From Coriobacteriia bacterium (GTDB taxonomy: Bacteria; Actinomycetota; Coriobacteriia; Anaerosomatales; PHET01): a DNA stretch of 64,000 nt. This document shows positions 1 through 64,000 of the stretch, piece by piece. The position numbers and the translations under genes were made by a program. The notes under the pieces are model-generated. The model was not told the origin of the DNA. It saw only the letters and a list, made by a program, of their open reading frames with translations, and made no database searches. The stretch spans positions 1 through 64,000 of the forward strand of contig JAXMKZ010000041.1 in NCBI GenBank assembly GCA_034370385.1, written 5' to 3'. How positions within the stretch are numbered: the stretch's first letter is position 1; every line of letters begins with the position of its first letter.

Positions 1-94
1 TCGCGCTCACCTGAGGGCCGAAAGGGGCCTCTCCGCCGAAGCGCTGCGCCCGCGAATTGCCCGCAACCTCCTCGATTCCGCCCCAGAAGACCGC

Positions 95-128
95 AAACCC
101 CCGTCGACCCGGAGACCGACGGGGGTTT
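95..128 (+). terminator. GC-rich hairpin, probable terminator
   Basis: A perfect 12-bp inverted repeat (AAACCCCCGTCG at 95-106 pairing with 117-128) ends in TTT. It could terminate a plus-strand gene lying left of the window. Positions 1-94 show no coding frame I can assign with confidence. Confidence 0.6.
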
Positions 129-139
129 GTCAGCAGTCT

Positions 140-167
140 GAAGCCCCCGCTGAGGAGCGGGGGCTTC
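140..167 (-). terminator. Hairpin downstream of tRNA-Ser(UGA)
   Basis: A perfect 11-bp stem (GAAGCCCCCGC at 140-150 and its complement at 157-167) with a 6-nt loop lies 54 nt beyond the 3' end of the minus-strand tRNA, so it is the likely tRNA terminator. It has no long T tract. Confidence 0.6.
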
Positions 168-220
168 GTCGTGTCATGGCATCGGGAATCGCCCGCGAGT
201 AGGTCGGCAGCTGGCCCGCG

Positions 221-310
221 TGGCGGAGGGGGTGGGATTCGAACCCACGAGACCCTTGCGGGCCTACTGGTTTTCAAGACCAGGGCATTCAACCACTCTG
301 CCACCCCTCC
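221..310 (-). tRNA. tRNA-Ser(UGA)
   Basis: On the minus strand the sequence folds as a class II tRNA: acceptor GGAGGGG pairs with CCCCTCC, a genomically encoded CCA lies at 221-223, and the T arm contains GTTCGAATC. A long variable arm is typical of serine tRNAs. The anticodon loop reads CTTGAAA, giving anticodon UGA. It is one of three serine tRNAs with different anticodons in this window. Confidence 0.95.
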
Positions 311-384
311 GTGCTCGCGCGGCGAGGGCAGGATATCACGCGCATCAGGCTTCGGTGCACCAGAGGGTTGCGACCCCCAAGAAA

Positions 385-400
385 AGTTAGTACACTAACT
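385..400. promoter_or_regulatory. Palindromic operator of the MarR gene
   Basis: AGTTAGT-AC-ACTAACT is a perfect 7-2-7 dyad, about 50 nt upstream of the MarR start. MarR dimers usually bind such 16-20 bp palindromes over their own promoter, so autorepression of the marR/nmrA pair is likely. Confidence 0.6.
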
Positions 401-449
401 ACATGTCGGGTCCGATGAGGGCCCCGATGGATGACACCGGGAGTTGATC

Positions 450-902
450 GTGCGACCTGAACCCACCGACGTCGGCTACCTCGCCAACCGCTTCGCTCGA
501 CTCATGCGTGCGCGCATGGCCGACAACCTGAGTCCCACCGGACTCACGCCGCAGCAGGCCGCCGTTCTGCTGTCGGTGGTCCATGCGCCAGGAGTGTCCA
601 CGCCCAGCGCGGTGGCGGGACGCCTCGGGATGGATCGGCCCACCATGACCGGGCTCGTTCGTCGGCTGGAGCGCGACGCGTGGCTCGAAGTCACGCCGAA
701 CCCGGGGGACAGCCGTTCTCACCTGCTCGCCCCGAGTCCACGCGCGACTGCGGCGCTGGCCGATATCGAAGATGCTGCCGCTCGGGTGACGTGCGCGCTG
801 GTTGGCGTGGTCGGCGCCCAGCGCGTGAGCGAGCTGGCCGCACTCCTGGCCGAGGCAGGCGATGCCCTCGAGGCGTCGCCCGAGATGAAGGGTGTCCGAT
901 GA
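450..902 (+). CDS. MarR-family transcriptional regulator
   Basis: This 150-aa protein has the MarR winged-helix layout: an N-terminal dimerisation helix, a recognition region around VAGRLGMDRPTMTGLVRRLE (about residues 50-70), and a wing with the family-typical dipeptide-plus-arginine NPGDSRSH. I chose the GTG at 450 because GGGAG ends 6 nt before it; the TTG at 444 would abut that site. The gene overlaps the next one by 4 nt (ATGA), so the two are co-transcribed. The palindrome at 385-400 suggests autoregulation. The effector is unknown; by analogy with family members it may sense a phenolic or electrophilic compound handled by the neighbouring oxidoreductase. Confidence 0.88.
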   Translation: MRPEPTDVGYLANRFARLMRARMADNLSPTGLTPQQAAVLLSVVHAPGVSTPSAVAGRLGMDRPTMTGLVRRLERDAWLEVTPNPGDSRSHLLAPSPRATAALADIEDAAARVTCALVGVVGAQRVSELAALLAEAGDALEASPEMKGVR

Positions 903-1780
903 ACGGAATCGTGCTGGTCACCGGAGCCAGTGGGAACGTGGGTAACGAGGTCGTGAAGCAGCTCGTCGCGCGCGGCCAGCGCGTACGGGCCGCCACGCGG
1001 ACGGCATCGTCGCTGCCGTTTGCAGCTCACGGCATCGACACGTGCGCATTCGACTTCACTGATCCCGCGACGTTTGGGCCCGCACTTGCGGGTGTCGACC
1101 GGGTCTTTCTCGTCCGTCCGCCGCACATGGCCAAGGCTGCGGCGTTCGAGCCGTTCCTGTCAGCGATGCATGAAGCGCGCGTCGGGCACGTCGTGTTCTT
1201 GTCGTTGTTGGGAGTGGAGCGCAACCCCATCGTGCCGCACCATGGAATAGAGAAGCGACTCAAAGGAAGCGGGCTCGGCTGGACGATGATCCGACCCGGC
1301 TTCTACATGCAGAACCTCTCGACGACCCACTTGGCCGACATCCGCGACCACGGTGTCATCAGCGTGCCTGCCGGCAACGGCAGAACCAGTCTGATCGACG
1401 TGCGCGACATCGCCGAGGCCGTGGCCGTTGTGTTGAGCGAGAATGGCCACCTTAACCGGGGCTACGCGGTCACCGGGCGAGAGGCCATCACCTACCAGGA
1501 CGCCGCGCGCATCTTGAGCCAGGTCACGGGCCGCGAGATCCGCTACACGGCGCCGAGCGGGGCCCAGTTCGCTCGCCACATGGCGGCAGCCGGCCACCCC
1601 CGAGACTTCATCACCGTCATGCGCGGCATCTACCTCGTCGCCAAGCTCGGGATGGCCGGGACCGTCACGCAGGAGCTGCCCCGCCTCATCGGTCGTCCGG
1701 CCATCACATTCGAGCAGTTCGCCCGGGACAACGCGGCACTGTTCGGTTCGCCGGCAAGCGCGGTCCCGGCAAGCGCATAG
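899..1780 (+). CDS. NmrA/SDR-family NAD(P)-binding protein
   Basis: A 293-aa atypical short-chain dehydrogenase of the NmrA-like/NAD(P)H azoreductase type. The N-terminus has the Rossmann motif VTGASGNVGNEV, followed by the RAATR segment that often selects NADP. The middle holds the family-typical stretches VRPPHM, FLSLLGVE and the substrate-lid region near MIRPGFYMQNL. It starts at the ATG overlapping the marR stop and shares its promoter. The pairing with a MarR regulator suggests an inducible quinone or electrophile response. Some NmrA-like proteins are redox sensors rather than enzymes, so catalysis is not certain. Confidence 0.85.
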   Translation: MNGIVLVTGASGNVGNEVVKQLVARGQRVRAATRTASSLPFAAHGIDTCAFDFTDPATFGPALAGVDRVFLVRPPHMAKAAAFEPFLSAMHEARVGHVVFLSLLGVERNPIVPHHGIEKRLKGSGLGWTMIRPGFYMQNLSTTHLADIRDHGVISVPAGNGRTSLIDVRDIAEAVAVVLSENGHLNRGYAVTGREAITYQDAARILSQVTGREIRYTAPSGAQFARHMAAAGHPRDFITVMRGIYLVAKLGMAGTVTQELPRLIGRPAITFEQFARDNAALFGSPASAVPASA

Positions 1781-1833
1781 CCCCGGAGCTGTGGGCGCGC
1801 TAGACTCGAACCCGAGGGCGAGGATCGAGGGCG

Positions 1834-2316
1834 ATGGCACGGGGGCCAAGCGTGGAGAACTCCGACAAGACCTACATGGCCATGGCGCTTGAGCAGGCGC
1901 GCGCGGCCGAGGCCATCGGCGAGGTGCCGATCGGCGCGGTCGTCGTGTGCGACGGTGCCGTCGTGGCCGGGGCGTGCAACCGGCGCGAGATCGACCATGA
2001 CCCCGCCGGGCACGCGGAGCTCCTCGCCATCCGCGAGGCAGCGTCGAAACTCGGCCGCTGGCGCTTGTCGGACTGCACCGTCTACGTGACCCTTGAGCCG
2101 TGCCCGATGTGTGCGGGGCTCATGCATCAGGCGCGCATCGCTCGCTGCGTGTACGCGGCACCCGACCCGAAGGCCGGTGCCCTCGGCACGCTGTACGATC
2201 TACACGATGATACGCGGCTGAACCATCGGTTCGAGGTGACTACGGGTGTCCTCGAGGCGGAGTCGGCCGAGATGCTGCGCGCGTTCTTCAGGCGGCTGAG
2301 GGAGGAGAAGTCGTGA
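1834..2316 (+). CDS. tadA: tRNA-specific adenosine deaminase TadA
   Basis: This 160-aa protein is full length for TadA, which deaminates A34 to inosine in tRNA-Arg(ACG). It has the deaminase zinc site: the HAE motif (GHAELLAI, near residue 57) carrying the zinc-binding histidine and the catalytic glutamate, and PCPMCAG (near residue 90) with the two zinc cysteines. Conserved GALGTLYD follows. The ATG at 1834 has GAGGG just upstream; a GTG at 1852 is a possible alternative. It overlaps the next gene by 4 nt. Confidence 0.95.
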   Translation: MARGPSVENSDKTYMAMALEQARAAEAIGEVPIGAVVVCDGAVVAGACNRREIDHDPAGHAELLAIREAASKLGRWRLSDCTVYVTLEPCPMCAGLMHQARIARCVYAAPDPKAGALGTLYDLHDDTRLNHRFEVTTGVLEAESAEMLRAFFRRLREEKS

Positions 2317-4181
2317 TATTGCGAACGAGAATCGCGCTCGTAGGAGTGGTGCTTGGCCTCATCGTGGGCATCGGCGCTCTCGGCCCAGCCGCCGCGCTGG
2401 CCAAGGACTACTCGGTCGACACCGTCAACATCGCTGCGCAGGTGCTCGACAACGGCGACCTGCGCGTCGTGGAGCGCCGGGCGATGACGTTCAACGGCGA
2501 CTACTCGCGCGTGTACTGGATCTTGGGCACCGGGGGCTCGAGCGGCATCGAGGTCGTCTCAGTGGGAGACGCGGCCGGCGCATACTCGCCCACGGGCGAT
2601 TCCGCGGGCATCGACGACCGCACGCTGCGGGTGCCGGGCACGTACCTGGTGCGTGACACCGGCAGCGCGGTCGAAGTGCACGTCTTCCACGATGCGGCTG
2701 ACTCGACGCGGGAGTTCGTGCTCGAGTACGTCGCCAAGGGGGCCGCGAAGCGGTGGACCGATACCGGCGAGCTGTACTGGCAGTTCCTAGGCGACGGGTG
2801 GGAGGTTCCCGCCGGTAGCTTCGAGGCGGCGATCACGCCGCCCGCGCCGCTGACGAAGGATCAGGTCAAGGCCTGGGCGCACGGCCCGCTCACGGGCGTG
2901 GTGGCTATCGGAGACGACGGCACGGTGACGTTGCAGGTTGACGACGTGCCCGCGACCACGTTCGTGGAAGCGCGCGTGCTCTATCCGGTTGAGGCTCTGC
3001 CCGCGGCGCCCCTCATCGAGGAGCCGCGACTTCAGCAGGTGCTCGACGAAGAGGGCTCGCGGGCTGATGAGGCCAACAGCGCGCGCGTCGCCGCTCGCGT
3101 CCAGACGTGGGGGTGCTCAGGATTTGCAGCGATTTTCGGCATAGGGGTGCTCGCCTTCTTCGTCGTTCAGTTCAACCGGCATGGCCGAGAGCATCCGTCT
3201 GACTTCCAGGGTGACTATTTCCGCGAGGACCCGGCGCCGCACCTGCACCCGGCGGTGATCGGGGCGCTGTGGCGGTTTGGCACCGTGAAAGATGAGGACA
3301 TCGCCGCGACGCTCATGAATCTGGCGGACCGGGGCATCATCCAGATGGCCCCGATCACCGTCGACAAGACCGGGCTCGCGGGCGTGTTCGGGGGCAAGGA
3401 GGACACGTTCCTGCTCACGAGGGTGCCCGAGAAGGCGGTCGGGCTCGATGCCATCGACGTGGGGGCGCTGTGGCTGATCTTCGATGTCGTAGGCAGCGGG
3501 CGCACACAGGTGGCGCTCACAGAGCTCAAGACCTACGCCAAGGCCAAACCGGAGACCTTCACGAACCAAGTGAAGGAGTGGAAGGCATCAGCCTCGGGAG
3601 CGGCCACGGCGGCGGGGTACTTCGACGCCGACGCAGCCGGCTGGCAGATTGGTACCTGGGTGGCGATTGCCATCGTCGGCGCCGTAGCCGTCGCAGCGGC
3701 CGTGGTCTCCGGCGCTTGGTGGGCACTGCTCGTGCCCGCGGTATGTGCCATCGCGATGGTTCCGCTCGCCGTGAAGATGAATCGCCGGACCACGGAGGGC
3801 AACGACCTCTACCGCCGATACGAGGGTGTCCGCAACTACCTGCGCGACTTCTCCCGGCTCTCCGAGGCTCCGCCACAGTCGGTGGTTCTTTGGAACCGGT
3901 TTCTCGTGCTTGCGGTCGTGTTTGGCATCGCCGAGCAGGTCATCGAGCAGCTGCGCGTGAAGCTGCCTGAGGTCGTGCGCGACCCCGGCTTCCAGACGAC
4001 GTACTGGTGGGCCTACTCGGCCGGTGGCTACGGCCACTCTCCGGTGGGCTCTATCTCGTCGTCGTTTGTGAGTGCTTCGCAGGTGGCCTCCAGTGAGATG
4101 TCCTCGTCATCCGGAGGCGGCGGCGGGTTCTCCGGAGGCGGCGGCGGAGGCGGCGGCGGGGGTGGCGGTGGCGCCGACTGA
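2313..4181 (+). CDS. DUF2207 domain membrane protein
   Basis: A 622-aa protein with an N-terminal signal/anchor segment (about residues 5-30), an extracytoplasmic DUF2207 domain, a membrane helix near residue 270 (FAAIFGIGVLAFFVVQF), a cytoplasmic stretch, and a second membrane pair near 445-490. The tail is extremely rich in glycine and serine, as is usual in DUF2207 and TPM-domain families. The GTG start overlaps the tadA stop. The function of the family is not established; LemA/TPM/DUF2207 proteins are commonly found together, and lemA and TPM genes occur at 18 kb here. Confidence 0.85.
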   Translation: MILRTRIALVGVVLGLIVGIGALGPAAALAKDYSVDTVNIAAQVLDNGDLRVVERRAMTFNGDYSRVYWILGTGGSSGIEVVSVGDAAGAYSPTGDSAGIDDRTLRVPGTYLVRDTGSAVEVHVFHDAADSTREFVLEYVAKGAAKRWTDTGELYWQFLGDGWEVPAGSFEAAITPPAPLTKDQVKAWAHGPLTGVVAIGDDGTVTLQVDDVPATTFVEARVLYPVEALPAAPLIEEPRLQQVLDEEGSRADEANSARVAARVQTWGCSGFAAIFGIGVLAFFVVQFNRHGREHPSDFQGDYFREDPAPHLHPAVIGALWRFGTVKDEDIAATLMNLADRGIIQMAPITVDKTGLAGVFGGKEDTFLLTRVPEKAVGLDAIDVGALWLIFDVVGSGRTQVALTELKTYAKAKPETFTNQVKEWKASASGAATAAGYFDADAAGWQIGTWVAIAIVGAVAVAAAVVSGAWWALLVPAVCAIAMVPLAVKMNRRTTEGNDLYRRYEGVRNYLRDFSRLSEAPPQSVVLWNRFLVLAVVFGIAEQVIEQLRVKLPEVVRDPGFQTTYWWAYSAGGYGHSPVGSISSSFVSASQVASSEMSSSSGGGGGFSGGGGGGGGGGGGGAD

Positions 4182-4203
4182 GCGCGCTGTCCCTCGACCC
4201 GTG

Positions 4204-4219
4204 TGTGACCCAGGTCACT
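4204..4219. promoter_or_regulatory. CRP/FNR-family-like binding site
   Basis: TGTGACCCAGGTCACT matches the classical TGTGA-N6-TCACA site at nine of ten positions and contains a perfect GTGACC-CA-GGTCAC palindrome. A TATCAT hexamer at 4257-4262 could be the -10, which would place the site near -57, an activator position. Confidence 0.45.
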
Positions 4220-4372
4220 CCGGTGCAATCTCGGCCCCACGGCAGCTCGTGCGGGGTATCATGTCATTCGGATTCGAACGAAACACATGCTTGAGCTATG
4301 TGCGGGGGCACATCACGAAGCAACGGGCTCGTTGCCCCACGACCACGGCCGTGCGCGAAGGAGGTACTCACG

Positions 4373-4867
4373 ATGAGCCGGGCGCCGAGATGGCTCCTTG
4401 TAGCCGCGTTCGCTGCGCTCCTGGCGCCGGCCCCCGCGTACGCCGTGGAGTCCCTGCCGACGTCCGTCGACTCGCTCATTCGCCTTGGCATCAGCCTGGT
4501 CGGGCTGCTCATCGCGGCGCTGCTCCTGCTTGAGGCGAGAAAGCTGGGAAAGGCGGCGGCTGGCGGGGCAATCGCCGAGAAACTCAGGTATGTGGTGCTG
4601 GCGACGCTGTGTCTGGCCTCATCGGCGTTGGCTGAGTGGGTGCTGAACTTCGTTCCGATGGTGACTATGGCGCAGGTTCAGCTCGCCTCCGAAGTACTCG
4701 TCATCGTGGCCATGGCGCTACTGGCGCTCTACTTTGCCAGCGTGCGGCACGGACTCACCAGCTTCATGAAGGCGATGACCGGTTCTCAACTGCTTGACCG
4801 AGAAGTGACCGGCACCGCGACCGAGGAGTCACCAGCGGATAGTGACGGGGACGTGGGGCGTGGCTAA
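4373..4867 (+). CDS. Small membrane protein, unknown function
   Basis: A 164-aa protein. The ATG at 4373 follows a good ribosome site (GGAGG, 4360-4364). It begins with a signal-like segment ending in PAPAYA (about residue 24), then has three hydrophobic segments near residues 35-52, 70-88 and 100-122, and an acidic C-terminal tail (ESPADSDGD). It overlaps the following small gene by 8 nt. The CRP-like site at 4204-4219 lies upstream. I do not recognise a family. Confidence 0.7.
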   Translation: MSRAPRWLLVAAFAALLAPAPAYAVESLPTSVDSLIRLGISLVGLLIAALLLLEARKLGKAAAGGAIAEKLRYVVLATLCLASSALAEWVLNFVPMVTMAQVQLASEVLVIVAMALLALYFASVRHGLTSFMKAMTGSQLLDREVTGTATEESPADSDGDVGRG

Positions 4868-5090
4868 CCTGCTCGCACAGCGCATAGAGGAAACGCTTCG
4901 TCCGGTCATCGGCACCGTTCTGGCCACGGTGTCGGTAGACGTGGAGAGCAAGCGCCTGGGCAAGTCGCCCGATACCATCGAGCGTTCCGATCTCGAACCC
5001 ATCGCCGACAACCTCATCAACGCGTTGCGTCTGGTGGTCGGTCAGGACATGGCGACGGCCGCCGCACAGAAGGTCCGCCAGCTCGCGTAG
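4860..5090 (+). CDS. Small cytoplasmic protein, unknown function
   Basis: A 76-aa protein read from GTG 4860 (a GTG at 4842 would add six residues). It is helical, soluble and moderately charged, with the segments GTVLATVSVDVESKRLG and ADNLINALRLVVGQDMA. It is translationally coupled to the membrane protein before it, so the two probably act together. I do not recognise a family. It ends 27 nt before the convergent ligD stop. Confidence 0.6.
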   Translation: MANLLAQRIEETLRPVIGTVLATVSVDVESKRLGKSPDTIERSDLEPIADNLINALRLVVGQDMATAAAQKVRQLA

Positions 5091-5117
5091 TCACGAGGGC
5101 CCATCCGGCCGCTGGTG

Positions 5118-7634
5118 CTACCCGCTCAGCTCGGCCTCAGCAGCTTTGAGCACGCGCGCACCGACCGCCGCATCCCGAAGGCCGCGCCACGGGTCGATGC
5201 CCTCCTCCATCCGCGCGAGCACCACCTCCGGCGTGAAGGCCCGGATGTCGAGCGCGGGTTCGTCGAGTTCCTCCCACGCCAACGGCACCGCCACGCTCGG
5301 CCCTGCCAGGAACCGCGTCGAGTACGGCGCCACCACACTCGCACCTTCTGAGTTGCGCAGGTAGTCGACGAAGATCCGCCCGTCGCGTCTGTTCTTGGCC
5401 ATCTTCGGGGTGAGGCGGTCGGGGTCGAGCGCACAGACGCGCTCGGCGAAGGCCCGCGCGAAGGCGCGGATGCGCACGAACTCCCACACCGGCTCAATCG
5501 GCAACACGATGTGGAGCCCCTTGCTACCGGTGGACTTCACATGGGGTTCGAAGCCCAGGGCCGCTGCGTGCTCGCGGAACAGCCGGGCGGCATCCGCGAT
5601 GGCGGGCCAGGTCACCCCGGGGCCCGGGTCGAGGTCCAAGACGATGATGTCGGGCCGGGAAGGGGTGTCGACCGATGACAGCCACGTGTGGACCTCGGCA
5701 ACGCCCATCTGGGCCAGTGATACGAGGCCCGCGGCATCGCGGACAACGAGCCACTCCTCATCGTCGTCGTGCTCCGCCAGCGCGTGCGTGAAGCGCCCGA
5801 CTGCTGCGGGCAGCCCCTTGTCCGGATGGCGCTGGTAGAAGCACTTGGAGCCGTCGCCCACCGGGCAGCGGACCAGCGTGAGGGGGCGTTCCGCCGTCTC
5901 GGTGAGCATGAGCGGCGCGACGGTCTCGAAGTAGCGCGCGAACTCGACCTTCGAGAAGCCGCTGTCGGGAAACAAGGTCTTGTCCGGGTGCGTGATGCGG
6001 ATGCCGGCCACCGTGTTTCCGGACGAAGGCGGTGCCGCGGCCGGCGTCGGCTCGGACTCGAGCGCGGGACGCTCGGGTTCCCGCCGACGAACCTCATGGG
6101 GATTCGCCTCGGGGAGCATGCCCTTGAACGACGGCTGCCTGAGGCGTCCTTCAGACGTCCACTCCGCAAAGGCGACTTCGACGACCACGCGGGGTTCGAC
6201 CCAGCGCACCGCGCGCCCATCGGCTGTCGCGGGTGCGTCATCAAGCGGCGGCGTTGCGCGCACGAGCGGCTCGAGCTGCCCCAGCAGCTCGGCTTGCAGC
6301 GCCTCGGTGAAGCCGCTCCCCACGCGTCCTGCGAACCGCAGAACACCGTCGTCGCCCTGTACGGCGACGAGCACGGCCCCGAAACCGGTCCGCCCCGCCG
6401 CCGGTTCGCTCACGCCCACGACCACGAACTCCTGCTGCTGACGGCACTTCACCTTGAGCCATGTCTTGGTGCGCCCCGCAGGGTAGCCGGAGTCAGCACG
6501 CTTGTAGACCGCGCCCTCGAGCCCCTGCGCGCACGCGATCTCATGGAAGGCGGCTGCCCCATCTGACACGTAGGGGGCCACGCGCACGGGTCCCGCTTCG
6601 TCGCCCACAAGCGTGGTCAGGAGCGCTTTGCGCTCTGTCGTGGGAAGCCCGGTGATGTCGTGCCCGTTGAGGTGGAGCAGGTCGAAAGCGGCAAAGGAGA
6701 TGCGCGCCTGGTCGCTGGCGATAGCGCCCTGCAGCGCAGAGAAATCGGTGGCACCGCGCTCGTCGAAGACGACCGCCTCGCCGTCAAGCAGCGCGGTCTC
6801 GGCCGGCAGTGCGGCCGCCGCCCGGCCCAGCCCGGCGAACCGCTTCGTGACATCGGCGCCGTTGCGCGAGAAGCAGCGGGCGCGTCCGCCTTCCACGGCG
6901 ATCGTGAGCCGGTATCCGTCGTACTTGACCTCGGCCAGCCAACCCGGCTCGGTGGGTGGGGCACTCACCAGCGTGCACAGCGCGAGCTCGGGCGGTTCGA
7001 GGGCCCCCGCGGGCGCGCGCTCCTCGGTGGCCTCAACCGGTTCCGGCGTGGCGACCGCAGTCGGTGCCGGCGCCGCGCCGACCTCGTCAACCGTCAGGCC
7101 GCTCACGATGCTCTCGGGGCGATCGCGCACGACGTCGAACTCGCTTGAGCGCACGACGTGCTCGTCGCGTTCCTTTATCAGCAGCCAGTTCTCGCCACGT
7201 TCGTTGCCGCGTGGTTTGAGCCGGACGAGTACCCACCCTCCCACGAGCTTCGTGCCGTTGAGATGGAACTTGAAGTCCCCCTTCGCCATCGTCGCGTGGG
7301 GGTCACCGAGCGGCTCCCAGGTGCCGGAGTCCCAGACGATGACGCTCCCGCCTCCGTACTCGCCGGCGGGAATCGTGCCCTCGAAGTCCGCGTAGTCCAA
7401 GGGGTGGTCCTCGACGCGCACGGCCAGCCGCTTGTCGGCGGGGTCCAGAGATGGGCCCTTCGGCACCGCCCACGACAGCAAGACCCCGTCCAGCTCAAGG
7501 CGGAAGTCCCAGTGCATCCGCGACGCGTGGTGCTGCTGGATGACGAAGCGCAGCGCATCAGCCGACGGAGAACCGCCGACCGGTTCGGGCGTGCGAGCGA
7601 AGTCGCGCTTGGCCTGATACTCCTCAAGCGGCAA
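5118..7634 (-). CDS. ligD: ATP-dependent DNA ligase D (NHEJ)
   Basis: An 838-aa three-domain LigD. Residues about 20-165 form the 3'-phosphoesterase (HHASRMHWDFRLE, PAGEYGGG). The central ATP-dependent ligase has motif I KYDGYRLT with the adenylated lysine near residue 238, and a C-terminal OB part. Residues about 545-838 form the AEP primase/polymerase (VLDLDPGPG carries the metal-binding aspartates). The order PE-ligase-polymerase matches Pseudomonas LigD rather than the mycobacterial order. The start is TTG, with GGGGAG some 14 nt upstream. It lies directly after ku and acts with it on double-strand breaks. Confidence 0.95.
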   Translation of the reverse strand: MPLEEYQAKRDFARTPEPVGGSPSADALRFVIQQHHASRMHWDFRLELDGVLLSWAVPKGPSLDPADKRLAVRVEDHPLDYADFEGTIPAGEYGGGSVIVWDSGTWEPLGDPHATMAKGDFKFHLNGTKLVGGWVLVRLKPRGNERGENWLLIKERDEHVVRSSEFDVVRDRPESIVSGLTVDEVGAAPAPTAVATPEPVEATEERAPAGALEPPELALCTLVSAPPTEPGWLAEVKYDGYRLTIAVEGGRARCFSRNGADVTKRFAGLGRAAAALPAETALLDGEAVVFDERGATDFSALQGAIASDQARISFAAFDLLHLNGHDITGLPTTERKALLTTLVGDEAGPVRVAPYVSDGAAAFHEIACAQGLEGAVYKRADSGYPAGRTKTWLKVKCRQQQEFVVVGVSEPAAGRTGFGAVLVAVQGDDGVLRFAGRVGSGFTEALQAELLGQLEPLVRATPPLDDAPATADGRAVRWVEPRVVVEVAFAEWTSEGRLRQPSFKGMLPEANPHEVRRREPERPALESEPTPAAAPPSSGNTVAGIRITHPDKTLFPDSGFSKVEFARYFETVAPLMLTETAERPLTLVRCPVGDGSKCFYQRHPDKGLPAAVGRFTHALAEHDDDEEWLVVRDAAGLVSLAQMGVAEVHTWLSSVDTPSRPDIIVLDLDPGPGVTWPAIADAARLFREHAAALGFEPHVKSTGSKGLHIVLPIEPVWEFVRIRAFARAFAERVCALDPDRLTPKMAKNRRDGRIFVDYLRNSEGASVVAPYSTRFLAGPSVAVPLAWEELDEPALDIRAFTPEVVLARMEEGIDPWRGLRDAAVGARVLKAAEAELSG

Positions 7635-7669
7635 CCGGCTTCAGCTCCCCGTGGGCGGGGATAGGCGGC

Positions 7670-8482
7670 TCACGACGCCTCACCCGCGGTCTTGGCCCGG
7701 CGCGCCTCCTCGACGCTGCGCTTGAGCAGCTCGGCGATGTCTATCACGGGAGCCACTGCTGCGGGTGGCTGCGGAGCCGTCGGGGTGACCGCTTCGCCTG
7801 CCGCCTTGCGTTCGATGAGCGCGAGAACCTCCTCGCGGAAGGTGTCGCGGTATGTTTCGGGCGCCCACGGCCCTTGGATCGTGGCTACCAGCTGGTTCGC
7901 GAGTTCAAGCTCGGCCTCGGTGATGCCCAGCGCTTCCAAGTCGGAGCCGGGTACGGCAAGGTCGTCGGCGGCACGCAGGTCGCGCGGGTAGCGCAGCAGC
8001 TCGAGCACGAGCAGGTCGCCCTGCGGCACCAGCGCGCAGAGGTGCTGGCGGCTGCGAATCACGACCTGGGCGATGGCGATGCGGCCCGATGCGCGCAGGG
8101 CCTCACGCAGGAGCGCGTAGGCCTTGATGCCCGGCTTGTCGGGCGTCAGATGGTAGGGGGTGTCGAAGTAGGAGAGCGGCACCTCGTCTGCGCACACCGC
8201 GCCGAGCACGTCGATCGTCTGCGTCGCGGCCACGTTGGCCGCTTTGATCTCGTCGTCGGTCACCGTGATCCAGCGCCCGTCGCCGACCTCACGCCCCTTG
8301 ACGATCAGCTCCCACGCCACCTCCTCGCCGGCCTCGTTCACGCGCTTGGTGTGGATGGGCGACAGATCTCGGCTGTCGAGGAGGTGAAAGGCGATGTCGT
8401 TGGTGGCGACGGCAGGCATCACCGAGACGGGAATCGTGACGAGGCCAAATGAGATCGTGCCCCTCCAGATCGAGCGCGGCAT
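7670..8482 (-). CDS. ku: DNA-end-binding protein Ku
   Basis: A 270-aa bacterial Ku homologue, normal in length. It opens with the hallmark RSIWRGTISFGLVTIPV and has the central beta-barrel bridge region and the FDTPYHLTPD segment. It forms a homodimeric ring on DNA ends and recruits LigD. The C-terminus (IDIAELLKRSVEEARR) is the usual LigD-contacting/DNA-binding tail. It is followed by ligD after 35 nt and preceded by the DUF2177 gene, all on the same strand. Confidence 0.96.
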   Translation of the reverse strand: MPRSIWRGTISFGLVTIPVSVMPAVATNDIAFHLLDSRDLSPIHTKRVNEAGEEVAWELIVKGREVGDGRWITVTDDEIKAANVAATQTIDVLGAVCADEVPLSYFDTPYHLTPDKPGIKAYALLREALRASGRIAIAQVVIRSRQHLCALVPQGDLLVLELLRYPRDLRAADDLAVPGSDLEALGITEAELELANQLVATIQGPWAPETYRDTFREEVLALIERKAAGEAVTPTAPQPPAAVAPVIDIAELLKRSVEEARRAKTAGEAS

Positions 8483-8491
8483 GAGCGACCC

Positions 8492-8920
8492 CTACCCGCC
8501 CAAGCCGAGCCAGCGGCCGGCGTAGAAGCCGGCGGCGGCGACCGCCGAGTTCAGAACCGTTCCCCACACCATGTCGATCACGGAGATCTGCCAGGGCCAA
8601 CCGTCTATCGTCGCTAGGTTCGTGAGATCGTAGGTCGCGTACGCGAGCAACCCGAACAGAGCGCCACGCCACACCGCGCCGAGCACGGCTCCCTCCCGAA
8701 GCCCGGGAATGACGGCCAGCGCGAGGATGCCGACGACGTAGAAGAGGTAGAACGCTGCGGCTACCGGCAGGTTCGGTTGCGCCTTGAGCAGCCCGTCGGG
8801 TGCGGTGCCCAGCATCGGCTGGTAGATGCGCGGCGTGGCTACCGTGAGCCAGACGAAGTCAATAGCGAAGAAGACAGCTGTGGTGATTCCGTAGAGCGCG
8901 ATGAGCTTTCCGGTGGGCAT
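8492..8920 (-). CDS. DUF2177 family membrane protein
   Basis: A 142-aa protein with four predicted membrane helices (about residues 8-28, 52-72, 80-100, 115-135). It carries the DUF2177 pattern of DFVWL near the start and [11 protein letters not shown] plus DMVWG later. The function of the family is unknown. It sits 9 nt before ku in the same direction, so it may be co-transcribed with the repair genes; a functional link is not shown. Confidence 0.85.
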
Positions 8921-9037
8921 GGGCTCCTCCGTGGGTCGGGTGCGGTCGTTCTGTCAGGTAGATTCCCTACGGGAGCCATTGACACGCGCGGTGGTAGAAT
9001 CCTCAGTGCGGACCGGCACCGGGGGAGGGACCAACAA

Positions 9038-11023
9038 GTGAAGCGCGATATCACCCTCAGGCAGCGCCTTATGATCAGCTACGTCATTTCGGCGCTCATC
9101 CCGCTCTCCGTCGCGATGTTCGTGGCCACTCCGTGGTTCAGGAGCGCCACGGGCGAGCAGGCGCAGAGCACGCTCGAGACCCACGCCACGGTGATGAGGT
9201 CCTCGTTTGATGATCGGCTTCAGGATCGAGGCGACCAGGTGGGCTCCATCGCCCGGTTGTTCCGTGACGCGAAGCTTCAGTCCGATGCTGAGATATCAGA
9301 TGAGCTCGGCCGTCAGTCGGCGACCTTGGGCTTCGACTACCTGATGTTCGTCGACCGGCAGGGCACCGTGCGCGCGTCGACGGAGGGGCTTGAGGCCCGT
9401 CGACTGGGGTGGGGTGCGGTAGAGCGTTTGCGCAGCTCCCGCGATCCGCAGGCGTTCGTCGCCATCGTCCCGGCGCGCGAGCTGCAGTCCCTCGGCGCGA
9501 CAAGCGGGCTCGACATCGAGGCGAAGGAGACCGACGGCGGCACGGTCGTGCCGACCGAGGCAGATGGCGCACTCGCGCTCGTGGCCTTGGCCCCCGTCGC
9601 CACAGACACGGGTTCCGTCGGTACCCTCGTGGGCATCGAACTTCTCAAGGGCGACAACGCCCTGGTGGACTCCGTGGTGAACAAGGTCGGCGGTGTGGCC
9701 ACGGTGTTCCAGAATGGCGTCCGAGTGGCGACCACCGTGCAGAACGATGCTGGCGAGCGAGCTGTCGGCACGGTCATCTCCGACAAGGTCCGAGCCGCCG
9801 TGTTGGAGACGGGAAAGCCCTTCCGCGGTGAGGCGTTCGTGGTGAACCGCGACTACTTCGCCGCCTACGAGCCGCTCATCGATCCTGACGATGCGGTGGT
9901 CGGCATGCTCTTCGTGGGATTGGACAAGACGCCGTACGACGCGGCGTCGAACGCCTTCTCGTGGGCCATGGGCATGGTAGTGCTCTTCGGCGTGGTTGTG
10001 GCAGTGCTCTTCGCCTGGTTCATATCGAACGCGCTCGCGCGACCGGTCGTGGCCGTTGGTACCGCGGCGAATCAGGTGGCGTCAGGCGACCTGACTGTAC
10101 AGGTCCCCGAGAAGGGCTTCCTCGAGGCCCGTATCACGGGAGCCGCGTTCAACAAGATGACGATCAGCCTGCGAGGGCTCATCGGCAGCGTCAGTTCGTC
10201 GGTCACCAGTCTGGATTCGGTCGCCACACAGATCGCACAGTCGTCCAATCTCGAGGCTGAAAGCGCAACGTCGCAGGCATCATCGGTTGCCGAGGCCACG
10301 GCGACGATCGAGGAGTTGGATCGATCCTTTGCGGCGGTTGCGGACGGCGCACGGCGGGTGCTCGAGATCGCGGAGGACTCGCTCGAGACGGCCGAGAGCG
10401 GCCGTGAGGCGGTCGAGGGTGGACTTGGGCATGTCGAGCGACTCGCAGGCGGCGCGCAGGTCGTGCTCTCCGCGGCGGGCAGCTTGAATGCGGTGGCTGA
10501 AGATATCGGGCAGGTCACCTTCGTCATCGGCTCGATCGCCGAACAGACCAAGATTCTCGCGCTGAATGCGGCGATCGAAGCGGCGCGCGCGGGCGAGGCG
10601 GGCAAGGGGTTCGGCGTGGTCGCGACAGAGATTCGCACCCTGGCCGATTCGGTATCCACGTCCATCGGTCGCATCGGGGCGCTCGTCCAAAGCATCCAAG
10701 ACGCGAGCCGCGAACTGGCGGCGAGCGCTGAGGCGCAGGCGGAGCTCGGCTCCAGCACGGTAGCCGAGACAGGACGCACCCGCGACAAGTTCGATGAGAT
10801 CTACGAGCGCATGCACAAGACCGCCCTTGCCGCCCGCGAGATCGCTACAGCCGCTTCGCAGCAGCAGTCCGCCGCGCGTCAGATCGTGGACGTGATGCAG
10901 CAAGTATCTGCGGGCGTGACGAGTAACGCCGCGTCCGCGCAGCAGCTGGCGCAGTCCGCGGCGTCGGTCAAGACCGAGGCAAGCAAGCTTGCAGGTGGGC
11001 TTCAGGGCTTCAAGACCGACTGA
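9038..11023 (+). CDS. Methyl-accepting chemotaxis protein with Cache sensor
   Basis: This 661-aa receptor begins at GTG 9038 after GGGGGAGGGA; upstream in-frame codons run through the opposing gene and look non-coding. Residues about 15-38 form TM1, about 40-290 an extracellular single-Cache domain, about 310-335 TM2, followed by HAMP and the signalling domain. The signalling hairpin tip is the highly conserved [20 protein letters not shown]. The ligand cannot be read from the sequence. It is followed after 3 nt by a LytS-type histidine kinase. No che or flagellar genes are in the window. Confidence 0.93.
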
Positions 11024-11026
11024 CGG

Positions 11027-12451
11027 GTGGCGGCCCGTGCCGCCGCGAACGCTTCGAGGGGAATCACGCTGCCGCTGCCCGAGGACATCGAAGACAGGAT
11101 GCTCGTCCTCGGCGGCGGACTGCCGTCGGTACGTCGGCAGAACTGGGCCGACATTCTTATGCTCGTTCTGGTCATCGCGCTGGGCACCGCGGCCATCTGG
11201 GGGACGCTCGCCGGCGTGACGAACCTGGTCGTCGAGGCGGCGGTGCTCGGGTTGGTGGCGGTCTCGTTCTCCGGAGTGTATCGCCGGATGATGTCGCGGC
11301 CCGATCACGTGCGGGCGCTCCAGTCCGACCGGATGCTCAAGATCGCGAACGAGTCGCTTCCGTTTCTGAGCCACGGCCTGAACCCGGAATCCGCCGGCGA
11401 GGTCTGTCGCATCGTCTTGGCCGAAAGCGCATCGGCTGCCGTGGCCATCACCGATGCTGACACCGTCTTGGGGTTTGCCGGAGTGGGAGAGGAGCACCAC
11501 CACGTCGGAGGCCCCATCATCACCCGCGCGACGCACGAGGCGCTTAGTGACGACGAGCCGCGGATCCTGCACACCAAGGAAGAGATCGGCTGCCCCGAGC
11601 CGACCTGTCGGCTACGCGCGGCGATCGTCGTGCCGCTTGAGCAGCGAGACAGGCCCGTCGGCACGCTGAAGTTCTACTACACCTCCGACAAGTACCTGAA
11701 CGAGACCCAGCTGGCGATGGCAGAGGGGCTTGCGCGGCTGCTCTCCACGCAGTTGGAGCTGGCCGAGCTTGAGTACCAGACCGATCTGGCGCGCGAGATG
11801 GAACTCAAAGCACTACAGGCGCAGATCAACCCGCACTTCCTGTTCAACACCATCAACACCATCGCCGCGTTCATCCGTACCGACCCGATTGAGGCCCGAC
11901 GTCTGCTGCGGAACTTCGGCTCCTTCTACCGCCGAACGCTCGAGCAGGCCAACAACCTCGTCACCGTCGAGCGGGAGCTTGAGTTCGTGCGCATGTACCT
12001 TGAACTGGAGCAGGCGCGCTTCGGTGATCGTCTCGCGATCGAGTACGACGTTGACGACGAAGCGCTGGCTCAGTCGCTGCCGGCATTCATGGTGCAGCCG
12101 CTCGTGGAGAACGCGATCGGTCACGGCATGAGACCTGACGGGTCCACCCTCACCGTGCGCATCACCGGGGCGTGCACGGGTGGCGTGCTCCGTCTGGCGG
12201 TGGCCGACGACGGCATCGGCATTCCGCCGGAGCGCTTGGCGCACATCTTCGAGACCTCCGCCAGCACCGGTCTGGGTATCGCTTTGCGCAACGTCAGGGA
12301 CCGTCTCAAGGGGTACTTCGGCGAGGGCGGTGCGTTCACCATCACGAGTGATTCGGGTGTCGGAACGACGGTCACCCTCGAAATCGCGCCGCTCGCCGCT
12401 AGCCAGGTGCCCTGCGCGCAGCCGGCCGCCGGCAGTCCGGCGGGTCAGTAG
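11027..12451 (+). CDS. LytS/YehU-type sensor histidine kinase with GAF domain
   Basis: A 474-aa kinase. Two membrane helices lie near residues 43-60 and 65-85, followed by a GAF domain (about 105-230) with a CPEPTC segment that could bind a metal or redox group. The His_kinase domain contains the phospho-accepting histidine in QAQINPHFLFNTIN, and a HATPase domain has VENAIGHG and DDGIGIP. Members usually pair with LytTR response regulators, but none is adjacent. The next operon encodes a monocarboxylate-type symporter, a common target of LytS systems, so regulation of that operon is plausible. The GTG start is tentative; ATG 11099 is possible. Confidence 0.9.
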   Translation: MAARAAANASRGITLPLPEDIEDRMLVLGGGLPSVRRQNWADILMLVLVIALGTAAIWGTLAGVTNLVVEAAVLGLVAVSFSGVYRRMMSRPDHVRALQSDRMLKIANESLPFLSHGLNPESAGEVCRIVLAESASAAVAITDADTVLGFAGVGEEHHHVGGPIITRATHEALSDDEPRILHTKEEIGCPEPTCRLRAAIVVPLEQRDRPVGTLKFYYTSDKYLNETQLAMAEGLARLLSTQLELAELEYQTDLAREMELKALQAQINPHFLFNTINTIAAFIRTDPIEARRLLRNFGSFYRRTLEQANNLVTVERELEFVRMYLELEQARFGDRLAIEYDVDDEALAQSLPAFMVQPLVENAIGHGMRPDGSTLTVRITGACTGGVLRLAVADDGIGIPPERLAHIFETSASTGLGIALRNVRDRLKGYFGEGGAFTITSDSGVGTTVTLEIAPLAASQVPCAQPAAGSPAGQ

Positions 12452-12657
12452 CCCCGAATTCGCCGCTCACCAGCGCTTCTTACGCCGCTGACGGTGAGCG
12501 CACGCAGGCCGCGCGCCGCTCACCCGCCTGATGCTGCCGAATGCCGACGCTCTCTCACCGCTGGCAGGTACTTCCTCCCGCTCGCCTCCGCACGCGCCTA
12601 GAGTCCACGTGTCGGCCTGTCCGGTCTACGTGCAATGTGCACAAGGAGGTGAACGAG

Positions 12658-13152
12658 ATGAAGGTCTGCATCAAAGGAGCTGCTGAGCAAGTGAAGATGG
12701 GTGAGATCGACGAGGTGTGTCTCGACGTCGATAAGATCCTTCTCGCTACCGATGGTTCCGAGCCTGCGGTCATGGCGACCCAGTACGCGGTCACACTCGC
12801 CAAGACCTTCAACGCCACCATCAAGGCGATCTTTGTCGATGATGGGGCAGAGAGCCTGCAGCTCCCCGAAGAGAGCGAAGCAGATGACGTGTGGGAAGGT
12901 GCCCACCCGTCGGTCAAGGGCCTCGGCATAGCCAAGGTCATGTGTGAGCGCAACGATATCCCCGTGGAGATCAAGATCATCCACGGCGGCGTCGCGAAGC
13001 GCATCGTCAAGACCGCCGAGGAGATGGGCGCAGATCTCATCGTCCTTGGTGACACCGGCCGAACCGGTCTCAAGCGCCTGGGCATGGGCAGCATCTCTGA
13101 GACCGTCATTCGCGCCTCTTCCATTCCCGTCTTCGTCGTCAAGATCGACTGA
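12658..13152 (+). CDS. Universal stress protein (UspA family)
   Basis: A 164-aa protein starting at ATG 12658 after AAGGAGGTG. After a short N-terminal extension it has the Usp core: KILLATDGSEPA (beta1 with the ATP-contacting aspartate) and the ATP-loop GDTGRTGLKRLGMGSISE, which fits G-X2-G-X9-G(S/T), so it is an ATP-binding member. It is the first gene of an operon with the DUF485 protein and a symporter, an arrangement that suggests the Usp modulates transport or senses energy state. Confidence 0.92.
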   Translation: MKVCIKGAAEQVKMGEIDEVCLDVDKILLATDGSEPAVMATQYAVTLAKTFNATIKAIFVDDGAESLQLPEESEADDVWEGAHPSVKGLGIAKVMCERNDIPVEIKIIHGGVAKRIVKTAEEMGADLIVLGDTGRTGLKRLGMGSISETVIRASSIPVFVVKID

Positions 13153-13174
13153 CGAGAACCCAAGGAGGTGTGAA

Positions 13175-13561
13175 ATGAGCAAGGGCATAACTTCTGAGAA
13201 GGGCCGCGTCGAGACTCTCGGCGGCAAAGTGATCATGCGGGTAGGGACCCACGTTGACACGCTCGAGACCGTCGACGAGGTCTTCAAGGTCCAGCGCAGA
13301 CTGAGTTTCACCTACGGCGCCGTCTTCTTTGCCGTCACGCTGGCCATTCCGGCGGGATCGGTGTGGATTGAGAGCTGGTACGCCACGACCATCTGGGGCG
13401 GCTTCACTCCCAACTACCTGTTCGTCTCGCTGCTCTACTTCGTGTTCCTGTGGGGCATGGCGTGGACGTACTCGGTGCAGGCGGACAAGCTCGACGACAA
13501 GATCAACGACATGGCCGATGCGGCCGAAGCCAAGCTGATGAGGGGCGGTGATGCATCGTGA
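13175..13561 (+). CDS. DUF485-like membrane subunit of the symporter
   Basis: A 128-aa protein starting at ATG 13175 after AAGGAGGTG. It has two membrane helices (about residues 47-68 and 80-100) separated by a short loop, and a helical C-terminal tail. DUF485 proteins are routinely encoded immediately before ActP-type sodium/solute symporters and are thought to be accessory subunits. It overlaps the symporter start by 4 nt, so translation is coupled. Confidence 0.82.
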   Translation: MSKGITSEKGRVETLGGKVIMRVGTHVDTLETVDEVFKVQRRLSFTYGAVFFAVTLAIPAGSVWIESWYATTIWGGFTPNYLFVSLLYFVFLWGMAWTYSVQADKLDDKINDMADAAEAKLMRGGDAS

Positions 13562-15420
13562 ATATGGTCGCAGTGGGTCTCGTTATCGCGCTCATCCTCT
13601 TCACCATCGGACTGTCCATCTTCTCGAGGCGTTTCACCCGCACCACGGCCGACTTCTATCTCGCGGGACGCAAGGTCGGCACGTTCACGAACGCGTCAGC
13701 GATCTCGGGCGACTACCTGTCGGCCGCCTCGTTCCTAGGTGTTGCAGCCGCCGTCTACGCCTCGGGGCTCGACGGTGTGTGGTACGCCGCAGGCTTCGCG
13801 GGCGGCTTCATGGTGGTCGTGCTGTTCATCGCCTCGCCGCTCAGGCGTTTCGGTGAGTACACCGTCGCTGACTTCGCGTTCGGGCGCTTCGGCACCAGCC
13901 GGATGCGTCTGCTGACGGTGCTTGCGGTACTGCTCGTGTCGCTGTTCTATATGGCTCCGCAGATGTTCGGAGCGGGTTCAACGTGGCAGGTGCTCGTCGG
14001 CGCCGGCATGTTCGGTATGGACCCGTACACCACGGGCGTCGTCGTGGTTGCCGCGATCATGATGTTCTACGTCGCGGTCGGCGGCATGAAGGGAACCACC
14101 CTGAACCAGGTGTTCCAGTTCTGGTGGCTCATGTTCGCGATGACTCTGGTTACGATCTTCGCCTTCGGCAGTGGCTTCAGCTATCCGGGCGAGCTCGCGA
14201 AGCAGAGTGAGTCAAAGCTCACCGGCGCCAAGACGATGACCGTCGCTGAGCTCGTCGCCCCCATCAAGGATCCTGCGACAGGTGAACCGGTCATCAACGA
14301 GGAGACCGGCCAGCCCAAGACCGTCTATGACAACGCGAAGGCGACCATGAGCCCCGAGGCGTTCGCCGGGGTCGAGGAGGTCATCGCGGCAGGTGACGAG
14401 ACCGCCAAGGTCGACGTCCTGCTTGGTCAGGCCAACAAGCTCCACAAGTTGCGCACCATGTTGTTCAACGAGCCAGGCCACCGCTACAACCCGCTCGACC
14501 AGTTCTCTATGGTGCTTGCGTTGGTCCTGGGTACGGCTGGCCTGCCGCACATCTTGAACCGGTACTACACCAACCCGTCAGGCAAGGCCGCCCGCCGTTC
14601 CACCTTCTGGGTGCTCGTCTTCATCGGCATCTTCTACATCATCTCGCCGATCGTCGGGCTTGCCAGTCGGAGCATCATCGGCGATGCCGCAGCCAACGGC
14701 ACCTACAACGCGACCGCGCCGCTGGTCGACGGAGTCTTGGTCAAGGCCGATCAGCTGATGCCCACGGTGGGCCTGCTGCTGGGCGGCGACTGGCTGATGG
14801 GCATCGTGACCGCAGGCGCGTTCGCCGCGATGTTCTCGACCATCGGTGGGCTGCTGATTGCTGCGGCGTCCGCAGTCGGCCACGATGTATATGAGAAGTA
14901 CGTGGACAAGAACGCGACTGAGGCCAAGAGGGTTGCTGTGGCCAAGATATCGGTCGTCAGCTTCGCCCTGATCGCGCTTGGTGTCGGTCTGGCCATTCCG
15001 GCCTCCGGTCTGGACAAGGCGTACCCGGCCTTGATCGCCATGATGGTGACCTGGGCGTTTGCGGTCGGCGCATCGGCCTTCGTGCCGGTGCTTGTGACCG
15101 GCGTCTGGTGGAAGGGCACGACCGAGAAGGGCGCGCTGGCCGGCATGTTCGTCGGCCTGTCCAGCTCGATCCTGATCATCTTCATGAACATCCTCATGCA
15201 GCTGAAGGTCATTCCTGCGACCGGTCTGCTCGGCTTTCTCGGGGCGTTGACCTTCCCGGTCATCTTCACCTTCCCGCTTGCGCTGTTCACGATCATCATC
15301 GTGAGCAAGATCGACGGCAAGGTGCCCGACAACATCGACGAGATCTGGATGCGCATCCACGGTACTGCCAGCGAGCGTCACGAGCGTGACGTCGAGTCCG
15401 GCAAGGTAAGCCCCGTGTAG
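13558..15420 (+). CDS. Sodium:solute symporter, acetate/monocarboxylate type
   Basis: A 620-aa SSS-family transporter close to ActP and the VC_2705 subfamily. It has about 13 membrane helices and the family segments TTADFYLAGRKVG, AISGDYLSAASFLG and FAAMFSTIGGLLIAAASAVG. A roughly 90-residue hydrophilic insert (around residues 220-310) sits between membrane segments, as in the VC_2705 type. The probable substrate is acetate or another short-chain carboxylate, taken up with sodium. GTG at 13558 overlaps the preceding stop. Two hairpins follow as terminators. Confidence 0.9.
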   Translation: MNMVAVGLVIALILFTIGLSIFSRRFTRTTADFYLAGRKVGTFTNASAISGDYLSAASFLGVAAAVYASGLDGVWYAAGFAGGFMVVVLFIASPLRRFGEYTVADFAFGRFGTSRMRLLTVLAVLLVSLFYMAPQMFGAGSTWQVLVGAGMFGMDPYTTGVVVVAAIMMFYVAVGGMKGTTLNQVFQFWWLMFAMTLVTIFAFGSGFSYPGELAKQSESKLTGAKTMTVAELVAPIKDPATGEPVINEETGQPKTVYDNAKATMSPEAFAGVEEVIAAGDETAKVDVLLGQANKLHKLRTMLFNEPGHRYNPLDQFSMVLALVLGTAGLPHILNRYYTNPSGKAARRSTFWVLVFIGIFYIISPIVGLASRSIIGDAAANGTYNATAPLVDGVLVKADQLMPTVGLLLGGDWLMGIVTAGAFAAMFSTIGGLLIAAASAVGHDVYEKYVDKNATEAKRVAVAKISVVSFALIALGVGLAIPASGLDKAYPALIAMMVTWAFAVGASAFVPVLVTGVWWKGTTEKGALAGMFVGLSSSILIIFMNILMQLKVIPATGLLGFLGALTFPVIFTFPLALFTIIIVSKIDGKVPDNIDEIWMRIHGTASERHERDVESGKVSPV

Positions 15421-15431
15421 CACGCGGTTTC

Positions 15432-15461
15432 GCCCGGGGTGTCCTCGTAAGCACCCCGGGC
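15432..15461 (+). terminator. Terminator after the symporter operon
   Basis: A perfect 10-bp stem GCCCGGGGTG at 15432-15441 pairs with 15452-15461, 12 nt after the stop. A second small stem (AGCCGCC/GGCGGCT, 15465-15485) follows at once. Neither has a T tract. Confidence 0.65.
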
Positions 15462-15494
15462 TTCAGCCGCCTTCTCTCGGCGGCTAAGCCGACC

Positions 15495-15531
15495 GCAGGT
15501 CCCCGACCACCCACCCTGGTCGGGGACCTGC
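15495..15531. terminator. Bidirectional hairpin between convergent genes
   Basis: A perfect 15-bp stem (GCAGGTCCCCGACCA at 15495-15509 pairing with 15517-15531, 7-nt loop) lies between the convergent symporter and minus-strand 776-aa genes. It can act on both strands. Confidence 0.7.
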
Positions 15532-15545
15532 GCGTCACCAGGGCC

Positions 15546-17876
15546 TCAGCGCAACGGGTGGGTGTAGGCGCCGATGGGACGCTCGGAGAGCGGGACCATC
15601 GAGTCGACGAACCTTGTCCGGACCGTGCGCCCGCACCGCATCGATCCGAGATGCGCTGCTTCACTGGCGACGCGGTCGCGAGTGTCGACGCTCGCCTCGG
15701 CGAACAGGTGCACCAGCACCTCAGGCTCCGAGCACGTCAGCACGTCCCAGATGCCTGCGATGCGGCCGTTCACGAGCACGACGGACGTGACGTGGCGTGC
15801 GGCATCGAACACATAGGGCCGCGCGGCGTCGTCGAGGAAGCGCGAGCGGTCGGTGTAGCTCAGGATCAGCGGGTCGAGTGTCGGCAGGAGCGCTACTGCG
15901 GAACCGTCGGTCAAAGAGGCGCGCTCCAGCTCCTCAGCGTCAGCCACGTGCATGAGCCACGTGCCCTCGTGTCCTCGCAGGGTGATCTCGGTCAGCTCGT
16001 CTTCGAGCGCATTGAACGCGCGCCGCACGCGCTTGAGGTCCATTCCCGTCCACCACGCGGCATCGCGCGCGCTCACGGGACCGAACCCGCGGACATAGGC
16101 GCGCAGCAGTTCAGCTCGCGCGTCGTCCTCACTGATGCGTCCCAGTGCGATGTCGGGAAACACCTGAGCGAAGGGCGCGAACGTCTGCACACGTCCGAAG
16201 CGCCCGTCTCGGGGCGCGCATCGAGCAAGTGACGCCTCGGCGCACATGAGTGTGACCACCGCGGCTAGGTCGACGTTGGGCCGCAGCCTCTCGCGCAGCT
16301 CTGCCGTTGTGAGGGGCTTCTCGGCCGTGGCGTCCAGCACCTGCGCGGCGATTCGCTCGTAGTCGGAAGAGACGATACCCCGCGATTTCACGAAGTCCCT
16401 GGCGAAGCGCGTCACCTGTCGCGTGCTGGCGGCGTGGACGATCGGCACCAGGTCGCGCCGCACCGCGTAGAGGACGCCGCGCATGCACCTGATCCGGACG
16501 AGGGATCCGCGCTCGTCGAGTGCACGGTCGAGCGCCGCAGGCTCGAAGTTCGGCAGGCGCGCGGCGAGTGACAGGTACGGCGTCGCGGGATCGGCGGCGG
16601 TGAAGCCCACGATGTCGCCCGCGAGCGATTCGATGCTCGCCGGCTCCCACGGCGTGTTGAGGTGCTGTCGGGTCAGCACGCGCGGTAGGACACGGGCGGG
16701 GTCGTAGCTGCGTGTCCGCGGCACCGGGCAAGCGGTCGAGCGTGCGGCCTCATCGGGGCGGGCGCCGAGGGGGCGTGAGCTCGGCAGCGCGGCGACATCG
16801 ACGGCGGCGATACGGCCCGCGAGCGGAGCGAGGCGAGCGAGTACCGCGAGCACGCGAGCGGTCGCATAGGGCGAGGGCTCGCCGCGCCGCCCGAAGCTGA
16901 AGCGCCCGAAGCCGCAGTGTGTGCGCACGGGCGAGACGCGGCCGTCCGCGCCGACGTTGTGGCTGACGAGCGCGGCGGCGATCTGGGCAGTGGCGATAGC
17001 GTCGGCGTCGTCATCGGCGCCGCCATCCCAGACCTCGGGGAAGCGCGACACAACATCGAGCACGGCAAGGGCGTCGTACCAGAACGACGGCCATTTCACC
17101 GTCTTGAACTGGTAGCCGTGCCCGAAGTCGTAGGGCCGTTCTTCGGCGCGCAGACGCCAGAAGGCAAGCAGCGTCCGCGCGGCATCGGAGGCCCAGGCAG
17201 GGCGCTGGTCTGCCGGAACGTGCGCCAACGCGCGGGCGGCCTCGAGGGTCACTTGCGGGCAGGCATCGGTGCGCCGGACGGTGAAGTCGATCAGCGGCCG
17301 CTTCTCCGGCAGGCAGCGCCACCCGCGACCCTGCGGAGACTCTGACGAGTCGCCGGCCAGCCGCTTGAGCGCTGCGGTGACCCGGGCATCGTTTGACCGG
17401 CCCAGCCGCAACGCCACATCGAGAATGGCGTTCGAATCGCAGGTGACAGCGCCGCGCTCGGGCTTGGGCCGGGCGGCCAGTGACTCCGGTATCACGAAGC
17501 GGCCGTGCCGGTCCCGGCTCGAAAGCATCGCGTCGAGCAGGGCGTCCAGACTGTCGTCGTCGCCCGCTCGAACTCCGAGGTCGGCGAGCAGCCCTAGCCG
17601 GTTGGGTGCGAACAGCGGGTTGTGGTGATCCGAGACTGACCCGGAGGATCCCCATGCCGGAAGCTCGGCGATCAGAGTGCGCACGGCGGGATCCCCGACC
17701 ACCTGAAGGCGCGCCGCCACTACTGACGGGTCGCCAGCGTCTCGCCCCAGGACTTCCGTGAGGACGAGCCACGTCGCGATCGGTTCGCCGGAGCCCATGA
17801 TCCATGGCAGCGGATCGGCGGGAAGCACGCCTGCGCTGACGAGGGCTGAGACTGCGGAGTTCGTGGTCGAGCACAT
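15546..17876 (-). CDS. Alpha-toroid plus HTH_42 (AlkX/AlkZ-like) fusion protein
   Basis: A 776-aa protein read from ATG 17876. The N-terminal half (about residues 1-370) looks like an alpha/alpha-toroid of the prenyltransferase/squalene-cyclase repeat type, with KTVKWPSFWYDALAVLD. The C-terminal half is a winged-helix HTH_42 family domain, shown by LTRQHLN, YVRGFGPVSARDAAWW and LLPTLDPLILSYTDR. That family includes the AlkZ/YcaQ DNA glycosylases that unhook alkylated bases, so a role in DNA damage repair is possible. The catalytic QxQ/QxD motif is not obvious here. A GCCCC/GGGGC stem (17889-17902) lies in the leader. The gene is divergent from lemA. Confidence 0.75.
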   Translation of the reverse strand: MCSTTNSAVSALVSAGVLPADPLPWIMGSGEPIATWLVLTEVLGRDAGDPSVVAARLQVVGDPAVRTLIAELPAWGSSGSVSDHHNPLFAPNRLGLLADLGVRAGDDDSLDALLDAMLSSRDRHGRFVIPESLAARPKPERGAVTCDSNAILDVALRLGRSNDARVTAALKRLAGDSSESPQGRGWRCLPEKRPLIDFTVRRTDACPQVTLEAARALAHVPADQRPAWASDAARTLLAFWRLRAEERPYDFGHGYQFKTVKWPSFWYDALAVLDVVSRFPEVWDGGADDDADAIATAQIAAALVSHNVGADGRVSPVRTHCGFGRFSFGRRGEPSPYATARVLAVLARLAPLAGRIAAVDVAALPSSRPLGARPDEAARSTACPVPRTRSYDPARVLPRVLTRQHLNTPWEPASIESLAGDIVGFTAADPATPYLSLAARLPNFEPAALDRALDERGSLVRIRCMRGVLYAVRRDLVPIVHAASTRQVTRFARDFVKSRGIVSSDYERIAAQVLDATAEKPLTTAELRERLRPNVDLAAVVTLMCAEASLARCAPRDGRFGRVQTFAPFAQVFPDIALGRISEDDARAELLRAYVRGFGPVSARDAAWWTGMDLKRVRRAFNALEDELTEITLRGHEGTWLMHVADAEELERASLTDGSAVALLPTLDPLILSYTDRSRFLDDAARPYVFDAARHVTSVVLVNGRIAGIWDVLTCSEPEVLVHLFAEASVDTRDRVASEAAHLGSMRCGRTVRTRFVDSMVPLSERPIGAYTHPLR

Positions 17877-17945
17877 GGTCACATGATAGCCCCGCGTGGG
17901 GCGGTTTTGCGCGGCGACAGGTGCGCGTATGGAGCAAGAACGCAG

Positions 17946-17976
17946 TTGGGCACTACGGCCGCCGCGCCGATATACT
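17946..17976 (+). promoter_or_regulatory. Possible lemA promoter
   Basis: TTGGGC (17946-17951) and TATACT (17971-17976) are separated by 19 nt, upstream of lemA. TATACT is also the -10 of two tRNA-Ser genes in this window. Confidence 0.4.
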
Positions 17977-18030
17977 CTTTGTACGCTGCACTCGAAGGGG
18001 AGAGCGGTCATCCGGGGAGGGAGTCGTCAC

Positions 18031-18597
18031 GTGGGCAAGAAAGGCACGCTCATCGCCGTCATCGCTACGGTAGTGGTACTCGCGATGTGGCTCATCGGCA
18101 TGTACAACGGACTGGTCCAGCAGGATCAAGAAGTGAAGACCCAGTGGGCGCAGATCGAAAACCAGCTCAAGCGCCGTGCGGATCTCATCCCCAACCTCGT
18201 CGAGACGGTCAAGGGCTTCGCGGCCCAGGAGAAGGAAATCATCGGCCAGATCACCGCCGCGCGCGCGGCACTCTCCGGCGCCGGCACCCCGGCCGAGGCC
18301 GCCGAGGCGGACGCGGCGCTCACGAGCGCATTGGGTCGCCTTCTGGTGGTTGTCGAGGCGTACCCGAATCTCAAGAGCGACCAGACGTTCATCCGGCTCA
18401 TGGACGAGCTGTCCGGAACTGAGAACCGCATCGCCGTGGCCCGCAAGGACTACAACGACGTGGTGAAGGTCTACAACGTGAAGGTGCGCACCTTCCCGAC
18501 CAACGTCATCGCCCCGATGTTCGGCTTCGCGCTGGCGGACTACTTCGAGATCACGGATGCCGAAGCGCAGACGCCTCAAGTCGATTTCGGCAAGTAG
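18031..18597 (+). CDS. lemA: LemA family protein
   Basis: A 188-aa LemA protein, normal in length. It starts at GTG 18031 after GGGGAGGGAG. There is one N-terminal membrane helix (about residues 5-25) and a long helical-bundle domain with the signature RRADLIPNLVETVKGFA and YPNLKSDQTFIRLMDEL. The ending FADYFE-like segment and AQTPQVDFGK are family-typical. LemA proteins are commonly encoded next to TPM-domain proteins, as here (9-nt gap). The function is unresolved; links to envelope stress and secretion have been proposed. Confidence 0.93.
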   Translation: MGKKGTLIAVIATVVVLAMWLIGMYNGLVQQDQEVKTQWAQIENQLKRRADLIPNLVETVKGFAAQEKEIIGQITAARAALSGAGTPAEAAEADAALTSALGRLLVVVEAYPNLKSDQTFIRLMDELSGTENRIAVARKDYNDVVKVYNVKVRTFPTNVIAPMFGFALADYFEITDAEAQTPQVDFGK

Positions 18598-18606
18598 GCG
18601 ATAGCG

Positions 18607-19359
18607 ATGGTGCGGCGACTGTTCGCCGTCGCGGCGCTGACCGCGGCGCTGTTCGCGTTGCCTCAGATGGCATTCGCGGAGTACGTGCTGGACGAGGCCA
18701 ACGTGATCCCGCCTGACATCGAAGCGCGCATCGAGGCACTGTCCGCGCGCATCGAGTCCTCGACGCCCGGTGCCGAGATCGCGGTCGTGACGGTGAAGTC
18801 GCTTGACGGCCGCACGATCGAAGAAGTCGCCGAGGCGCGCTTCGACGAGCTCGGTGTCGGCTCGGAGAAGCTCGACAACGGCGTGCTGCTGATGGTCGCG
18901 CCGGTGGAGAAGAAGGTGCGCATCGAGGTCGGATACGGGCTCGAGGGCGCCATCCCCGATGGACGCGCGGGCGCGCTCATCGATGAGGACGTGCTGCCGC
19001 GCTTCAGTGAGGGAGACCTGGCAGGCGGCATCGAAGCGGGGCACGCTCGGCTGGCGTCCTACGTCGCGGCCGAGTACGAGGCTGGCGCCGTTGACGTTCC
19101 TGGTGACTCCGCAAGCGGCGACTGGATGATCGTCTTCATCATCGTGCTTGTGCTCGGAGGGATCGTGGGATTCTTCGTCCTCGCCACGGCGAAAGGATGG
19201 ATCAAGCCGGGACCACCTGGAGGCGGCTCGTCGGGCGGCTTCGGGGGGCCGAGCAGTTTCGGTGGTTCAGGAGGTTTCGGCGGTGGCTCGAGTGGAGGCT
19301 CGGGAGGCGGCTTCGGCGGTGGAGGCTCCGGAGGCGGAGGAGCGAGTCGCGGCTGGTAG
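18607..19359 (+). CDS. TPM-domain (YgcG-type) membrane protein
   Basis: A 250-aa protein: signal peptide (about residues 1-24, ending QMAFA), TPM domain (about 25-150) with LDEANVIPP, DNGVLLMVAP and VGYGLEGAIPD, one membrane helix near 178-197, and a C-terminal tail made almost only of Gly, Ser and Phe. TPM domains have been linked to photosystem II repair phosphatases in plants and to membrane proteins of unknown role in bacteria. It forms an operon with lemA. Confidence 0.92.
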   Translation: MVRRLFAVAALTAALFALPQMAFAEYVLDEANVIPPDIEARIEALSARIESSTPGAEIAVVTVKSLDGRTIEEVAEARFDELGVGSEKLDNGVLLMVAPVEKKVRIEVGYGLEGAIPDGRAGALIDEDVLPRFSEGDLAGGIEAGHARLASYVAAEYEAGAVDVPGDSASGDWMIVFIIVLVLGGIVGFFVLATAKGWIKPGPPGGGSSGGFGGPSSFGGSGGFGGGSSGGSGGGFGGGGSGGGGASRGW

Positions 19360-19391
19360 GGGCGACCGAGCGCTCCGCGCCGAGGAGCCCG

Positions 19392-19421
19392 TTGCCCACA
19401 GGCCAGCCGCGCAGGTATACT
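19392..19421 (+). promoter_or_regulatory. Promoter of tRNA-Ser(GGA)
   Basis: TTGCCC (19392-19397), an 18-nt spacer and TATACT (19416-19421) end 24 nt before the tRNA. The same hexamers occur before tRNA-Ser(CGA) at 57343-57371. Confidence 0.65.
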
Positions 19422-19445
19422 CCCGCTTGCGCTCACGCGCCCAAC

Positions 19446-19538
19446 GGAGAGCTGTCCGAGTGGTTGAAGGAGCACGACTGGAAATCGTGTGTGCGCCTTT
19501 GAAGCGTACCCAGGGTTCGAATCCCTGGCTCTCCGCCA
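19446..19538 (+). tRNA. tRNA-Ser(GGA)
   Basis: A 93-nt class II tRNA with acceptor GGAGAGC/GCTCTCC, discriminator G and encoded CCA. The anticodon loop CTGGAAA gives GGA. It has a long variable arm and the T loop GTTCGAATC. Confidence 0.96.
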
Positions 19539-19548
19539 GAGATGTGAA

Positions 19549-19583
19549 ACGGACGCCGTGCCCCTACAGGGTGCGGCGTCCGT
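19549..19583 (+). terminator. Terminator after tRNA-Ser(GGA)
   Basis: ACGGACGCCG at 19549-19558 pairs perfectly with 19574-19583, starting 10 nt after the tRNA. The loop contains a further CCC/GGG pairing. Confidence 0.7.
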
Positions 19584-19612
19584 CGTATTCCGAGCGCACC
19601 CCGGGTCGGCGT

Positions 19613-20053
19613 CTATGGCTCGGTCGGCGCTTCAGGGGTCGCCGGTACCGCATCTGCGGGTGTGCCGCCCTCAGGAATCCAGACCATGCGACCGTCCTCA
19701 AGACGGTACACGGTGCCGACGGCCTGACCCTCGCCCTGCGCCTGCTGCTCGGTGCGCTTCAGGGTCTTCACCTCGCCATCGTCCTTGATGATGATCTCCA
19801 TCTCCGCGGTGCCGGGGTTCTTCACGATGGTGATGTCCTCGTCGGACAGCAGATCCTGAAGGCCGAAGCTTGAGAGCGCGAAGATCATGAAGCCGACGCC
19901 GATGAGAATCGCCACGTCGAAGAGGTTGCCAGTGGACTCCATCGGATCGCCCGCATCATCGGCGAAGCCGGACCGCGAACGCATGAACGAAGTCTCCTCG
20001 CCTGAGGAGAGGAAGCATGCCGAATCGGGGATGCGCCGCGGGTCCTCGGTCAT
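19613..20053 (-). CDS. DUF2149 protein, copy 1 (ExbD-like partner of TolQ)
   Basis: A 146-aa protein with a short cytoplasmic N-terminus, one membrane helix (about residues 44-65) reading NLFDVAILIGVGFMIFAL, then an extracytoplasmic domain with the DUF2149 segment IVKNPGTAEMEII and VGTVYRLEDGRMVWIPE. The aspartate at the start of the helix sits where ExbD and TolR carry their essential proton-path aspartate, so I infer an ExbD-like role. It overlaps the TolQ-like gene by 4 nt and is the last of three genes. A paralogue lies at 27871-28224. Confidence 0.85.
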   Translation of the reverse strand: MTEDPRRIPDSACFLSSGEETSFMRSRSGFADDAGDPMESTGNLFDVAILIGVGFMIFALSSFGLQDLLSDEDITIVKNPGTAEMEIIIKDDGEVKTLKRTEQQAQGEGQAVGTVYRLEDGRMVWIPEGGTPADAVPATPEAPTEP

Positions 20054-20697
20054 CGCCGCGCTCCCACGTGCTCGAGGACGTACTCAAGGTCCGCAAGATC
20101 CTGCGCGTACATCCGCTCGCGGGCAAGCGCCGTAAGGTACCCGATTGCGCCGATGAGCAGGCCTACGACCGTCGTCGAGAACGCGACGACCAGGTTTGCG
20201 GACAGCGTCTCGGTGTCACCCTTGGCGAGGGCCACGAGGGCGGGGCTGATGGGGATGAGTGTTCCCATCAGGCCGAGTATCGGACCCAGACGGATGAATA
20301 TGCGCGTCTTGTCGAGTCGCCGGATCGCGGTGCGTTCGGCGTCGCCCAGGATCTTCAAGGTTCGAATCCGTGAGAGGCCCTGCGCGATGAGCGAGCGAGC
20401 GGCCGGGCCAACGACGGGGCCGTAGTCGAAATGCCGCAGCGCGTCAGCGGCCTTCTTCGGGTCGCTTGTGGCGCCAGCCTCGGCGAGTTCACCGGCGGCT
20501 CCCTCCACATCGAGCAGCCTGCGGGCGCGGCGGCGGCTGATCGCCTCTACCGTCAGCACTCCCGTGTGAAACGCCACGTACAGCAGCGCCAGCACCTCGA
20601 AGAAGAGCACTGGGTACAACAGCGCGGAGGCCACGGAGTAGATGATGTCTTGTGGTTGCGCGAGGTAGTGCCCGACGCGCCCGAACATGTCACCCAT
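20050..20697 (-). CDS. MotA/TolQ/ExbB-type proton channel, copy 1
   Basis: A 215-aa protein with three membrane helices (about residues 22-46, 135-160, 170-195) and a cytoplasmic domain between the first and second, the ExbB/TolQ layout. The pore segments are ILGLMGTLIPISPALVAL and VVAFSTTVVGLLIGAIGY, with threonines where ExbB lines its channel. It would use the ion gradient to move partners across the membrane. It overlaps the propeller gene by 8 nt and the DUF2149 gene by 4 nt. No TonB gene or outer-membrane receptor is present. Confidence 0.88.
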   Translation of the reverse strand: MGDMFGRVGHYLAQPQDIIYSVASALLYPVLFFEVLALLYVAFHTGVLTVEAISRRRARRLLDVEGAAGELAEAGATSDPKKAADALRHFDYGPVVGPAARSLIAQGLSRIRTLKILGDAERTAIRRLDKTRIFIRLGPILGLMGTLIPISPALVALAKGDTETLSANLVVAFSTTVVGLLIGAIGYLTALARERMYAQDLADLEYVLEHVGARR

Positions 20698-22474
20698 TGA
20701 GACTCCCTAGAACGATACGTCGAATCGGACGAGTTGCGGCTTCGAATGCCGTTCGCGTGATCGGCGAAGAGACACCCATGCCGTAGGCGAACGACAGGAT
20801 GAGTGCGGCGGCAATGAGGCCCGCAGGATCGACGAGCGCCCCGCCACCTCCTCCTGTCGGCTCCTTGCTGAGGGTCTTCTCATCCAGCACGTAGCCTGAG
20901 AGCAGGTCGTTCGCCTCAGCCTCGGTGACGTTGACAGCCACCACCTCGGCGCTCTTCGGTGCTCCGTCACCGATCGAGATGCCGCCGATCCCGGTACCTG
21001 CGCCGGTTCCGGTCCCCAGTGCCACGCCGCCAGTGCCGCCGGTCGAGGATCCCCCTGGGGTCCCGCTGGTTGTGGCGCTAGGAGTCGTGTCCCCGGAGCC
21101 GCTTCCGGGCTTTGGCTTAGGCTTCGGCCGATAGACCGGTGGTTCCGCGAGATAGAACGCCGCATTGAGCTTCTTAATCACAGGTGAGATGCCAAGATCT
21201 TCAGTCGAGAGGTCGACGCGCATTCGCATGAAGCCCGCGGGCCTAGAGTCCTCGATGTAGAAGTCGTCTCCGCTGCCGGCTCGCTGCCATTCGCCACCAT
21301 TGAGCGAGTAGTAGACGCGGGCGGCCGTTCCGTTCGGCAGGTCGATGGAGGGCAGAATCTCGGTGACCCACTTGTTGACGCCGGGGACGCCCAGATCGAG
21401 GTCCCCGGTCTCGTAGGTGCCGCTTGGGACGTAGCCCGTCTCCGTGATCTGACCGCTGTTCGCATCGGCCATGAGTACGCCCTCCGCGGTTGGCCAGATG
21501 CCGCCGTCGGCTCTCACGGATTCGGGGGAGCCGTTCATGCCGCTGCCGTACACGTCGAGCACGTTGCCATGCGCGGCGACCCGAAGGACGCGTCCGTTGC
21601 CGGAGTCTGCGATGAGGGTCGAACCGTCATCCAGTCGTTCCGCCGCTGTCGGCGAGTCCAGATGCGAGGAGCCGGAGCCCTTCTGACCGTCGACCCCGAA
21701 CTGCCAAGCGACTGCGCCTCCACCGGAGCCGACGGCGAGCACCCGGTGTCGCGCCTCGTCGACGATCAGCGTCTCGCCGTTGGCGAGACGTGCGGCGGAG
21801 CGTGGCTGCTGGGCAACCCCCGAGGACCAGACGGGAGTCTTCGCACGCGAGACCTGTACGACGCGGCCGGTGCCCGCGTCCGAAATCAGGATGTCGTTTG
21901 TGCCTGGCACCGGGCGTGCGGACTGGGGCGCGCGAAGAGAGGGGTCGTCGGAAGAGCTGTAGCTCCAGACGACCTGCTTGTCACGACCGACTTCGAGCAC
22001 CTGACGGCCTGCGGAATCCGCGATCACCACGGTGCCGCTGACGCCGGGGAACGCGCTGACGGGACCCTTGAGCGAGGACTCATCTTCATCGCTGAAGCTC
22101 CAGGTGATGCGCCCGGATGCGTCCAGCTCGACGACGCGTCGCCCGGCCTCGTCGGCAATCAACGTGGCTCCTGAAGCGAGCCGGACGACGGAACGCGGTG
22201 TCGCGCCGCCACCCAAGGTGTGGGACCAGATCTCACGCCGAGTGAGGCTGAGCGTGCGAGCGCCCCCGACCCGGGCCTCAGTGAGGTCGGTCCACGTGCC
22301 ACTGAAACGTGGGTTCGGGTTGTAGAAGGTGTAGTTGCGAGGCCCTGCGGCCACCGCGGATGCCGACGTCGGTGCTCCAAGCGACGGAGCGACAATCAGC
22401 GCGCAGAGAACCACCCACATCGCCGTCGTGCAGAGATGGGCTCGGGAGGGTAGTATGTTGTTACCCTTAGTCAT
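20690..22474 (-). CDS. Exported beta-propeller with C-terminal anchor, copy 1
   Basis: A 594-aa protein. It has an N-terminal signal segment (about residues 15-40), then repeated blades of roughly 45 residues carrying variants of RLASGATLIADEAGRRVVEL and LANGETLIVDEARHRVL. A second beta domain follows (YYSLNGGEWQR), then a Pro/Gly/Ser/Thr-rich linker (about 450-510) and a C-terminal membrane helix near 560. The propeller would face outside, anchored at the C-terminus. It is the first gene of the set with the TolQ-like and DUF2149 genes. The start codon has no strong ribosome site. Confidence 0.8.
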   Translation of the reverse strand: MTKGNNILPSRAHLCTTAMWVVLCALIVAPSLGAPTSASAVAAGPRNYTFYNPNPRFSGTWTDLTEARVGGARTLSLTRREIWSHTLGGGATPRSVVRLASGATLIADEAGRRVVELDASGRITWSFSDEDESSLKGPVSAFPGVSGTVVIADSAGRQVLEVGRDKQVVWSYSSSDDPSLRAPQSARPVPGTNDILISDAGTGRVVQVSRAKTPVWSSGVAQQPRSAARLANGETLIVDEARHRVLAVGSGGGAVAWQFGVDGQKGSGSSHLDSPTAAERLDDGSTLIADSGNGRVLRVAAHGNVLDVYGSGMNGSPESVRADGGIWPTAEGVLMADANSGQITETGYVPSGTYETGDLDLGVPGVNKWVTEILPSIDLPNGTAARVYYSLNGGEWQRAGSGDDFYIEDSRPAGFMRMRVDLSTEDLGISPVIKKLNAAFYLAEPPVYRPKPKPKPGSGSGDTTPSATTSGTPGGSSTGGTGGVALGTGTGAGTGIGGISIGDGAPKSAEVVAVNVTEAEANDLLSGYVLDEKTLSKEPTGGGGGALVDPAGLIAAALILSFAYGMGVSSPITRTAFEAATRPIRRIVLGSLNG

Positions 22475-22543
22475 GACTTAGGATGATACCTCGCTCGCGC
22501 GCAATGCGGGCGTTCGTGTTCACCGGCAGGGAGTCGAACAGTC

Positions 22544-23125
22544 GTGCGACCCGCATTTCACAAGTCTCCCCTCCGCACCGCATTCGCGGTGCTGTCCGTC
22601 ATCGCCCTCGTGTGCGCGCTTGCGCTTGCCGGGTGCCAGGACATCGATCAGCCCAATGTCGTCGAGGTCGACGGCGAGGTCGGTGCGAAGGCGGTCGAAG
22701 CGACGCTGAGTGCGCAGTCCGCCCCCGTCGGACCGTGGCCTGAGAAGGTCGGCTCGTTCGCGGTCAACTACGGCAAAGGCGCGTGGTGGCCGAAGGAGTT
22801 GCCGGAAGGCTACCGGGTCGAATCCGTCGACGTCGTCGAGTTCGAGCCGAAGTCGGGTCTCGTCTGCGACGCGCTCTTCTCCAATGGCGACGATGACGCC
22901 GTCACCTTCACTCAGGGTAGCGCGGTCATGCGTGACTACGAGGTGGTCTCAGTGGGTCGCGTCGCGTGGGGCACAGAGCAGGCCGACGTCGCGCATCAGG
23001 ATCCCTCAGACACCACCACCCCGAAGATGATCGTGTTTGTTGACGAGGGCACGCTCTGTGAGCTCTCGGGAACGGACTTCGGAGCGCTCGAGGCGATGGC
23101 CGCGAGCATGGTGCCGGTGAAGTAG
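22544..23125 (+). CDS. Lipoprotein of unknown function
   Basis: A 193-aa protein starting at GTG 22544 after GGCAGGGAG. The signal peptide ends in the lipobox LALAGC, with the lipidated cysteine near residue 30. The mature part is acidic, with GKGAWWPKELPEGYRVESVD and a predicted mixed alpha/beta fold. It is divergent from propeller operon 1 and precedes the tup operon, from which a hairpin separates it. I do not recognise a family. Confidence 0.72.
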   Translation: MRPAFHKSPLRTAFAVLSVIALVCALALAGCQDIDQPNVVEVDGEVGAKAVEATLSAQSAPVGPWPEKVGSFAVNYGKGAWWPKELPEGYRVESVDVVEFEPKSGLVCDALFSNGDDDAVTFTQGSAVMRDYEVVSVGRVAWGTEQADVAHQDPSDTTTPKMIVFVDEGTLCELSGTDFGALEAMAASMVPVK

Positions 23126-23140
23126 TAGCAGTGGCAACAC

Positions 23141-23162
23141 GACAGGCGCCGCAGCGCCTGTC
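23141..23162 (+). terminator. Hairpin after the lipoprotein gene
   Basis: GACAGGCGC at 23141-23149 pairs perfectly with 23154-23162 across a 4-nt loop, 15 nt after the stop. It separates the lipoprotein gene from the tupA leader. Confidence 0.65.
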
Positions 23163-23169
23163 TGATGAC

Positions 23170-23268
23170 TCCGATCCCGGCGAGCCTACCGCGGCAGGCG
23201 CTCGCAACGGCTCCCGGGACGACAGGGTCGGGCAGGGAAACCCTCCGACCTCCCACTATGGAAAGGAG
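23170..23268 (+). promoter_or_regulatory. Candidate Moco/Tuco-type riboswitch in the tupA leader
   Basis: The leader between the hairpin at 23162 and tupA is highly structured. TCCCGG (23175-23180) pairs with CCGGGA (23214-23219) and encloses CGAGC/GCTCG (23181-23185, 23200-23204). GGTCGG/CCGACC (23226-23231, 23245-23250) encloses AGGG-AAA-CCCT. It ends in CCTCCCACTATGGAAAGG, very like the 3' end of the E. coli moaA Moco riboswitch as I recall it (CCTCCC then TAT then GGAAAGG). That end overlaps the ribosome site of tupA, so ligand binding could control translation. A tungsten-cofactor variant fits the gene downstream. This is assigned by eye, not by covariance search. Confidence 0.65.
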
Positions 23269-23273
23269 CACGC

Positions 23274-24500
23274 ATGCGCCAGGGAATGGGTACCAGATTC
23301 AGCACCAGGGTGGTGGCGGCCTTCGTCTTCGCGATCATGGTCGCCGCGCTCGTGGCGCCGGCAGTCGCAGGGGCGGCTGTGCCGGCACCGACGATCGCGC
23401 TGAGCACTTCGCTTCAGGCGACGGCGAAACCTGTGACGATCAGCGGCTCGATGGGCAAGGCCTACAGGGGCAAGACCGTAACCGTCCAGGTCAGGAAGCC
23501 GGGACGCGCGTACTGGTCTTCGGCGACGTCCAAGGACACTACGCTCAGCTCATTGGGTCGCTACAGTATCCGCTATACGCCGAAGCTGGCCGGCAAGTTC
23601 TATTTCCGCGTTCGTTACAACGCCACGCCGCCCAAGTACTCGCGAACCGTGTCGATGACGGTCAAGAAGGGTCCGAGCACGAAGACCGAGGTCTTCTTGT
23701 CCTCGACGACCTCGACGCGGGACTCCGGCCTGTTCGAGGCCTTGAAGCCGATGTTCCTGAACGACTGCCCCGAGTACACGATCAAAGCGCAGTTCGTCGG
23801 CACGGGCGCGGCAATCGCTCTGGGTGGCACGGGTGACGCGGACGTTCTGCTCACCCACAGCCCTTCGCAAGAGGTCGCATTCATGAATGGCCTCGTTGAC
23901 GGCAAGGCGTCGGCATATCGCGGCAAGTCCCGCTATAAGGTCATGTACAACGACTACGTTCTCGTCGGCCCGACGGCGAACCCCGCGGCCTGCGAGACGA
24001 GTGAGACCGCCACTTCGGCGTTCGGCAAGATCGCAGGCACCTCCTCGACCTTCTGGTCCCGCAACGACAAGTCGGGCACCAACACAAAGGAGAAGGAAAT
24101 CTGGGCGCTGATCGACAGCCCGCAGATCGATGCGGCCGCTTCGACGACCGCCACTACGGTGTTCATGCCGTGGTACAAGGCGTCGGGCACCATGGGCATG
24201 GCCCAGGCGCTCGCTGCATCCAACGACGGCGCTAGTGGCGGGTACACCCTGTCGGACCGCGGCACGTGGCTCAACGCCAAGGCACTCGGCCTGACCAAAA
24301 ACCTCAAGATCGTCAACGAGGGTGACGCCAACTACTTCAACCAGTACAGCGTCATCGAGGTCGGCGGCGCTCGCAACTGGGAGGGTGCGCAGGACTTCAG
24401 CCAGTGGATCCGCACGCCCAAGGCCCAAGAGATCATCCGGACCTACGGTGTCTCCACGTACGGCCAGGCCCTCTTCATCCCGAATCAGGGTTCCTGGTAG
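23274..24500 (+). CDS. tupA: Tungstate-binding protein TupA with N-terminal Ig-like domain
   Basis: A 408-aa exported solute-binding protein. Residues about 1-38 form a signal peptide. About 40-135 form an Ig-like beta domain (VTVQVRKPGRAYW) not found in ordinary TupA. The rest is TupA, with the oxyanion-site segments SSTTSTRDSGLFEALKP and SRNDKSGTNTKEKEIW and the ending YGQALFIPNQGSW. It would capture tungstate for TupBC. The usual TupA length is about 270-290 residues, so the extra domain accounts for the excess. ATG 23274 follows GGAAAGGAG, part of the candidate riboswitch. Confidence 0.92.
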   Translation: MRQGMGTRFSTRVVAAFVFAIMVAALVAPAVAGAAVPAPTIALSTSLQATAKPVTISGSMGKAYRGKTVTVQVRKPGRAYWSSATSKDTTLSSLGRYSIRYTPKLAGKFYFRVRYNATPPKYSRTVSMTVKKGPSTKTEVFLSSTTSTRDSGLFEALKPMFLNDCPEYTIKAQFVGTGAAIALGGTGDADVLLTHSPSQEVAFMNGLVDGKASAYRGKSRYKVMYNDYVLVGPTANPAACETSETATSAFGKIAGTSSTFWSRNDKSGTNTKEKEIWALIDSPQIDAAASTTATTVFMPWYKASGTMGMAQALAASNDGASGGYTLSDRGTWLNAKALGLTKNLKIVNEGDANYFNQYSVIEVGGARNWEGAQDFSQWIRTPKAQEIIRTYGVSTYGQALFIPNQGSW

Positions 24501-24521
24501 TCGCACGCGTCTTCACGGTAC

Positions 24522-24558
24522 GATTCCCCCGGCCGCTGCGGCAACGGCCGGGGGAATC
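24522..24558 (+). terminator. tupA-tupB intercistronic hairpin
   Basis: A perfect 14-bp stem (GATTCCCCCGGCCG at 24522-24535 pairs with 24545-24558) lies between tupA and tupB. It may be a leaky terminator or an mRNA-stabilising stem giving more TupA than TupBC. Confidence 0.65.
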
Positions 24559-24585
24559 TGACCCGCCCAAGCGATCGGAAGACGC

Positions 24586-25290
24586 ATGAACGTGTACGCA
24601 ACGGCGATCGCCGATGCTTTCTCGCTACTGACCAACGGCAACCAGACCGTGTGGGAGGTCATTCGCCTCTCGCTGATCGTTTCGGGCTCCGCTGTGGCGC
24701 TCGCGGCGCTGATTGGCATCCCTTTGGGATACGCGCTGGGCATGAGTCGGCATGCGGGTCGGGGAATCATCGTGCTTCTGGTGAACACCGCCATGGGGTT
24801 CCCGCCGGTCGTGATCGGCCTGTTCGTCTACATCGCACTCTCGCGATCGGGCCCTCTGGGCCCCTTGAATCTCCTGTTCACCCCGCTGGGCATGATCATC
24901 GCCCAGGTCATTCTCGCCACACCCCTGATCCTGGGGGTCACGGCGGCGGCCGTTTCCGGTGTCTCGCGAGACCTGCGTTTGCAGCTGCGGGCGCTCGGAG
25001 CGTCCCGCCTCCAGGAGGGTGCCGCCATCCTCCGTGAGGCACGCGGAGGCGTGATGGTCTCGATCGTGGCCGGCTTCGGCGCCATCATCTCGGAGGTCGG
25101 CGCCGTCTCGATCGTCGGCGGAGGCATCGAGGGGTACACCGACGTCATGACAACGGCGATCATGGCGAACGTGCGCCGGGGCGAGAACTCTCAGGCGATG
25201 GCCTGGGCCATGGTGCTCATGGGTATCGCGCTCATGGTCAACATAGTGCTTACGAGCGTACAGAGCACGAGCACGAAGCACGGAGCATGA
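24586..25290 (+). CDS. tupB: Tungstate ABC transporter permease TupB
   Basis: A 234-aa permease with about five or six membrane helices and the BPD_transp EAA loop in the form LRALGASRLQEGAAILREAR, which docks on the ATPase. Family-typical SGSAVALAALIGIPLGYALG and GAIISEVGAVSIVGGGIEG flank it. It takes tungstate from TupA. It overlaps tupC by 4 nt (ATGA). Confidence 0.94.
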   Translation: MNVYATAIADAFSLLTNGNQTVWEVIRLSLIVSGSAVALAALIGIPLGYALGMSRHAGRGIIVLLVNTAMGFPPVVIGLFVYIALSRSGPLGPLNLLFTPLGMIIAQVILATPLILGVTAAAVSGVSRDLRLQLRALGASRLQEGAAILREARGGVMVSIVAGFGAIISEVGAVSIVGGGIEGYTDVMTTAIMANVRRGENSQAMAWAMVLMGIALMVNIVLTSVQSTSTKHGA

Positions 25291-26396
25291 CGATGGGTGC
25301 CGATCACGTTCGTTCCGCGACCGCGGTTTCGGCGCGCGGACTCACCGTCACGTACGCGGGCCGCACCGTCCTCGATGTCGACCACATCGAACTCGCTCCC
25401 TCTGAAACCTACGTGCTGCTGGGTTCGTCGGGCGCGGGCAAGTCGACTCTTCTTCGAGTTCTCGGACTGCTCGAGGAGCCAACCAGCGGTCAGGTCCTCT
25501 ATGGCGGCGAGCAAGTGGCCAGGGCCGATCTGGCCGCACGTCGCCGCATCGCCGCGGTCTTTCAGAAGCCGCACCTGCTCAGGGGCACGGTGGGCGACAA
25601 CGTTGCGTATGGGCTCAAGCTTCGCGGCGTGCCGCGTACGGAACGCGCGGAGCGCGTGGCGGCGTCGCTTGAGACCGTCGGACTGGGAGGCTGGGAGAAG
25701 CGGCCTGCGCTGACGTTGTCCGGCGGGGAAGCACAGCGAGTCGCCCTGGCCCGCGCGATCGTGCTGCGACCCAATCTACTGCTGCTGGACGAGCCGCTGT
25801 CGTACCTGGACCCGGTACTCAAGCGCGACCTCACCGACCAGTTCGCGGCAATCCTGTCGTCCGAGGACGTCACGGCGCTGTATGTCACGCACGATCAGGA
25901 CGAGGCTGCCGTTGTTGCGGACCGGATCGGTGTCATGCGTGACGGCCGCATCGTCGCCGAGGGGGCGCCCGATGAGGTGCTCGCACTTCCCTGCGATGAC
26001 TGGGTGGCGGCTTTCGTCGGCACGGAGCCGCCGGTGGTCGGTCGGGTCACGACGTACGCCAACGGAGTTGCGACGCTCACGTGTGGAAGCGGTGAAGTCT
26101 TTGCGGTCACGGATCTCCTTACCGATACCGAGGTCGTGTTCGGCGTGCGCCCCGAGGACGTCATGCTGTTCGAAGACGGCGTCGAGATCCCGCTCAGCTC
26201 AGCCCGCAATCAGCTCGCTTGCACCGTCGTGCGCGTCATCCCTCAGGGGGCGGCGGTTCGCGTCGTGCTCGACGCGGGCTGCTTCCGCCTCGCCTCGAGC
26301 ATCAGCCACGGGTCTGCGAAGGCCTTGGGCGTAGAGCCCGGCGCCCGACTCACGGCCGTATTCAAGGCGACCGCGGTGCGCGTTGCGACCCGGTAG
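25287..26396 (+). CDS. tupC: Tungstate ABC transporter ATPase TupC with TOBE domain
   Basis: A 369-aa ATPase with Walker A GSSGAGKST, Q-loop AVFQKPHLL, signature LSGGEAQRVALARA, Walker B LLLLDEPLSYLDP and the switch histidine in YVTHDQDEA. The C-terminal 130 residues form a TOBE/OB regulatory domain (VVGRVTTYANGVATL, VRPEDVMLFED) that in ModC-type ATPases binds the oxyanion and inhibits transport. The gene converges on the nifQ-like gene, whose end is 8 nt away. Confidence 0.94.
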   Translation: MTMGADHVRSATAVSARGLTVTYAGRTVLDVDHIELAPSETYVLLGSSGAGKSTLLRVLGLLEEPTSGQVLYGGEQVARADLAARRRIAAVFQKPHLLRGTVGDNVAYGLKLRGVPRTERAERVAASLETVGLGGWEKRPALTLSGGEAQRVALARAIVLRPNLLLLDEPLSYLDPVLKRDLTDQFAAILSSEDVTALYVTHDQDEAAVVADRIGVMRDGRIVAEGAPDEVLALPCDDWVAAFVGTEPPVVGRVTTYANGVATLTCGSGEVFAVTDLLTDTEVVFGVRPEDVMLFEDGVEIPLSSARNQLACTVVRVIPQGAAVRVVLDAGCFRLASSISHGSAKALGVEPGARLTAVFKATAVRVATR

Positions 26397-26404
26397 ACCG
26401 AGCC

Positions 26405-26761
26405 TCACTCTTCGCTTCCGAAGCACTCCTCGTAGCCGTCACACCCGGTGCAGCTTGGGTTGCGTCAAGTGCTGAACCCGCTCCAACCGCACAGCCGTTT
26501 GTAGAGGAACTTCTTCCAGCGCATGTCCTTGGTGTTGGCCTCGTAGAGGGTCGGGAAGCTCTCGCGCATCATCGCTCGAAGCTCGTCCCGACCGGAGAGG
26601 CCCATCGAACGCCACAGGTGCCCGGGCTGCAGCGCCGAGCGCGCTATCCAGTCGGCGCGGTCTCGCGTGTCTGGGTCATCTCCTGCGTCAGCCATGAGCA
26701 GCAAGACGAGTTGTTCGTACTCGTCTTGCCTTTGCGGGGGAATGGGGTGTCGGTCAGCCAT
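26405..26761 (-). CDS. nifQ: NifQ-like protein with an in-frame TGA at the first motif cysteine (candidate selenoprotein)
   Basis: Reading from ATG 26761, the frame runs 98 codons to TGA (26465-26467) and then stays open for 19 more codons to a second TGA at 26405-26407, 118 residues in all. The first part is clearly NifQ: GHLWRSMGLSGRDELRAMM, then MRWKKFLYKRLC. NifQ ends in a metal-binding motif C-X4-C-X2-C-X5-C. Here it reads (TGA)-RNPS-C-TG-C-DGYEE-C-FG, so the TGA replaces exactly the first cysteine and the other three remain. Decoding as selenocysteine is the simplest explanation, supported by a hairpin just after the TGA. A one-base nonsense mutation is the alternative. No nif genes are present; a Mo/W-handling role fits the neighbours. 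The start has no clear ribosome site. Confidence 0.8.
26434..26455 (-). promoter_or_regulatory. Candidate bacterial SECIS hairpin
   Basis: In the transcript the stem TGCAC/GTGTG (26452-26448 with 26444-26440, two wobble pairs) closes the loop CGG, 17 nt after the in-frame TGA. An outer AGC/GCT pairing (26455-26453, 26436-26434) extends it past a 3-nt bulge. The spacing and the G among the first two loop bases fit the published bacterial SECIS pattern. Confidence 0.5.
26701..26729. repeat. Perfect inverted repeat inside the nifQ-like gene
   Basis: GCAAGACGAG at 26701-26710 is repeated in reverse complement at 26720-26729 around a 9-nt loop, early in the coding frame. It can form a strong mRNA stem about 30 nt after the start codon. 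Confidence 0.6.
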
Positions 26762-26773
26762 CGAGGGATGTAA

Positions 26774-26811
26774 CAGCGACCGGCCTCGTTGGCTTGCGTG
26801 GCCGGTCGCTG
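26774..26811 (-). terminator. Hairpin after the Mop gene
   Basis: A perfect 12-bp stem (CAGCGACCGGCC at 26774-26785 pairs with 26800-26811) lies between the mop stop and the nifQ-like start. It probably ends the long minus-strand operon, or limits read-through into the nifQ-like gene. Confidence 0.65.
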
Positions 26812-26828
26812 CTTGGGTGCGAGTCGGG

Positions 26829-27035
26829 TTAGTCGACGCCGAGGATGACGTGGTCGGCCTTGATGATGGCCACGGCCTCGCTGCCGACGGTGAGGCCCAG
26901 ATCCCTGACCGCATCCATCGTGACCACGGCTGTGATCCGCTGCCCTGTCACGTCTAGAACGACCTGTGCTTCGACGGCGCCTTCCTTGATCTCTGAAACG
27001 ACACCGCGAATCTGGTTACGAGCTGAAAGCTTCAT
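26829..27035 (-). CDS. mop: Mop-domain molybdate/tungstate-binding protein (molbindin)
   Basis: A 68-aa protein, the full length of a single Mop/TOBE domain. It starts at ATG 27035 after GGAAGGAG. MKLSARNQIRGVV and GAVEAQVVLDV match the molbindin signature. Such proteins assemble as hexamers that store or buffer molybdate or tungstate in the cytoplasm. It is the last gene of the minus-strand cluster, next to the tungstate importer and the nifQ-like gene, consistent with Mo/W homeostasis. Confidence 0.93.
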   Translation of the reverse strand: MKLSARNQIRGVVSEIKEGAVEAQVVLDVTGQRITAVVTMDAVRDLGLTVGSEAVAIIKADHVILGVD

Positions 27036-27106
27036 AGCCAACTCCTTCCGAGGTGAACCTTGCAAGGGGTTTATGCCCATTTCAGGCCTGTCGCCTGCGC
27101 GGTGGA

Positions 27107-27859
27107 TCACTCAGGGGCGCTCCCGGGTTTCTCTTGTCCGGGCGCCTCCGAAGGCTGTTTGCCGATAGCGAGCCACCGATTCTCGCTCGCGAACATCACG
27201 GGAACGGCAGGGCGCCCGCCCCACAGGCGCGGACGGAGCCAGTCAGCCGTCTCCACGATGTCGCCGAGCTTCGGCGATACGACGTTGCGGTCCACCGGGA
27301 GCACGAGCATGCCGGCCGCCTCAAGCTCGCCGACCGTCACCTCGGCTGGATGATCGCGCAGCCGGCCGAACTCCACGAACCGGCCGGACCAGCCCCACGC
27401 GGTCAGGCCCACGCCCGCAGCCGCGCCGATGATCCCGTCGTTCGTACCGCCGTGGCCGGAAAGGTGGGCACCGGATGCTGCTGCGATCGCGTCGGCTTGC
27501 GTCACGACTGAGACGGCAGCGCGTCGGCCGAACTCCGTGAGCACGGGGATCGCCGGGTTATCCTCGAGCGCGACGCACACGCCCGGGTCGCTTCCTTCGA
27601 GGGCGTGAAGCTCCACGTGGGCAATGGCGCGGGTGATGAGCTCTTCGACGATGGCGGCATCAGGCACCTCGACGACGGCGCATGCCGAACTGTTGTGCGA
27701 GGTGTACGGGATGTCCGGGTGCACCAACAGCTGCTGGCGGACGACGCCCCACAGCTTGCACCCATCGGGTAGCTCGTCCTCGTACCAGCGCACGAGCTTG
27801 CCGGTGCCACGTGGTGCGCCGAGATTGTCAGTGTCATCGAAGCATACGAATGCGCGCAT
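27107..27859 (-). CDS. TiaS-like protein (FDDTDN motif)
   Basis: A 250-aa protein starting MRAFVCFDDTDNLGAPRG. The DDTD motif near the N-terminus resembles that of tRNA-Ile2 agmatinylcytidine synthetase TiaS, an archaeal enzyme, and GHGGTNDGIIGAAAGVGL is the second shared glycine-rich region. The zinc-ribbon and OB parts of full TiaS are missing, so tRNA-Ile lysidinylation is unlikely to be its job. It lies 12 nt after the DUF2149 gene in the same cluster. Substrate and reaction are unknown. Confidence 0.65.
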   Translation of the reverse strand: MRAFVCFDDTDNLGAPRGTGKLVRWYEDELPDGCKLWGVVRQQLLVHPDIPYTSHNSSACAVVEVPDAAIVEELITRAIAHVELHALEGSDPGVCVALEDNPAIPVLTEFGRRAAVSVVTQADAIAAASGAHLSGHGGTNDGIIGAAAGVGLTAWGWSGRFVEFGRLRDHPAEVTVGELEAAGMLVLPVDRNVVSPKLGDIVETADWLRPRLWGGRPAVPVMFASENRWLAIGKQPSEAPGQEKPGSAPE

Positions 27860-27870
27860 AGCGGACTCCC

Positions 27871-28224
27871 TTATTGTCCCGGTACCCAGACGGTGCGACC
27901 GTCCTCGAGTTGGTAGACCGTGCCTACAGGTGTACCCATGCCCTCCGCCGGCTGGTCGGTGACCTTCAGGCGCTCGATCTCCTTGCCCTCCTTGCGGATG
28001 ACCTCCATGTCAGGCGTTCCGGGGTTCTTCACGATGGTCATCTCGTCGGCAGAGAGGATCTCTTGCAGCCCGAAGCTCGACAGGGCCACGACCATGAAGC
28101 CCACGCCGATCAGGATCGCCACGTCGAACAGGTTTCCCATCGCGTCCATCGGGTCTCCGTGACCGTCCCCTGAGCGTCTGCGTCGGCGGCTGAGGAAACT
28201 GGTGTCTGCACCGGTGCTGCGCAT
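27871..28224 (-). CDS. DUF2149 protein, copy 2
   Basis: A 117-aa paralogue of the protein at 19613-20053. It keeps the helix NLFDVAILIGVGFMVVAL with the ExbD-like aspartate, then IVKNPGTPDMEVI and VGTVYQLEDGRTVWVPG. A basic RRRRR stretch precedes the helix, consistent with a cytoplasmic N-terminus. It starts 1 nt before the end of the TolQ-like gene's coding block and is the third gene of the propeller-TolQ-DUF2149 unit. Confidence 0.85.
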   Translation of the reverse strand: MRSTGADTSFLSRRRRRSGDGHGDPMDAMGNLFDVAILIGVGFMVVALSSFGLQEILSADEMTIVKNPGTPDMEVIRKEGKEIERLKVTDQPAEGMGTPVGTVYQLEDGRTVWVPGQ

Positions 28225-28225
28225 G

Positions 28226-28870
28226 TCACCCTCCCAAGTGGTCGAACACGTACTCGATGTCGGTGAGGTCCTGCTGGTGATGACGATCCCGTACCGCCGT
28301 GACGATGTAGCCGATGGATCCGATGAGCAGACCCACGACGGTGGTGGAGAAGGCGATCACGAGGTTGTCCGAAAGCTGCTGAACGTCGCCGCTGGCCAGA
28401 GCCACGAGCGCCGGGCTGATCGGGATGAGCGTACCCATGAGGCCGAGTATCGGGCCCACGCGCATGAGCATTCGTGTGCGCTCGAGGACCCTGACCGACT
28501 CGAGGTCCGCATCGGCCAGCGCCTTCAGAACGTGCGAGCGCGTGACCGTCGACTGATGCTCCAGCGAACTCGCGACCGTCCGAGCGATCGGGCTTGGCCC
28601 CATCGAGCCCAAAAACCCGAGCGCAGCGGTTCGCTTGTCGGTGCCCGTCGCCTGGGCCACGGCCACCGCGGCGGCTTCGACGTCGAGCTTCTTGCGCGCC
28701 CTCCGGCGTTTGAACACCTCCACGCAGAATCGACCCGCTTCATACGCGGCGACGAGCAGCGCGAACACTTCAAGGAATAGGACCGGGTAGAGGAGTGCTG
28801 TCGCGACCCCGTAGATGATCGCCTCAGGGTGCGTCAGGTAGTAGCCAAGCTTCTCGCCCAAACCCGTCAT
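28226..28870 (-). CDS. MotA/TolQ/ExbB-type proton channel, copy 2
   Basis: A 214-aa paralogue of the channel at 20050-20697. The three-helix layout and pore segments are nearly identical (GPILGLMGTLIPISPALVAL, NLVIAFSTTVVGLLIGSIGY), whereas the cytoplasmic domain between helix 1 and 2 has diverged. It overlaps the propeller stop by 4 nt. The strong conservation of the pore against a diverged cytoplasmic part suggests both copies are functional but serve different partners. Confidence 0.88.
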   Translation of the reverse strand: MTGLGEKLGYYLTHPEAIIYGVATALLYPVLFLEVFALLVAAYEAGRFCVEVFKRRRARKKLDVEAAAVAVAQATGTDKRTAALGFLGSMGPSPIARTVASSLEHQSTVTRSHVLKALADADLESVRVLERTRMLMRVGPILGLMGTLIPISPALVALASGDVQQLSDNLVIAFSTTVVGLLIGSIGYIVTAVRDRHHQQDLTDIEYVFDHLGG

Positions 28871-30714
28871 CTCAACTCCCTCAGTGTCAGCGCTGACAGC
28901 GCTATCCGGAAGACCCGTCTGGGCGTCCCCGACGCTGCAGCGGTAGCGCCAATCGTATACGCGAGCGCAACCAACGCCAATGCGACGCTGATGGTCAGCT
29001 GCTGATTCGAGGTCGGGCCTCCGCCGGGTGTGCCGTCGCCGGCTTCGTTACCGATTGGGGTCAGCAGGTTGCCAGCGGCGTACTGGGGACCCGTGAGCAC
29101 GGCCGGACCTTCGGCGGCGAACTGGTCCGACGTGGCGGCAGGCGCGGTCGCAACAGCCGCATCGTACGGAGCGCCGAAGGTCATCGGGCCGCCGCTGAAG
29201 CTGCTGCCTGAGCCCGTGCCAGAGCCCGCGCCCGTGCTTGAACCTGAGCCGCTGCCGGAACCAGAGCCCGAACCCGAACCCGAACCGCCGCCGGAACCGG
29301 TACCGTCACCCGGGTCAGGGCCGGTGGCCGGAGCGGGGGAGGCGGAGAACTGCACCTGGGTGACCGACGGCGTTGAGCCCTGGTCTGTCGTCGAGAGCCG
29401 AACTCGGTACCGGATGAGTCTGCCGATGCTGTTCTTCGACAGGCTGCTGGCCGCCCGCCACGCCCCGCCATCGAGCGAGTACTCGAGCCGCGCTGAGGTT
29501 CCGGCCGGCTGGTCCGCGGCCAGCGAGCCCGACGGCACGACCTTGCGCACCCCAGGGAGTCCGAGGTCGAGCGATGGCGAAGTGAACGTGCCGCTCGTCG
29601 GGTAGCCGACTTCGATGATTCGCTTGGTGCCCTGATCGGCGAGCAGATACGAGCCGGAGGCGGTGCGCTGCACCGAGCGCACCTTCGAAGTGAGCGAGGC
29701 GTCAGCGACACCGGGAATAGGGATCGTGCTGACGATCTCGCCTGCGGCGTCGACCTCGATGATTCGTCCGACGCCGTCTTCTTCGACAATCACCGTGTTG
29801 CCGTTTGGCAAGCGAACCGCGTCGGAGGGCTTCGGCTGGCTGTCGCCGGTGCCTTCGAACACGTACTGCCACACAACTGCGCCACTCGGAGTGACTTCGA
29901 TGACCCGGTTGCCTGCGTACGCCTGATCCGCCGCGTCGACTATCAACGTATTGCCGTTGGCGAGTCTGGATGCCTTACGTGGCGAGGACAGCATGCCCGG
30001 CCCCGTGCCCGGATCGTTGTCGCGGCCATACTGCCACACGATGCTCGATCGGGTGAAGCCGTACGCCGGCGCATCGGCGTCGTAATCGGAGGTCCGGACC
30101 TCGATGACCCGCGTTGAGAACCGGTTGTCGCAGATCAGCGTGTTGCCATTCGCCAGTCGTGTCGCTGAGTAGGGGTCGACGACCGAGCCAGGTGCGAGTG
30201 AGTCGATCTGGGCGCCGTACTGCCAGACGACCCGCTTGTCGGGCGCCACCTCCAGCACGAGGTCCGCTCGTCGATCCAGTATCAGCGTATTGCCGTTCGG
30301 CAACCGCTGTGCCGAATACGGGTTCAGCAACCGCGGGTCGTCGGCTTTGGAGTAGGACCAGGCGATGCGCTTCGAACGAGTCACTTCGGTGACCGCCACG
30401 TTGTAGCGGTCTGCGATCAGTATGTTGCCGTTGCCGAGCACCTCTGCGGAGAATGGTTCCATCATCAGGACGCCCGGTCGCGTGTACTCCCAGAGCACAC
30501 GGCGTTGCAGCTGCACACGCGGTACACCGGCAACTGTCGTCACCTCAACGCCGCTCGCGGTCCCCGCGAACGGAGTCGAGCCGGTGGTCGCGCGCCACGT
30601 GGTTGCCCCAGCGCTCAGTGGCCGAGTGACGCTGATCCCTGCGACGAGCAGCAGCGCGAGCACGAAGTAGAGGGTCGGTGTCGCCTTGATTCGAGTTGTG
30701 GCCATTCGCCTCAT
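28867..30714 (-). CDS. Exported beta-propeller with C-terminal anchor, copy 2
   Basis: A 615-aa protein: signal segment (about residues 14-37), then about six blades marked by the recurring RLANGNTLI(V/C)D or RLPNGNTLILD and by VVWQYG strands, an Ig-like domain with LEYSLDGGAWRAAS, a long Gly-Ser linker (about 475-515) and a C-terminal membrane helix near 585. Domain order matches the copy at 20690-22474, though blade sequences differ. ATG 30714 overlaps the stop of the ECF-like gene. Ligand unknown; the propeller would lie outside the membrane next to the TolQ-like channel. Confidence 0.8.
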   Translation of the reverse strand: MRRMATTRIKATPTLYFVLALLLVAGISVTRPLSAGATTWRATTGSTPFAGTASGVEVTTVAGVPRVQLQRRVLWEYTRPGVLMMEPFSAEVLGNGNILIADRYNVAVTEVTRSKRIAWSYSKADDPRLLNPYSAQRLPNGNTLILDRRADLVLEVAPDKRVVWQYGAQIDSLAPGSVVDPYSATRLANGNTLICDNRFSTRVIEVRTSDYDADAPAYGFTRSSIVWQYGRDNDPGTGPGMLSSPRKASRLANGNTLIVDAADQAYAGNRVIEVTPSGAVVWQYVFEGTGDSQPKPSDAVRLPNGNTVIVEEDGVGRIIEVDAAGEIVSTIPIPGVADASLTSKVRSVQRTASGSYLLADQGTKRIIEVGYPTSGTFTSPSLDLGLPGVRKVVPSGSLAADQPAGTSARLEYSLDGGAWRAASSLSKNSIGRLIRYRVRLSTTDQGSTPSVTQVQFSASPAPATGPDPGDGTGSGGGSGSGSGSGSGSGSGSSTGAGSGTGSGSSFSGGPMTFGAPYDAAVATAPAATSDQFAAEGPAVLTGPQYAAGNLLTPIGNEAGDGTPGGGPTSNQQLTISVALALVALAYTIGATAAASGTPRRVFRIALSALTLRELR

Positions 30715-31292
30715 GAGGCTACCTCGGTGCTCGGTGTCGCATCGGGCAACATACCGGCGCGGCTTAGGCGCTGCAGGACGAACGCCGCGGCGACTCCGCC
30801 GAGGGCACCGAATCCGAGGTGAGTGACTGCCGCGAAGCCGAGTCCGATGGCGAGGTACCCGCCGGGAACGCCCAGTGCGAGGCCGAGAAGGTACGATGCG
30901 GTGAGCTTACCCATGTGCGCGGCTGCAGCGACGATGACCGCCGCCGGATAGCGGTCCAGACGCCCGCCCAACAGTGGCGTCAACACGTCGACGATGAGGC
31001 CCGGCACGAAGTACTTGACGCCGACGAAGATCCCCTCGCGGCCGGGCAGGATGATGACGGCGAGCAGCCCCGAGATGAGCCCGATCAGGGTCCCGGTACC
31101 CGGGCGCCCCACGACGCCGACACCGATAAGCAGAAGCGCCATCCAGAAGACACCTGAATGCCCCGGCACGTGTATCGGCATGCGCAGGTAGAACTTCGCC
31201 CCGATGATGAGGGCGGCGACCAGCGCGACGATGACGCGCGCTCGCAGGGGCAGACCCCACGGCTGTCTGGGCCGAGCCGTTTCGTCGGTCAC
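30711..31292 (-). CDS. ECF transporter S-component-like membrane protein
   Basis: A 193-aa protein with about six membrane helices, resembling substrate-binding (S) components of energy-coupling factor transporters in length and helix spacing. GLISGLLAVI and GALGGVAAAFVLQRL are typical of the fold. No EcfA or EcfT gene is nearby, so it would share a common energising module or work with the TolQ-like motor encoded just downstream. It overlaps both neighbouring genes by 4 nt. Substrate unknown. Confidence 0.65.
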   Translation of the reverse strand: MTDETARPRQPWGLPLRARVIVALVAALIIGAKFYLRMPIHVPGHSGVFWMALLLIGVGVVGRPGTGTLIGLISGLLAVIILPGREGIFVGVKYFVPGLIVDVLTPLLGGRLDRYPAAVIVAAAAHMGKLTASYLLGLALGVPGGYLAIGLGFAAVTHLGFGALGGVAAAFVLQRLSRAGMLPDATPSTEVAS

Positions 31293-31735
31293 TCGACGAT
31301 CACCCGCTCGACGTCCCGGACGCGTGCGCTGTATTCGATCTCAGGCCCGCATAGCTTGGTCGTTCCACGAAGCGCGAAGTCGAGCAACACGTCTTCATCG
31401 ATGTCGCGACGTGCCAGGGTGATGGTGCCGGAATCACGGACTCCCGGACCTGTGACGGTCACCGACGTGAACTCCGCGACACCGGCGTCCGCGAGCACGG
31501 CTAGCAGTGGCGGACCCTCCTCGAGCTTGCCGTCCATGACGACCTTGCGCATGCCGAGCGCACGCAGTTCTTCAATCGAGTAGCTCGCCACTTCGCGTCC
31601 CGACTTCTCGACTGTGACGTGGTACGGGCCGGCCGCCTTGCGCGCGCGCAGGTCGAGGCCCCACGCTGCGAGCGTGAGGAGAACGAGTGCCCCTGCGACG
31701 ATTGCGAATGCGAGCGCGGTCCTTGGGCGTGGCAT
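31289..31735 (-). CDS. Small exported protein with molybdopterin-oxidoreductase-like fold
   Basis: A 148-aa protein with one N-terminal membrane helix (about residues 8-27) and an extracytoplasmic domain. The pattern YHVTVEKSGREVASYSIEELRAL, EGPPLLAVLADAGV and a late TITLARRDIDEDVLL follows the small proteins related to the sulfite-oxidase/YedY molybdopterin fold. It lacks a recognisable cofactor-binding cysteine region, so it is probably a binding rather than a redox domain. It lies between the FN3 protein and the ECF-like gene, coupled to the latter. Confidence 0.55.
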   Translation of the reverse strand: MPRPRTALAFAIVAGALVLLTLAAWGLDLRARKAAGPYHVTVEKSGREVASYSIEELRALGMRKVVMDGKLEEGPPLLAVLADAGVAEFTSVTVTGPGVRDSGTITLARRDIDEDVLLDFALRGTTKLCGPEIEYSARVRDVERVIVE

Positions 31736-31743
31736 GGACGGAG

Positions 31744-33759
31744 CTAGCGCTTCACGGCGAGTCCGTCGACGTCAACGCGCCGTCCGGTGCCGGCCAACGT
31801 GACGATGCGAATCGTGTGGCGACCCGCGCCAGAGAGTCGGCCGATGCGGACTTCGGCCCGGGGCCGTTCGGTCGCCGCGTAGAGGTCGTAGGTTCCCGCG
31901 AGACGCCCGTCGAGATAGATGCGCACCCGTCCGCGATCGGGACCCTTCGAGGTGATGAGGTGAGCCTCGGTCCCGCGGGAGAACGTGAAGGTGGCGGATG
32001 CACCCGCGGCCGTCGTGACTCGTGAACGGCCACCGTACGAGGCGGTCGCGATCTCGGAGCGCCATGCGCCGGAGTAGCGTGCGCTCACGTCATCGTAGGG
32101 TATGACCGTCGTTCGTGTGGCGGACCATGCGCCAACATTGCCGGCGGTGTCCGTTGAGCGCGCCCGGAACCGATACGTGGCTCCGGTCGGGGCAGTGACG
32201 GTCACCGCCTGCGCAGCCGTGCGTGTTCTGAGCCGACGCCACGGCGCGGTTGCGGACGTGCGGTACTCGAGGTCGCGCAGCGTGCCCGACGAGGGAGTCG
32301 CGTCCACCGATGTCAAGGAGACGACGAATGCTCGAGCCGTTGACGTGCGCGTCGAGATGGCAGGGGCCGAGAGTGTGGTCGACGGAGTCCGCGTGTCGGT
32401 CTTGACCGAGATGCTCGCGATCGCGGATTCGTTGCCGCTGCTGTCTGCGGCGTAGTAGAAGAGCTTTCGGGCACCCTGTGGCGCTCGTAGTGGCGCTGTG
32501 TACGTGGCGTAGACGCTGGTGGACGAATCCCACGAGTAGAACAGGCGTCCTCGGTCGGTGAACAGGGAGACATACGGTGCGGTCTTCCTGAACCAGCCGG
32601 CTGCGCCGTTCGGCTTGGTTGGCGACGTCGCGGCTCGCACGCGAGGAGGCAGGGCGATGGTCGTAGCGGCCACGGGGTTCGAGCGAGCACTGACATTGGT
32701 AGCGGTATCCATGGCGCGTACTTCGTAGTGGTACGTCAGCCCGCCAAGAGGGGTCGCGTCGTCGTAGGTCGTCTGGGATGTCGAGCCGATGAGGGTCTTC
32801 GCCACCGAGTACGGCACGCCAAGCGGAGGCTCGATCCACCGGTACACGAGGTACTTAGACACCTTGGTGTTGTCGAGAGCGGGGCTCCAGGAGAGCCTGA
32901 CTCGGCGGTCGAGTGGCGTGGCCGTGAGATTCGTCGCTGTTGTAGGCGCGCTCATGTCGGTGGCGCCTATCGCGATGTCCTCGTCCGGCCGCGTGAGCGT
33001 GATGCCCGCAACGAGTGTGGTCGTTCCCGACACGATGTCGACACTAGTGTTCAGGGGCACGCAAAGTGAGTAGTCCCCGCGCGACCCGGGCGTGCCGTGA
33101 TCCTCATCGTCGGTGCGACCGTTCGCGTCGCCGTCGACGCCGTCGGTCTCAGTCCGCGAGGCCGCGACGGTGGAACCATCGAGACGTCGCACTGCCTTGA
33201 CGAGCGTTCCTGCGGGCAGTCCGGTGGCCGCGGCGTTGTGGAGCCTCGCACCCTGGGTCTCGACGTCGAAGACGTCGACAGCGAAAGGTGCGCTGCCGTT
33301 GAAGGTCGCCCCCTTCTCCAGGTTCAGGGAGACCAGGATGTAGTAGCGGCCCGACATCGCTTCATCCCCGAAGGCGAAGGCCGCCCAACCCTCGGGAATC
33401 GAACCGGTCGGATCGGTGGTCATTAGAGGGAAGCGGTTCCTGTCCTGCTCCCGCTCCTGGACCCATTGTCGCGTGACGGGGTTCCAGGTCCAGCCACGGT
33501 TCTGGATGTTCATCGGCTCAGGAGCGGGGCTGAGCCGCACCTTGAGCCGATAGCCGGCGTTCGGATCCAGTCCTGCTGCCGAGAAGCCGATTACAACGGG
33601 AGTGTGATCGTTAGGGACCATGATGGTCGAGGTGGGGAGGGCGCCCCCTGTGTACGTGCCTGCCGCATACGCCGATGCCAAGGGCATCGCGAGCACGAGC
33701 GTCAGAACTCCGGCGAGTATCGCGAGGAGTGATCTGCTGGTGCACGCGGTCGTTTTCAC
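31744..33759 (-). CDS. Exported FN3-domain surface protein
   Basis: A 671-aa protein starting at GTG 33759 after GGAGG, with a signal peptide to about residue 32. The N-terminal domain (about 40-260) contains MVPNDHTPVVIGFSA and NRGWTWNPVTRQWVQE and recurs in the next protein. A fibronectin type III domain (about 275-375) has RRVRLSWSPALDN. Ig-like repeats follow, ending in a beta-sandwich that resembles carbohydrate-binding domains. It is probably cell-surface or secreted. It is 8 nt from the following small exported protein. Confidence 0.78.
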   Translation of the reverse strand: MKTTACTSRSLLAILAGVLTLVLAMPLASAYAAGTYTGGALPTSTIMVPNDHTPVVIGFSAAGLDPNAGYRLKVRLSPAPEPMNIQNRGWTWNPVTRQWVQEREQDRNRFPLMTTDPTGSIPEGWAAFAFGDEAMSGRYYILVSLNLEKGATFNGSAPFAVDVFDVETQGARLHNAAATGLPAGTLVKAVRRLDGSTVAASRTETDGVDGDANGRTDDEDHGTPGSRGDYSLCVPLNTSVDIVSGTTTLVAGITLTRPDEDIAIGATDMSAPTTATNLTATPLDRRVRLSWSPALDNTKVSKYLVYRWIEPPLGVPYSVAKTLIGSTSQTTYDDATPLGGLTYHYEVRAMDTATNVSARSNPVAATTIALPPRVRAATSPTKPNGAAGWFRKTAPYVSLFTDRGRLFYSWDSSTSVYATYTAPLRAPQGARKLFYYAADSSGNESAIASISVKTDTRTPSTTLSAPAISTRTSTARAFVVSLTSVDATPSSGTLRDLEYRTSATAPWRRLRTRTAAQAVTVTAPTGATYRFRARSTDTAGNVGAWSATRTTVIPYDDVSARYSGAWRSEIATASYGGRSRVTTAAGASATFTFSRGTEAHLITSKGPDRGRVRIYLDGRLAGTYDLYAATERPRAEVRIGRLSGAGRHTIRIVTLAGTGRRVDVDGLAVKR

Positions 33760-33780
33760 AGGGGGCGCGCCTCCACTCGG

Positions 33781-36522
33781 TTAACGGACGCGGAAGTACC
33801 GTGAGGCACTCACGCTCGAGATGTGCGTCGCATCGCTATGGCTGGCCTGAATACGGTATAGGCCGGCTGGCAGCGACAACCGTGCACGGAAAGTGAGACC
33901 GGACTTCACTCTGACAGTGCGATAGAGGCGGTAGGTCGATCCGATCTTCTTGTAGACGCGGAAGTACACGTAGGACTGGTGCGCAGGAGCCAGTGTTGCG
34001 TACGCGTAGAACGGCCTGCTTGCCCGCTGAGTCGCCACTGAGCGCAGGTTGATCTTCGCCTTCACCCTGAGCGAGTACTCCGGCGACGTGGCCTGCGCCA
34101 GCGCCCCAGCGCCGAGGAAAGCGATGCGCAGTCTCAGGTTGCGAGTCGGGTTGAAGTACAGGCGGTAGGTGCCGTCAGCGGCGGTGACAGCGGTGGCACC
34201 CGTGTACGGGACCCACGTCGCGTCTTTGAGGTACTCGACTCGTACCTGAACCCCCGCCGTCGACAGGGTGGGTGCCGTCAGGGTGCCCACCACTGCGGCA
34301 CGGGTCCCGATGGTGAGGCTGGACGTAGCGCGTCGCGTGAGCGTCGGCTGCTCTGTGACAACCGCGTTCACCGTCTCCGTCGCGGTGTTGCCGGCCTTGT
34401 CCGAGGCGACGAAATCCACGGTCGACGTGCCCGGGGTCGTGACAGACACGGTGGTACCCGTCGTCAATACGCCGCCGTTGACGCGGTAGCGCGTCCAGTC
34501 GATACCCGAGGTGGCGTCAGACGGTGATGCGCTGGCGGTAGCGGTACCCGCAGCGCTCTGGCCTACAGCGCCCACAACCGGACTCGTGCGGTCGACGCGA
34601 ATCGTAGCCGTCTTCGTCGCCTCGGTGTTCGCGGGCCAAGCGGTGTCGACCGACCAGTACTCCAGGGTCGTCGTACCATCAGTCGAGAACGTAAGCGGCG
34701 CCGTGTAAGTCAGCGTGGAGCCGCCATTCAAGCGGTAGTGAGTGGATGCTACGGCGGTACCTGTGTCGACCGCGCTGAGCGTGACGGTGACCGGCGTCGT
34801 GCTCCAGCCAGCCGGGATCGTCGCTGCGGTCGTCACAGGCGGAACCGTGTCGGAGGAGACGACAGCGAACGTGAGCGTACCGGTCGCCGAGTTGCCGACC
34901 ACGTCGGACGCGATCCAGCTCGCCGAGTATGTTCCCGGCGCCGAGATGGCGCGGGTCGCGGTGAAGCTGGGGCCGGGCACCGTCACGGTGGTACCGGGCG
35001 TCGGATTGAGGCGGTACTGCAGGCCCGACACGCCGCGGCCAGCGTCGGTCGCCGAGATCTGGAACACGGCGTTCGCGGTGTTGGTTCCGGTCAGCGTGGC
35101 CACAACGGACGGCCCTGCGGTGTCGGCGACGACGGAGAACGCCTGTGAGCCCTCGCGGACGTTGCCGGCGTTGTCTTCAGTCAGCCAGAAGAGGGTGTGT
35201 GCGCCGACCGTGGTCACCGTCGAGGTGATGGTCGTCGCGGCGCTGGCGGTGACCGTCGCGGTGCGCGCGGCACCGGTGAGGATGCTGTACTGGATATTCT
35301 TGACGCCCGAGCCCAGCGCGCCATCGGTGGCGACGAGGCTGAAGCTGGTGGCGCTCGTGTTGCCGTTGTTTGTGGCGGTGAGCGCCGGAGCGATGGTATC
35401 GATGCGGGAAGCTACGGTCGTGGAGCGCGCGCTGACGTTCGAGGAAGCGTCGACCGCTCGGATCTCGTAGTTGTACACGTCGCCGTCCGAGGTGGCGGCA
35501 TCCGTGTAGGACGTCCCGGTCTGACTGGTGACAAGCGACTTCACCGGCGTGGACTTCGCGCCCGCGAGGGCATCCTTCCACTTGTAGACCAGGTACCGGA
35601 CGGCACTGCTCGCGTCGGAGGATGCCGTCCAGTTCACGGTGATGTCGGTCTTGGATGGCGCGGCGGTCGGCGCGCCCGGTCGCGTCGGCGCCACCATGTC
35701 AGCCGCGCCCATCGCGATATCGACGTCGGCGACAGCCGCCGTGTAGCTCGAGATGGCGCGCGTCCGGTTGACCAGCACATTCATCGGCAAGCTCATCGGC
35801 GCTGCAAGCCGATACTCGGGCAAGGTGCCTGCCGGACCCCACGCCTCACCATCGACGACTCCATCGGAGTCGGAGTCGATGAGGTTGGGCTCGGTCTTTG
35901 ACAGCGAGTAAACGGTCGCCGTCGCGGCTTCGGCGGTGAGCTCGGCGCGCTTGTCTGCCGCGAAGCCCGTGGTCACGGCGTTGTGCACGAATGCGCCGTT
36001 GGTATCCATGTCGAGCACCGTCATCGGCGCAAGCGAACTCGTAGAGATGTCCGACGGAGTCGCGACCTCCTGCAAGAGCACCTGCAGCGAATACGCGCCA
36101 GACTCGCGCTCATCGCCGAACTTCGCCCAGACCCAGCCTGCGTCGCCGCCGGAGATCAGGCCCGTCGAGCTAGCGGTGATGGTGGGCAGCTCGCTCCAGT
36201 CGGCGTCGATGCCCGCCCAAGCCTTGGTCACGCCGTTCCACGTGAACCCGCGGTTCGTGGCGGCGGCGTCGGTTCCGTTCTTCAAGAAACGCGCACGTGC
36301 GCGGTATACACCGTTTGGCGTCAGCGTCGTCGGTGTGGTGCTAGCGACGATGCGAAACGCGATCGGCGTGTGGTCGTTCGCCACGTAGCTCCCGTTGTCG
36401 GTCTGGAACGCGACGGGAGCAGTGACTGCGATTGCCGGTTGTGCCGCGAACGCCGGAAGCGCCAATGCCAGCGCCAGCGACGCGCGCACCACTCGCGCAA
36501 ACGTCCTACTGAGTAACTTCAT
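33781..36522 (-). CDS. Large exported Ig/FN3-repeat protein
   Basis: A 913-aa protein read from ATG 36522 after AAAGGG, with a signal peptide ending near QPAIA. The N-terminal domain carries NDHTPIAFRIV and NRGFTWNGVTKAWAG, matching the neighbouring 671-aa protein. An FN3 domain (about 285-380) is followed by several Ig-like repeats of the OmpL47 type (YRLNGGSTLTYTAPLTFS, DGTTTLEYWSVD). The C-terminal 95 residues end in SRYFRVR, the module shared with three other exported proteins. It is probably a surface adhesin or wall-associated protein. Confidence 0.8.
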   Translation of the reverse strand: MKLLSRTFARVVRASLALALALPAFAAQPAIAVTAPVAFQTDNGSYVANDHTPIAFRIVASTTPTTLTPNGVYRARARFLKNGTDAAATNRGFTWNGVTKAWAGIDADWSELPTITASSTGLISGGDAGWVWAKFGDERESGAYSLQVLLQEVATPSDISTSSLAPMTVLDMDTNGAFVHNAVTTGFAADKRAELTAEAATATVYSLSKTEPNLIDSDSDGVVDGEAWGPAGTLPEYRLAAPMSLPMNVLVNRTRAISSYTAAVADVDIAMGAADMVAPTRPGAPTAAPSKTDITVNWTASSDASSAVRYLVYKWKDALAGAKSTPVKSLVTSQTGTSYTDAATSDGDVYNYEIRAVDASSNVSARSTTVASRIDTIAPALTATNNGNTSATSFSLVATDGALGSGVKNIQYSILTGAARTATVTASAATTITSTVTTVGAHTLFWLTEDNAGNVREGSQAFSVVADTAGPSVVATLTGTNTANAVFQISATDAGRGVSGLQYRLNPTPGTTVTVPGPSFTATRAISAPGTYSASWIASDVVGNSATGTLTFAVVSSDTVPPVTTAATIPAGWSTTPVTVTLSAVDTGTAVASTHYRLNGGSTLTYTAPLTFSTDGTTTLEYWSVDTAWPANTEATKTATIRVDRTSPVVGAVGQSAAGTATASASPSDATSGIDWTRYRVNGGVLTTGTTVSVTTPGTSTVDFVASDKAGNTATETVNAVVTEQPTLTRRATSSLTIGTRAAVVGTLTAPTLSTAGVQVRVEYLKDATWVPYTGATAVTAADGTYRLYFNPTRNLRLRIAFLGAGALAQATSPEYSLRVKAKINLRSVATQRASRPFYAYATLAPAHQSYVYFRVYKKIGSTYRLYRTVRVKSGLTFRARLSLPAGLYRIQASHSDATHISSVSASRYFRVR

Positions 36523-36556
36523 GTGCGTTGCCCTTTCTGTGCCGTCGGTCATCGAA

Positions 36557-37549
36557 TCAGACGGCGACGAGGGTCTCGTCGCCGGTAGAAGCCGAGTCAT
36601 ATCCGCTGAGTCCCGCCACAATCCGCTTGAACGGTCGGGTGTGCATCCTAGTCAGGAGACGCGAAACCTCCTCGGATTCATACACTTCTTTGGTCATAAC
36701 AAGGTCGTAGCGCTCACGAAAGAGCGGAACGAAGTCGAGGTCGTGATGCTCGGCGGCGACCGCTACGCATACAGCGGCATCCGCGCGACCGGCGGCGATC
36801 AGCGCGGCTGCGGCGTCGTGCGTGTCGACCTGCACGTCGTAGCCCACGAGCGACTGGGGCTTCAGGCCGAGCGTCGTCAGCTCGCGATCCAGCCAGATTC
36901 GTGTGCCGGAGCCTCTGTTCCGGTTGACGAATCGCGCGCGCTTCTCGACGACGTCTTCGAGCGTGTGCAGCGACAGCCGGTTGCCCCTCGCGACGATGAG
37001 GCCTTGCTCGCGATGCGCGACGGTCACAACCGCGATGTCGCGGTCCGGGAAGAAGTGGCGCACGTACGGCACGTTGTACTCGCCCGTATCGACGTCCAGA
37101 AGGTGGCATCCGGCAATATCGGCGAGTCCCTGTCGCAGCCCGACGAGCCCGTCGAGGCTGCCGGTCACCGCCGTTGACAGGTGGACGCGGTCGTCAAGGC
37201 CGGCGGCGAGTGCTTCGACCGCGAAATCGTCGCTCACCATCGCGAGGATGCGCGAACGGTCGCCGACCCCGGGCCTGACAAGCAGCGAAACGGTGAACGC
37301 GGACGCCGTCGCGCCATAGAACTTCTCCGTGTAGTTGCGTGTGGTGCGCTCCTCGGTCAGCCGAATCAACCCGACCGACTCGAGGGCTTTGACGTGGTGG
37401 CGAACCCACGCAGGGTGCTGACCCATGGCGATGCCCAGGGACGATATGGTGCTAGGCGCTTCGAGAATGCGCCGCAGAATCTCGAATCGATGTGGTTCCG
37501 CGAGCGTATGGAGGGTTTCGAGTCGGTCGATGCTCGCGAGCCGTTGCAT
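36557..37549 (-). CDS. Regulator with ArsR-like HTH and molybdate/tungstate-type binding domain
   Basis: A 330-aa protein starting at ATG 37549 after a GGAG site. Residues about 1-75 are a winged helix (EPHRFEILRRILEAP, WVRHHVKALESVGLIRLTEE). The rest is a periplasmic-binding-protein-like sensor domain (RFVNRNRGSGTRIWLDREL, GRADAAVCVAVAAEHHDLDF), the type fused to molybdate or tungstate regulators. It is 34 nt upstream of the large surface protein, so it may head the long cluster that ends with mop. A Mo/W ligand is inferred from family and context. Confidence 0.8.
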   Translation of the reverse strand: MQRLASIDRLETLHTLAEPHRFEILRRILEAPSTISSLGIAMGQHPAWVRHHVKALESVGLIRLTEERTTRNYTEKFYGATASAFTVSLLVRPGVGDRSRILAMVSDDFAVEALAAGLDDRVHLSTAVTGSLDGLVGLRQGLADIAGCHLLDVDTGEYNVPYVRHFFPDRDIAVVTVAHREQGLIVARGNRLSLHTLEDVVEKRARFVNRNRGSGTRIWLDRELTTLGLKPQSLVGYDVQVDTHDAAAALIAAGRADAAVCVAVAAEHHDLDFVPLFRERYDLVMTKEVYESEEVSRLLTRMHTRPFKRIVAGLSGYDSASTGDETLVAV

Positions 37550-37719
37550 ATGCCGTCTCCGTCGAGGATGGGTCGCGTCACGGCGTGCCGGTACGCCCGC
37601 GCCCTATCCTAGGGGTTCGTTTAGCGTATTCCCTCCTGACGGAAGGCACAACCCACGGGAATCGGCGTGTGACAGCGATCCCGGACTCCATTGTTCGCCT
37701 TGTCAGGTTCCGCGCGCCC

Positions 37720-37758
37720 GTTCACCACTCCCACCTCGCACGTTCACTACACGTTCAC
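37720..37758. promoter_or_regulatory. GTTCA direct-repeat array before the polyferredoxin gene
   Basis: GTTCAC copies start at 37720, 37742 and 37753, so the steps are 22 and 11 nt, on one face of the helix. The same spacing occurs at 39043-39080. Tandem 11-nt repeats are the usual target of OmpR-family regulators, and one is encoded at 39872. Confidence 0.6.
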
Positions 37759-37830
37759 ATCCAGCCCATACGGTGGGGGGCATGAGACGAGCCTCGCACG
37801 GCGGGGCCAGTGGCGAAAGGGATCGCAGAC

Positions 37831-39030
37831 ATGGCAATGGAGAGAACCGACCGCGCTGCCCGTGAGCGCTCGCGCATCGTCCGGTGGGCGATACTCGGCG
37901 CGGTACTACTGGGAATGACGGTCATCACCATCGCGCACCAGCGCACCAACGTCGGCAAGCCCCCTGGCGTAGACGCGCTCTGCCCCTTCGGCGGGCTGGA
38001 GACCTTGTTCACGTTCATCACGACGGGCAGTTTCATCAAGCGGACCGCCGCGAGCGCGTTGGTGCTGTTCGTCGGTACGATAGGCATGGCACTCGTCTAT
38101 CGTCGCTCGTTCTGCGGACAGCTGTGTCCGCTGGGTGCACTGCAGGGCATCTTCGGCGCCATCGGCGGGAAGCTGTTCAAGCGTCGACTGGCGATTCCAT
38201 CAGTGTTGGACAGGCCCGGCCGCTACCTCAAGTACGTAGTGCTCGCTGTTTTCACGGTGTGGACCTGGCAGGCGGCGGAGCTCGTCATGCGCCCCTATGA
38301 CCCGTGGGCCGCTTACGCGCACCTGACGTCACCGGAGCTCATGCTCGAGTTCGGTATCGGCACTGCCGTACTCGTCGTGTCGTTGGTTGGCTCGCTCGTC
38401 TACGAACGCTTCTTCTGCAAGTACCTGTGCCCGACGGGCGCGATGCTGGGGCTGCTGTCGAAAGTCAGCATATTCCGGATCAAGCGCGACGCCGATGCGT
38501 GCATCGACTGTGGTGCGTGTGATCAGGCCTGCCCGATGAACATCGCTGTCGCGACCGCTGACGAGGTTCGCTCCTCGGAGTGCATCTCGTGCAACGAATG
38601 CGTCAACTCCTGTCCCGCAGCCGGTGCCCTTGAGGTCAAGGCCCCCAGCGGGCGCTCAATGTCTCCCCTCGCCCTGACCGTGATCGTCGTCGCGCTTCTC
38701 TTCAGCCTTGTCGGAGTGGCGACAGCAGCGGGCCAGTTCCAGTGGCGCATGCCGACTCTCGGTGAGGCGATAGAGCAGCATGGCGGCGCCAAGGGCTTCG
38801 GTGAGTCAACGGACGCAGCGCCCGGCGGCTTCGATACGACCCTCATCAAGGGCTACATGTCCATCGCGGAGATCTCCGAGGCTACGGGGATTCCGGCGGC
38901 GGAGTTCACCGCGACGTTCGGCGTTCCCGCTGAGGCCTTGAGCCAGCCCATGAAGGACATCAAGGATACCTACGGTTTCTCGCCCGAGGACGTTCGGGCA
39001 TGGGTGGACGAGCGGCTCGCGGCGCCGTAG
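37831..39030 (+). CDS. NapH/MauN-type membrane polyferredoxin
   Basis: A 399-aa protein read from ATG 37831 (AAAGGG upstream; a GTG at 37810 would add seven residues). It has about five membrane helices, two CxxxCP motifs of the NapH type (FCGQLCPLGA, FCKYLCPTGA), and two 4Fe-4S clusters in CIDCGACDQACP and CISCNECVNSCP. The C-terminal extension after the last helix has GYMSIAEISEATGIP, seen in other anaerobe redox proteins. It probably passes electrons between the quinone pool and an exported reductase. The GTTCA repeats upstream suggest control by the neighbouring two-component system. Confidence 0.9.
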   Translation: MAMERTDRAARERSRIVRWAILGAVLLGMTVITIAHQRTNVGKPPGVDALCPFGGLETLFTFITTGSFIKRTAASALVLFVGTIGMALVYRRSFCGQLCPLGALQGIFGAIGGKLFKRRLAIPSVLDRPGRYLKYVVLAVFTVWTWQAAELVMRPYDPWAAYAHLTSPELMLEFGIGTAVLVVSLVGSLVYERFFCKYLCPTGAMLGLLSKVSIFRIKRDADACIDCGACDQACPMNIAVATADEVRSSECISCNECVNSCPAAGALEVKAPSGRSMSPLALTVIVVALLFSLVGVATAAGQFQWRMPTLGEAIEQHGGAKGFGESTDAAPGGFDTTLIKGYMSIAEISEATGIPAAEFTATFGVPAEALSQPMKDIKDTYGFSPEDVRAWVDERLAAP

Positions 39031-39042
39031 ACGGCTGCAAAG

Positions 39043-39080
39043 GTTCACTGACCGCGCGTCTGACGTTCATAACCCGTTCA
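39043..39080. promoter_or_regulatory. GTTCA direct-repeat array before the small exported protein gene
   Basis: GTTCA copies start at 39043, 39065 and 39076, again spaced 22 and 11 nt, ending 59 nt before the ATG at 39140. The extended units (GTTCATAACCC, GTTCAAACCCG) match those at 37720-37758. Confidence 0.6.
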
Positions 39081-39139
39081 AACCCGAAGCGTAGATTCAA
39101 CTTGTACGCTAGGTCCCGCAGTATTGAGAGGAGAGCACG

Positions 39140-39733
39140 ATGAAGATGAGAAGGGTAGCGGCGCTCATGGCCGCAGCGCTCGTGGTCGGCGTGGTTGCCG
39201 GCAACGTGGCAACAGGCGTGGCGGCTCCGACCGCCGACACGACGACCGGCACGGTCACCGGGCTGGGCCTGCACCTCGGCGCGGTCGTCCGTGACGCCGG
39301 CGGCCGTATCGCCGACGTGGTCGCAGGCCTCACCGGCCTTTCCGCCGAAGAGGTTCACGACCAGCGTGAAGCCGGCGCCTCGTTCTCGGCTATCGCCAAG
39401 AGCAAGGGTGTCGACTCCACGGCGGTCGTCGCCAAGGCACTGAAGATCCGCACCGAGGTTCTGGAGAAGAAGGTCGCCGACGGCACCATCACCCAGGACC
39501 AGGCCGATGCGGCCGTCACCCGCATGACGACGCGCGTCACTGAGCGCGTCGAGGCGACCGGTGAGCCGGTACGCGGCGGCATGGGCGGCGGTCAGGGTGC
39601 TCGCGACGGCTCGGGCGCCGATGGCGGTCAGGGCAAGCGCGATGGTTCGGGCGCCGGTGGCGGCAAGGGTCAGGGCGCTGGCGGCGGCCGCAACGGCGGC
39701 ACGTGCACCCAGACGCCGGCGGACACCCAGTAA
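39140..39733 (+). CDS. Exported YckD/DUF2680-like protein with Gly-rich tail
   Basis: A 197-aa protein starting at ATG 39140 after GAGAGGAGA. It has a signal peptide (to about residue 29), then two helical segments of the DUF2680-like pattern: LTGLSAEEVHDQREAGASFS and VLEKKVADGTITQDQADAAV. The last 50 residues are mostly Gly, Gln, Asp and Ser (GGQGARDGSGADGG repeats) and end near a single cysteine. Its function is unknown. It shares the GTTCA repeat arrangement with the polyferredoxin gene, so both probably answer to the same signal. Confidence 0.75.
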   Translation: MKMRRVAALMAAALVVGVVAGNVATGVAAPTADTTTGTVTGLGLHLGAVVRDAGGRIADVVAGLTGLSAEEVHDQREAGASFSAIAKSKGVDSTAVVAKALKIRTEVLEKKVADGTITQDQADAAVTRMTTRVTERVEATGEPVRGGMGGGQGARDGSGADGGQGKRDGSGAGGGKGQGAGGGRNGGTCTQTPADTQ

Positions 39734-39756
39734 GGTCCGCGCGGCTGAAGGAAATG

Positions 39757-39787
39757 AGGGGCGGGACTCTTCGTGGGTCCCGCCCCT
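39757..39787 (+). terminator. Terminator before the two-component operon
   Basis: A perfect 11-bp stem AGGGGCGGGAC (39757-39767) pairs with 39777-39787 and is followed by TT. It separates the small exported protein gene from the response regulator. Confidence 0.75.
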
Positions 39788-39871
39788 TGCATGTACTGAG
39801 GTAAGGTCATGGCGGCGCGAATCGCCCGTCGTGGGATACTGCGAGGGAGACGCCCGTTGAGCGGAGAAGCC

Positions 39872-40546
39872 ATGCCCACCGTCCTCGTGGTGGATGACAA
39901 CGAGAAGATCGTCGAGGTGCTCGCTGAGTACCTAGCGGCTGCGGGCTACTCGACGCTGACCGCGCACGACGGACCGACGGCGCTTGAGCGGTTCGCTGCG
40001 AAGCGCCCGGACCTCGCACTGCTCGACATCATGCTGCCCGGTATCGATGGCATCGAGCTCACGAGGCGCTTCCAGGCCGAAGGGGTCCCCGTGATCCTCG
40101 TGACGGCAAAGGGCGACGAGGTCGATCGACTGGTCGGACTCGAGATCGGCGCGGACGACTACATCGTGAAGCCTTTCTCGCCGCGCGAGGTGGTTGCGCG
40201 CGTGAAAGCGGTTCTGCGCCGCTGCACGCGCAGCGCCGAAGCAGGGTCGCCGGTGACCGTGGGGGATCTGGCCATCGACCCGGAGCGCCGCTCGGTGGGT
40301 GTTGCAGGCGAGTCGGTGGAGCTCACGCGCACCGAGTTCGACATCCTGTTGACGCTGGCAGCTCATCCGGGGCGCGTCTACACACGGCTCCAGCTCATGG
40401 AGGCCGCGAGCGGCGACGCGTTTGAGGGCTACGAGCGCACGATAGACGCGCACGTGAAGAACATCCGCAAGAAGCTCGGCGACGATCCCAAGAAGCCGCG
40501 CTACATTCGCACCGTCTTCGGCGTCGGCTACAAGCTGGAGGCGTGA
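39872..40546 (+). CDS. OmpR-family response regulator
   Basis: A 224-aa regulator read from ATG 39872 after GCGGAG. The receiver domain has the acidic pair in VVDDN, the phospho-acceptor aspartate in LALLDIMLPG, threonine in VTAK and lysine in IVKPFSPRE. The C-terminal winged helix (about 130-224) ends with the OmpR hallmark YIRTVFGVGYKLEA. It overlaps the kinase start region. It is the likely binder of the GTTCA direct repeats upstream of the two preceding genes. Confidence 0.95.
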   Translation: MPTVLVVDDNEKIVEVLAEYLAAAGYSTLTAHDGPTALERFAAKRPDLALLDIMLPGIDGIELTRRFQAEGVPVILVTAKGDEVDRLVGLEIGADDYIVKPFSPREVVARVKAVLRRCTRSAEAGSPVTVGDLAIDPERRSVGVAGESVELTRTEFDILLTLAAHPGRVYTRLQLMEAASGDAFEGYERTIDAHVKNIRKKLGDDPKKPRYIRTVFGVGYKLEA

Positions 40547-40551
40547 TCTCG

Positions 40552-41670
40552 ATGCGGCGGCTCTCTCTCAGGGCGCAGGTCTTTCTTTCCATCTTGAGCG
40601 TCTCGCTCGTGTCGGCGGGCATCGTCGGACTTGCCGCGCGCACATCGCTCATAACAGCTTTTGAGAACTATCTGTCGTCTCTGCCCGCGGCGTCGGGGAC
40701 CGGTGGCGGGCGCCGCATGGGTCGCTTGATTCTGTCCGGTGCCGAGCAGGCATTCGTCTCCGGAGTCGATCGCAGCGTCTTGATAGCCTCTCTGGTCGCC
40801 ATCGGAGTCTCGGTGGTCGTCGCCTTGGCGCTTGCCGCATACCTTGCCCGACCGATCGTGCGCTTAGAGGACGCGGCGCACGGCCTGGCCGGGGGAGATC
40901 TTGACCGACGTGTCGATGTGGATGGCCCGGCTGAGGTGGCGGCGCTCGGCGAGGCATTCAACGTGATGGCCGATTCGCTCGCGCGTGCCGAAGAACTCCG
41001 GCGGCGCATGACCGCCGACGTCGCCCATGAGTTGCGCAACCCGCTCGCCGCTGCGCGGGCTCAGGCCGAGGGCATGGTCGACGGGGTCTTGGCGCGTGAC
41101 GATGCGCGTCTGGCCTCGCTCGTCGAGGATCTTGCTCACCTGTCAGCGCTGATCGACGATCTGCAGGAACTGGCCGTGGCCGAGGCGGGGCATCTGGGCT
41201 ACGACATGCGCGGAATCGACCTTGCGGTGCTTGTGGGCCGCGAGTCTGAGCGCGCCGAGGCACTGCTGAGCGAAGGCGTCACGCTAGCCCCGTACCAAGG
41301 GCCGAACGCGCCGACCATCGTCTTGGCCGACGAACGCCGAATTGCACAAGTCATGCGCAACCTGCTGTCGAATGCCGCGCGCCACACAGAGGTCGGGACG
41401 GTCGGGGTGAGCCTCGCCATCGAAGCGGGGCGAGCGGTCGTGAGCGTCATCGACACGGGGCGCGGTATCGACTCCGAGGATCTGGCCCACGTGTTCGAGC
41501 GCTTCTACCGGGCCGATGCGGCGCGGGCCTCCGACACCGGCGGAGCGGGGCTCGGACTGGCCATCTCGCGCACGATCATCATCGACCACGGTGGGGAGGT
41601 CTTCGCCCGCAGCACGCCCGGCGAGGGCACGACCGTCGGCTTCTCGCTACCCGTGCACGCAGAAGCCTGA
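40552..41670 (+). CDS. Sensor histidine kinase
   Basis: A 372-aa kinase (ATG 40552, with GGAGG 10 nt upstream; GTG 40543 is possible). TM1 lies near residues 8-28 and TM2 near 72-95, with a short extracytoplasmic loop between them containing GTGGGRRMGR. HAMP follows, then HisKA with the phospho-histidine in DVAHELRNPLAAARAQ and HATPase with LSNAARH, DTGRGI and GAGLGLAIS. The small sensor loop suggests sensing of a membrane or ionic signal. It pairs with the response regulator just upstream. Confidence 0.94.
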   Translation: MRRLSLRAQVFLSILSVSLVSAGIVGLAARTSLITAFENYLSSLPAASGTGGGRRMGRLILSGAEQAFVSGVDRSVLIASLVAIGVSVVVALALAAYLARPIVRLEDAAHGLAGGDLDRRVDVDGPAEVAALGEAFNVMADSLARAEELRRRMTADVAHELRNPLAAARAQAEGMVDGVLARDDARLASLVEDLAHLSALIDDLQELAVAEAGHLGYDMRGIDLAVLVGRESERAEALLSEGVTLAPYQGPNAPTIVLADERRIAQVMRNLLSNAARHTEVGTVGVSLAIEAGRAVVSVIDTGRGIDSEDLAHVFERFYRADAARASDTGGAGLGLAISRTIIIDHGGEVFARSTPGEGTTVGFSLPVHAEA

Positions 41671-41688
41671 GGCCGACCCGTCGGCCAC

Positions 41689-42639
41689 TCAGCCGTTGAA
41701 GAGCACCAGCATGTAGGCGGTGTAGGCTGCGAGAAACGCCACGCCGGTGATGCGCCCGATGCGGCCACGCCAGATGAGGAACGGTACGAGCGCTACAGAG
41801 ACGGCCACCATCACCCAGACATCGACCGAAGCCATCTGCTCGGCGATCGAGATGGGGCGGATGACGGCGGTCAGTCCGAGGATCCCCAGGATGTTGAAGA
41901 TGTTGCTGCCGACGACGTTGCCCACCGCGACGTCGGAGTGCTTGCGAACCGCCGCCACCACGCTCGTGGCCAGCTCCGGAAGCGAGGTGCCCACGGCGAC
42001 GAGCGACAGGCCGATGACCGCCTCAGACACACCGAAGGTGCGCGCGATCTCGGTAGAGCCGATGATCAGGAACCGGGAGCCGATGATGAGCGCGCCCAGC
42101 CCGCCCAGCAGGTAGCCGACCCCCACCCACATGGAGCGCGGTCCCTCGATCTCGGCGGCTTCGTGCTCGTGGAGTTCGGCTGCGGGCGACTCCGGGTTCT
42201 TGAGCTCAGTTCGGTACGAGAGGACCACGTACAGCGCGACGCCCATCAGCAGCACGACGCCGGTCGTGCGTCCAAGCTCGCCCGACTGGGCCACCAACGC
42301 CAGACCGATTGCGGATGCGAGCATCACGGTCGTATCGCGCCTCAGGCTGGACGGACGAATCACGATGGGCGTGATCAGCGCGGCAACGCCCAGCACCCCC
42401 AGGATGTTGAAGATGTTGCTGCCGACGACGTTACCGACCGCGATGTCAGAGGAGCCTTGGAGTGCCGCACTCATGCTGACGACCAATTCGGGAGCGGACG
42501 TGCACCCGGCAACCACCGTCATGCCTATGAGGAGCGGTGACAGGCCGAACCGCTTCGAGACCGCTACGGCACCCCGGACAAGGAACTCGCCGCCGCCGAA
42601 GAGGAGGACGAAACCGCTGAGCGCGTAGACGTAGGTCAT
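41689..42639 (-). CDS. Calcium/cation antiporter (CaCA, YrbG type)
   Basis: A 316-aa protein with about ten membrane helices in two homologous halves. Each half carries the alpha-repeat: CTSAPELVVSMSAALQG with VGNVVGSNIFNILG, then GTSLPELATSVVAAVR with VGNVVGSNIFNILG. The glutamates in the two repeats bind calcium. It exchanges cations (calcium or sodium for protons). ATG 42639 follows AAAAGGACC. The acidic loop near residue 155 contains HEHEAAE. Confidence 0.94.
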   Translation of the reverse strand: MTYVYALSGFVLLFGGGEFLVRGAVAVSKRFGLSPLLIGMTVVAGCTSAPELVVSMSAALQGSSDIAVGNVVGSNIFNILGVLGVAALITPIVIRPSSLRRDTTVMLASAIGLALVAQSGELGRTTGVVLLMGVALYVVLSYRTELKNPESPAAELHEHEAAEIEGPRSMWVGVGYLLGGLGALIIGSRFLIIGSTEIARTFGVSEAVIGLSLVAVGTSLPELATSVVAAVRKHSDVAVGNVVGSNIFNILGILGLTAVIRPISIAEQMASVDVWVMVAVSVALVPFLIWRGRIGRITGVAFLAAYTAYMLVLFNG

Positions 42640-42722
42640 GTCGGTCCTTTTCGTGAGGAGAGCCGGGCGCAGAGGGGTATTGTACCTGTGTTGGGTCGTT
42701 TCGCAGCAGGGGGGAGATCGCG

Positions 42723-43487
42723 ATGCGAACAGTACTGTCGCGCGGCCTGCTTGTCGGGCTCGTCGTGGCAGTGGCGCTGGGTGCTGCTGCCACGTTGCAG
42801 GCGCAGGAGCCAAGCTATGAGGGTACCTACGCGGGGGTGGTGACCACCAACACCGGGCGGAAGGTGCCCATCGTCGTGTACGCGCGCGGCGAAGGGGATC
42901 AAGCGGTGTTGACCCTGGGCGCCGAAGGCTACACGGTCCGGGTCGCTGACGCTGAGACCTGGGAGGGGGAGCAGATGCTCCTCTCGCCTTCGGTTCCGGC
43001 GATCTACGCTGCCATCTTGAGTGGCGACGGGAACATCTCGTTCGTCGGTGACGGTGAGAGGTGGACGGCGACCGGTTCGGGAACAGGCACGGCGCTCGAC
43101 AGGTATGCGGGCAGCGCCGAAGGATCCGCCGAGCGGGTCTCGGCGGACATGGACCCGGAGGCCGCGGTCGCCTGGCACCTGGCGAACCCGGTCGAGGGAA
43201 GCCCGCCCCCGTTCGAGCAGCGCGCGCAGCTGATCAAGACGGTGGAGGGGGTTGCAGCTCTCGCGGCGCCAGCCAAACAGGCCCCGCTCGCTGACGTCGA
43301 GCAGACTCAGGCGCTGGCGCTGATCGGGCTGTATGCGGCGATCATGCTGATCCTCATGTTCATCTTCTTCGGCCCGAAGCTCGACGTCGACGAGCTGGCT
43401 CGCTGGTTCGAGTTCCGAGTGCAGGGCCCGAGTGGGAACGCAGCGCCTGCTACGGTGTCTCCCAAGGATGGAGGGGAGCAGTCATGA
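42723..43487 (+). CDS. Exported membrane-anchored protein, unknown
   Basis: A 254-aa protein with a signal peptide (about residues 1-27), an extracytoplasmic beta-rich domain (YEGTYAGVVTTNTGRKV), a membrane helix near residues 200-220 (LALIGLYAAIMLILMFIFFG) and a short cytoplasmic tail. The N-terminal domain looks like a small ligand-binding beta-barrel. It overlaps the next membrane protein by 4 nt, so the two are coupled. I do not recognise a family. Confidence 0.68.
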   Translation: MRTVLSRGLLVGLVVAVALGAAATLQAQEPSYEGTYAGVVTTNTGRKVPIVVYARGEGDQAVLTLGAEGYTVRVADAETWEGEQMLLSPSVPAIYAAILSGDGNISFVGDGERWTATGSGTGTALDRYAGSAEGSAERVSADMDPEAAVAWHLANPVEGSPPPFEQRAQLIKTVEGVAALAAPAKQAPLADVEQTQALALIGLYAAIMLILMFIFFGPKLDVDELARWFEFRVQGPSGNAAPATVSPKDGGEQS

Positions 43488-43954
43488 GCGCGCTCGAGAT
43501 CTCACGCTACGTGATGTGGGTACAAGTCGGTCTGGCCGCGCTCGCGTCGCTGCTGCTGGTGTTCTACGGGCTGCGGGCGGCGCGACCTCGCTACGTGCGA
43601 GGAGCCGTTATCGTGGCACCGATCCTGTCTGTGGTCTTCGCCACCGTGGTGTCACGGGTCGCGGGTTTCGGCATCTCGGTGCTGGCGGCCTCGTTTGTGA
43701 TCGTGGCCGGCGCGGTGATCGGCGTCTTTGTCGGCCGCTCGGCCAAGATGGGAGTGCGCGAAGACAAGCCGATCGTCAGGCCGTCCGCCGCTGCCGTTTG
43801 GGTCACGGTGGTGGCCTGGTCACTGGCGGCTTTCGCGATGGCGCTGATCGGGCCGAACGCGGCTTCGACGATGATGGCGGTCGTGCTGGGTACGGCGGCG
43901 ATGGGTTTTGCCGAGTCGGTCATGCACCTGTCCCGTGCGCGTAAGGTAAGCTAG
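43484..43954 (+). CDS. Small multi-spanning membrane protein
   Basis: A 156-aa protein with about five membrane helices (VGLAALASLLLVFYGLR, APILSVVFATVVSRVAG, AASFVIVAGAVIGVFVG and two more). Basic residues lie between helices 3 and 4. It is translationally coupled to the preceding anchored protein. I do not recognise a family. Confidence 0.65.
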   Translation: MSALEISRYVMWVQVGLAALASLLLVFYGLRAARPRYVRGAVIVAPILSVVFATVVSRVAGFGISVLAASFVIVAGAVIGVFVGRSAKMGVREDKPIVRPSAAAVWVTVVAWSLAAFAMALIGPNAASTMMAVVLGTAAMGFAESVMHLSRARKVS

Positions 43955-44018
43955 CCGGACCGCGTCATAGCGGGTGTCCGCACGTACCTGTCACGGTGTT
44001 CCGAGGGGGCTTGTGATC

Positions 44019-44681
44019 GTGAAGAAGACCACCCTGGGCGCGGCGGTGTTGATTGCCGCGCTCGCCAGTTCGCTGTCGGTTGCGGTTGCGCTCGCGCCGC
44101 CCGTTCTGACCACTGATGTGGCGAAGGTCACCTACCCCGGGGTGGTGACACTGACCGCCTCTCTCACCGCGGAGTCGCCGGCGGCGACGTTCAAGATGCT
44201 CACGCCGGGGGCCACCTCATACTCGGTGTTGGGCACCGTTCCGGCGTCCTACGCCGACCCGGGCGTGCACCACTTCATCGTGCGCCCACGCCGCAACGCG
44301 ACCTACACCGTCGAGGTCGATGGCATGATCTCGGAGCCCGTGTTCGTGCCGGTCTACGTTCCGCTTTCGCTGCCCACGTCCAAGGCGTTCGTGCGCGTGA
44401 ACACCACAGCCGCGTTCACGGGTACGATCCGACCGGTTCATCCCGGCCCCAACATCGACGTGCAGTTCGAACGGTGGAACGTGCGGACGCGTCGATGGGA
44501 GCGCAAGCTGACCACCGCCGTCGCCGGAGTCGCCCAGATCGGGGCCACGGATACCACGCGGTGGACCTTCAGTCGCAGCTTCAGGCGCGTGGATGTGGGT
44601 TCGTGGCGGGTCCGAGCATCGCATGCCTGCGTGAATCACGCGCAGTCGTACTCGTCATGGAAGCGCTTCGCGGTGCTCTAG
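44019..44681 (+). CDS. Exported protein with shared C-terminal beta-module
   Basis: A 220-aa protein read from GTG 44019 (GAGGGGG nine nt upstream). The signal peptide covers about residues 1-25. The first domain is Ig-like (VTYPGVVTLTASLTAESP). The C-terminal domain (about 120-220) has GTIRPVHPGPNIDVQFERW and SWRVRASHACVNHAQSY and ends WKRFAVL, matching the module seen at the ends of the 33781, 46231 and 49493 proteins. Role unknown; probably surface-located. It converges on the Lrp-type regulator with a 7-nt gap. Confidence 0.7.
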   Translation: MKKTTLGAAVLIAALASSLSVAVALAPPVLTTDVAKVTYPGVVTLTASLTAESPAATFKMLTPGATSYSVLGTVPASYADPGVHHFIVRPRRNATYTVEVDGMISEPVFVPVYVPLSLPTSKAFVRVNTTAAFTGTIRPVHPGPNIDVQFERWNVRTRRWERKLTTAVAGVAQIGATDTTRWTFSRSFRRVDVGSWRVRASHACVNHAQSYSSWKRFAVL

Positions 44682-44688
44682 GGGCGAC

Positions 44689-45186
44689 CTACGCGTTGGC
44701 GTCGGCGGGAGCGCCCCACTCACGCAGCAGGCCCGGCGGCAGTGAGGACCACTTGCCGGTGGCCTTCATGACGACGAACATCTCGCTTGAGGCGATGCCG
44801 CCCACCGAGTCGAGCCCCGTGTTGACGAAGTCGTACAGCCCGTCCATGCCGCCCTCGGTCACGATCTGGGCGATGATGTCGTAGCGCCCCGTGACGACCG
44901 CCGCCCAGCTCACGTCGTCGAGATCGGCGATCCGGGTGACGGTCTCCTCGAGCCGGTGACCATCGAGCTTCACGCCCACCAGCCCGACGGTGAGTCCGCC
45001 TGCCCGCGATGCGTCGACAAGGGCGGCGAACCGCAGCACCCCCCCGTCCACGAGCGCTTTGACACGCGAAGTCACGGTCGGTCGGGAGACGCCCGCCATG
45101 CTCGCGGCCTCAGCCAGCGGAAGGCGGCCGTCGGCGGCAAAGAGGCCGATGAGCTTCTTATCCAGCGCCGTGATCGGTTTGCGCAT
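44689..45186 (-). CDS. Lrp/AsnC-family regulator
   Basis: A 165-aa protein read from ATG 45186 after GAGGTG. It has the N-terminal winged helix (LDKKLIGLFAADGRLPLAEA, GVSRPTVTSRVKAL) and the C-terminal RAM effector domain with VTGRYDIIAQIV, the amino-acid sensing core. It is probably autoregulatory. It lies divergent from the M14 peptidase-like gene, separated by 93 nt, so it may control that gene. Confidence 0.92.
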   Translation of the reverse strand: MRKPITALDKKLIGLFAADGRLPLAEAASMAGVSRPTVTSRVKALVDGGVLRFAALVDASRAGGLTVGLVGVKLDGHRLEETVTRIADLDDVSWAAVVTGRYDIIAQIVTEGGMDGLYDFVNTGLDSVGGIASSEMFVVMKATGKWSSLPPGLLREWGAPADANA

Positions 45187-45279
45187 AGTCACACCTCGCA
45201 ATAGAGAACTTGACGGTATGGGCATCTCGGCATCGTGCGAGTACGCTTCGGGTCAAGTATCACACACGAGAGAGCCACC

Positions 45280-46134
45280 ATGCCTCTGCGAACAAGGCAC
45301 GTGACACCACTGATTGCATCGGTCGCGCTCGCGTGGGCATGCGCGCCTCAGGCCTTTGCCTCGTCAGCGTTCGAGACGACGCCTTCCGCTGCTTTGTCAG
45401 AAGCTGCGCCGCCCACGACGACGGTTCCGGCTACGATCACTCCGTCTCCCGGCGAGACCACGCCCACGGTGACGCCCTGGAGCGCGCGGAGTATCGGGCG
45501 CTCCGTGCGTGGACGGCCGATCCGGGCGTATCGCTTCGGTGCGGGCAAGCGACGTCTCCTTGTCATAGGCGGCGTGCACGGCAACGAGTGGGGCGACAAC
45601 GTCGCGCTCGCCCTCGTGCGGGCCTTGAAGGCTCGGCCGTCTCTGGTGCCCAGCGGGACCGAGGTCCACGTCATCGCCGTGCTGAATCCCGATGGCGTCG
45701 CCCGAAACACCCGCGGCAACGCCCGGCGCGTCGACCTGAACCGAAACCTGCCCACGGGCAACTGGCGCACGCAGCTCAGCCGCCGCGATCCCTCCCGGCG
45801 AGCAGGGCTCACCGGCGGCACGCGGTCGGGCTCGGAGCCGGAGACCGCAGCACTCCTGCGCTACGCGAGCCCGAAGCGGTTCGCCGCAGTGGTGGCGCTG
45901 CACTCGCGGGGCGGATTCATCTCCCCGTCGGGTCCCGGGTCACGCACGTTGGCCGCGCGTATCGGGAAGCCTTCGGGCCTGCCCCTGGGGCATGTGGGCT
46001 ACGACTCCGTGATCACCGGGTCCATGGGCCGGTACTTCTCGGTCAATCAGCGCATCCCGATCGTGACGATCGAGCTCAAGTCGCCAACGATGAGTTCGGG
46101 GCTGCGCGACGGGATCGCCCGCTGTCTTCGGTAG
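45280..46134 (+). CDS. Exported M14-type zinc carboxypeptidase / MpaA-like amidase
   Basis: A 284-aa protein read from ATG 45280. The signal peptide covers about residues 1-28 and a Thr/Pro-rich linker about 30-70. The catalytic domain has the zinc ligands in GGVHGNEWGD (HxxE), the arginines in RRVDLNRNLP, a third zinc histidine in ALHSRGGFI and the late catalytic glutamate in VTIELKSP. This pattern resembles murein tripeptide amidase MpaA and succinylglutamate desuccinylase relatives. Being exported, it probably trims cell-wall peptides or released peptides. Confidence 0.85.
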   Translation: MPLRTRHVTPLIASVALAWACAPQAFASSAFETTPSAALSEAAPPTTTVPATITPSPGETTPTVTPWSARSIGRSVRGRPIRAYRFGAGKRRLLVIGGVHGNEWGDNVALALVRALKARPSLVPSGTEVHVIAVLNPDGVARNTRGNARRVDLNRNLPTGNWRTQLSRRDPSRRAGLTGGTRSGSEPETAALLRYASPKRFAAVVALHSRGGFISPSGPGSRTLAARIGKPSGLPLGHVGYDSVITGSMGRYFSVNQRIPIVTIELKSPTMSSGLRDGIARCLR

Positions 46135-46230
46135 TGGGTTGGACACCCGGTGAGCGCTCGGCGCAAGATACGGGGGAGCGGGGCGTCATTCTTCAGGCCC
46201 AGGGGTGTGGACGCACGAAGGGGGAGCGCT

Positions 46231-48510
46231 ATGCGATTCCGGACGGTACTGCTTCTGGCCCTGGCGCTGCTCGTGCCGACCGTTGCGAGTGGGGCGAGTG
46301 CGCTGGCGGTCCGGCAGGCTCCCGCGCCGGCGATGCTATCCGACTGGGCATGGAAGAACCCGCTGCCCACCGGCAACGCCGGACACGCCCTGTCGTTCTC
46401 GAGCCTGTCGACCGGCTGGGTGGCCGGCGTACGCGGAGTGATCGTGCGCACGACCGACGCCGGCGCCAACTGGACGGTCGTGTCGTCCGGTCAGACGGGA
46501 GGCGATGATCTCGATGCGATCGACGTCGTGCAGACCAGCTCTCTGCGCGGAATCGCCGCGGGTGAGGGGGGTGCGCTCCTGCGGACCACGGACGGATCCA
46601 CGTGGCGGCGACCCTCGTCCACGGCCCACGGTGTCGAAGTCGACTACCGCGGCGTCTTCGTCGCGCCCGACGACCCCAATCGTGCTTGGGTCATCGGAAT
46701 GACCACCAGCGGATTCGGACCGGTGACCCCCGTGATGGCGAAGACCACTGATGGAGGGGTGACGTGGCGCGCGCAGGCGCTGCCGGCCGAACTCGCGTAT
46801 GCGACGCGCATCGGCGGCACGTCTTCGACGAACCTGTGGGTGCTCTCGGCGAGCAACGTCTGGCTTTCCGGGAATGGCTCGAGCTGGACCGTACGCCGTG
46901 GACTTCAGCCCGACTTGCCTGAGATCTCGATCTCGCGTCTGGAGATGGCTGACTCTCAGGTGGGCTACGCGCTGGGAGATGCGTCAGGCGGCGGGCTCGT
47001 GTATCGCACGGGCGACGGCGGCTCGTCGTGGGCCACTGAGACCGTTGACGGTCCCGTTGACTTGCTTGATCTCGAGGTCATCCCGGGGATGGCCTGGGCC
47101 CGCTCCGGGGACGGCAAGCTGTTCCGTGTGACGGGCAGTCAGCCAGACACGTGGACCGCGGTAGGGACGGACCGCACCGCGGTCTACCGTGATTTCGAGA
47201 TGCTCTCAAGCTCAAGCGGGTTTCTACTGGGCGACCCGGGCGAATGGGCGCGGGCGACCAACGACTCCGGGGCGACCTTCTCGCCCACGCGCATCGGGGC
47301 CGTGACGCGCGAGAGGTTGTGGGCCGTCGACTTCGCCGATCCGCTGCATGGGTGGGCGGCTGGGCCGCGCGGCACGATGCTGCACACGAGTGATGGAGGC
47401 GTGAGCTGGGCGCATCAGGCGCTTCCGGTCGACCGCTCGTTTGAGGACGTGTGCTTTGTGGACGCCTCGCGCGGGTGGGCGGTGTGCGACTCCACTGAAG
47501 GCGACTACGTGGTCGGCACGACCGACGGCGGCTCCACGTGGAACGAACTCGCGAGCGACCGCGGTGGTACCGCCGTCAGCTTCTGGGATGCTCAGAACGG
47601 CTGGATGGCTGGACAGAACGGACGCGTATACGCGACAAGCGACGGCGGCAGCAGCTGGACGACGCAGACGACGGGCACATTCGAAGCGCTCTGGGACATC
47701 GACTTCACCAGTGCCACGCGCGGATGGGCGTGTGGCAGTGGCGACACGCTGCTCAAGACCGTCGACGCGGGGGTCACGTGGAGCCGGGTCGTCGTGCCGT
47801 TGAGCGGCGGTTCGCTGGAGTCCGTTGACTTCATCGATGCCAACCGCGGCTGGATCGTCGATTCCTTCGGCGGCGTGTATCGGACCACCAACGGCGGTGT
47901 GAGCTGGGAGCGCTTCTCGAGCGGTGCCCGCGGGCTGATGGGCGTTCGCTTTCTCGCGGACGGGCGTACCGGCTGGGCCGCCGGCTACGTCTTCCGTGAC
48001 CGGACGACGAGCTGCATGACGGTGCTCTCGACGGTGGATGGCGGCGCTACGTGGTCCATTCCGACGCTCGCAGGCTACTACGATCCATCGCTTGCCGGTC
48101 AGCTGTGGGGTATCGATGCGGTTGCCGGCGGATCGGTCATCGCCGTGGGCGACGGGGGCGCGATTCTCGCTTCGAAACGAGTCGCCAAGCCCCGTGCGGT
48201 GCTCTCGGTGCCCTACGTCGCCAGCCCACAACGCGTGAACCGCACGTTCCGTGTCTCTGGTACGCTCACTCCCGGTCATGCGGGGGGGTCTGGCACCAAG
48301 CTGGAGTTCTCGCGTCGCTTGGCCAACGGCACCTATCGGGTGGTCTATCCGCTGAGAACAGCGGTGCAGAAGCCCGGGGTCGGCGAGCGAGGCAGCTACT
48401 ACCTCGACGGGCGGCTGCCGTACCGCACCAGGTGGCGGGTGCGGGCGATTCACGAGGACGCCTATCACGCCAAGACCGTGACCGGATACCGATACTTCGA
48501 CGTGCGCTGA
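46231..48510 (+). CDS. Exported Ycf48/BNR-type beta-propeller protein
   Basis: A 759-aa protein read from ATG 46231 after GGGGGAG. It has a signal peptide to about residue 28. About twelve to fourteen short repeats each have a variant of GWAAGxxGTxLxTxDGGxxW (for example AAGPRGTMLHTSDGGVSW and MAGQNGRVYATSDGGSSW), enough for two seven-bladed propellers of the BNR/Ycf48 type. The last 100 residues are the shared C-terminal module, ending DAYHAKTVTGYRYFDVR. It probably acts outside the cell; sialidase activity is not implied by BNR repeats. Confidence 0.85.
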   Translation: MRFRTVLLLALALLVPTVASGASALAVRQAPAPAMLSDWAWKNPLPTGNAGHALSFSSLSTGWVAGVRGVIVRTTDAGANWTVVSSGQTGGDDLDAIDVVQTSSLRGIAAGEGGALLRTTDGSTWRRPSSTAHGVEVDYRGVFVAPDDPNRAWVIGMTTSGFGPVTPVMAKTTDGGVTWRAQALPAELAYATRIGGTSSTNLWVLSASNVWLSGNGSSWTVRRGLQPDLPEISISRLEMADSQVGYALGDASGGGLVYRTGDGGSSWATETVDGPVDLLDLEVIPGMAWARSGDGKLFRVTGSQPDTWTAVGTDRTAVYRDFEMLSSSSGFLLGDPGEWARATNDSGATFSPTRIGAVTRERLWAVDFADPLHGWAAGPRGTMLHTSDGGVSWAHQALPVDRSFEDVCFVDASRGWAVCDSTEGDYVVGTTDGGSTWNELASDRGGTAVSFWDAQNGWMAGQNGRVYATSDGGSSWTTQTTGTFEALWDIDFTSATRGWACGSGDTLLKTVDAGVTWSRVVVPLSGGSLESVDFIDANRGWIVDSFGGVYRTTNGGVSWERFSSGARGLMGVRFLADGRTGWAAGYVFRDRTTSCMTVLSTVDGGATWSIPTLAGYYDPSLAGQLWGIDAVAGGSVIAVGDGGAILASKRVAKPRAVLSVPYVASPQRVNRTFRVSGTLTPGHAGGSGTKLEFSRRLANGTYRVVYPLRTAVQKPGVGERGSYYLDGRLPYRTRWRVRAIHEDAYHAKTVTGYRYFDVR

Positions 48511-48546
48511 GTTGGTGCTCGCGCGCGTCCGGGCGAAAGCGAGCGC

Positions 48547-49437
48547 ATGAGAAGAGGGGTGTGGCAGGCCGCCGGGGCCTACGCGATCTGGGGTCTGCTG
48601 CCGCTGTACTGGAGGGCGCTGCACGAGGTGCCCGCGCTCCAGCTCATAAGTCACCGCATCGTGTGGTCGAGCGTGCTGCTGACCATCGTGCTCTTGGTGC
48701 TGGGCCAGGTGCGCTCGTTTCGCTCCGTCGCCTTCAAGCCGCGTACCCTGGGCATCTACGCGGTCGCCGCGCTGCTGCTGGGCGTCAACTGGCTCACCTA
48801 CGTGTGGGGCGTGAATGCGGGCTTCGTCGTCGAGACGAGCCTCGGGTACTTCATCAACCCGCTGCTCTCCGTAGTGCTCGGGGTTGTCTTCTTCGGCGAG
48901 CGGCTGAGGCCCGCCCAGTGGGGGGCGGTCGGTCTGGCTGCTGCGGGCGTCGCCTACCTCACGTTCGATTACGGGCGTCTTCCCTGGATTGCGCTGGTGC
49001 TGGCCTTCACCTTTGCCACCTACGGGCTCGTGAAGAAGACTGCGCCGCTCGGTTCGGTGGATGGGCTCGCGCTTGAGACGGGAATCCTGTTCGTGCCGGC
49101 CGCGGCCGTGCTGCTGCTGGCCGAGCGTGCGGGCACCGGGCATCTGGGTGGTTCTGACTGGCGCACTCTGGCGCTGCTGGTAGGGGCCGGAGTGGTCACG
49201 ACGGTGCCGCTGCTGCTGTTCGCCACGGCCGCGCGCGCCATTCCTCTCGTGTGGATCGGCATCCTCCAGTACATCGCGCCCACGATTCAGTTTCTCCTAG
49301 GCGTGTTCGTATTTCGCGAGACCGTTTCGGCGCATACGCTCGTGGGCTTCGGCATGGTGTGGGCGGCCCTGGCCATCTTCGCCGGCGAGGGTCTGGTGCG
49401 CAGGGCCACAGCACCGATCCCGGTCACGGCGGAGTAG
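48547..49437 (+). CDS. rarD: EamA/RarD-type permease
   Basis: A 296-aa protein with ten membrane helices in two EamA repeats. The opening AAGAYAIWGLLPLYWRAL and HRIVWS are the RarD subfamily hallmarks, as are NWLTYVWGVN and ETSLGYFINPLL. RarD was named for chloramphenicol sensitivity; the true substrate is unknown, and the wider superfamily exports amino acids and metabolites. It starts at ATG 48547 and converges on the next gene. Confidence 0.92.
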   Translation: MRRGVWQAAGAYAIWGLLPLYWRALHEVPALQLISHRIVWSSVLLTIVLLVLGQVRSFRSVAFKPRTLGIYAVAALLLGVNWLTYVWGVNAGFVVETSLGYFINPLLSVVLGVVFFGERLRPAQWGAVGLAAAGVAYLTFDYGRLPWIALVLAFTFATYGLVKKTAPLGSVDGLALETGILFVPAAAVLLLAERAGTGHLGGSDWRTLALLVGAGVVTTVPLLLFATAARAIPLVWIGILQYIAPTIQFLLGVFVFRETVSAHTLVGFGMVWAALAIFAGEGLVRRATAPIPVTAE

Positions 49438-49492
49438 ACTCCCCGGCACCCATGACGCGGGGTGGAGCGCCGATTGAATCGTGCGAGGCGTC

Positions 49493-50446
49493 CTAGCGGA
49501 CGGTCACGTATTTGTAACCGGTCTTCTGCAGGCCGTGCTCCGCGTCCTTGAACTCCGCCCATGCTCGCCACGTGCCGCGCGACACCTTCATGCGGGCCCG
49601 GTACAGCGTGTAGCTGCTGTAGTCAGTACCGCTCAGGCGAACGCTCATCGTGCTCACCCAGCGCGAGCCCGACTTGCGCTGCGCACGTATCGTCACCGGG
49701 GTTGAGCTCAGGCGTAGGTATTTGGGTGTGATCCGCGCGGACAGATTGAACCAGCTGTTGGCGCGCGCGGTGCGTGGTACGGACATGCTGGAAAGCCGGT
49801 AGGGGATACGGTGCGCCGCGATCGAGGCGTTCCACGTCCCGTCAGCGTCTACCGTCAGCACGTAGACGCCGGACTTGCGGAGCACGAAGACTTTGCTCGT
49901 CGGGTCGTCCCCGATCACGTTGGCAAGGAATGCGGTTGTCGCGCCGTCCAGGTCTACGAGGTGCACGATGAAGTTGCTCCGCCCGTCTTGGACGCCGTCG
50001 AACTGGTAGGTCCCGGCCTTGAGGTAGAACAGCTCGGTCACGGACTCGCCTGTGCCGTTCCAACTGCGGGTGGACGGTGCCGTGGTGGCTCGAGGTTGAC
50101 GCGCGGTGATGCTCCAGCTCGAATTGGAGTGAGTGACGTCGAGCCTATACTCGCCGGAGCTGGGCGCGCGCAGCGCGATGGTGCCAGCGGCATCACCGAT
50201 GACGTTGGCGACCAAACCGATCGTCGCGTTGTTTGAGCCCCGGAACCAGACGATGAAGTTGCTCGAGGTGCCGGTCACTGAGTAGTCGAAGACGGTCAGG
50301 CCCTTGTCGAGCGTGACGGTATGCACACCTGTGCCGGTACCGGTCAGCGTCCGGTCCGCCGTCGCCGCTCCCGTCGTCGGGACGGCGACCACGGCACACG
50401 CCAGTAGTGCCACGAGAACTGAGGAGATAACTCGGTGTCTGATCAT
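49493..50446 (-). CDS. Exported protein with duplicated domain and shared C-terminal module
   Basis: A 317-aa protein read from ATG 50446 (GGGGGTG upstream). It has a signal peptide to about residue 30. Two homologous domains follow, each with NFIVxxx and ANVIGD: FIVWFRGSNNATIGLVANVI and FIVHLVDLDGATTAFLANVI. The last 100 residues are the shared module, ending DAEHGLQKTGYKYVTVR. No enzymatic motif is seen. Probable role at the cell surface. Confidence 0.75.
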   Translation of the reverse strand: MIRHRVISSVLVALLACAVVAVPTTGAATADRTLTGTGTGVHTVTLDKGLTVFDYSVTGTSSNFIVWFRGSNNATIGLVANVIGDAAGTIALRAPSSGEYRLDVTHSNSSWSITARQPRATTAPSTRSWNGTGESVTELFYLKAGTYQFDGVQDGRSNFIVHLVDLDGATTAFLANVIGDDPTSKVFVLRKSGVYVLTVDADGTWNASIAAHRIPYRLSSMSVPRTARANSWFNLSARITPKYLRLSSTPVTIRAQRKSGSRWVSTMSVRLSGTDYSSYTLYRARMKVSRGTWRAWAEFKDAEHGLQKTGYKYVTVR

Positions 50447-50587
50447 GGTGACGCACCCCCTGACATCCCTTGTCCGGCCCCCGCCGGACGACCCCGACAC
50501 AGAGTGTTCCACCATTCAGCGACGCCTAGTCGCATCGGGGGTAGGAATACCGAGTACGCCTGAGTCATGCCCCCGAGAGGAGACGTT

Positions 50588-51100
50588 GTGGATAGCATCG
50601 AGGCGATCATGGGCCGCAGGTCCATTCGAAACTACACCGCCGAACCCGTCACAGACGCCGAACTCGACGTGCTGCTTCGAGCCGCGATGGCGGCGCCGAG
50701 CGCAGGCAACCAGCAGCCGTGGCGCTTCATCGTGGTTCGGGATGCCGATCGACGAGTGGAGCTGTCCACGGCCACCCCGTACGCCGGCATGATCGCGCGC
50801 GCCCCCCTGGCCCTGGTGATCTGCGGCGATACGCGCGAGGAGAAGCACCCCGGCTACTGGGTTCAGGACTGCTCCGCAGCCATCCAGAATCTCCTTGTGG
50901 CGGCGCATGCCACCGGGCTGGGTGCCGTGTGGATCGGCGTGTATCCGGTCGAGGAGCGCTCTGAGAACGTGCGCCGCATCTGCGATGTCGAGGCGGGCGT
51001 CGTACCGATGTCGATGATCGCGCTCGGACACCCCGCCGAGGAGAAGCCGCCCGCGGAACGCTTCGAGCCCGCGTACGTCCACAGCGAGCGCTGGGAGTAG
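50588..51100 (+). CDS. Nitroreductase-family FMN oxidoreductase
   Basis: A 170-aa protein read from GTG 50588 after GAGAGGAGA. It has the FMN-contacting RRSIRNYTAEPV at the N-terminus, the phosphate-binding APSAGNQQPWRFIVV, and the second flavin region with GLGAVWIGVYP. It is short, like the minimal nitroreductases common in anaerobes. It reduces nitro compounds, quinones or flavins with NAD(P)H, substrate unknown. It is followed by an anchored protein after 1 nt. Confidence 0.92.
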   Translation: MDSIEAIMGRRSIRNYTAEPVTDAELDVLLRAAMAAPSAGNQQPWRFIVVRDADRRVELSTATPYAGMIARAPLALVICGDTREEKHPGYWVQDCSAAIQNLLVAAHATGLGAVWIGVYPVEERSENVRRICDVEAGVVPMSMIALGHPAEEKPPAERFEPAYVHSERWE

Positions 51101-51101
51101 G

Positions 51102-51809
51102 GTGGCGTCCTCGTCAGCCGGCTCCCCGAGGCAACCTTCTGGGGCCCCGTCACCCGGTACGATGCGCGTCTTCAAGATCGTGACGGCTCTGGTCGTGCTC
51201 GCCCTGGTCGTCCTGGTGGGCTGGGCCCTCTGGGTCGGGACTCGGCAGGATGCCGCGCCGCCCGCGCCCTCGTTCGACCGCTTTCGGTCTCCGTGGGAGT
51301 CGGCCATGGCCAAGGCTGGCGTCGAGGCGACGTTCCCGGCCGGGCCTGCGAAGCTCACTGAGTTGATCCCCAGCGGCCGTCGGGCATTCGAGGCCACCTT
51401 CACCGCACAGGAGATATCCGCGTTGCTCAACGTCTATCGGCACTCCGAGGATGTCGCCGGCGCGGACGTGCAGGTGGACGCCGTCGGTGTGACGTTCTCG
51501 TCACCCGCTCAGGTCGAGCTTGCCGGGTCCATCCTCACGGGTGGCTCGCGGTACACGGCCGTGGCGAAGGGGCCTGCCCGCTACGCGGGGCGTCGGATCA
51601 CGAGTACCGGGCTGTCGGCGCTCACGGTCGAGGGGTTTGCGGTGGGGGGTCAACGCCGGGACCAGGCGGGCGCAGCGTTGGTCGAGTACTTCAACGCCTA
51701 TCTGGATGCGGCTCCGGGGTTGAGCGTCGGGTCTGCCGAGATAGTGGACGGCGGGGTCGTCGTCACGGGCTTTGCGCCGGCGTCTATTCAGAACCCGTCA
51801 TCGCCCTGA
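51102..51809 (+). CDS. Anchored extracytoplasmic protein, unknown
   Basis: A 235-aa protein. GTG 51102 follows the nitroreductase stop; ATG 51162 (MRVFKIV) is an alternative that places the membrane helix at the very N-terminus. After the helix the protein is beta-rich, with FTAQEISALLNVYR and VDGGVVVTGFAP, reminiscent of DUF2993/LmeA-type lipid-binding proteins, though I am not sure. It is probably co-transcribed with the nitroreductase. Confidence 0.6.
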   Translation: MASSSAGSPRQPSGAPSPGTMRVFKIVTALVVLALVVLVGWALWVGTRQDAAPPAPSFDRFRSPWESAMAKAGVEATFPAGPAKLTELIPSGRRAFEATFTAQEISALLNVYRHSEDVAGADVQVDAVGVTFSSPAQVELAGSILTGGSRYTAVAKGPARYAGRRITSTGLSALTVEGFAVGGQRRDQAGAALVEYFNAYLDAAPGLSVGSAEIVDGGVVVTGFAPASIQNPSSP

Positions 51810-52094
51810 AACCACCGGGGCGAGCCCTCGGGAGCCCCTGTGGATTCGCTCTTTGGCTCTCCAGCGCCTATACTCGAACACACGTGCGCTGCTTGTTTGG
51901 TGCACGCGCATCACCTCGTTGTCCCTCGCTCACGCCTCCTGTGCCCGATGGATCGGCAGTCATCTGCCACCGCGCCGACCTCGTCGAAGGCGTGCCGCAC
52001 AGGAGAAGACGACCGCCTCTCGGCAGGGCGGAAGCGACTTCGGGACACGCTAGTGCCTGTGCATGAGTCCCGGGTCATGATGATTGGGGACCAC

Positions 52095-52901
52095 ATGCGC
52101 AAACTCGCCGTCACGACCGACGAACGACCCAGGACCGCACTCCTTCTGGCGGCCGGGATGGGCAGCAGACTCGCCCCGCTCACCGACGACACCGCCAAGT
52201 GCCTCGTGGCGCTCAGCGGAATCTCGATTCTCGAGCGACTGCTTCGCACGCTCGGCAGCTACGGATTCACGAGGCTGGTCGTGGTCCTCGGGCACGAATC
52301 GGACGCCATCCAGGATTACCTGGGCGATCACTCGGGCGAGATTCAGATCGACTACGTCACCAGCACGCGCTACCGGACCACGAACAACATCTACAGCCTG
52401 TGGCTCGCCCGGCAGATCATCGACGAGCCGTTCCTGCTCATCGAGAGCGACCTTGTGTTCGACGAGGCGCTGCTTGAGAAGATGCTGCGGCCCGACATGA
52501 TCGCCGTGTCACGCCAGTTGCCCTGGATGAACGGCACCACCGTGACCTTGGGCGGGAAAGCGGGGATCACCGCCTTCTGTCTGGGTGAGATGAGCCGCCC
52601 GGATGCGACCCACTACAAGACCGTGAACATCTACAGCTTCTCCCGAAGCACGTGGAGGGTGGTCTGCGAACGCCTGGACCGCTACATCGCGGCCCAGCGC
52701 ACCGGTGACTACTACGAGTCCGTCTTCGCCGAGATGGTGGCCGATGGCAGCCTCTCGCTCACGCCGGTGCTGTTCGATCCCGACAGCTGGTACGAGATCG
52801 ACACGCTCGATGACCTTGCCGCGGCCGAGCTCCTCTTTCCGCGCCACTCTGAGACGATGAGACGCGAGCAGAGCATCAAAGTCGTTGTGGCGGCCGGATG
52901 A
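52095..52901 (+). CDS. Nucleotidyltransferase (NTP_transferase, LicC-like)
   Basis: A 268-aa protein read from ATG 52095 (TTGGGGACC upstream; ATG 52077 or 52080 possible). The N-terminus has the nucleotide-binding AAGMGSRLAPLTDDTAKCL. It continues with VVVLGHESDAI, then ESDLVFDEALL, where the aspartate coordinates the catalytic metal. It resembles cytidylyltransferases such as LicC that make CDP-alcohols. With the following aminotransferase and CDP-alcohol phosphatidyltransferase it would activate a phosphorylated amino-alcohol or similar head group. The preceding 285 nt (51810-52094) hold no gene I can support; a TATACT hexamer lies at 51869-51874. Confidence 0.85.
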   Translation: MRKLAVTTDERPRTALLLAAGMGSRLAPLTDDTAKCLVALSGISILERLLRTLGSYGFTRLVVVLGHESDAIQDYLGDHSGEIQIDYVTSTRYRTTNNIYSLWLARQIIDEPFLLIESDLVFDEALLEKMLRPDMIAVSRQLPWMNGTTVTLGGKAGITAFCLGEMSRPDATHYKTVNIYSFSRSTWRVVCERLDRYIAAQRTGDYYESVFAEMVADGSLSLTPVLFDPDSWYEIDTLDDLAAAELLFPRHSETMRREQSIKVVVAAG

Positions 52902-54019
52902 CCGACATGAGCGAGCAGCAGCCTCGCGCGGTTCGGCAAGCCGAGTACGAGGCGCTTCAGTTCGAGCACGGGGGCTACTGGCGCCACGGCTTCGTCGATC
53001 ACGCCTACCTCTACAACCTGCACTTCCCGCCAGAGTCGTTCTTCCAGCACCTGAGCTCCGAGATCCATGAGATCGTGCTCAACTACCCGGTCGGGCAGGG
53101 CGTCGTGGCCGGCCTTGTGGGGAGGCTCATCGGACAGCCGGCAGAGCGCGTGGTGGTGGGGAACGGGGCAGCGGAGCTCATCAAGATCATCTCGGCGCAC
53201 CTCGCTCACAAGCTGATCGTGCCGGTTCCGTCGTTCAACGAGTACACGAATGCGGCGCCGGCAGGGCACGTGGTCGAGTTTGCGCTCGATGGCCCGTCGT
53301 TTCAGCTGGACGTGGACGAGTTCGCCCGGCAGGCCATCGCCTGCGGTGCGGACTTCGCCGTCGTCGTGTCGCCCAACAACCCCACCTCGCTGCTCGTGCC
53401 GCGAGACGACCTGCTCCGGTTGCTCGGCCTGCTTGAAGGCAGCGGCTGCAATCTGATCGTCGATGAGTCGTTCATCGACTTCGCCGAGGGCGGCGCCGGG
53501 CAGTCCCTCGAGCGCGACGTGAGCGACCACCCGCATCTGGCCATCATCAAGAGCATGAGCAAGGCATACGGCATCTGTGGCCTGCGCATCGGCTATCTGC
53601 TCACCGCCAACGAGGAGTTGGCGCGCGACGTTCGCGGTCAGCTCCATATCTGGAATCTCAACGGCTTCGCGGAGGCGTTCTTGCGCATGGCGCCGGATTA
53701 CCGACAGGACTTTGTCGAGAGCTGCGAGGCGGTGCGCGCGGATCGAGCGGTGCTCTTGGAGGCCCTTGGTACGGTGTCCGGTCTCACGGTCTACCCGGCC
53801 GACGCCAACTTCGTCATGTGCCGCCTGCCCGCTTGGTCCGAAACCGGTCCTGAGGTCGAGCGCCGGCTGTTTGTGGAGCACCACATCTACATCAAGCACT
53901 GTGCGGGAAAGGCGATGCCGGAGTCGGACCGCTACGTCCGCCTGGCGAGCAGGACCGCCGAGGAGAACCTCCGTCTTGTGGCTGCGCTCAGACTCGTCGT
54001 GGGCACGCAGGCCGCATGA
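52898..54019 (+). CDS. Class I/II aminotransferase (HisC-like fold)
   Basis: A 373-aa PLP enzyme of fold type I. The PLP lysine is in IIKSMSKAYGICGLRIGYL; VVSPNNPTS and IVDESFIDFAE hold the asparagine and aspartate that bind PLP, and the late arginine in RYVRLAS contacts the substrate carboxylate. It overlaps the nucleotidyltransferase by 4 nt. The family includes histidinol-phosphate aminotransferases and threonine-phosphate decarboxylases, so its activity here may be transamination or decarboxylation of a phosphorylated amino acid. Context favours head-group synthesis over histidine synthesis. Confidence 0.88.
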   Translation: MTDMSEQQPRAVRQAEYEALQFEHGGYWRHGFVDHAYLYNLHFPPESFFQHLSSEIHEIVLNYPVGQGVVAGLVGRLIGQPAERVVVGNGAAELIKIISAHLAHKLIVPVPSFNEYTNAAPAGHVVEFALDGPSFQLDVDEFARQAIACGADFAVVVSPNNPTSLLVPRDDLLRLLGLLEGSGCNLIVDESFIDFAEGGAGQSLERDVSDHPHLAIIKSMSKAYGICGLRIGYLLTANEELARDVRGQLHIWNLNGFAEAFLRMAPDYRQDFVESCEAVRADRAVLLEALGTVSGLTVYPADANFVMCRLPAWSETGPEVERRLFVEHHIYIKHCAGKAMPESDRYVRLASRTAEENLRLVAALRLVVGTQAA

Positions 54020-54672
54020 TGGCCGACGAGAATCGCGTCGCGCCTCCCCGGCCGATGCTGTGGTTTGCGAAGGACCGGCCCAATCTGGTGTCTCTCGCCG
54101 GACTCGCATCCGCGCTGGTCGGCATCTACTACGCGATTCTCGGCGTCTACCCGGCGGCGATGATCGGACTCGTGTGGGCGGTGGTGCTTGACTGGCTCGA
54201 CGGACGCATCGCGCGCACGATGTCGGGCCGAAGCGAGGAGCAACGGGAGTTCGGCGGTCACGTGGACTCGCTCATAGACGTGGTCAGCTTCGGGGTGGCG
54301 CCCGCGGTGCTGCTGCTGTCAGTGGGCGGGTTCAGCCCGTGGTTTCTGCCGGGTGCGTTCGTGGCCCTGGCCGCCGGGGTGATCCGGCTGGCGTACTTCA
54401 ACACGTTCGGGCTCTCGGAGGGCTCGACGTACCGGGGTCTCGCGCTCGACAACAACGTGATCTTCCTGGTGCTGCTGTTCGCCTTCCGGCCCTTCATCGG
54501 CGAGGCGGCGTTCGCCGTGGTTCTCTACGTTGCGCTACTGGTTCTCGCGGGATTCAACATCGCGCCCATTCGGACTCCGAAACTAGGCGGCAGGTGGTAC
54601 TTCGCGGTGCTTGCGTACGCCGTGGTGATGACCGCCGTGTACTCGTGGCAACTGGTGGTGCTCTACGGCTAG
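54016..54672 (+). CDS. CDP-alcohol phosphatidyltransferase (PssA-like)
   Basis: A 218-aa membrane enzyme with about six helices. The catalytic motif reads DWLDGRIAR, then GGHVDSLID with the metal-binding aspartates, followed by DVVSFGVAPAVLL, typical of phosphatidylserine synthase-type members. There are 12 residues between AR and the G-x3-D-x3-D part, more than the usual 8, so the active-site loop is enlarged. It transfers a head group between a CDP-activated donor and an alcohol or phospholipid. It overlaps the aminotransferase by 4 nt. Confidence 0.9.
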   Translation: MMADENRVAPPRPMLWFAKDRPNLVSLAGLASALVGIYYAILGVYPAAMIGLVWAVVLDWLDGRIARTMSGRSEEQREFGGHVDSLIDVVSFGVAPAVLLLSVGGFSPWFLPGAFVALAAGVIRLAYFNTFGLSEGSTYRGLALDNNVIFLVLLFAFRPFIGEAAFAVVLYVALLVLAGFNIAPIRTPKLGGRWYFAVLAYAVVMTAVYSWQLVVLYG

Positions 54673-54731
54673 ATCGCTCGGCCTCTTGTGTAGCGATGCG
54701 TTCGGGGGCGCGCTTTGGTGGCGGGTTTCGA

Positions 54732-54760
54732 TTGCCCCGCCCGCACGCCCTCGCTATGTC
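54732..54760 (+). promoter_or_regulatory. Orphan promoter-like element similar to the tRNA-Ser promoter
   Basis: GATTGCCCCGC, nine unrelated bases and CTCGCTAT (54730-54757) match the promoter at 57341-57368 in sequence and spacing. No gene or tRNA follows on this strand; the element points into the pseudogene. Confidence 0.35.
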
Positions 54761-55225
54761 ACGATGGGTGACTCCCACAGGTCTGCCCCGAATCCCTCGA
54801 ACCCATCCACCGTCACGGTGCTGTTCACACGGTTCGCGATGCGCCCGAGGAGCTGCTCGCGGTCGACCCGGCTGTTCGTGGCCAGAAGGAGCGCCGGCAC
54901 GAAGAAGACGACGGCTGAGGCCACCAGCGACCCGGTTCGGGCTCCCGGGTCCGCCACGAGCGGCAACACAACCGATGTGAGCCGCGGCACGACGACGGTG
55001 AAGAGCCCTGCGGCAGCGATGATGGGGCGAGCGTTCGCGTCGAACCGAACCGGTCTGCGATCTGTCCGCCCGACCAGTAGCCCAGCGACAGCGCCACCAT
55101 CACGATCGAGATGACGGCGCCCCACACGAAGAGAGAACTGCCCAAGGCGGGCGCAAGCAGGCGAGCGGCGATGAACTCGAGCCCATGAGTGAGGCCCCGC
55201 ACGCGAACACGATGATCTCGAGCAT
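54754..55225 (-). pseudogene. Remnant of a spermidine-synthase-like membrane protein
   Basis: Read from ATG 55225, the sequence gives MLEIIVFACGASLMG, then a one-base frameshift, then LEFIAARLLAPALGSSLFVW and SLGYWSGGQIADRFG, then a second frameshift to LFTVVVPRLTSVVLPLVAD and FVPALLLATNS. These are the first four helices of fused MFS/spermidine-synthase proteins, which normally run past 450 residues. The remainder and the synthase domain are missing and the end is unrelated. The gene is decayed. Confidence 0.7.
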
Positions 55226-55429
55226 GTGACCCCCTGTCACGAGAGCGGAGCGCCGTCGATGCGGCCCCCGTCGTGTCATCGCAGACGGTACCCGTCCGGG
55301 GAGTGCGTTGCCCGCAGCGTGGCGACGCGCCGGGGAGCGGGAGTGTGATAACGTGTCGTTTCATCGGTAGCATCGCTGCACACGCCTACAAGACACTGAC
55401 ACAGCGCAGCCACCGCGGAGGGAGTGCCG

Positions 55430-57280
55430 ATGGGTCGGCCCGCGCCTCGCGCCCGGGTTTCGCACGCTTCCGGTATCCGTCGGGAGCTCGCCATCGCGCT
55501 CCTGCTGATCCTCGCAGTAGCGATGGCGGTACTCGTCTCGCCGTCTCCGGCCCACGCGATGACCCCGCCGGCGGACTGCTCCAGCTGCCACTCCTACCTC
55601 GGCTACTCCCACTACCATCTTGCACCGGGGCAGCAGGACATGCCCTGCTACAGCCTGTGCCACTGGGAGGGTTCGGGGCCGTACTTCGATTACCTCACGA
55701 CCTTCCATGAATACGACGAGAACTGGGGCAACAACTACACCGGATCGGACCACCGCGCGGATTCGTGCGGCTTCTGTCACTCGCCCGATCACCCACTGAT
55801 CCCGCAGCACACCGACGCCGGAACCGCTGCGGCGCACGTCAACGACACGTCGGACTGCATGAACTGCCACGGGCCGACGCTGTACGCGGCCCACGATGCC
55901 TACCCGACGTGCGGCGTGTGCCATGACAGCGCCGATTCCCGGGTGCGCGCAGCGATCAGCTCCGAGGATCATTCCTGCGGCGCGTGTCACGACATCAATC
56001 CGATCAACAATCACCCCGGTAGCGCCGTGAAGACCTGGAGTCCCGAGGACTACTACGCGTGGGACACGCGTGTGAACCCGATGCTGATGGAGATCGGTGA
56101 CAATCCGTACCTGCCAGGCGTGCACGGCAACTACACCGCCAACACCGCCAAGTGCGGCGTGTGCCACTCGGTGCACCGCGCGAAGGCGGGCGGCACCAAG
56201 CTCCTGAACACCGCGGTGGCCACCTGCGCTGGTTGTCACCAGACCGGATCCACCGTCACAGACGTGGTCGTGAGCTGGGAGGCTGGCGGTCCGCATGGCT
56301 CGGGTGATCCGGCCAGCTGCCTTTCGGTCTCCTGCCACTTGGGCAACCCACACGGCGCGGGCGGCTCGCAGTACACGATCGTTGCCGCCAAGCTACTCAA
56401 CCCGGCGGCCGACGCGGCGCTCGCCGCGGCCGTCTCGAGCGAGGCATCCTCCGGGATCAGCACGGCCGACCTCAACGCCGAGGTGCTCGCCATCGACGGC
56501 GGCTGGGACGAGTCCACACGCTCGGCGGTGCGCACCGGTTACACCTGCAACCAGGCCGGCTGTCACGTCCAGACGATGCTCGCCGTGCTCGAACGCGGAT
56601 GGGCCGAGGAGCGCTTCACCTCAAACGACAGCGGGCCGAGCGTCCAAAAGACCGGCCACCTGAGCATCGGTACCCCTGATGGCCGGGCTTCGTTCTCGCC
56701 TGTCACGAGCTGCGTGAGCTGCCATGACCAGACCGATTCAGCCACTGCGGGCGTCTGGTACTCCACCGTCTCCGGGTACACGTTCCCGCATTCCCAGACG
56801 GCGGCGGGCACGAGCAACGTGGGTACGGGGAACCGCGCGTGGCTCTGGATGACGATTGCAGGCAACGCCGGCGGGACCGGGCTCGACTATATGCGCACAC
56901 CCGGGGACAAGGCCAAGGATGGCGCATGTCTCAAGTGTCACCGTGACGTCGAGGATCGCGCCGGAATCGGCCTGGCGCCCGCCGGGATGATCCAGTTCGC
57001 GTGGAACAACCCCCGAGCAGGCTCCTGGGCCGAGTACTGGATCCGCGACGGGGCGGGCAACCTCGTGTCCACCGGATACGGGGAGGTGGGCGTCGACGAG
57101 TGGGACGGGTGGTTCCGCATCCGGGTACCGGTGAGCAACCAGCCATACCGGATCAGCATCGAGTGGCTGGACGCCGCGTGGGATCCGTGGGTCGCGTACT
57201 GGACACCCGGCCCGATGCCGACAGACTATTTCGAGGTGCTCATCGACTCCGAGGATGAAACGTACACGTACTGGTACTGA
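55430..57280 (+). CDS. Exported multihaem c-type cytochrome
   Basis: A 616-aa protein read from ATG 55430 after GGAGGGAG. It has a signal peptide (about residues 15-42). I count nine CXXCH haem sites, plus one CX3CH (CYSLCH) and two CX4CH (CLSVSCH, CNQAGCH), so up to twelve haems. Many histidines lie between sites as distal ligands. The last 110 residues have no haem site and form a beta-rich domain (AEYWIRDGAGNLVSTGYGE). It probably takes part in electron transfer to extracellular acceptors or between cells. No adjacent quinone-linked partner gene; the polyferredoxin at 37831 is a candidate. Confidence 0.92.
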   Translation: MGRPAPRARVSHASGIRRELAIALLLILAVAMAVLVSPSPAHAMTPPADCSSCHSYLGYSHYHLAPGQQDMPCYSLCHWEGSGPYFDYLTTFHEYDENWGNNYTGSDHRADSCGFCHSPDHPLIPQHTDAGTAAAHVNDTSDCMNCHGPTLYAAHDAYPTCGVCHDSADSRVRAAISSEDHSCGACHDINPINNHPGSAVKTWSPEDYYAWDTRVNPMLMEIGDNPYLPGVHGNYTANTAKCGVCHSVHRAKAGGTKLLNTAVATCAGCHQTGSTVTDVVVSWEAGGPHGSGDPASCLSVSCHLGNPHGAGGSQYTIVAAKLLNPAADAALAAAVSSEASSGISTADLNAEVLAIDGGWDESTRSAVRTGYTCNQAGCHVQTMLAVLERGWAEERFTSNDSGPSVQKTGHLSIGTPDGRASFSPVTSCVSCHDQTDSATAGVWYSTVSGYTFPHSQTAAGTSNVGTGNRAWLWMTIAGNAGGTGLDYMRTPGDKAKDGACLKCHRDVEDRAGIGLAPAGMIQFAWNNPRAGSWAEYWIRDGAGNLVSTGYGEVGVDEWDGWFRIRVPVSNQPYRISIEWLDAAWDPWVAYWTPGPMPTDYFEVLIDSEDETYTYWY

Positions 57281-57342
57281 TGCCGTGTGTCCGATCGGAT
57301 TACCCGCGACGGCCGATGGCAGCTGAGCGGGTGGGGCACCGA

Positions 57343-57371
57343 TTGCCCCGCGTGTGCAGCCTCGCTATACT
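57343..57371 (+). promoter_or_regulatory. Promoter of tRNA-Ser(CGA)
   Basis: TTGCCC (57343-57348), a 17-nt spacer and TATACT (57366-57371) end 43 nt before the tRNA. The hexamers are the same as those before tRNA-Ser(GGA). Confidence 0.65.
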
Positions 57372-57414
57372 CGCACCCGCGCTCGAAGCCGCCTCGTGCG
57401 GCGTGCGCAGCCAC

Positions 57415-57507
57415 GGAGAGGTGGCAGAGTGGTTGAATGCGGCAGTCTCGAAAACTGTTTAGCGGGTATCCCCCGTTACGAGGGTTCGAATCCCTCCCTC
57501 TCCGCCA
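57415..57507 (+). tRNA. tRNA-Ser(CGA)
   Basis: A 93-nt class II tRNA with acceptor GGAGAGG/CCTCTCC and encoded CCA. The anticodon loop CTCGAAA gives CGA. It has a long variable arm and the T loop GTTCGAATC. It directly precedes the decayed restriction-modification locus. Confidence 0.96.
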
Positions 57508-57521
57508 GAAGAATGTGACGG

Positions 57522-57553
57522 AGGCCCGTTTTCCCGAGAGGGGAGGCGGGCCT
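57522..57553 (+). terminator. Terminator after tRNA-Ser(CGA)
   Basis: AGGCCCG (57522-57528) pairs with CGGGCCT (57547-57553), with an inner TTTTCCC/GGGGA pairing, 14 nt after the tRNA. Confidence 0.65.
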
Positions 57554-57633
57554 TCTGCCTGCCGCTGTCCTGCAGGCAGCGCGCGCCAGGCCCTAGCTGG
57601 CCGCCAAACCCGGTCGTCTCAGGGAGGTGCTCC

Positions 57634-58082
57634 GTGACCGCTGGCATCAACATCTCCGACAAGGTCGCCTTCATCTGGTCGATCGCCGACCTGCTCCGCG
57701 GTCCTTACAAGCCGCACCAGTACGGCCGCGTGATCATCCCCATGACGGTGCTGCGGCGCTTGGATTGCGTGCTGGAGTCGACAAAGCCGGCCGTCCTCAA
57801 AGAGGCGGCTAAACTCAAAGCCAACAGCCCGATCAAGACCGTCGAGCCGCTCCTTTGCCGAGCCAGCGGGCAGAGCTTCTACAACACCAGCGCGTTCGAC
57901 TTCGCCAACTCGCGGAACGCGACGATACCGCCGAGATCTGGGCTGATGCCAAGGGCAACCCAGAGCCGGACACGAGCCTGCGCGACACCGAAAGCGTCCC
58001 CCTGTCCGACGACATCGCCGCCTACGTCGAGGTTGAGGAGCGGATTCTGGGGCCCTTGCGTCGGGTGAAGACGCGGCCGTAA
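57634..58082 (+). pseudogene. hsdM: Type I methyltransferase HsdM remnant (internal deletion)
   Basis: GTG 57634 opens a frame with the HsdM N-terminus: VAFIWSIADLLRGPYKPHQYG, MTVLRRLDCVLE and GQSFYNTSAFDFA. Near 57900 it breaks, and another frame continues with EIWADAKGNPEPDTSLRDTE and VPLSDDIAAYV, which is the HsdM C-terminus. The whole SAM-binding catalytic core (NPPF region), some 300 residues, is missing. The gene cannot encode an active methyltransferase. Confidence 0.85.
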
Positions 58083-58127
58083 TCGGGCCTCAGCCGGGTA
58101 CCAGTCTTAACACCGCAATTTGCTTCC

Positions 58128-58144
58128 TAACATCAGCGATGTTA
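58128..58144. promoter_or_regulatory. Palindrome upstream of the 330-aa regulator
   Basis: TAACATC-AGC-GATGTTA is a perfect 7-3-7 palindrome ending 13 nt before the start at 58158, well placed for repression. The local sequence is clearly more AT-rich than its surroundings. Confidence 0.55.
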
Positions 58145-58157
58145 TGGTGCAAAAACG

Positions 58158-59150
58158 ATGGTTAATGAATCACACAACAACCGGGCAGAAACCCTCGTCG
58201 AAGCGAGCGCCGACTATATCGAGCGCACGCTCCACGCGACGATCGCGTTTCGGCCATGGGCGGAGTCGGCAGAACTTGCGCCGTTCCTGACCTCGCGCTA
58301 TCTGTTCATGACCGCCGAGCTCGCGGGGGTCGAAGCGCTCTGGATGTTCGCCCTCACCTCAGAGAGACCGCTGGCGATTGCCAAACAGGTGCGGGCCGTG
58401 TCGGGCCGGTTCTCGGGCTCGGCCGTCGTTGTCTTCGAGCAGCTCAGCGCATACGCCCGACGTCAGCTCATAGAGCGCGCCGTTCCGTTTGTCGTGCCCG
58501 GAGTCCAGATGTACCTCCCGCCGGTGGGCATCGATCTTCGCCCGAAAGGGGTGGCGCCGCGTGAGGAGCGCCAGCATCTGCGTCCCGCCTCGCAACTGCT
58601 CTTCTTGTGGATGCTCCTAGGCCCGAACGAGGCCGAGTACCGTCAAAGCACGACCGCCGCTGACCTTGGCTACGCCGTAATGACAGTCAGTCGCGCAGTA
58701 TCTGAGCTGGAGGCTGCACTTCTGGTCGAGGCCAATCGCAGTGGGCAAGAGCGCGTGTTTCGACTCGCTACCCCAAGACGAGACGTCTGGGATCGCGCGC
58801 TGCCCGTCCTCTCAACTCCGATCAAGCGCCGAGTACTCGCGTCTGAGCTGCCGCCTGGCGTAGCTGCCGGCGCGCCTCTGGCCGGCCTTTGTGCCCTAGG
58901 CGACTACACGATGATTCAAGGCCCGGACATGCGGTTCTGTGCCGTTTCGATCGCGCAGGCGGAAGGCATCAGCTCCATCGCGGACGAGGCCGATGATCGC
59001 GATCTCGCAGAGGTCTGGTCCTACGATCCGCGGTTGTTGTCCGACGGTCGCTCGGTCGATCGGCTGTCGCTCTATCTCTCCCTTGGGGACGATCCGGACG
59101 AGCGCGTGCACCTCGCGCTTGAACAACTGCTGGACCGCGTCGAATGGTGA
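58158..59150 (+). CDS. Winged-helix regulator associated with a type I RM locus
   Basis: A 330-aa intact protein in an otherwise decayed locus. The middle (about residues 160-215) has a winged helix: STTAADLGYAVMTVSRAVSE with the wing RSGQERVFRLATPRR. The N-terminal 130 residues form an alpha/beta domain (PLAIAKQVRAVSGRF), and the C-terminal part ends LYLSLGDDPDERVHLALEQL. Proteins of this size are often found between hsdM and hsdS. The palindrome upstream suggests autoregulation. Target and effector are unknown; it may regulate the RM genes or a defence response. Confidence 0.7.
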   Translation: MVNESHNNRAETLVEASADYIERTLHATIAFRPWAESAELAPFLTSRYLFMTAELAGVEALWMFALTSERPLAIAKQVRAVSGRFSGSAVVVFEQLSAYARRQLIERAVPFVVPGVQMYLPPVGIDLRPKGVAPREERQHLRPASQLLFLWMLLGPNEAEYRQSTTAADLGYAVMTVSRAVSELEAALLVEANRSGQERVFRLATPRRDVWDRALPVLSTPIKRRVLASELPPGVAAGAPLAGLCALGDYTMIQGPDMRFCAVSIAQAEGISSIADEADDRDLAEVWSYDPRLLSDGRSVDRLSLYLSLGDDPDERVHLALEQLLDRVEW

Positions 59151-59153
59151 GAG

Positions 59154-59288
59154 GCCATCCGAGAGGATCTGGCCCGCTTCCTGCGCGAGGCGTTCGGCGA
59201 CAACTTTGATCCCAAGCAACTGAGGATCGACGCAACCGCCGAAGAGATCGCGGCGAGGTTTCGCGACGTGTACGGGGTGGGGGCGTAA
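59154..59288 (+). pseudogene. Short C-terminal gene remnant
   Basis: Forty-four codons with no start, reading EDLARFLREAFGDNFDPKQL and ATAEEIAARFRDVYG, end at TAA 59286-59288. It looks like the C-terminus of an RM-locus gene whose body has been deleted. The stop overlaps the ATG of the hsdS remnant (TAATG), preserving the original operon junction. Confidence 0.55.
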
Positions 59289-59488
59289 TGGTCGGCGCAT
59301 CCGCATTCGATCCCACGTTACCCGCTTGGCTTGGTGAGATCCCCGAAGGCTGGGTGATGGCCCCGCTCGAAGAGCAGCAGGCAATCTCCGCTTACCTCGA
59401 CATTGAGAATGGGCGCGTTTCGCGGAGCGCCTCCATCGCCTTGCGTCGCACACGCGCGGCAGCTCGCTCGGAGCGTGGACGGTGCTAG
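59288..59488 (+). pseudogene. hsdS: Specificity subunit HsdS remnant
   Basis: ATG 59288 opens with LPAWLGEIPEGW, typical of HsdS before the first target-recognition domain, and passes directly into PLEEQQAISAYLDIENGRV, typical of the conserved region after a recognition domain. Both recognition domains are missing, leaving 66 codons. It is a clean internal deletion, like that in hsdM. Confidence 0.8.
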
Positions 59489-59678
59489 ACACGACCCTGC
59501 AAGAGGCGCATAGTCGCTTGGGGGACTGAAGCAATACGCGAGCACCGCATCCACGGTCGGGACGCCTCGATTCGTGGGCCTGGAGAGGTTCGTGGGGGAT
59601 TCGATGCGAGACTCGACGTCAGGGTATCGTCCTTCGTTTGCGCATGACCGGGAGCACCTGCTGATGGGGGAGATGGCT

Positions 59679-61346
59679 ATGAACAGGCTTCAGTTCGCGT
59701 CGCGATGTGCACTGGTTCTGGTCCTCGGCATCGCTGGAGGCCTTCTCGCCGCGCCCGATCGGGCATCTGCGGGGATCACCACGATGGTGAGCGTATACCG
59801 GGCGGGTTACGTAGGCAATCAGGGCGGTGGGAGCAGGGAGCCGGCGATTTCGGCTGACGGCCGTTGGGTAGCGTTCGTGTCCGAAAACCCGAACCTCGTG
59901 TTGGGTGATACGGGCGACACGCGGGATGTCTTTCTTCGCGACCGCCTCAATGGGGTGACCACGCGCATCAGCAGCGCGAATGCGGAGATGGATGCCAGTG
60001 ATCCGTCCGTATCCTCCGATGGACGCTACGTCGCGTACGAGACACACGACGCGGATACAAAGAATGCGGACATCCTCGTCTTCGACCGACTGACGGGTGT
60101 CACCACCCTAGCAAACCTGAACTCGGCCGGACTGCGAGCTGTGGGTGCCTCGACCCCGTCCATCTCCGCCGATGGCCGTTACGTGGCCTTCGAGACTTGG
60201 AGCATGCCTATCGGCACGGACCCCGAGGAGTTGTCCGGCGGCAACCTCTGGGTCCGCGACCGCATCGCGGGTACGACGACCCTTGTGAGCGTGGACTCGC
60301 AGCTGGGTCCGGGAGCCGACGAGATCTACCCCGGGCACGGCAGTGATCCCGAGATCTCCGGAGATGGTCGCTACGTCGTGTATCGCTCAGACGACAATCT
60401 GGTCGTAGCGAACGATACGAACGGAAACGACGACGATGATGCGGGTACCGACGTGTTCGTGCGCGACCTCGTCGCCGGCACGACGACCCGCGTGAGCGTG
60501 AACTCCGCCGGAGGCCAGGCCATAGACCCCTACTGCCAAGCGCCTTCCATCTCGGCCGATGGACGCTACGTGGCCTTCACCTCCGAGGCATCCAATCTTG
60601 TGGCGAATGACACGAACGCGTGTTCCGACGTCTTCGTCCACGATCGCGTCACGGGCGCCACGACCCGAGTGAGCCTGACCTCGTCGGGGGCCCAGGCGCC
60701 CCAGGGCGGCGGTGGCAACTCGCTTTCTTCGACCGGTCGCTTCGTCGCCTTCGGAGCAGCGGACGGTCTCGTCGCGGCCGACACGAACGGCGAGGCGGAC
60801 TGCTACGTCAGGGACTGTGTAACCGGCGCTCTGATGCGTGTGAGCGTGAGCTCATCAGGTGCGCAGGCACCGCCCGATTCCGGGGACGCGAGCTCGGAGG
60901 CAGTGATCTCCGCAAACGGGATGGTCGTGGCCTTCCAAGGAAGCTATGACCGTTTCGTGTCGGTGGATGAGAATCGTGCCCCCGATATCTTCGCCCACGA
61001 GTTGAACTGGTCCGGGGCGCCGCTGGCCACCTCGATCACCATCAAGACCACCGCCACCACCGCCAGAATCGGCAACGCCCCCACCCTATCCGGTGCGGTC
61101 ACGCCGACAAGCCTCATCGGCAAGAGCATTGTGGTCTATGTGAAGAAGCCCGGGAAGAGAACCTGGACCTACCTGGCGAAGGGCACGGTATACCGGCTTC
61201 CCAACGGGTCGGCAGCATGGCGGTACAAGTACTACTTCAAGCCCGGCATGGTGAAGGGCGTCTACACCTACAAGGCAGTCGTGCCCGCTTTGCCCGGGTT
61301 CAAGACGTCGACCTCGCCCAGGACGGTGAGTATCCGGCTACGGTAG
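59679..61346 (+). CDS. Exported PD40 (TolB-type) beta-propeller protein
   Basis: A 555-aa protein read from ATG 59679 after GGGGGAG. It has a signal peptide (to about residue 31). About seven repeats carry ISADGRYVAFxS and DVFVxDRxTGxTTRVS, the PD40 pattern of TolB-like propellers. The last 105 residues form an Ig-like domain (IVVYVKKPGKRTWTYLAKG) resembling the extra domain of TupA. Ligand unknown. In Gram-negatives such propellers are periplasmic; here it would be wall-associated or secreted. Confidence 0.85.
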   Translation: MNRLQFASRCALVLVLGIAGGLLAAPDRASAGITTMVSVYRAGYVGNQGGGSREPAISADGRWVAFVSENPNLVLGDTGDTRDVFLRDRLNGVTTRISSANAEMDASDPSVSSDGRYVAYETHDADTKNADILVFDRLTGVTTLANLNSAGLRAVGASTPSISADGRYVAFETWSMPIGTDPEELSGGNLWVRDRIAGTTTLVSVDSQLGPGADEIYPGHGSDPEISGDGRYVVYRSDDNLVVANDTNGNDDDDAGTDVFVRDLVAGTTTRVSVNSAGGQAIDPYCQAPSISADGRYVAFTSEASNLVANDTNACSDVFVHDRVTGATTRVSLTSSGAQAPQGGGGNSLSSTGRFVAFGAADGLVAADTNGEADCYVRDCVTGALMRVSVSSSGAQAPPDSGDASSEAVISANGMVVAFQGSYDRFVSVDENRAPDIFAHELNWSGAPLATSITIKTTATTARIGNAPTLSGAVTPTSLIGKSIVVYVKKPGKRTWTYLAKGTVYRLPNGSAAWRYKYYFKPGMVKGVYTYKAVVPALPGFKTSTSPRTVSIRLR

Positions 61347-61604
61347 ACGCCACAACGCCCCATGCGTCTTGTCGTGCGCCTATGGCATTGCATTGCTCCG
61401 ACCATTGGTGCGCCTGATTGCCCGAACGATGTGTGGAGCGTGCTCTCAAGTGGGCCTCGATCTGATGCGGCCCCGGTCACCGATGAGGTGGCTGGGGCCG
61501 CTGCGCGAAGCACACGCAGCCCGAAGTTGACTGGGCATCCCCTGCCTGAGCGACGAGGCTTTGCGGCTCGCGCACTAGTCAGTGTCGACCCCCGTCCGCG
61601 ACGT

Positions 61605-62747
61605 CTAGCCGCGTTCCTCTGCCGGGCGCCGCGCCATGGCCTGCATGTCGTCGTGGCTGTCCGTCTCGTCGACTATCTCGACGCCCAGCAGCGTCTCGAC
61701 CGCGTCCTCGAGCGTCACGAGGCCGCTCGTCCCGCCGTACTCGTCAACCACTAGCGCGATGTGCTCCCGATGTTCGAGAAGGAACTCGAGCAACGTGGAC
61801 AGCGGCATCCTCGCAGGCACCGCCGAGATGTCTCTACTCAGGGACTTGAGAGTTCGGGTCCCATCGCTTGGCTCGAGCATGAAGAGCTCATCTTTGAGGA
61901 TGAATCCCCTGATGTCGTCGATGCTCTCTCCATAGATCGGCAGCCGTGAGAACGCGATCTGCGTCGCTGTGGACTTCGCTTCGGCAACCGTCATGTCGCC
62001 GGGCAGCGCTGTGACGACGGTTCGCGGTGTCATGACGTCTGCTGCCCGGAGCGACGAGAATTTGAACAGGTTTCTCAGGATACGGGACTCGTTCATGTCG
62101 ATCTGTCCGTCCACCTCGCACACCTCAGCCATCGCGATGAACTCCTGTCGGCTGAAGGCGTGAGCAGACTTTCCTCGCGAGATGAGCTTGGTCAACCACT
62201 CCGATACGATCACCAGCGGGTAGAGGACCACAATGAGCGCTCGTGTGAAATGCGCAGACGGCTCGGCGAGTGTGCGCCAGTGAACCGTGCCCAGTGTCTT
62301 CGGGACGATTTCTGAGAGGAACAGGATCGCCAAGGTCATGAGGACCGAGAACGCTCCAGTGAGCGCACTGCCGAACACGACGGTCGCCTGGGCGCCTGCA
62401 CCGATTGCACCGGCTGTGTGGGCGATGGTGTTCAACGTGAGAATCGCCGCGAGCGACCTGTCGATATTGTCGGTCCGCAGCCGCTTGAGTAGATCTGCGC
62501 GCTTGGGATTCGCATCGCGCAAGCCCTCGATGTAGGAGGGTGTCGTGCTCAGAAGCGACGCTTCCGCAATCGAGCAAAGAAACGAGATGATGAGGGCAAC
62601 CAGTACGTAGAACACCAGCAGGGCGACGTCGCCGCTCGTTGCGTCGCCTCCTGCCTCCCCGGTTGAACCGGCGACCGCTGCCATAGCGGGGCCTGCGCCC
62701 ATCAGGAACATGCCGATAAGCGCAGCAAAGCGGAATAGTGGTCTCAC
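61605..62747 (-). CDS. CNNM/CorC-family transporter-like membrane protein
   Basis: A 380-aa protein read from GTG 62747 (AGGAGG upstream). Residues about 1-25 may be a signal/anchor. The DUF21/CNNM membrane domain (about 40-200) has SIAEASLLSTTPSYIEGL and LSEIVPKTLG, followed by a CBS pair (DVMTPRTVVTALPGDMTV, VDEYGGTSGLVTLEDAVETL). Such proteins act in magnesium or cobalt handling and the CBS pair binds adenosine nucleotides. The CorC_HlyC domain usually found at the end is missing, so the protein is shorter than many relatives. Confidence 0.88.
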   Translation of the reverse strand: MRPLFRFAALIGMFLMGAGPAMAAVAGSTGEAGGDATSGDVALLVFYVLVALIISFLCSIAEASLLSTTPSYIEGLRDANPKRADLLKRLRTDNIDRSLAAILTLNTIAHTAGAIGAGAQATVVFGSALTGAFSVLMTLAILFLSEIVPKTLGTVHWRTLAEPSAHFTRALIVVLYPLVIVSEWLTKLISRGKSAHAFSRQEFIAMAEVCEVDGQIDMNESRILRNLFKFSSLRAADVMTPRTVVTALPGDMTVAEAKSTATQIAFSRLPIYGESIDDIRGFILKDELFMLEPSDGTRTLKSLSRDISAVPARMPLSTLLEFLLEHREHIALVVDEYGGTSGLVTLEDAVETLLGVEIVDETDSHDDMQAMARRPAEERG

Positions 62748-63060
62748 TGAGTGAGCTTCCTCCTGGTTTCCATGCGAGCGAGGTGCACGCAAAGGCCGAT
62801 TCGGTGCCCTCATTGCCGCCAGTGCATTCGGGATTCCGACGTATTCTATCCTGCCGCGCGGCCGATGGTGCTCCATTCATGTTATCCACATCGGGCACAG
62901 CATCGGCCGAAACCCGGTGCTCGCTCAGCAAGCCGATAGGGAGTATCGTTGCTTGGGGAAGACCCGGCCTGCTCACCGGTCGTTCGCCGAATGGGTTAGG
63001 CACAATATTTGCTTTATCGCCCGTGATCGGCACCCCTCGGACGCTGACCCCCGGAGCCCC
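62748..63060. other. Intergenic region between divergent genes
   Basis: This 313-nt stretch separates the divergent CNNM and small exported protein genes. It must hold both promoters. I see AT-rich patches (ACAATATTTGCTTTAT near 63002) but no clear hexamer pair, repeat or RNA fold. Confidence 0.5.
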
Positions 63061-63336
63061 TTGAGCCGTTTCAGACTGCAGTTGCCCGTACTCATGATCT
63101 CGCTGCTCGTTCTGGTGGCGCTGCTTGCGCTGCAGTGCCCCGAGGCCGGTTGCCATGATTGTGGCGCCGATGAGGTCTTCGCGCGGCAAGGGGTTGCGTC
63201 TCAACCGGTGTTGATCGTCGCGGCGCTGCCGCATTCCGCCATGGCGCCCTTCTTCTCAGTGGCGCCGCTGCGCTCGATCGCCGTTCCCATCTCGGTGGCG
63301 GAGCACCCCGCTCTCGCGTCGCGTCTGCGAATCTGA
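63061..63336 (+). CDS. Possible small exported cysteine-containing protein
   Basis: Ninety-one codons from TTG 63061. The N-terminal hydrophobic segment (LMISLLVLVALLALQ) could be a signal peptide; CPEAGCHDC follows with three cysteines and a histidine, possibly binding metal. The rest is unremarkable. It is 100 nt before the lipoprotein gene in the same direction. Start and even existence are uncertain; the hydrophobic start followed by a Cys-rich motif is the main support. Confidence 0.45.
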   Translation: MSRFRLQLPVLMISLLVLVALLALQCPEAGCHDCGADEVFARQGVASQPVLIVAALPHSAMAPFFSVAPLRSIAVPISVAEHPALASRLRI

Positions 63337-63435
63337 TCCCACTCGGGCGCCCCCAGCACGTTTCCCGTTGCCGTTGCCTGTCACGCCTGCTATCACGCGG
63401 GCGAGCCGCTTCGGCTGACCCCGAATGGAGAAGAG

Positions 63436-63888
63436 ATGATCCGATTCAACCGCCGTTCCCGACGGGCGCGGCTTATCCCAGCGGCAGCGATGCTGCTCGC
63501 TGTGGCGCTGCTCGCGGGCTGCTCGAGTGATACCCCCGAGGCGATCGGTGTGAACGCCGTCATGGCCGATCCCGCAGCCTACACGGGGCAGATCGCTATC
63601 AGGGGCGTGGTCCAGAATGTCGACGCGAACGCTTCGAGCATCGCGGTCATCGACGAGACCGAGTACGCCACCTGTGGGCTCACGCCCTGCAACTCAGCCA
63701 GCCTGCTGCCGATCGTGCTCCCCATCGGCACGGCGGCCGTCGCGGGTGCCTCGGTATATGAGGGCGCGCTCCCGGCCCTCGAGGATGTCGTGGTGGTGGT
63801 CGGCGAGATCAAGTCCACTGACAGCGGCAAGTACTTCGATGTCGAGCGGATCGAGCGTAATGGCTCCGTACTCGTGTCGAAGCGGTAA
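63436..63888 (+). CDS. Lipoprotein with OB-fold-like domain
   Basis: A 150-aa protein read from ATG 63436 after GGAGAAGAG. The signal peptide ends in lipobox LLAGC near residue 31. The mature domain resembles a small beta-barrel (TGQIAIRGVVQNVDANASSI, ATCGLTPCNSASLLPIV) with a CX5C pair. It is 9 nt before an ABC permease gene, so it may be the extracytoplasmic partner of that exporter-type system. Confidence 0.75.
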   Translation: MIRFNRRSRRARLIPAAAMLLAVALLAGCSSDTPEAIGVNAVMADPAAYTGQIAIRGVVQNVDANASSIAVIDETEYATCGLTPCNSASLLPIVLPIGTAAVAGASVYEGALPALEDVVVVVGEIKSTDSGKYFDVERIERNGSVLVSKR

Positions 63889-63897
63889 GGCGGGCAC

Positions 63898-64000
63898 ATG
63901 AGCGATCTGAGACTCGTGCTGCGCAACCTCTTCGGAAGCCGAAGCAGGTTCGCGCTCACCTTGACCGGCATCACGCTGGGCATCACGGCGCTCGTCGTGA
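63898..64000 (+). CDS. ABC transporter permease, MacB/FtsX type (partial)
   Basis: The first 34 codons are in the window, from ATG 63898. LRLVLRNLFGSRSRFALTL and then TGITLGITALVV match the N-terminus and first helix of MacB-type permeases. The gene continues beyond the right edge. It follows the lipoprotein gene closely and is probably in the same operon. Confidence 0.75.
   Translation, partial: MSDLRLVLRNLFGSRSRFALTLTGITLGITALVV

Follow-up and report, generated by a model that had tools for sequence, protein, structure and literature searches.

A candidate selenocysteine-containing form of the metal carrier NifQ in the Coriobacteriia

The nifQ-like gene on the minus strand of the 64,000-nucleotide stretch of DNA analysed here (the window) contains an in-frame TGA at 26465..26467, which raises the question of whether translation ends at this codon, ahead of the metal motif, or continues through it with insertion of selenocysteine (Sec). 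A preliminary description, made from sequence alone, had proposed that the frame crosses the TGA and runs on for 19 codons, that the TGA falls exactly on the first cysteine of the C-X4-C-X2-C-X5-C motif of NifQ, that a hairpin with a CGG loop starts 12 nt after it, and that UGA is read as Sec, giving a Sec ligand to a Mo- or W-carrying cluster. It had also named three findings that would refute the proposal: a genome without Sec machinery, close homologues that truly end at the TGA, or sequencing reads with TGC or TGT at this codon. We consider it very likely (probability about 0.93) that the gene encodes a Sec-containing NifQ, with Sec likely at a Mo/W site; Sec insertion in the cell, ligation, carriage of Mo or W and the acceptor of the metal are inferred.

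The nifQ reading frame

The gene spans 26405..26761 and comprises 118 codons when read through the TGA, followed by a second TGA as the stop. Translation of the minus strand from 26761 to 26405 gives MADRH...WKKFLYKRLCGWSGFST-U-RNPS-C-TG-C-DGYEE-C-FGSEE-stop, in which the predicted Sec, residue 99 (26467-26465), occupies the first position of U-X4-C-X2-C-X5-C and is followed by 19 codons before the second TGA (26407-26405). The other motif cysteines are Cys104 (26450..26452), placed by translation and invariant in 52 aligned sequences, and Cys107 (26441..26443) and Cys113 (26423..26425), placed by translation and alignment; the spacing of the NifQ motif is exact, with Sec replacing its first cysteine. 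The Pfam NifQ profile (PF04891) matched residues 7-115 of the read-through product over profile positions 50-159 of 159 (E 3.7e-37; 128.7 bits against a curated cut-off of 27), and the match crosses the TGA to reach the last position of the model. The first two proposals, concerning the extension of the frame and the exact placement of the TGA, were thus upheld by translation, Pfam and alignment. To them the alignment adds a fifth invariant cysteine, Cys91 (26489..26491), which lies outside the metal motif; the invariant residues include five cysteines and His48.

This is the single NifQ of the window genome, whose 2.69-Mb assembly has a rated completeness of 100%. Upstream of the ATG at 26761 a Shine-Dalgarno-like sequence was not evident. 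Structure prediction was poor across the cysteine motif (pLDDT about 57-61), a Foldseek search of the predicted structure against the PDB returned no match, and no solved structure of a NifQ relative was found by sequence search.

Conservation of the TGA and of the frame beyond it

NifQ was searched for across the class (398 genomes) and the order (69 genomes), and was found in 8 genomes of the order. The motif codon is TGA in five of these eight, which represent five families (the window genome together with G115, G127, G129 and G135), and each of the five genes has exactly one stop inside its Pfam match, a TGA at that same codon. The remaining three genomes (G022, G087 and G095) belong to one family and hold four nifQ copies, all with TGC in this column. 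TGA/Cys pairs within the lineage, for which the preliminary description had recommended looking, are therefore present as five TGA and four TGC sequences; its suggestion that close homologues might end at the TGA is not borne out, since five families keep both the TGA and a conserved downstream frame.

Across the 52 aligned sequences the first motif column is invariably Cys or TGA. Cys occupies it in all 43 relatives outside the order's five TGA and four TGC sequences, and is likewise the residue in NifQ proteins from Pseudomonadota, a Desulfuromonas and further classes of this phylum. Beyond the order, Sec-NifQ was not detected: apart from the window genome, only Cys forms turned up in 396 genomes sampled phylum-wide and in 36 from a second class, and a scan of named genomes found no TGA at the motif among 46 NifQ loci from other bacteria, where the motif was readable. 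In a tree of 57 rows the five Sec proteins form one clade (support 98/93), whose sister is the Cys family; all rows outside this clade carry Cys. The Sec clade of NifQ has a single origin, and the simplest reading inferred from the tree is a single early Cys-to-Sec change in the order, kept across deep divergence.

These comparisons bear on the possibility that a TGC or TGT was misread as TGA through sequencing or assembly error. While the Sec genomes all appear to be draft assemblies, the same TGA is found in separate ones (record prefixes CAKMKD for G115, JAHIQC for G135 and JACRBU for G127). Because independent assemblies carry the same TGA, a single-base error is not credible and this explanation is all but excluded; the refuting case of reads with TGC or TGT is opposed by the same observation.

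Coding constraint was compared in the five Sec genes over 18-codon regions before the TGA, after the TGA and after the second stop. Amino-acid identity was 0.76, 0.65 and 0.06 in the three regions, respectively, and pN/pS was 0.32, 0.49 and 0.95; the second stops (TGA, TAG, TAG, TAA and TGA) lie at an almost constant distance of 18-19 codons. The frame past the TGA is under protein-level selection. Such constraint would not persist downstream of a genuine terminator. The alternative is an ordinary stop, in which case NifQ would lack its metal motif or the gene would be a decaying pseudogene with an alignable remnant. Standard gene callers would end the gene at the TGA, and the window genome has no nitrogenase, so that relaxation is conceivable. 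Against this stand the occurrence of TGA at one codon in five families, the downstream constraint, the absence of any further stop or frameshift in any copy, and the position of one Sec copy (G115) at the head of a nif cluster. We regard an ordinary stop as very unlikely.

A SECIS-like hairpin and the selenocysteine machinery

The best hairpin of the window gene is a SECIS-like stem-loop at 26434..26455 on the minus strand (nt 10-31 after the UGA), with an 8-bp stem, one bulge and the loop CGGGU (26447-26443, nt 18-22 after the TGA), in which G is second. The proposed CGG-loop hairpin starting 12 nt after the TGA was thus confirmed in part. By itself this hairpin is not significant (p about 0.15-0.23). 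When nt 9-39 after the UGA were folded and compared with random synonymous recodings, the combined Stouffer z for the excess in stability was -3.7 for the Sec genes versus +0.3 for the Cys genes. With the test slid over 83 positions, the Sec genes reached their minimum at the UGA (z -4.2 at offset -1 and -3.8 at offset 0), and no signal was seen for the Cys genes at the corresponding position. A bSECIS-type constraint (apical loop of 3-8 nt, starting 16-25 nt after the UGA, with a G among the first two positions) gave a combined p of 5e-4 for the Sec genes versus 0.30 for the Cys genes; the hairpin loop starts 18-22 nt after the UGA in all five Sec genes, with a G among the first two loop positions. 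When 60-63 nt were folded without constraints no signal appeared, and the synonymous-codon null was required. The SECIS-like signal is therefore significant for the five Sec genes jointly and not for the window gene alone.

The window genome encodes tRNA-Sec (anticodon UCA), selA, selB and selD within about 6 kb of contig C11. All four genes of the Sec pathway (selA, selB, selC and selD) were thus found, and the first of the refuting cases, a genome without Sec machinery, fails. The selD gene has an in-frame TGA at its own Sec position (KAG-U-AAK). This gene (locus L009, about 15442-14321, minus strand, on contig C11 of the window genome, G000) is a selenoprotein gene too, and an ORF caller working from ATG or GTG to stop cuts it short, downstream of the Sec TGA.

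Among the other Sec genomes, G127 and G135 have tRNA-Sec, SelA and SelB, and G127 also has an FdhA with TGA. SelB and an FdhA with TGA are present in G129, without tRNA-Sec and SelA, in an assembly of 520 contigs; a candidate tRNA-Sec from this genome was rejected because it proved to be tRNA-Ser. tRNA-Sec, SelA and SelB were not detected in G115 (86% complete), and SelB was found in four of four congeners. For the Cys genomes, none of tRNA-Sec, SelA and SelB was detected in G022 (99% complete; locus L013), and G087 and G095 carry Cys-NifQ although the Sec machinery is present. G022 is a diazotroph of the same order that keeps the Cys form.

A further alternative is that UGA has been reassigned genome-wide (e.g. 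to Trp or Cys), without Sec. No evidence supporting this was found; of 39 gene-like ORFs examined across the window and the sel locus, 17 terminate at TGA, and a tRNA-Sec with anticodon UCA is present together with SelA and SelB. Reassignment is all but excluded. The reading of UGA as Sec is strongly supported by comparison, through the families, the downstream constraint, the hairpins of the group and the machinery. By inference, Sec incorporation is almost certain; there are no protein, 75Se or read-level data, and biochemical proof is lacking.

Genomic setting and proposed metal role

Directly upstream of nifQ, on the minus strand, lies mop (26829..27035), encoding a molbindin with a TOBE domain (TIGR00638, E 2.9e-21; PF03459). 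Convergent with nifQ are the three plus-strand genes (23274..26396) of a Tup-type tungstate/molybdate ABC transporter, which encode a binding protein, a permease and an ATPase with a TOBE domain; the NCBIfam matches (TupA, E 7.8e-38; TupB, E 2.9e-44; WtpC, E 3e-70) all fall below curated cut-offs.

Several further features of the neighbourhood were observed. Between mop and nifQ, at 26776-26809, there is a perfect 10-bp inverted repeat (GCGACCGGCC...GGCCGGTCGC), where none is expected by chance, and no clear U-tract follows it on the nifQ strand. Adjoining mop, 27107-27859 on the minus strand encodes a 250-aa protein (MRAFVCFDDTDNLGAPRGTGK...) without a Pfam or NCBIfam match. The Tup-nifQ locus is flanked on both sides by paralogous three-gene blocks (19613-22474 and 27871-30714), whose genes are DUF2149-like, ExbB/MotA-like and for an NHL/PQQ-like repeat protein.

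The window genome, for all its rated completeness of 100%, has no NifH proper, no NifDK and no NifEN, and no match to formate dehydrogenase at E <= 1e-60. Nitrogenase-family genes are found in G115, G135 and the Cys genomes, and in G127 they are limited to a pair of PF00148 domains at the edge of a contig. Downstream of Sec-nifQ in G115 come nifH, nifD, nifK, a fused nifEN, a nifX-like gene, P-II, a NifB-like gene and modABC. G129 has NifQ and no nitrogenase-family genes. The occurrence of NifQ without nitrogenase genes in the window genome and in G129 hints at a role outside nitrogenase.

In the mechanism that we propose, SelB and tRNA-Sec(UCA) would insert Sec at the UGA at 26467-26465 under the direction of the hairpin that closely follows it, and the product of 118 residues would carry U-X4-C-X2-C-X5-C at the C-terminus. 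Given the homology to Azotobacter NifQ, Sec would stand in for one thiolate at the metal site and may tune how Mo (or W) is taken up, retained or released, with the metal passing from the transporter and molbindin to NifQ and then to an acceptor. In Azotobacter the Fe-S cluster of NifQ takes up Mo to become [Mo-Fe3-S4], and the protein serves as Mo donor for FeMo-co (PMC11605450); FdhA offers a case of direct coordination of Mo or W by Sec (PMC13188914). On the strength of these precedents, the likeliest arrangement is one in which Sec supplies one of the ligands at the metal site of NifQ. That Sec ligates a Mo-Fe-S cluster, as the preliminary description had claimed, is an inference by analogy that we rate as no more than plausible: the ligand set is open given Cys91 and His48, and the structure model is unreliable at the motif.

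It is possible that Sec is present and is not a cluster ligand, acting instead as a redox or metal-exchange residue that reduces or docks molybdate or passes Mo on, while the remaining cysteines, perhaps with Cys91 or His48, hold the cluster. Five invariant cysteines and His48 exceed the need of a four-ligand cluster, and a redox function is assumed for many selenoproteins of bacteria (PMC13188914). However, the replaced residue belongs to a compact C-terminal four-cysteine motif that is invariant across relatives, and the FdhA precedent is one of direct binding of Mo or W by Sec (PMC13188914). Our preferred reading remains a Sec-NifQ with Sec likely at the Mo/W site. A bolder version would make Sec-NifQ of the window organism a selenium-tuned carrier of Mo or W outside nitrogen fixation, delivering metal from the Tup transporter and molbindin to a non-nitrogenase enzyme via a Se-ligated metal-Fe-S cluster; we judge it less likely than not.

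NifQ is absent from an inventory dated 2026 that covers 119 families of prokaryotic selenoproteins, FdhA, SelD, MoeB and a nitrogenase alpha subunit among them (PMC13188914), and NifQ was not found together with selenocysteine or selenoprotein in the open-access literature searched; preprints and supplements were outside this scope, and a mention in a groundwater MAG selenoprotein survey is not excluded. Both results agree with the preliminary description, to which no described selenocysteine NifQ was known. NifQ thus appears to be an undescribed selenoprotein, a known metal carrier in a new, Sec-containing form, for which support by comparison is very strong and biochemical proof is lacking. 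It would add a family to the inventory and place selenium at the Mo-delivery step of nitrogenase cofactor assembly. Sister lineages with naturally occurring Sec or Cys forms let one ask which NifQ residue handles Mo and by what means, and NifQ in a nitrogenase-free genome raises the possibility of a wider role with Mo or W. Sec nifQ genes are likely annotated as truncated before the metal motif.

Among known selenoproteins, one listed member of the nitrogenase superfamily, nitrogenase component I subunit alpha (TIGR01862, WP_153802866.1; PMC13188914 Table 1), is unrelated to NifQ as a protein and is annotated in GenBank only. SelD of the window genome shares with nifQ a UGA-encoded Sec and a hairpin loop 18 nt after the UGA, but it is a selenophosphate synthetase, unrelated to NifQ. 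Sec-containing FdhA likewise has a UGA-encoded Sec, one that coordinates Mo or W, and, within this order, a hairpin placed similarly relative to the UGA; it too is unrelated, binding molybdopterin and oxidising formate, whereas NifQ is a metal carrier. Compared with NifQ itself (PF04891, e.g. of Azotobacter vinelandii), the window protein differs in having Sec at the first cysteine of the motif, a short N-terminus and a genome without nitrogenase genes, while it shares the domain, the C-X4-C-X2-C-X5-C spacing, an invariant N-X3-MRWKK, Cys91 and, in its relatives, location in a nif cluster.
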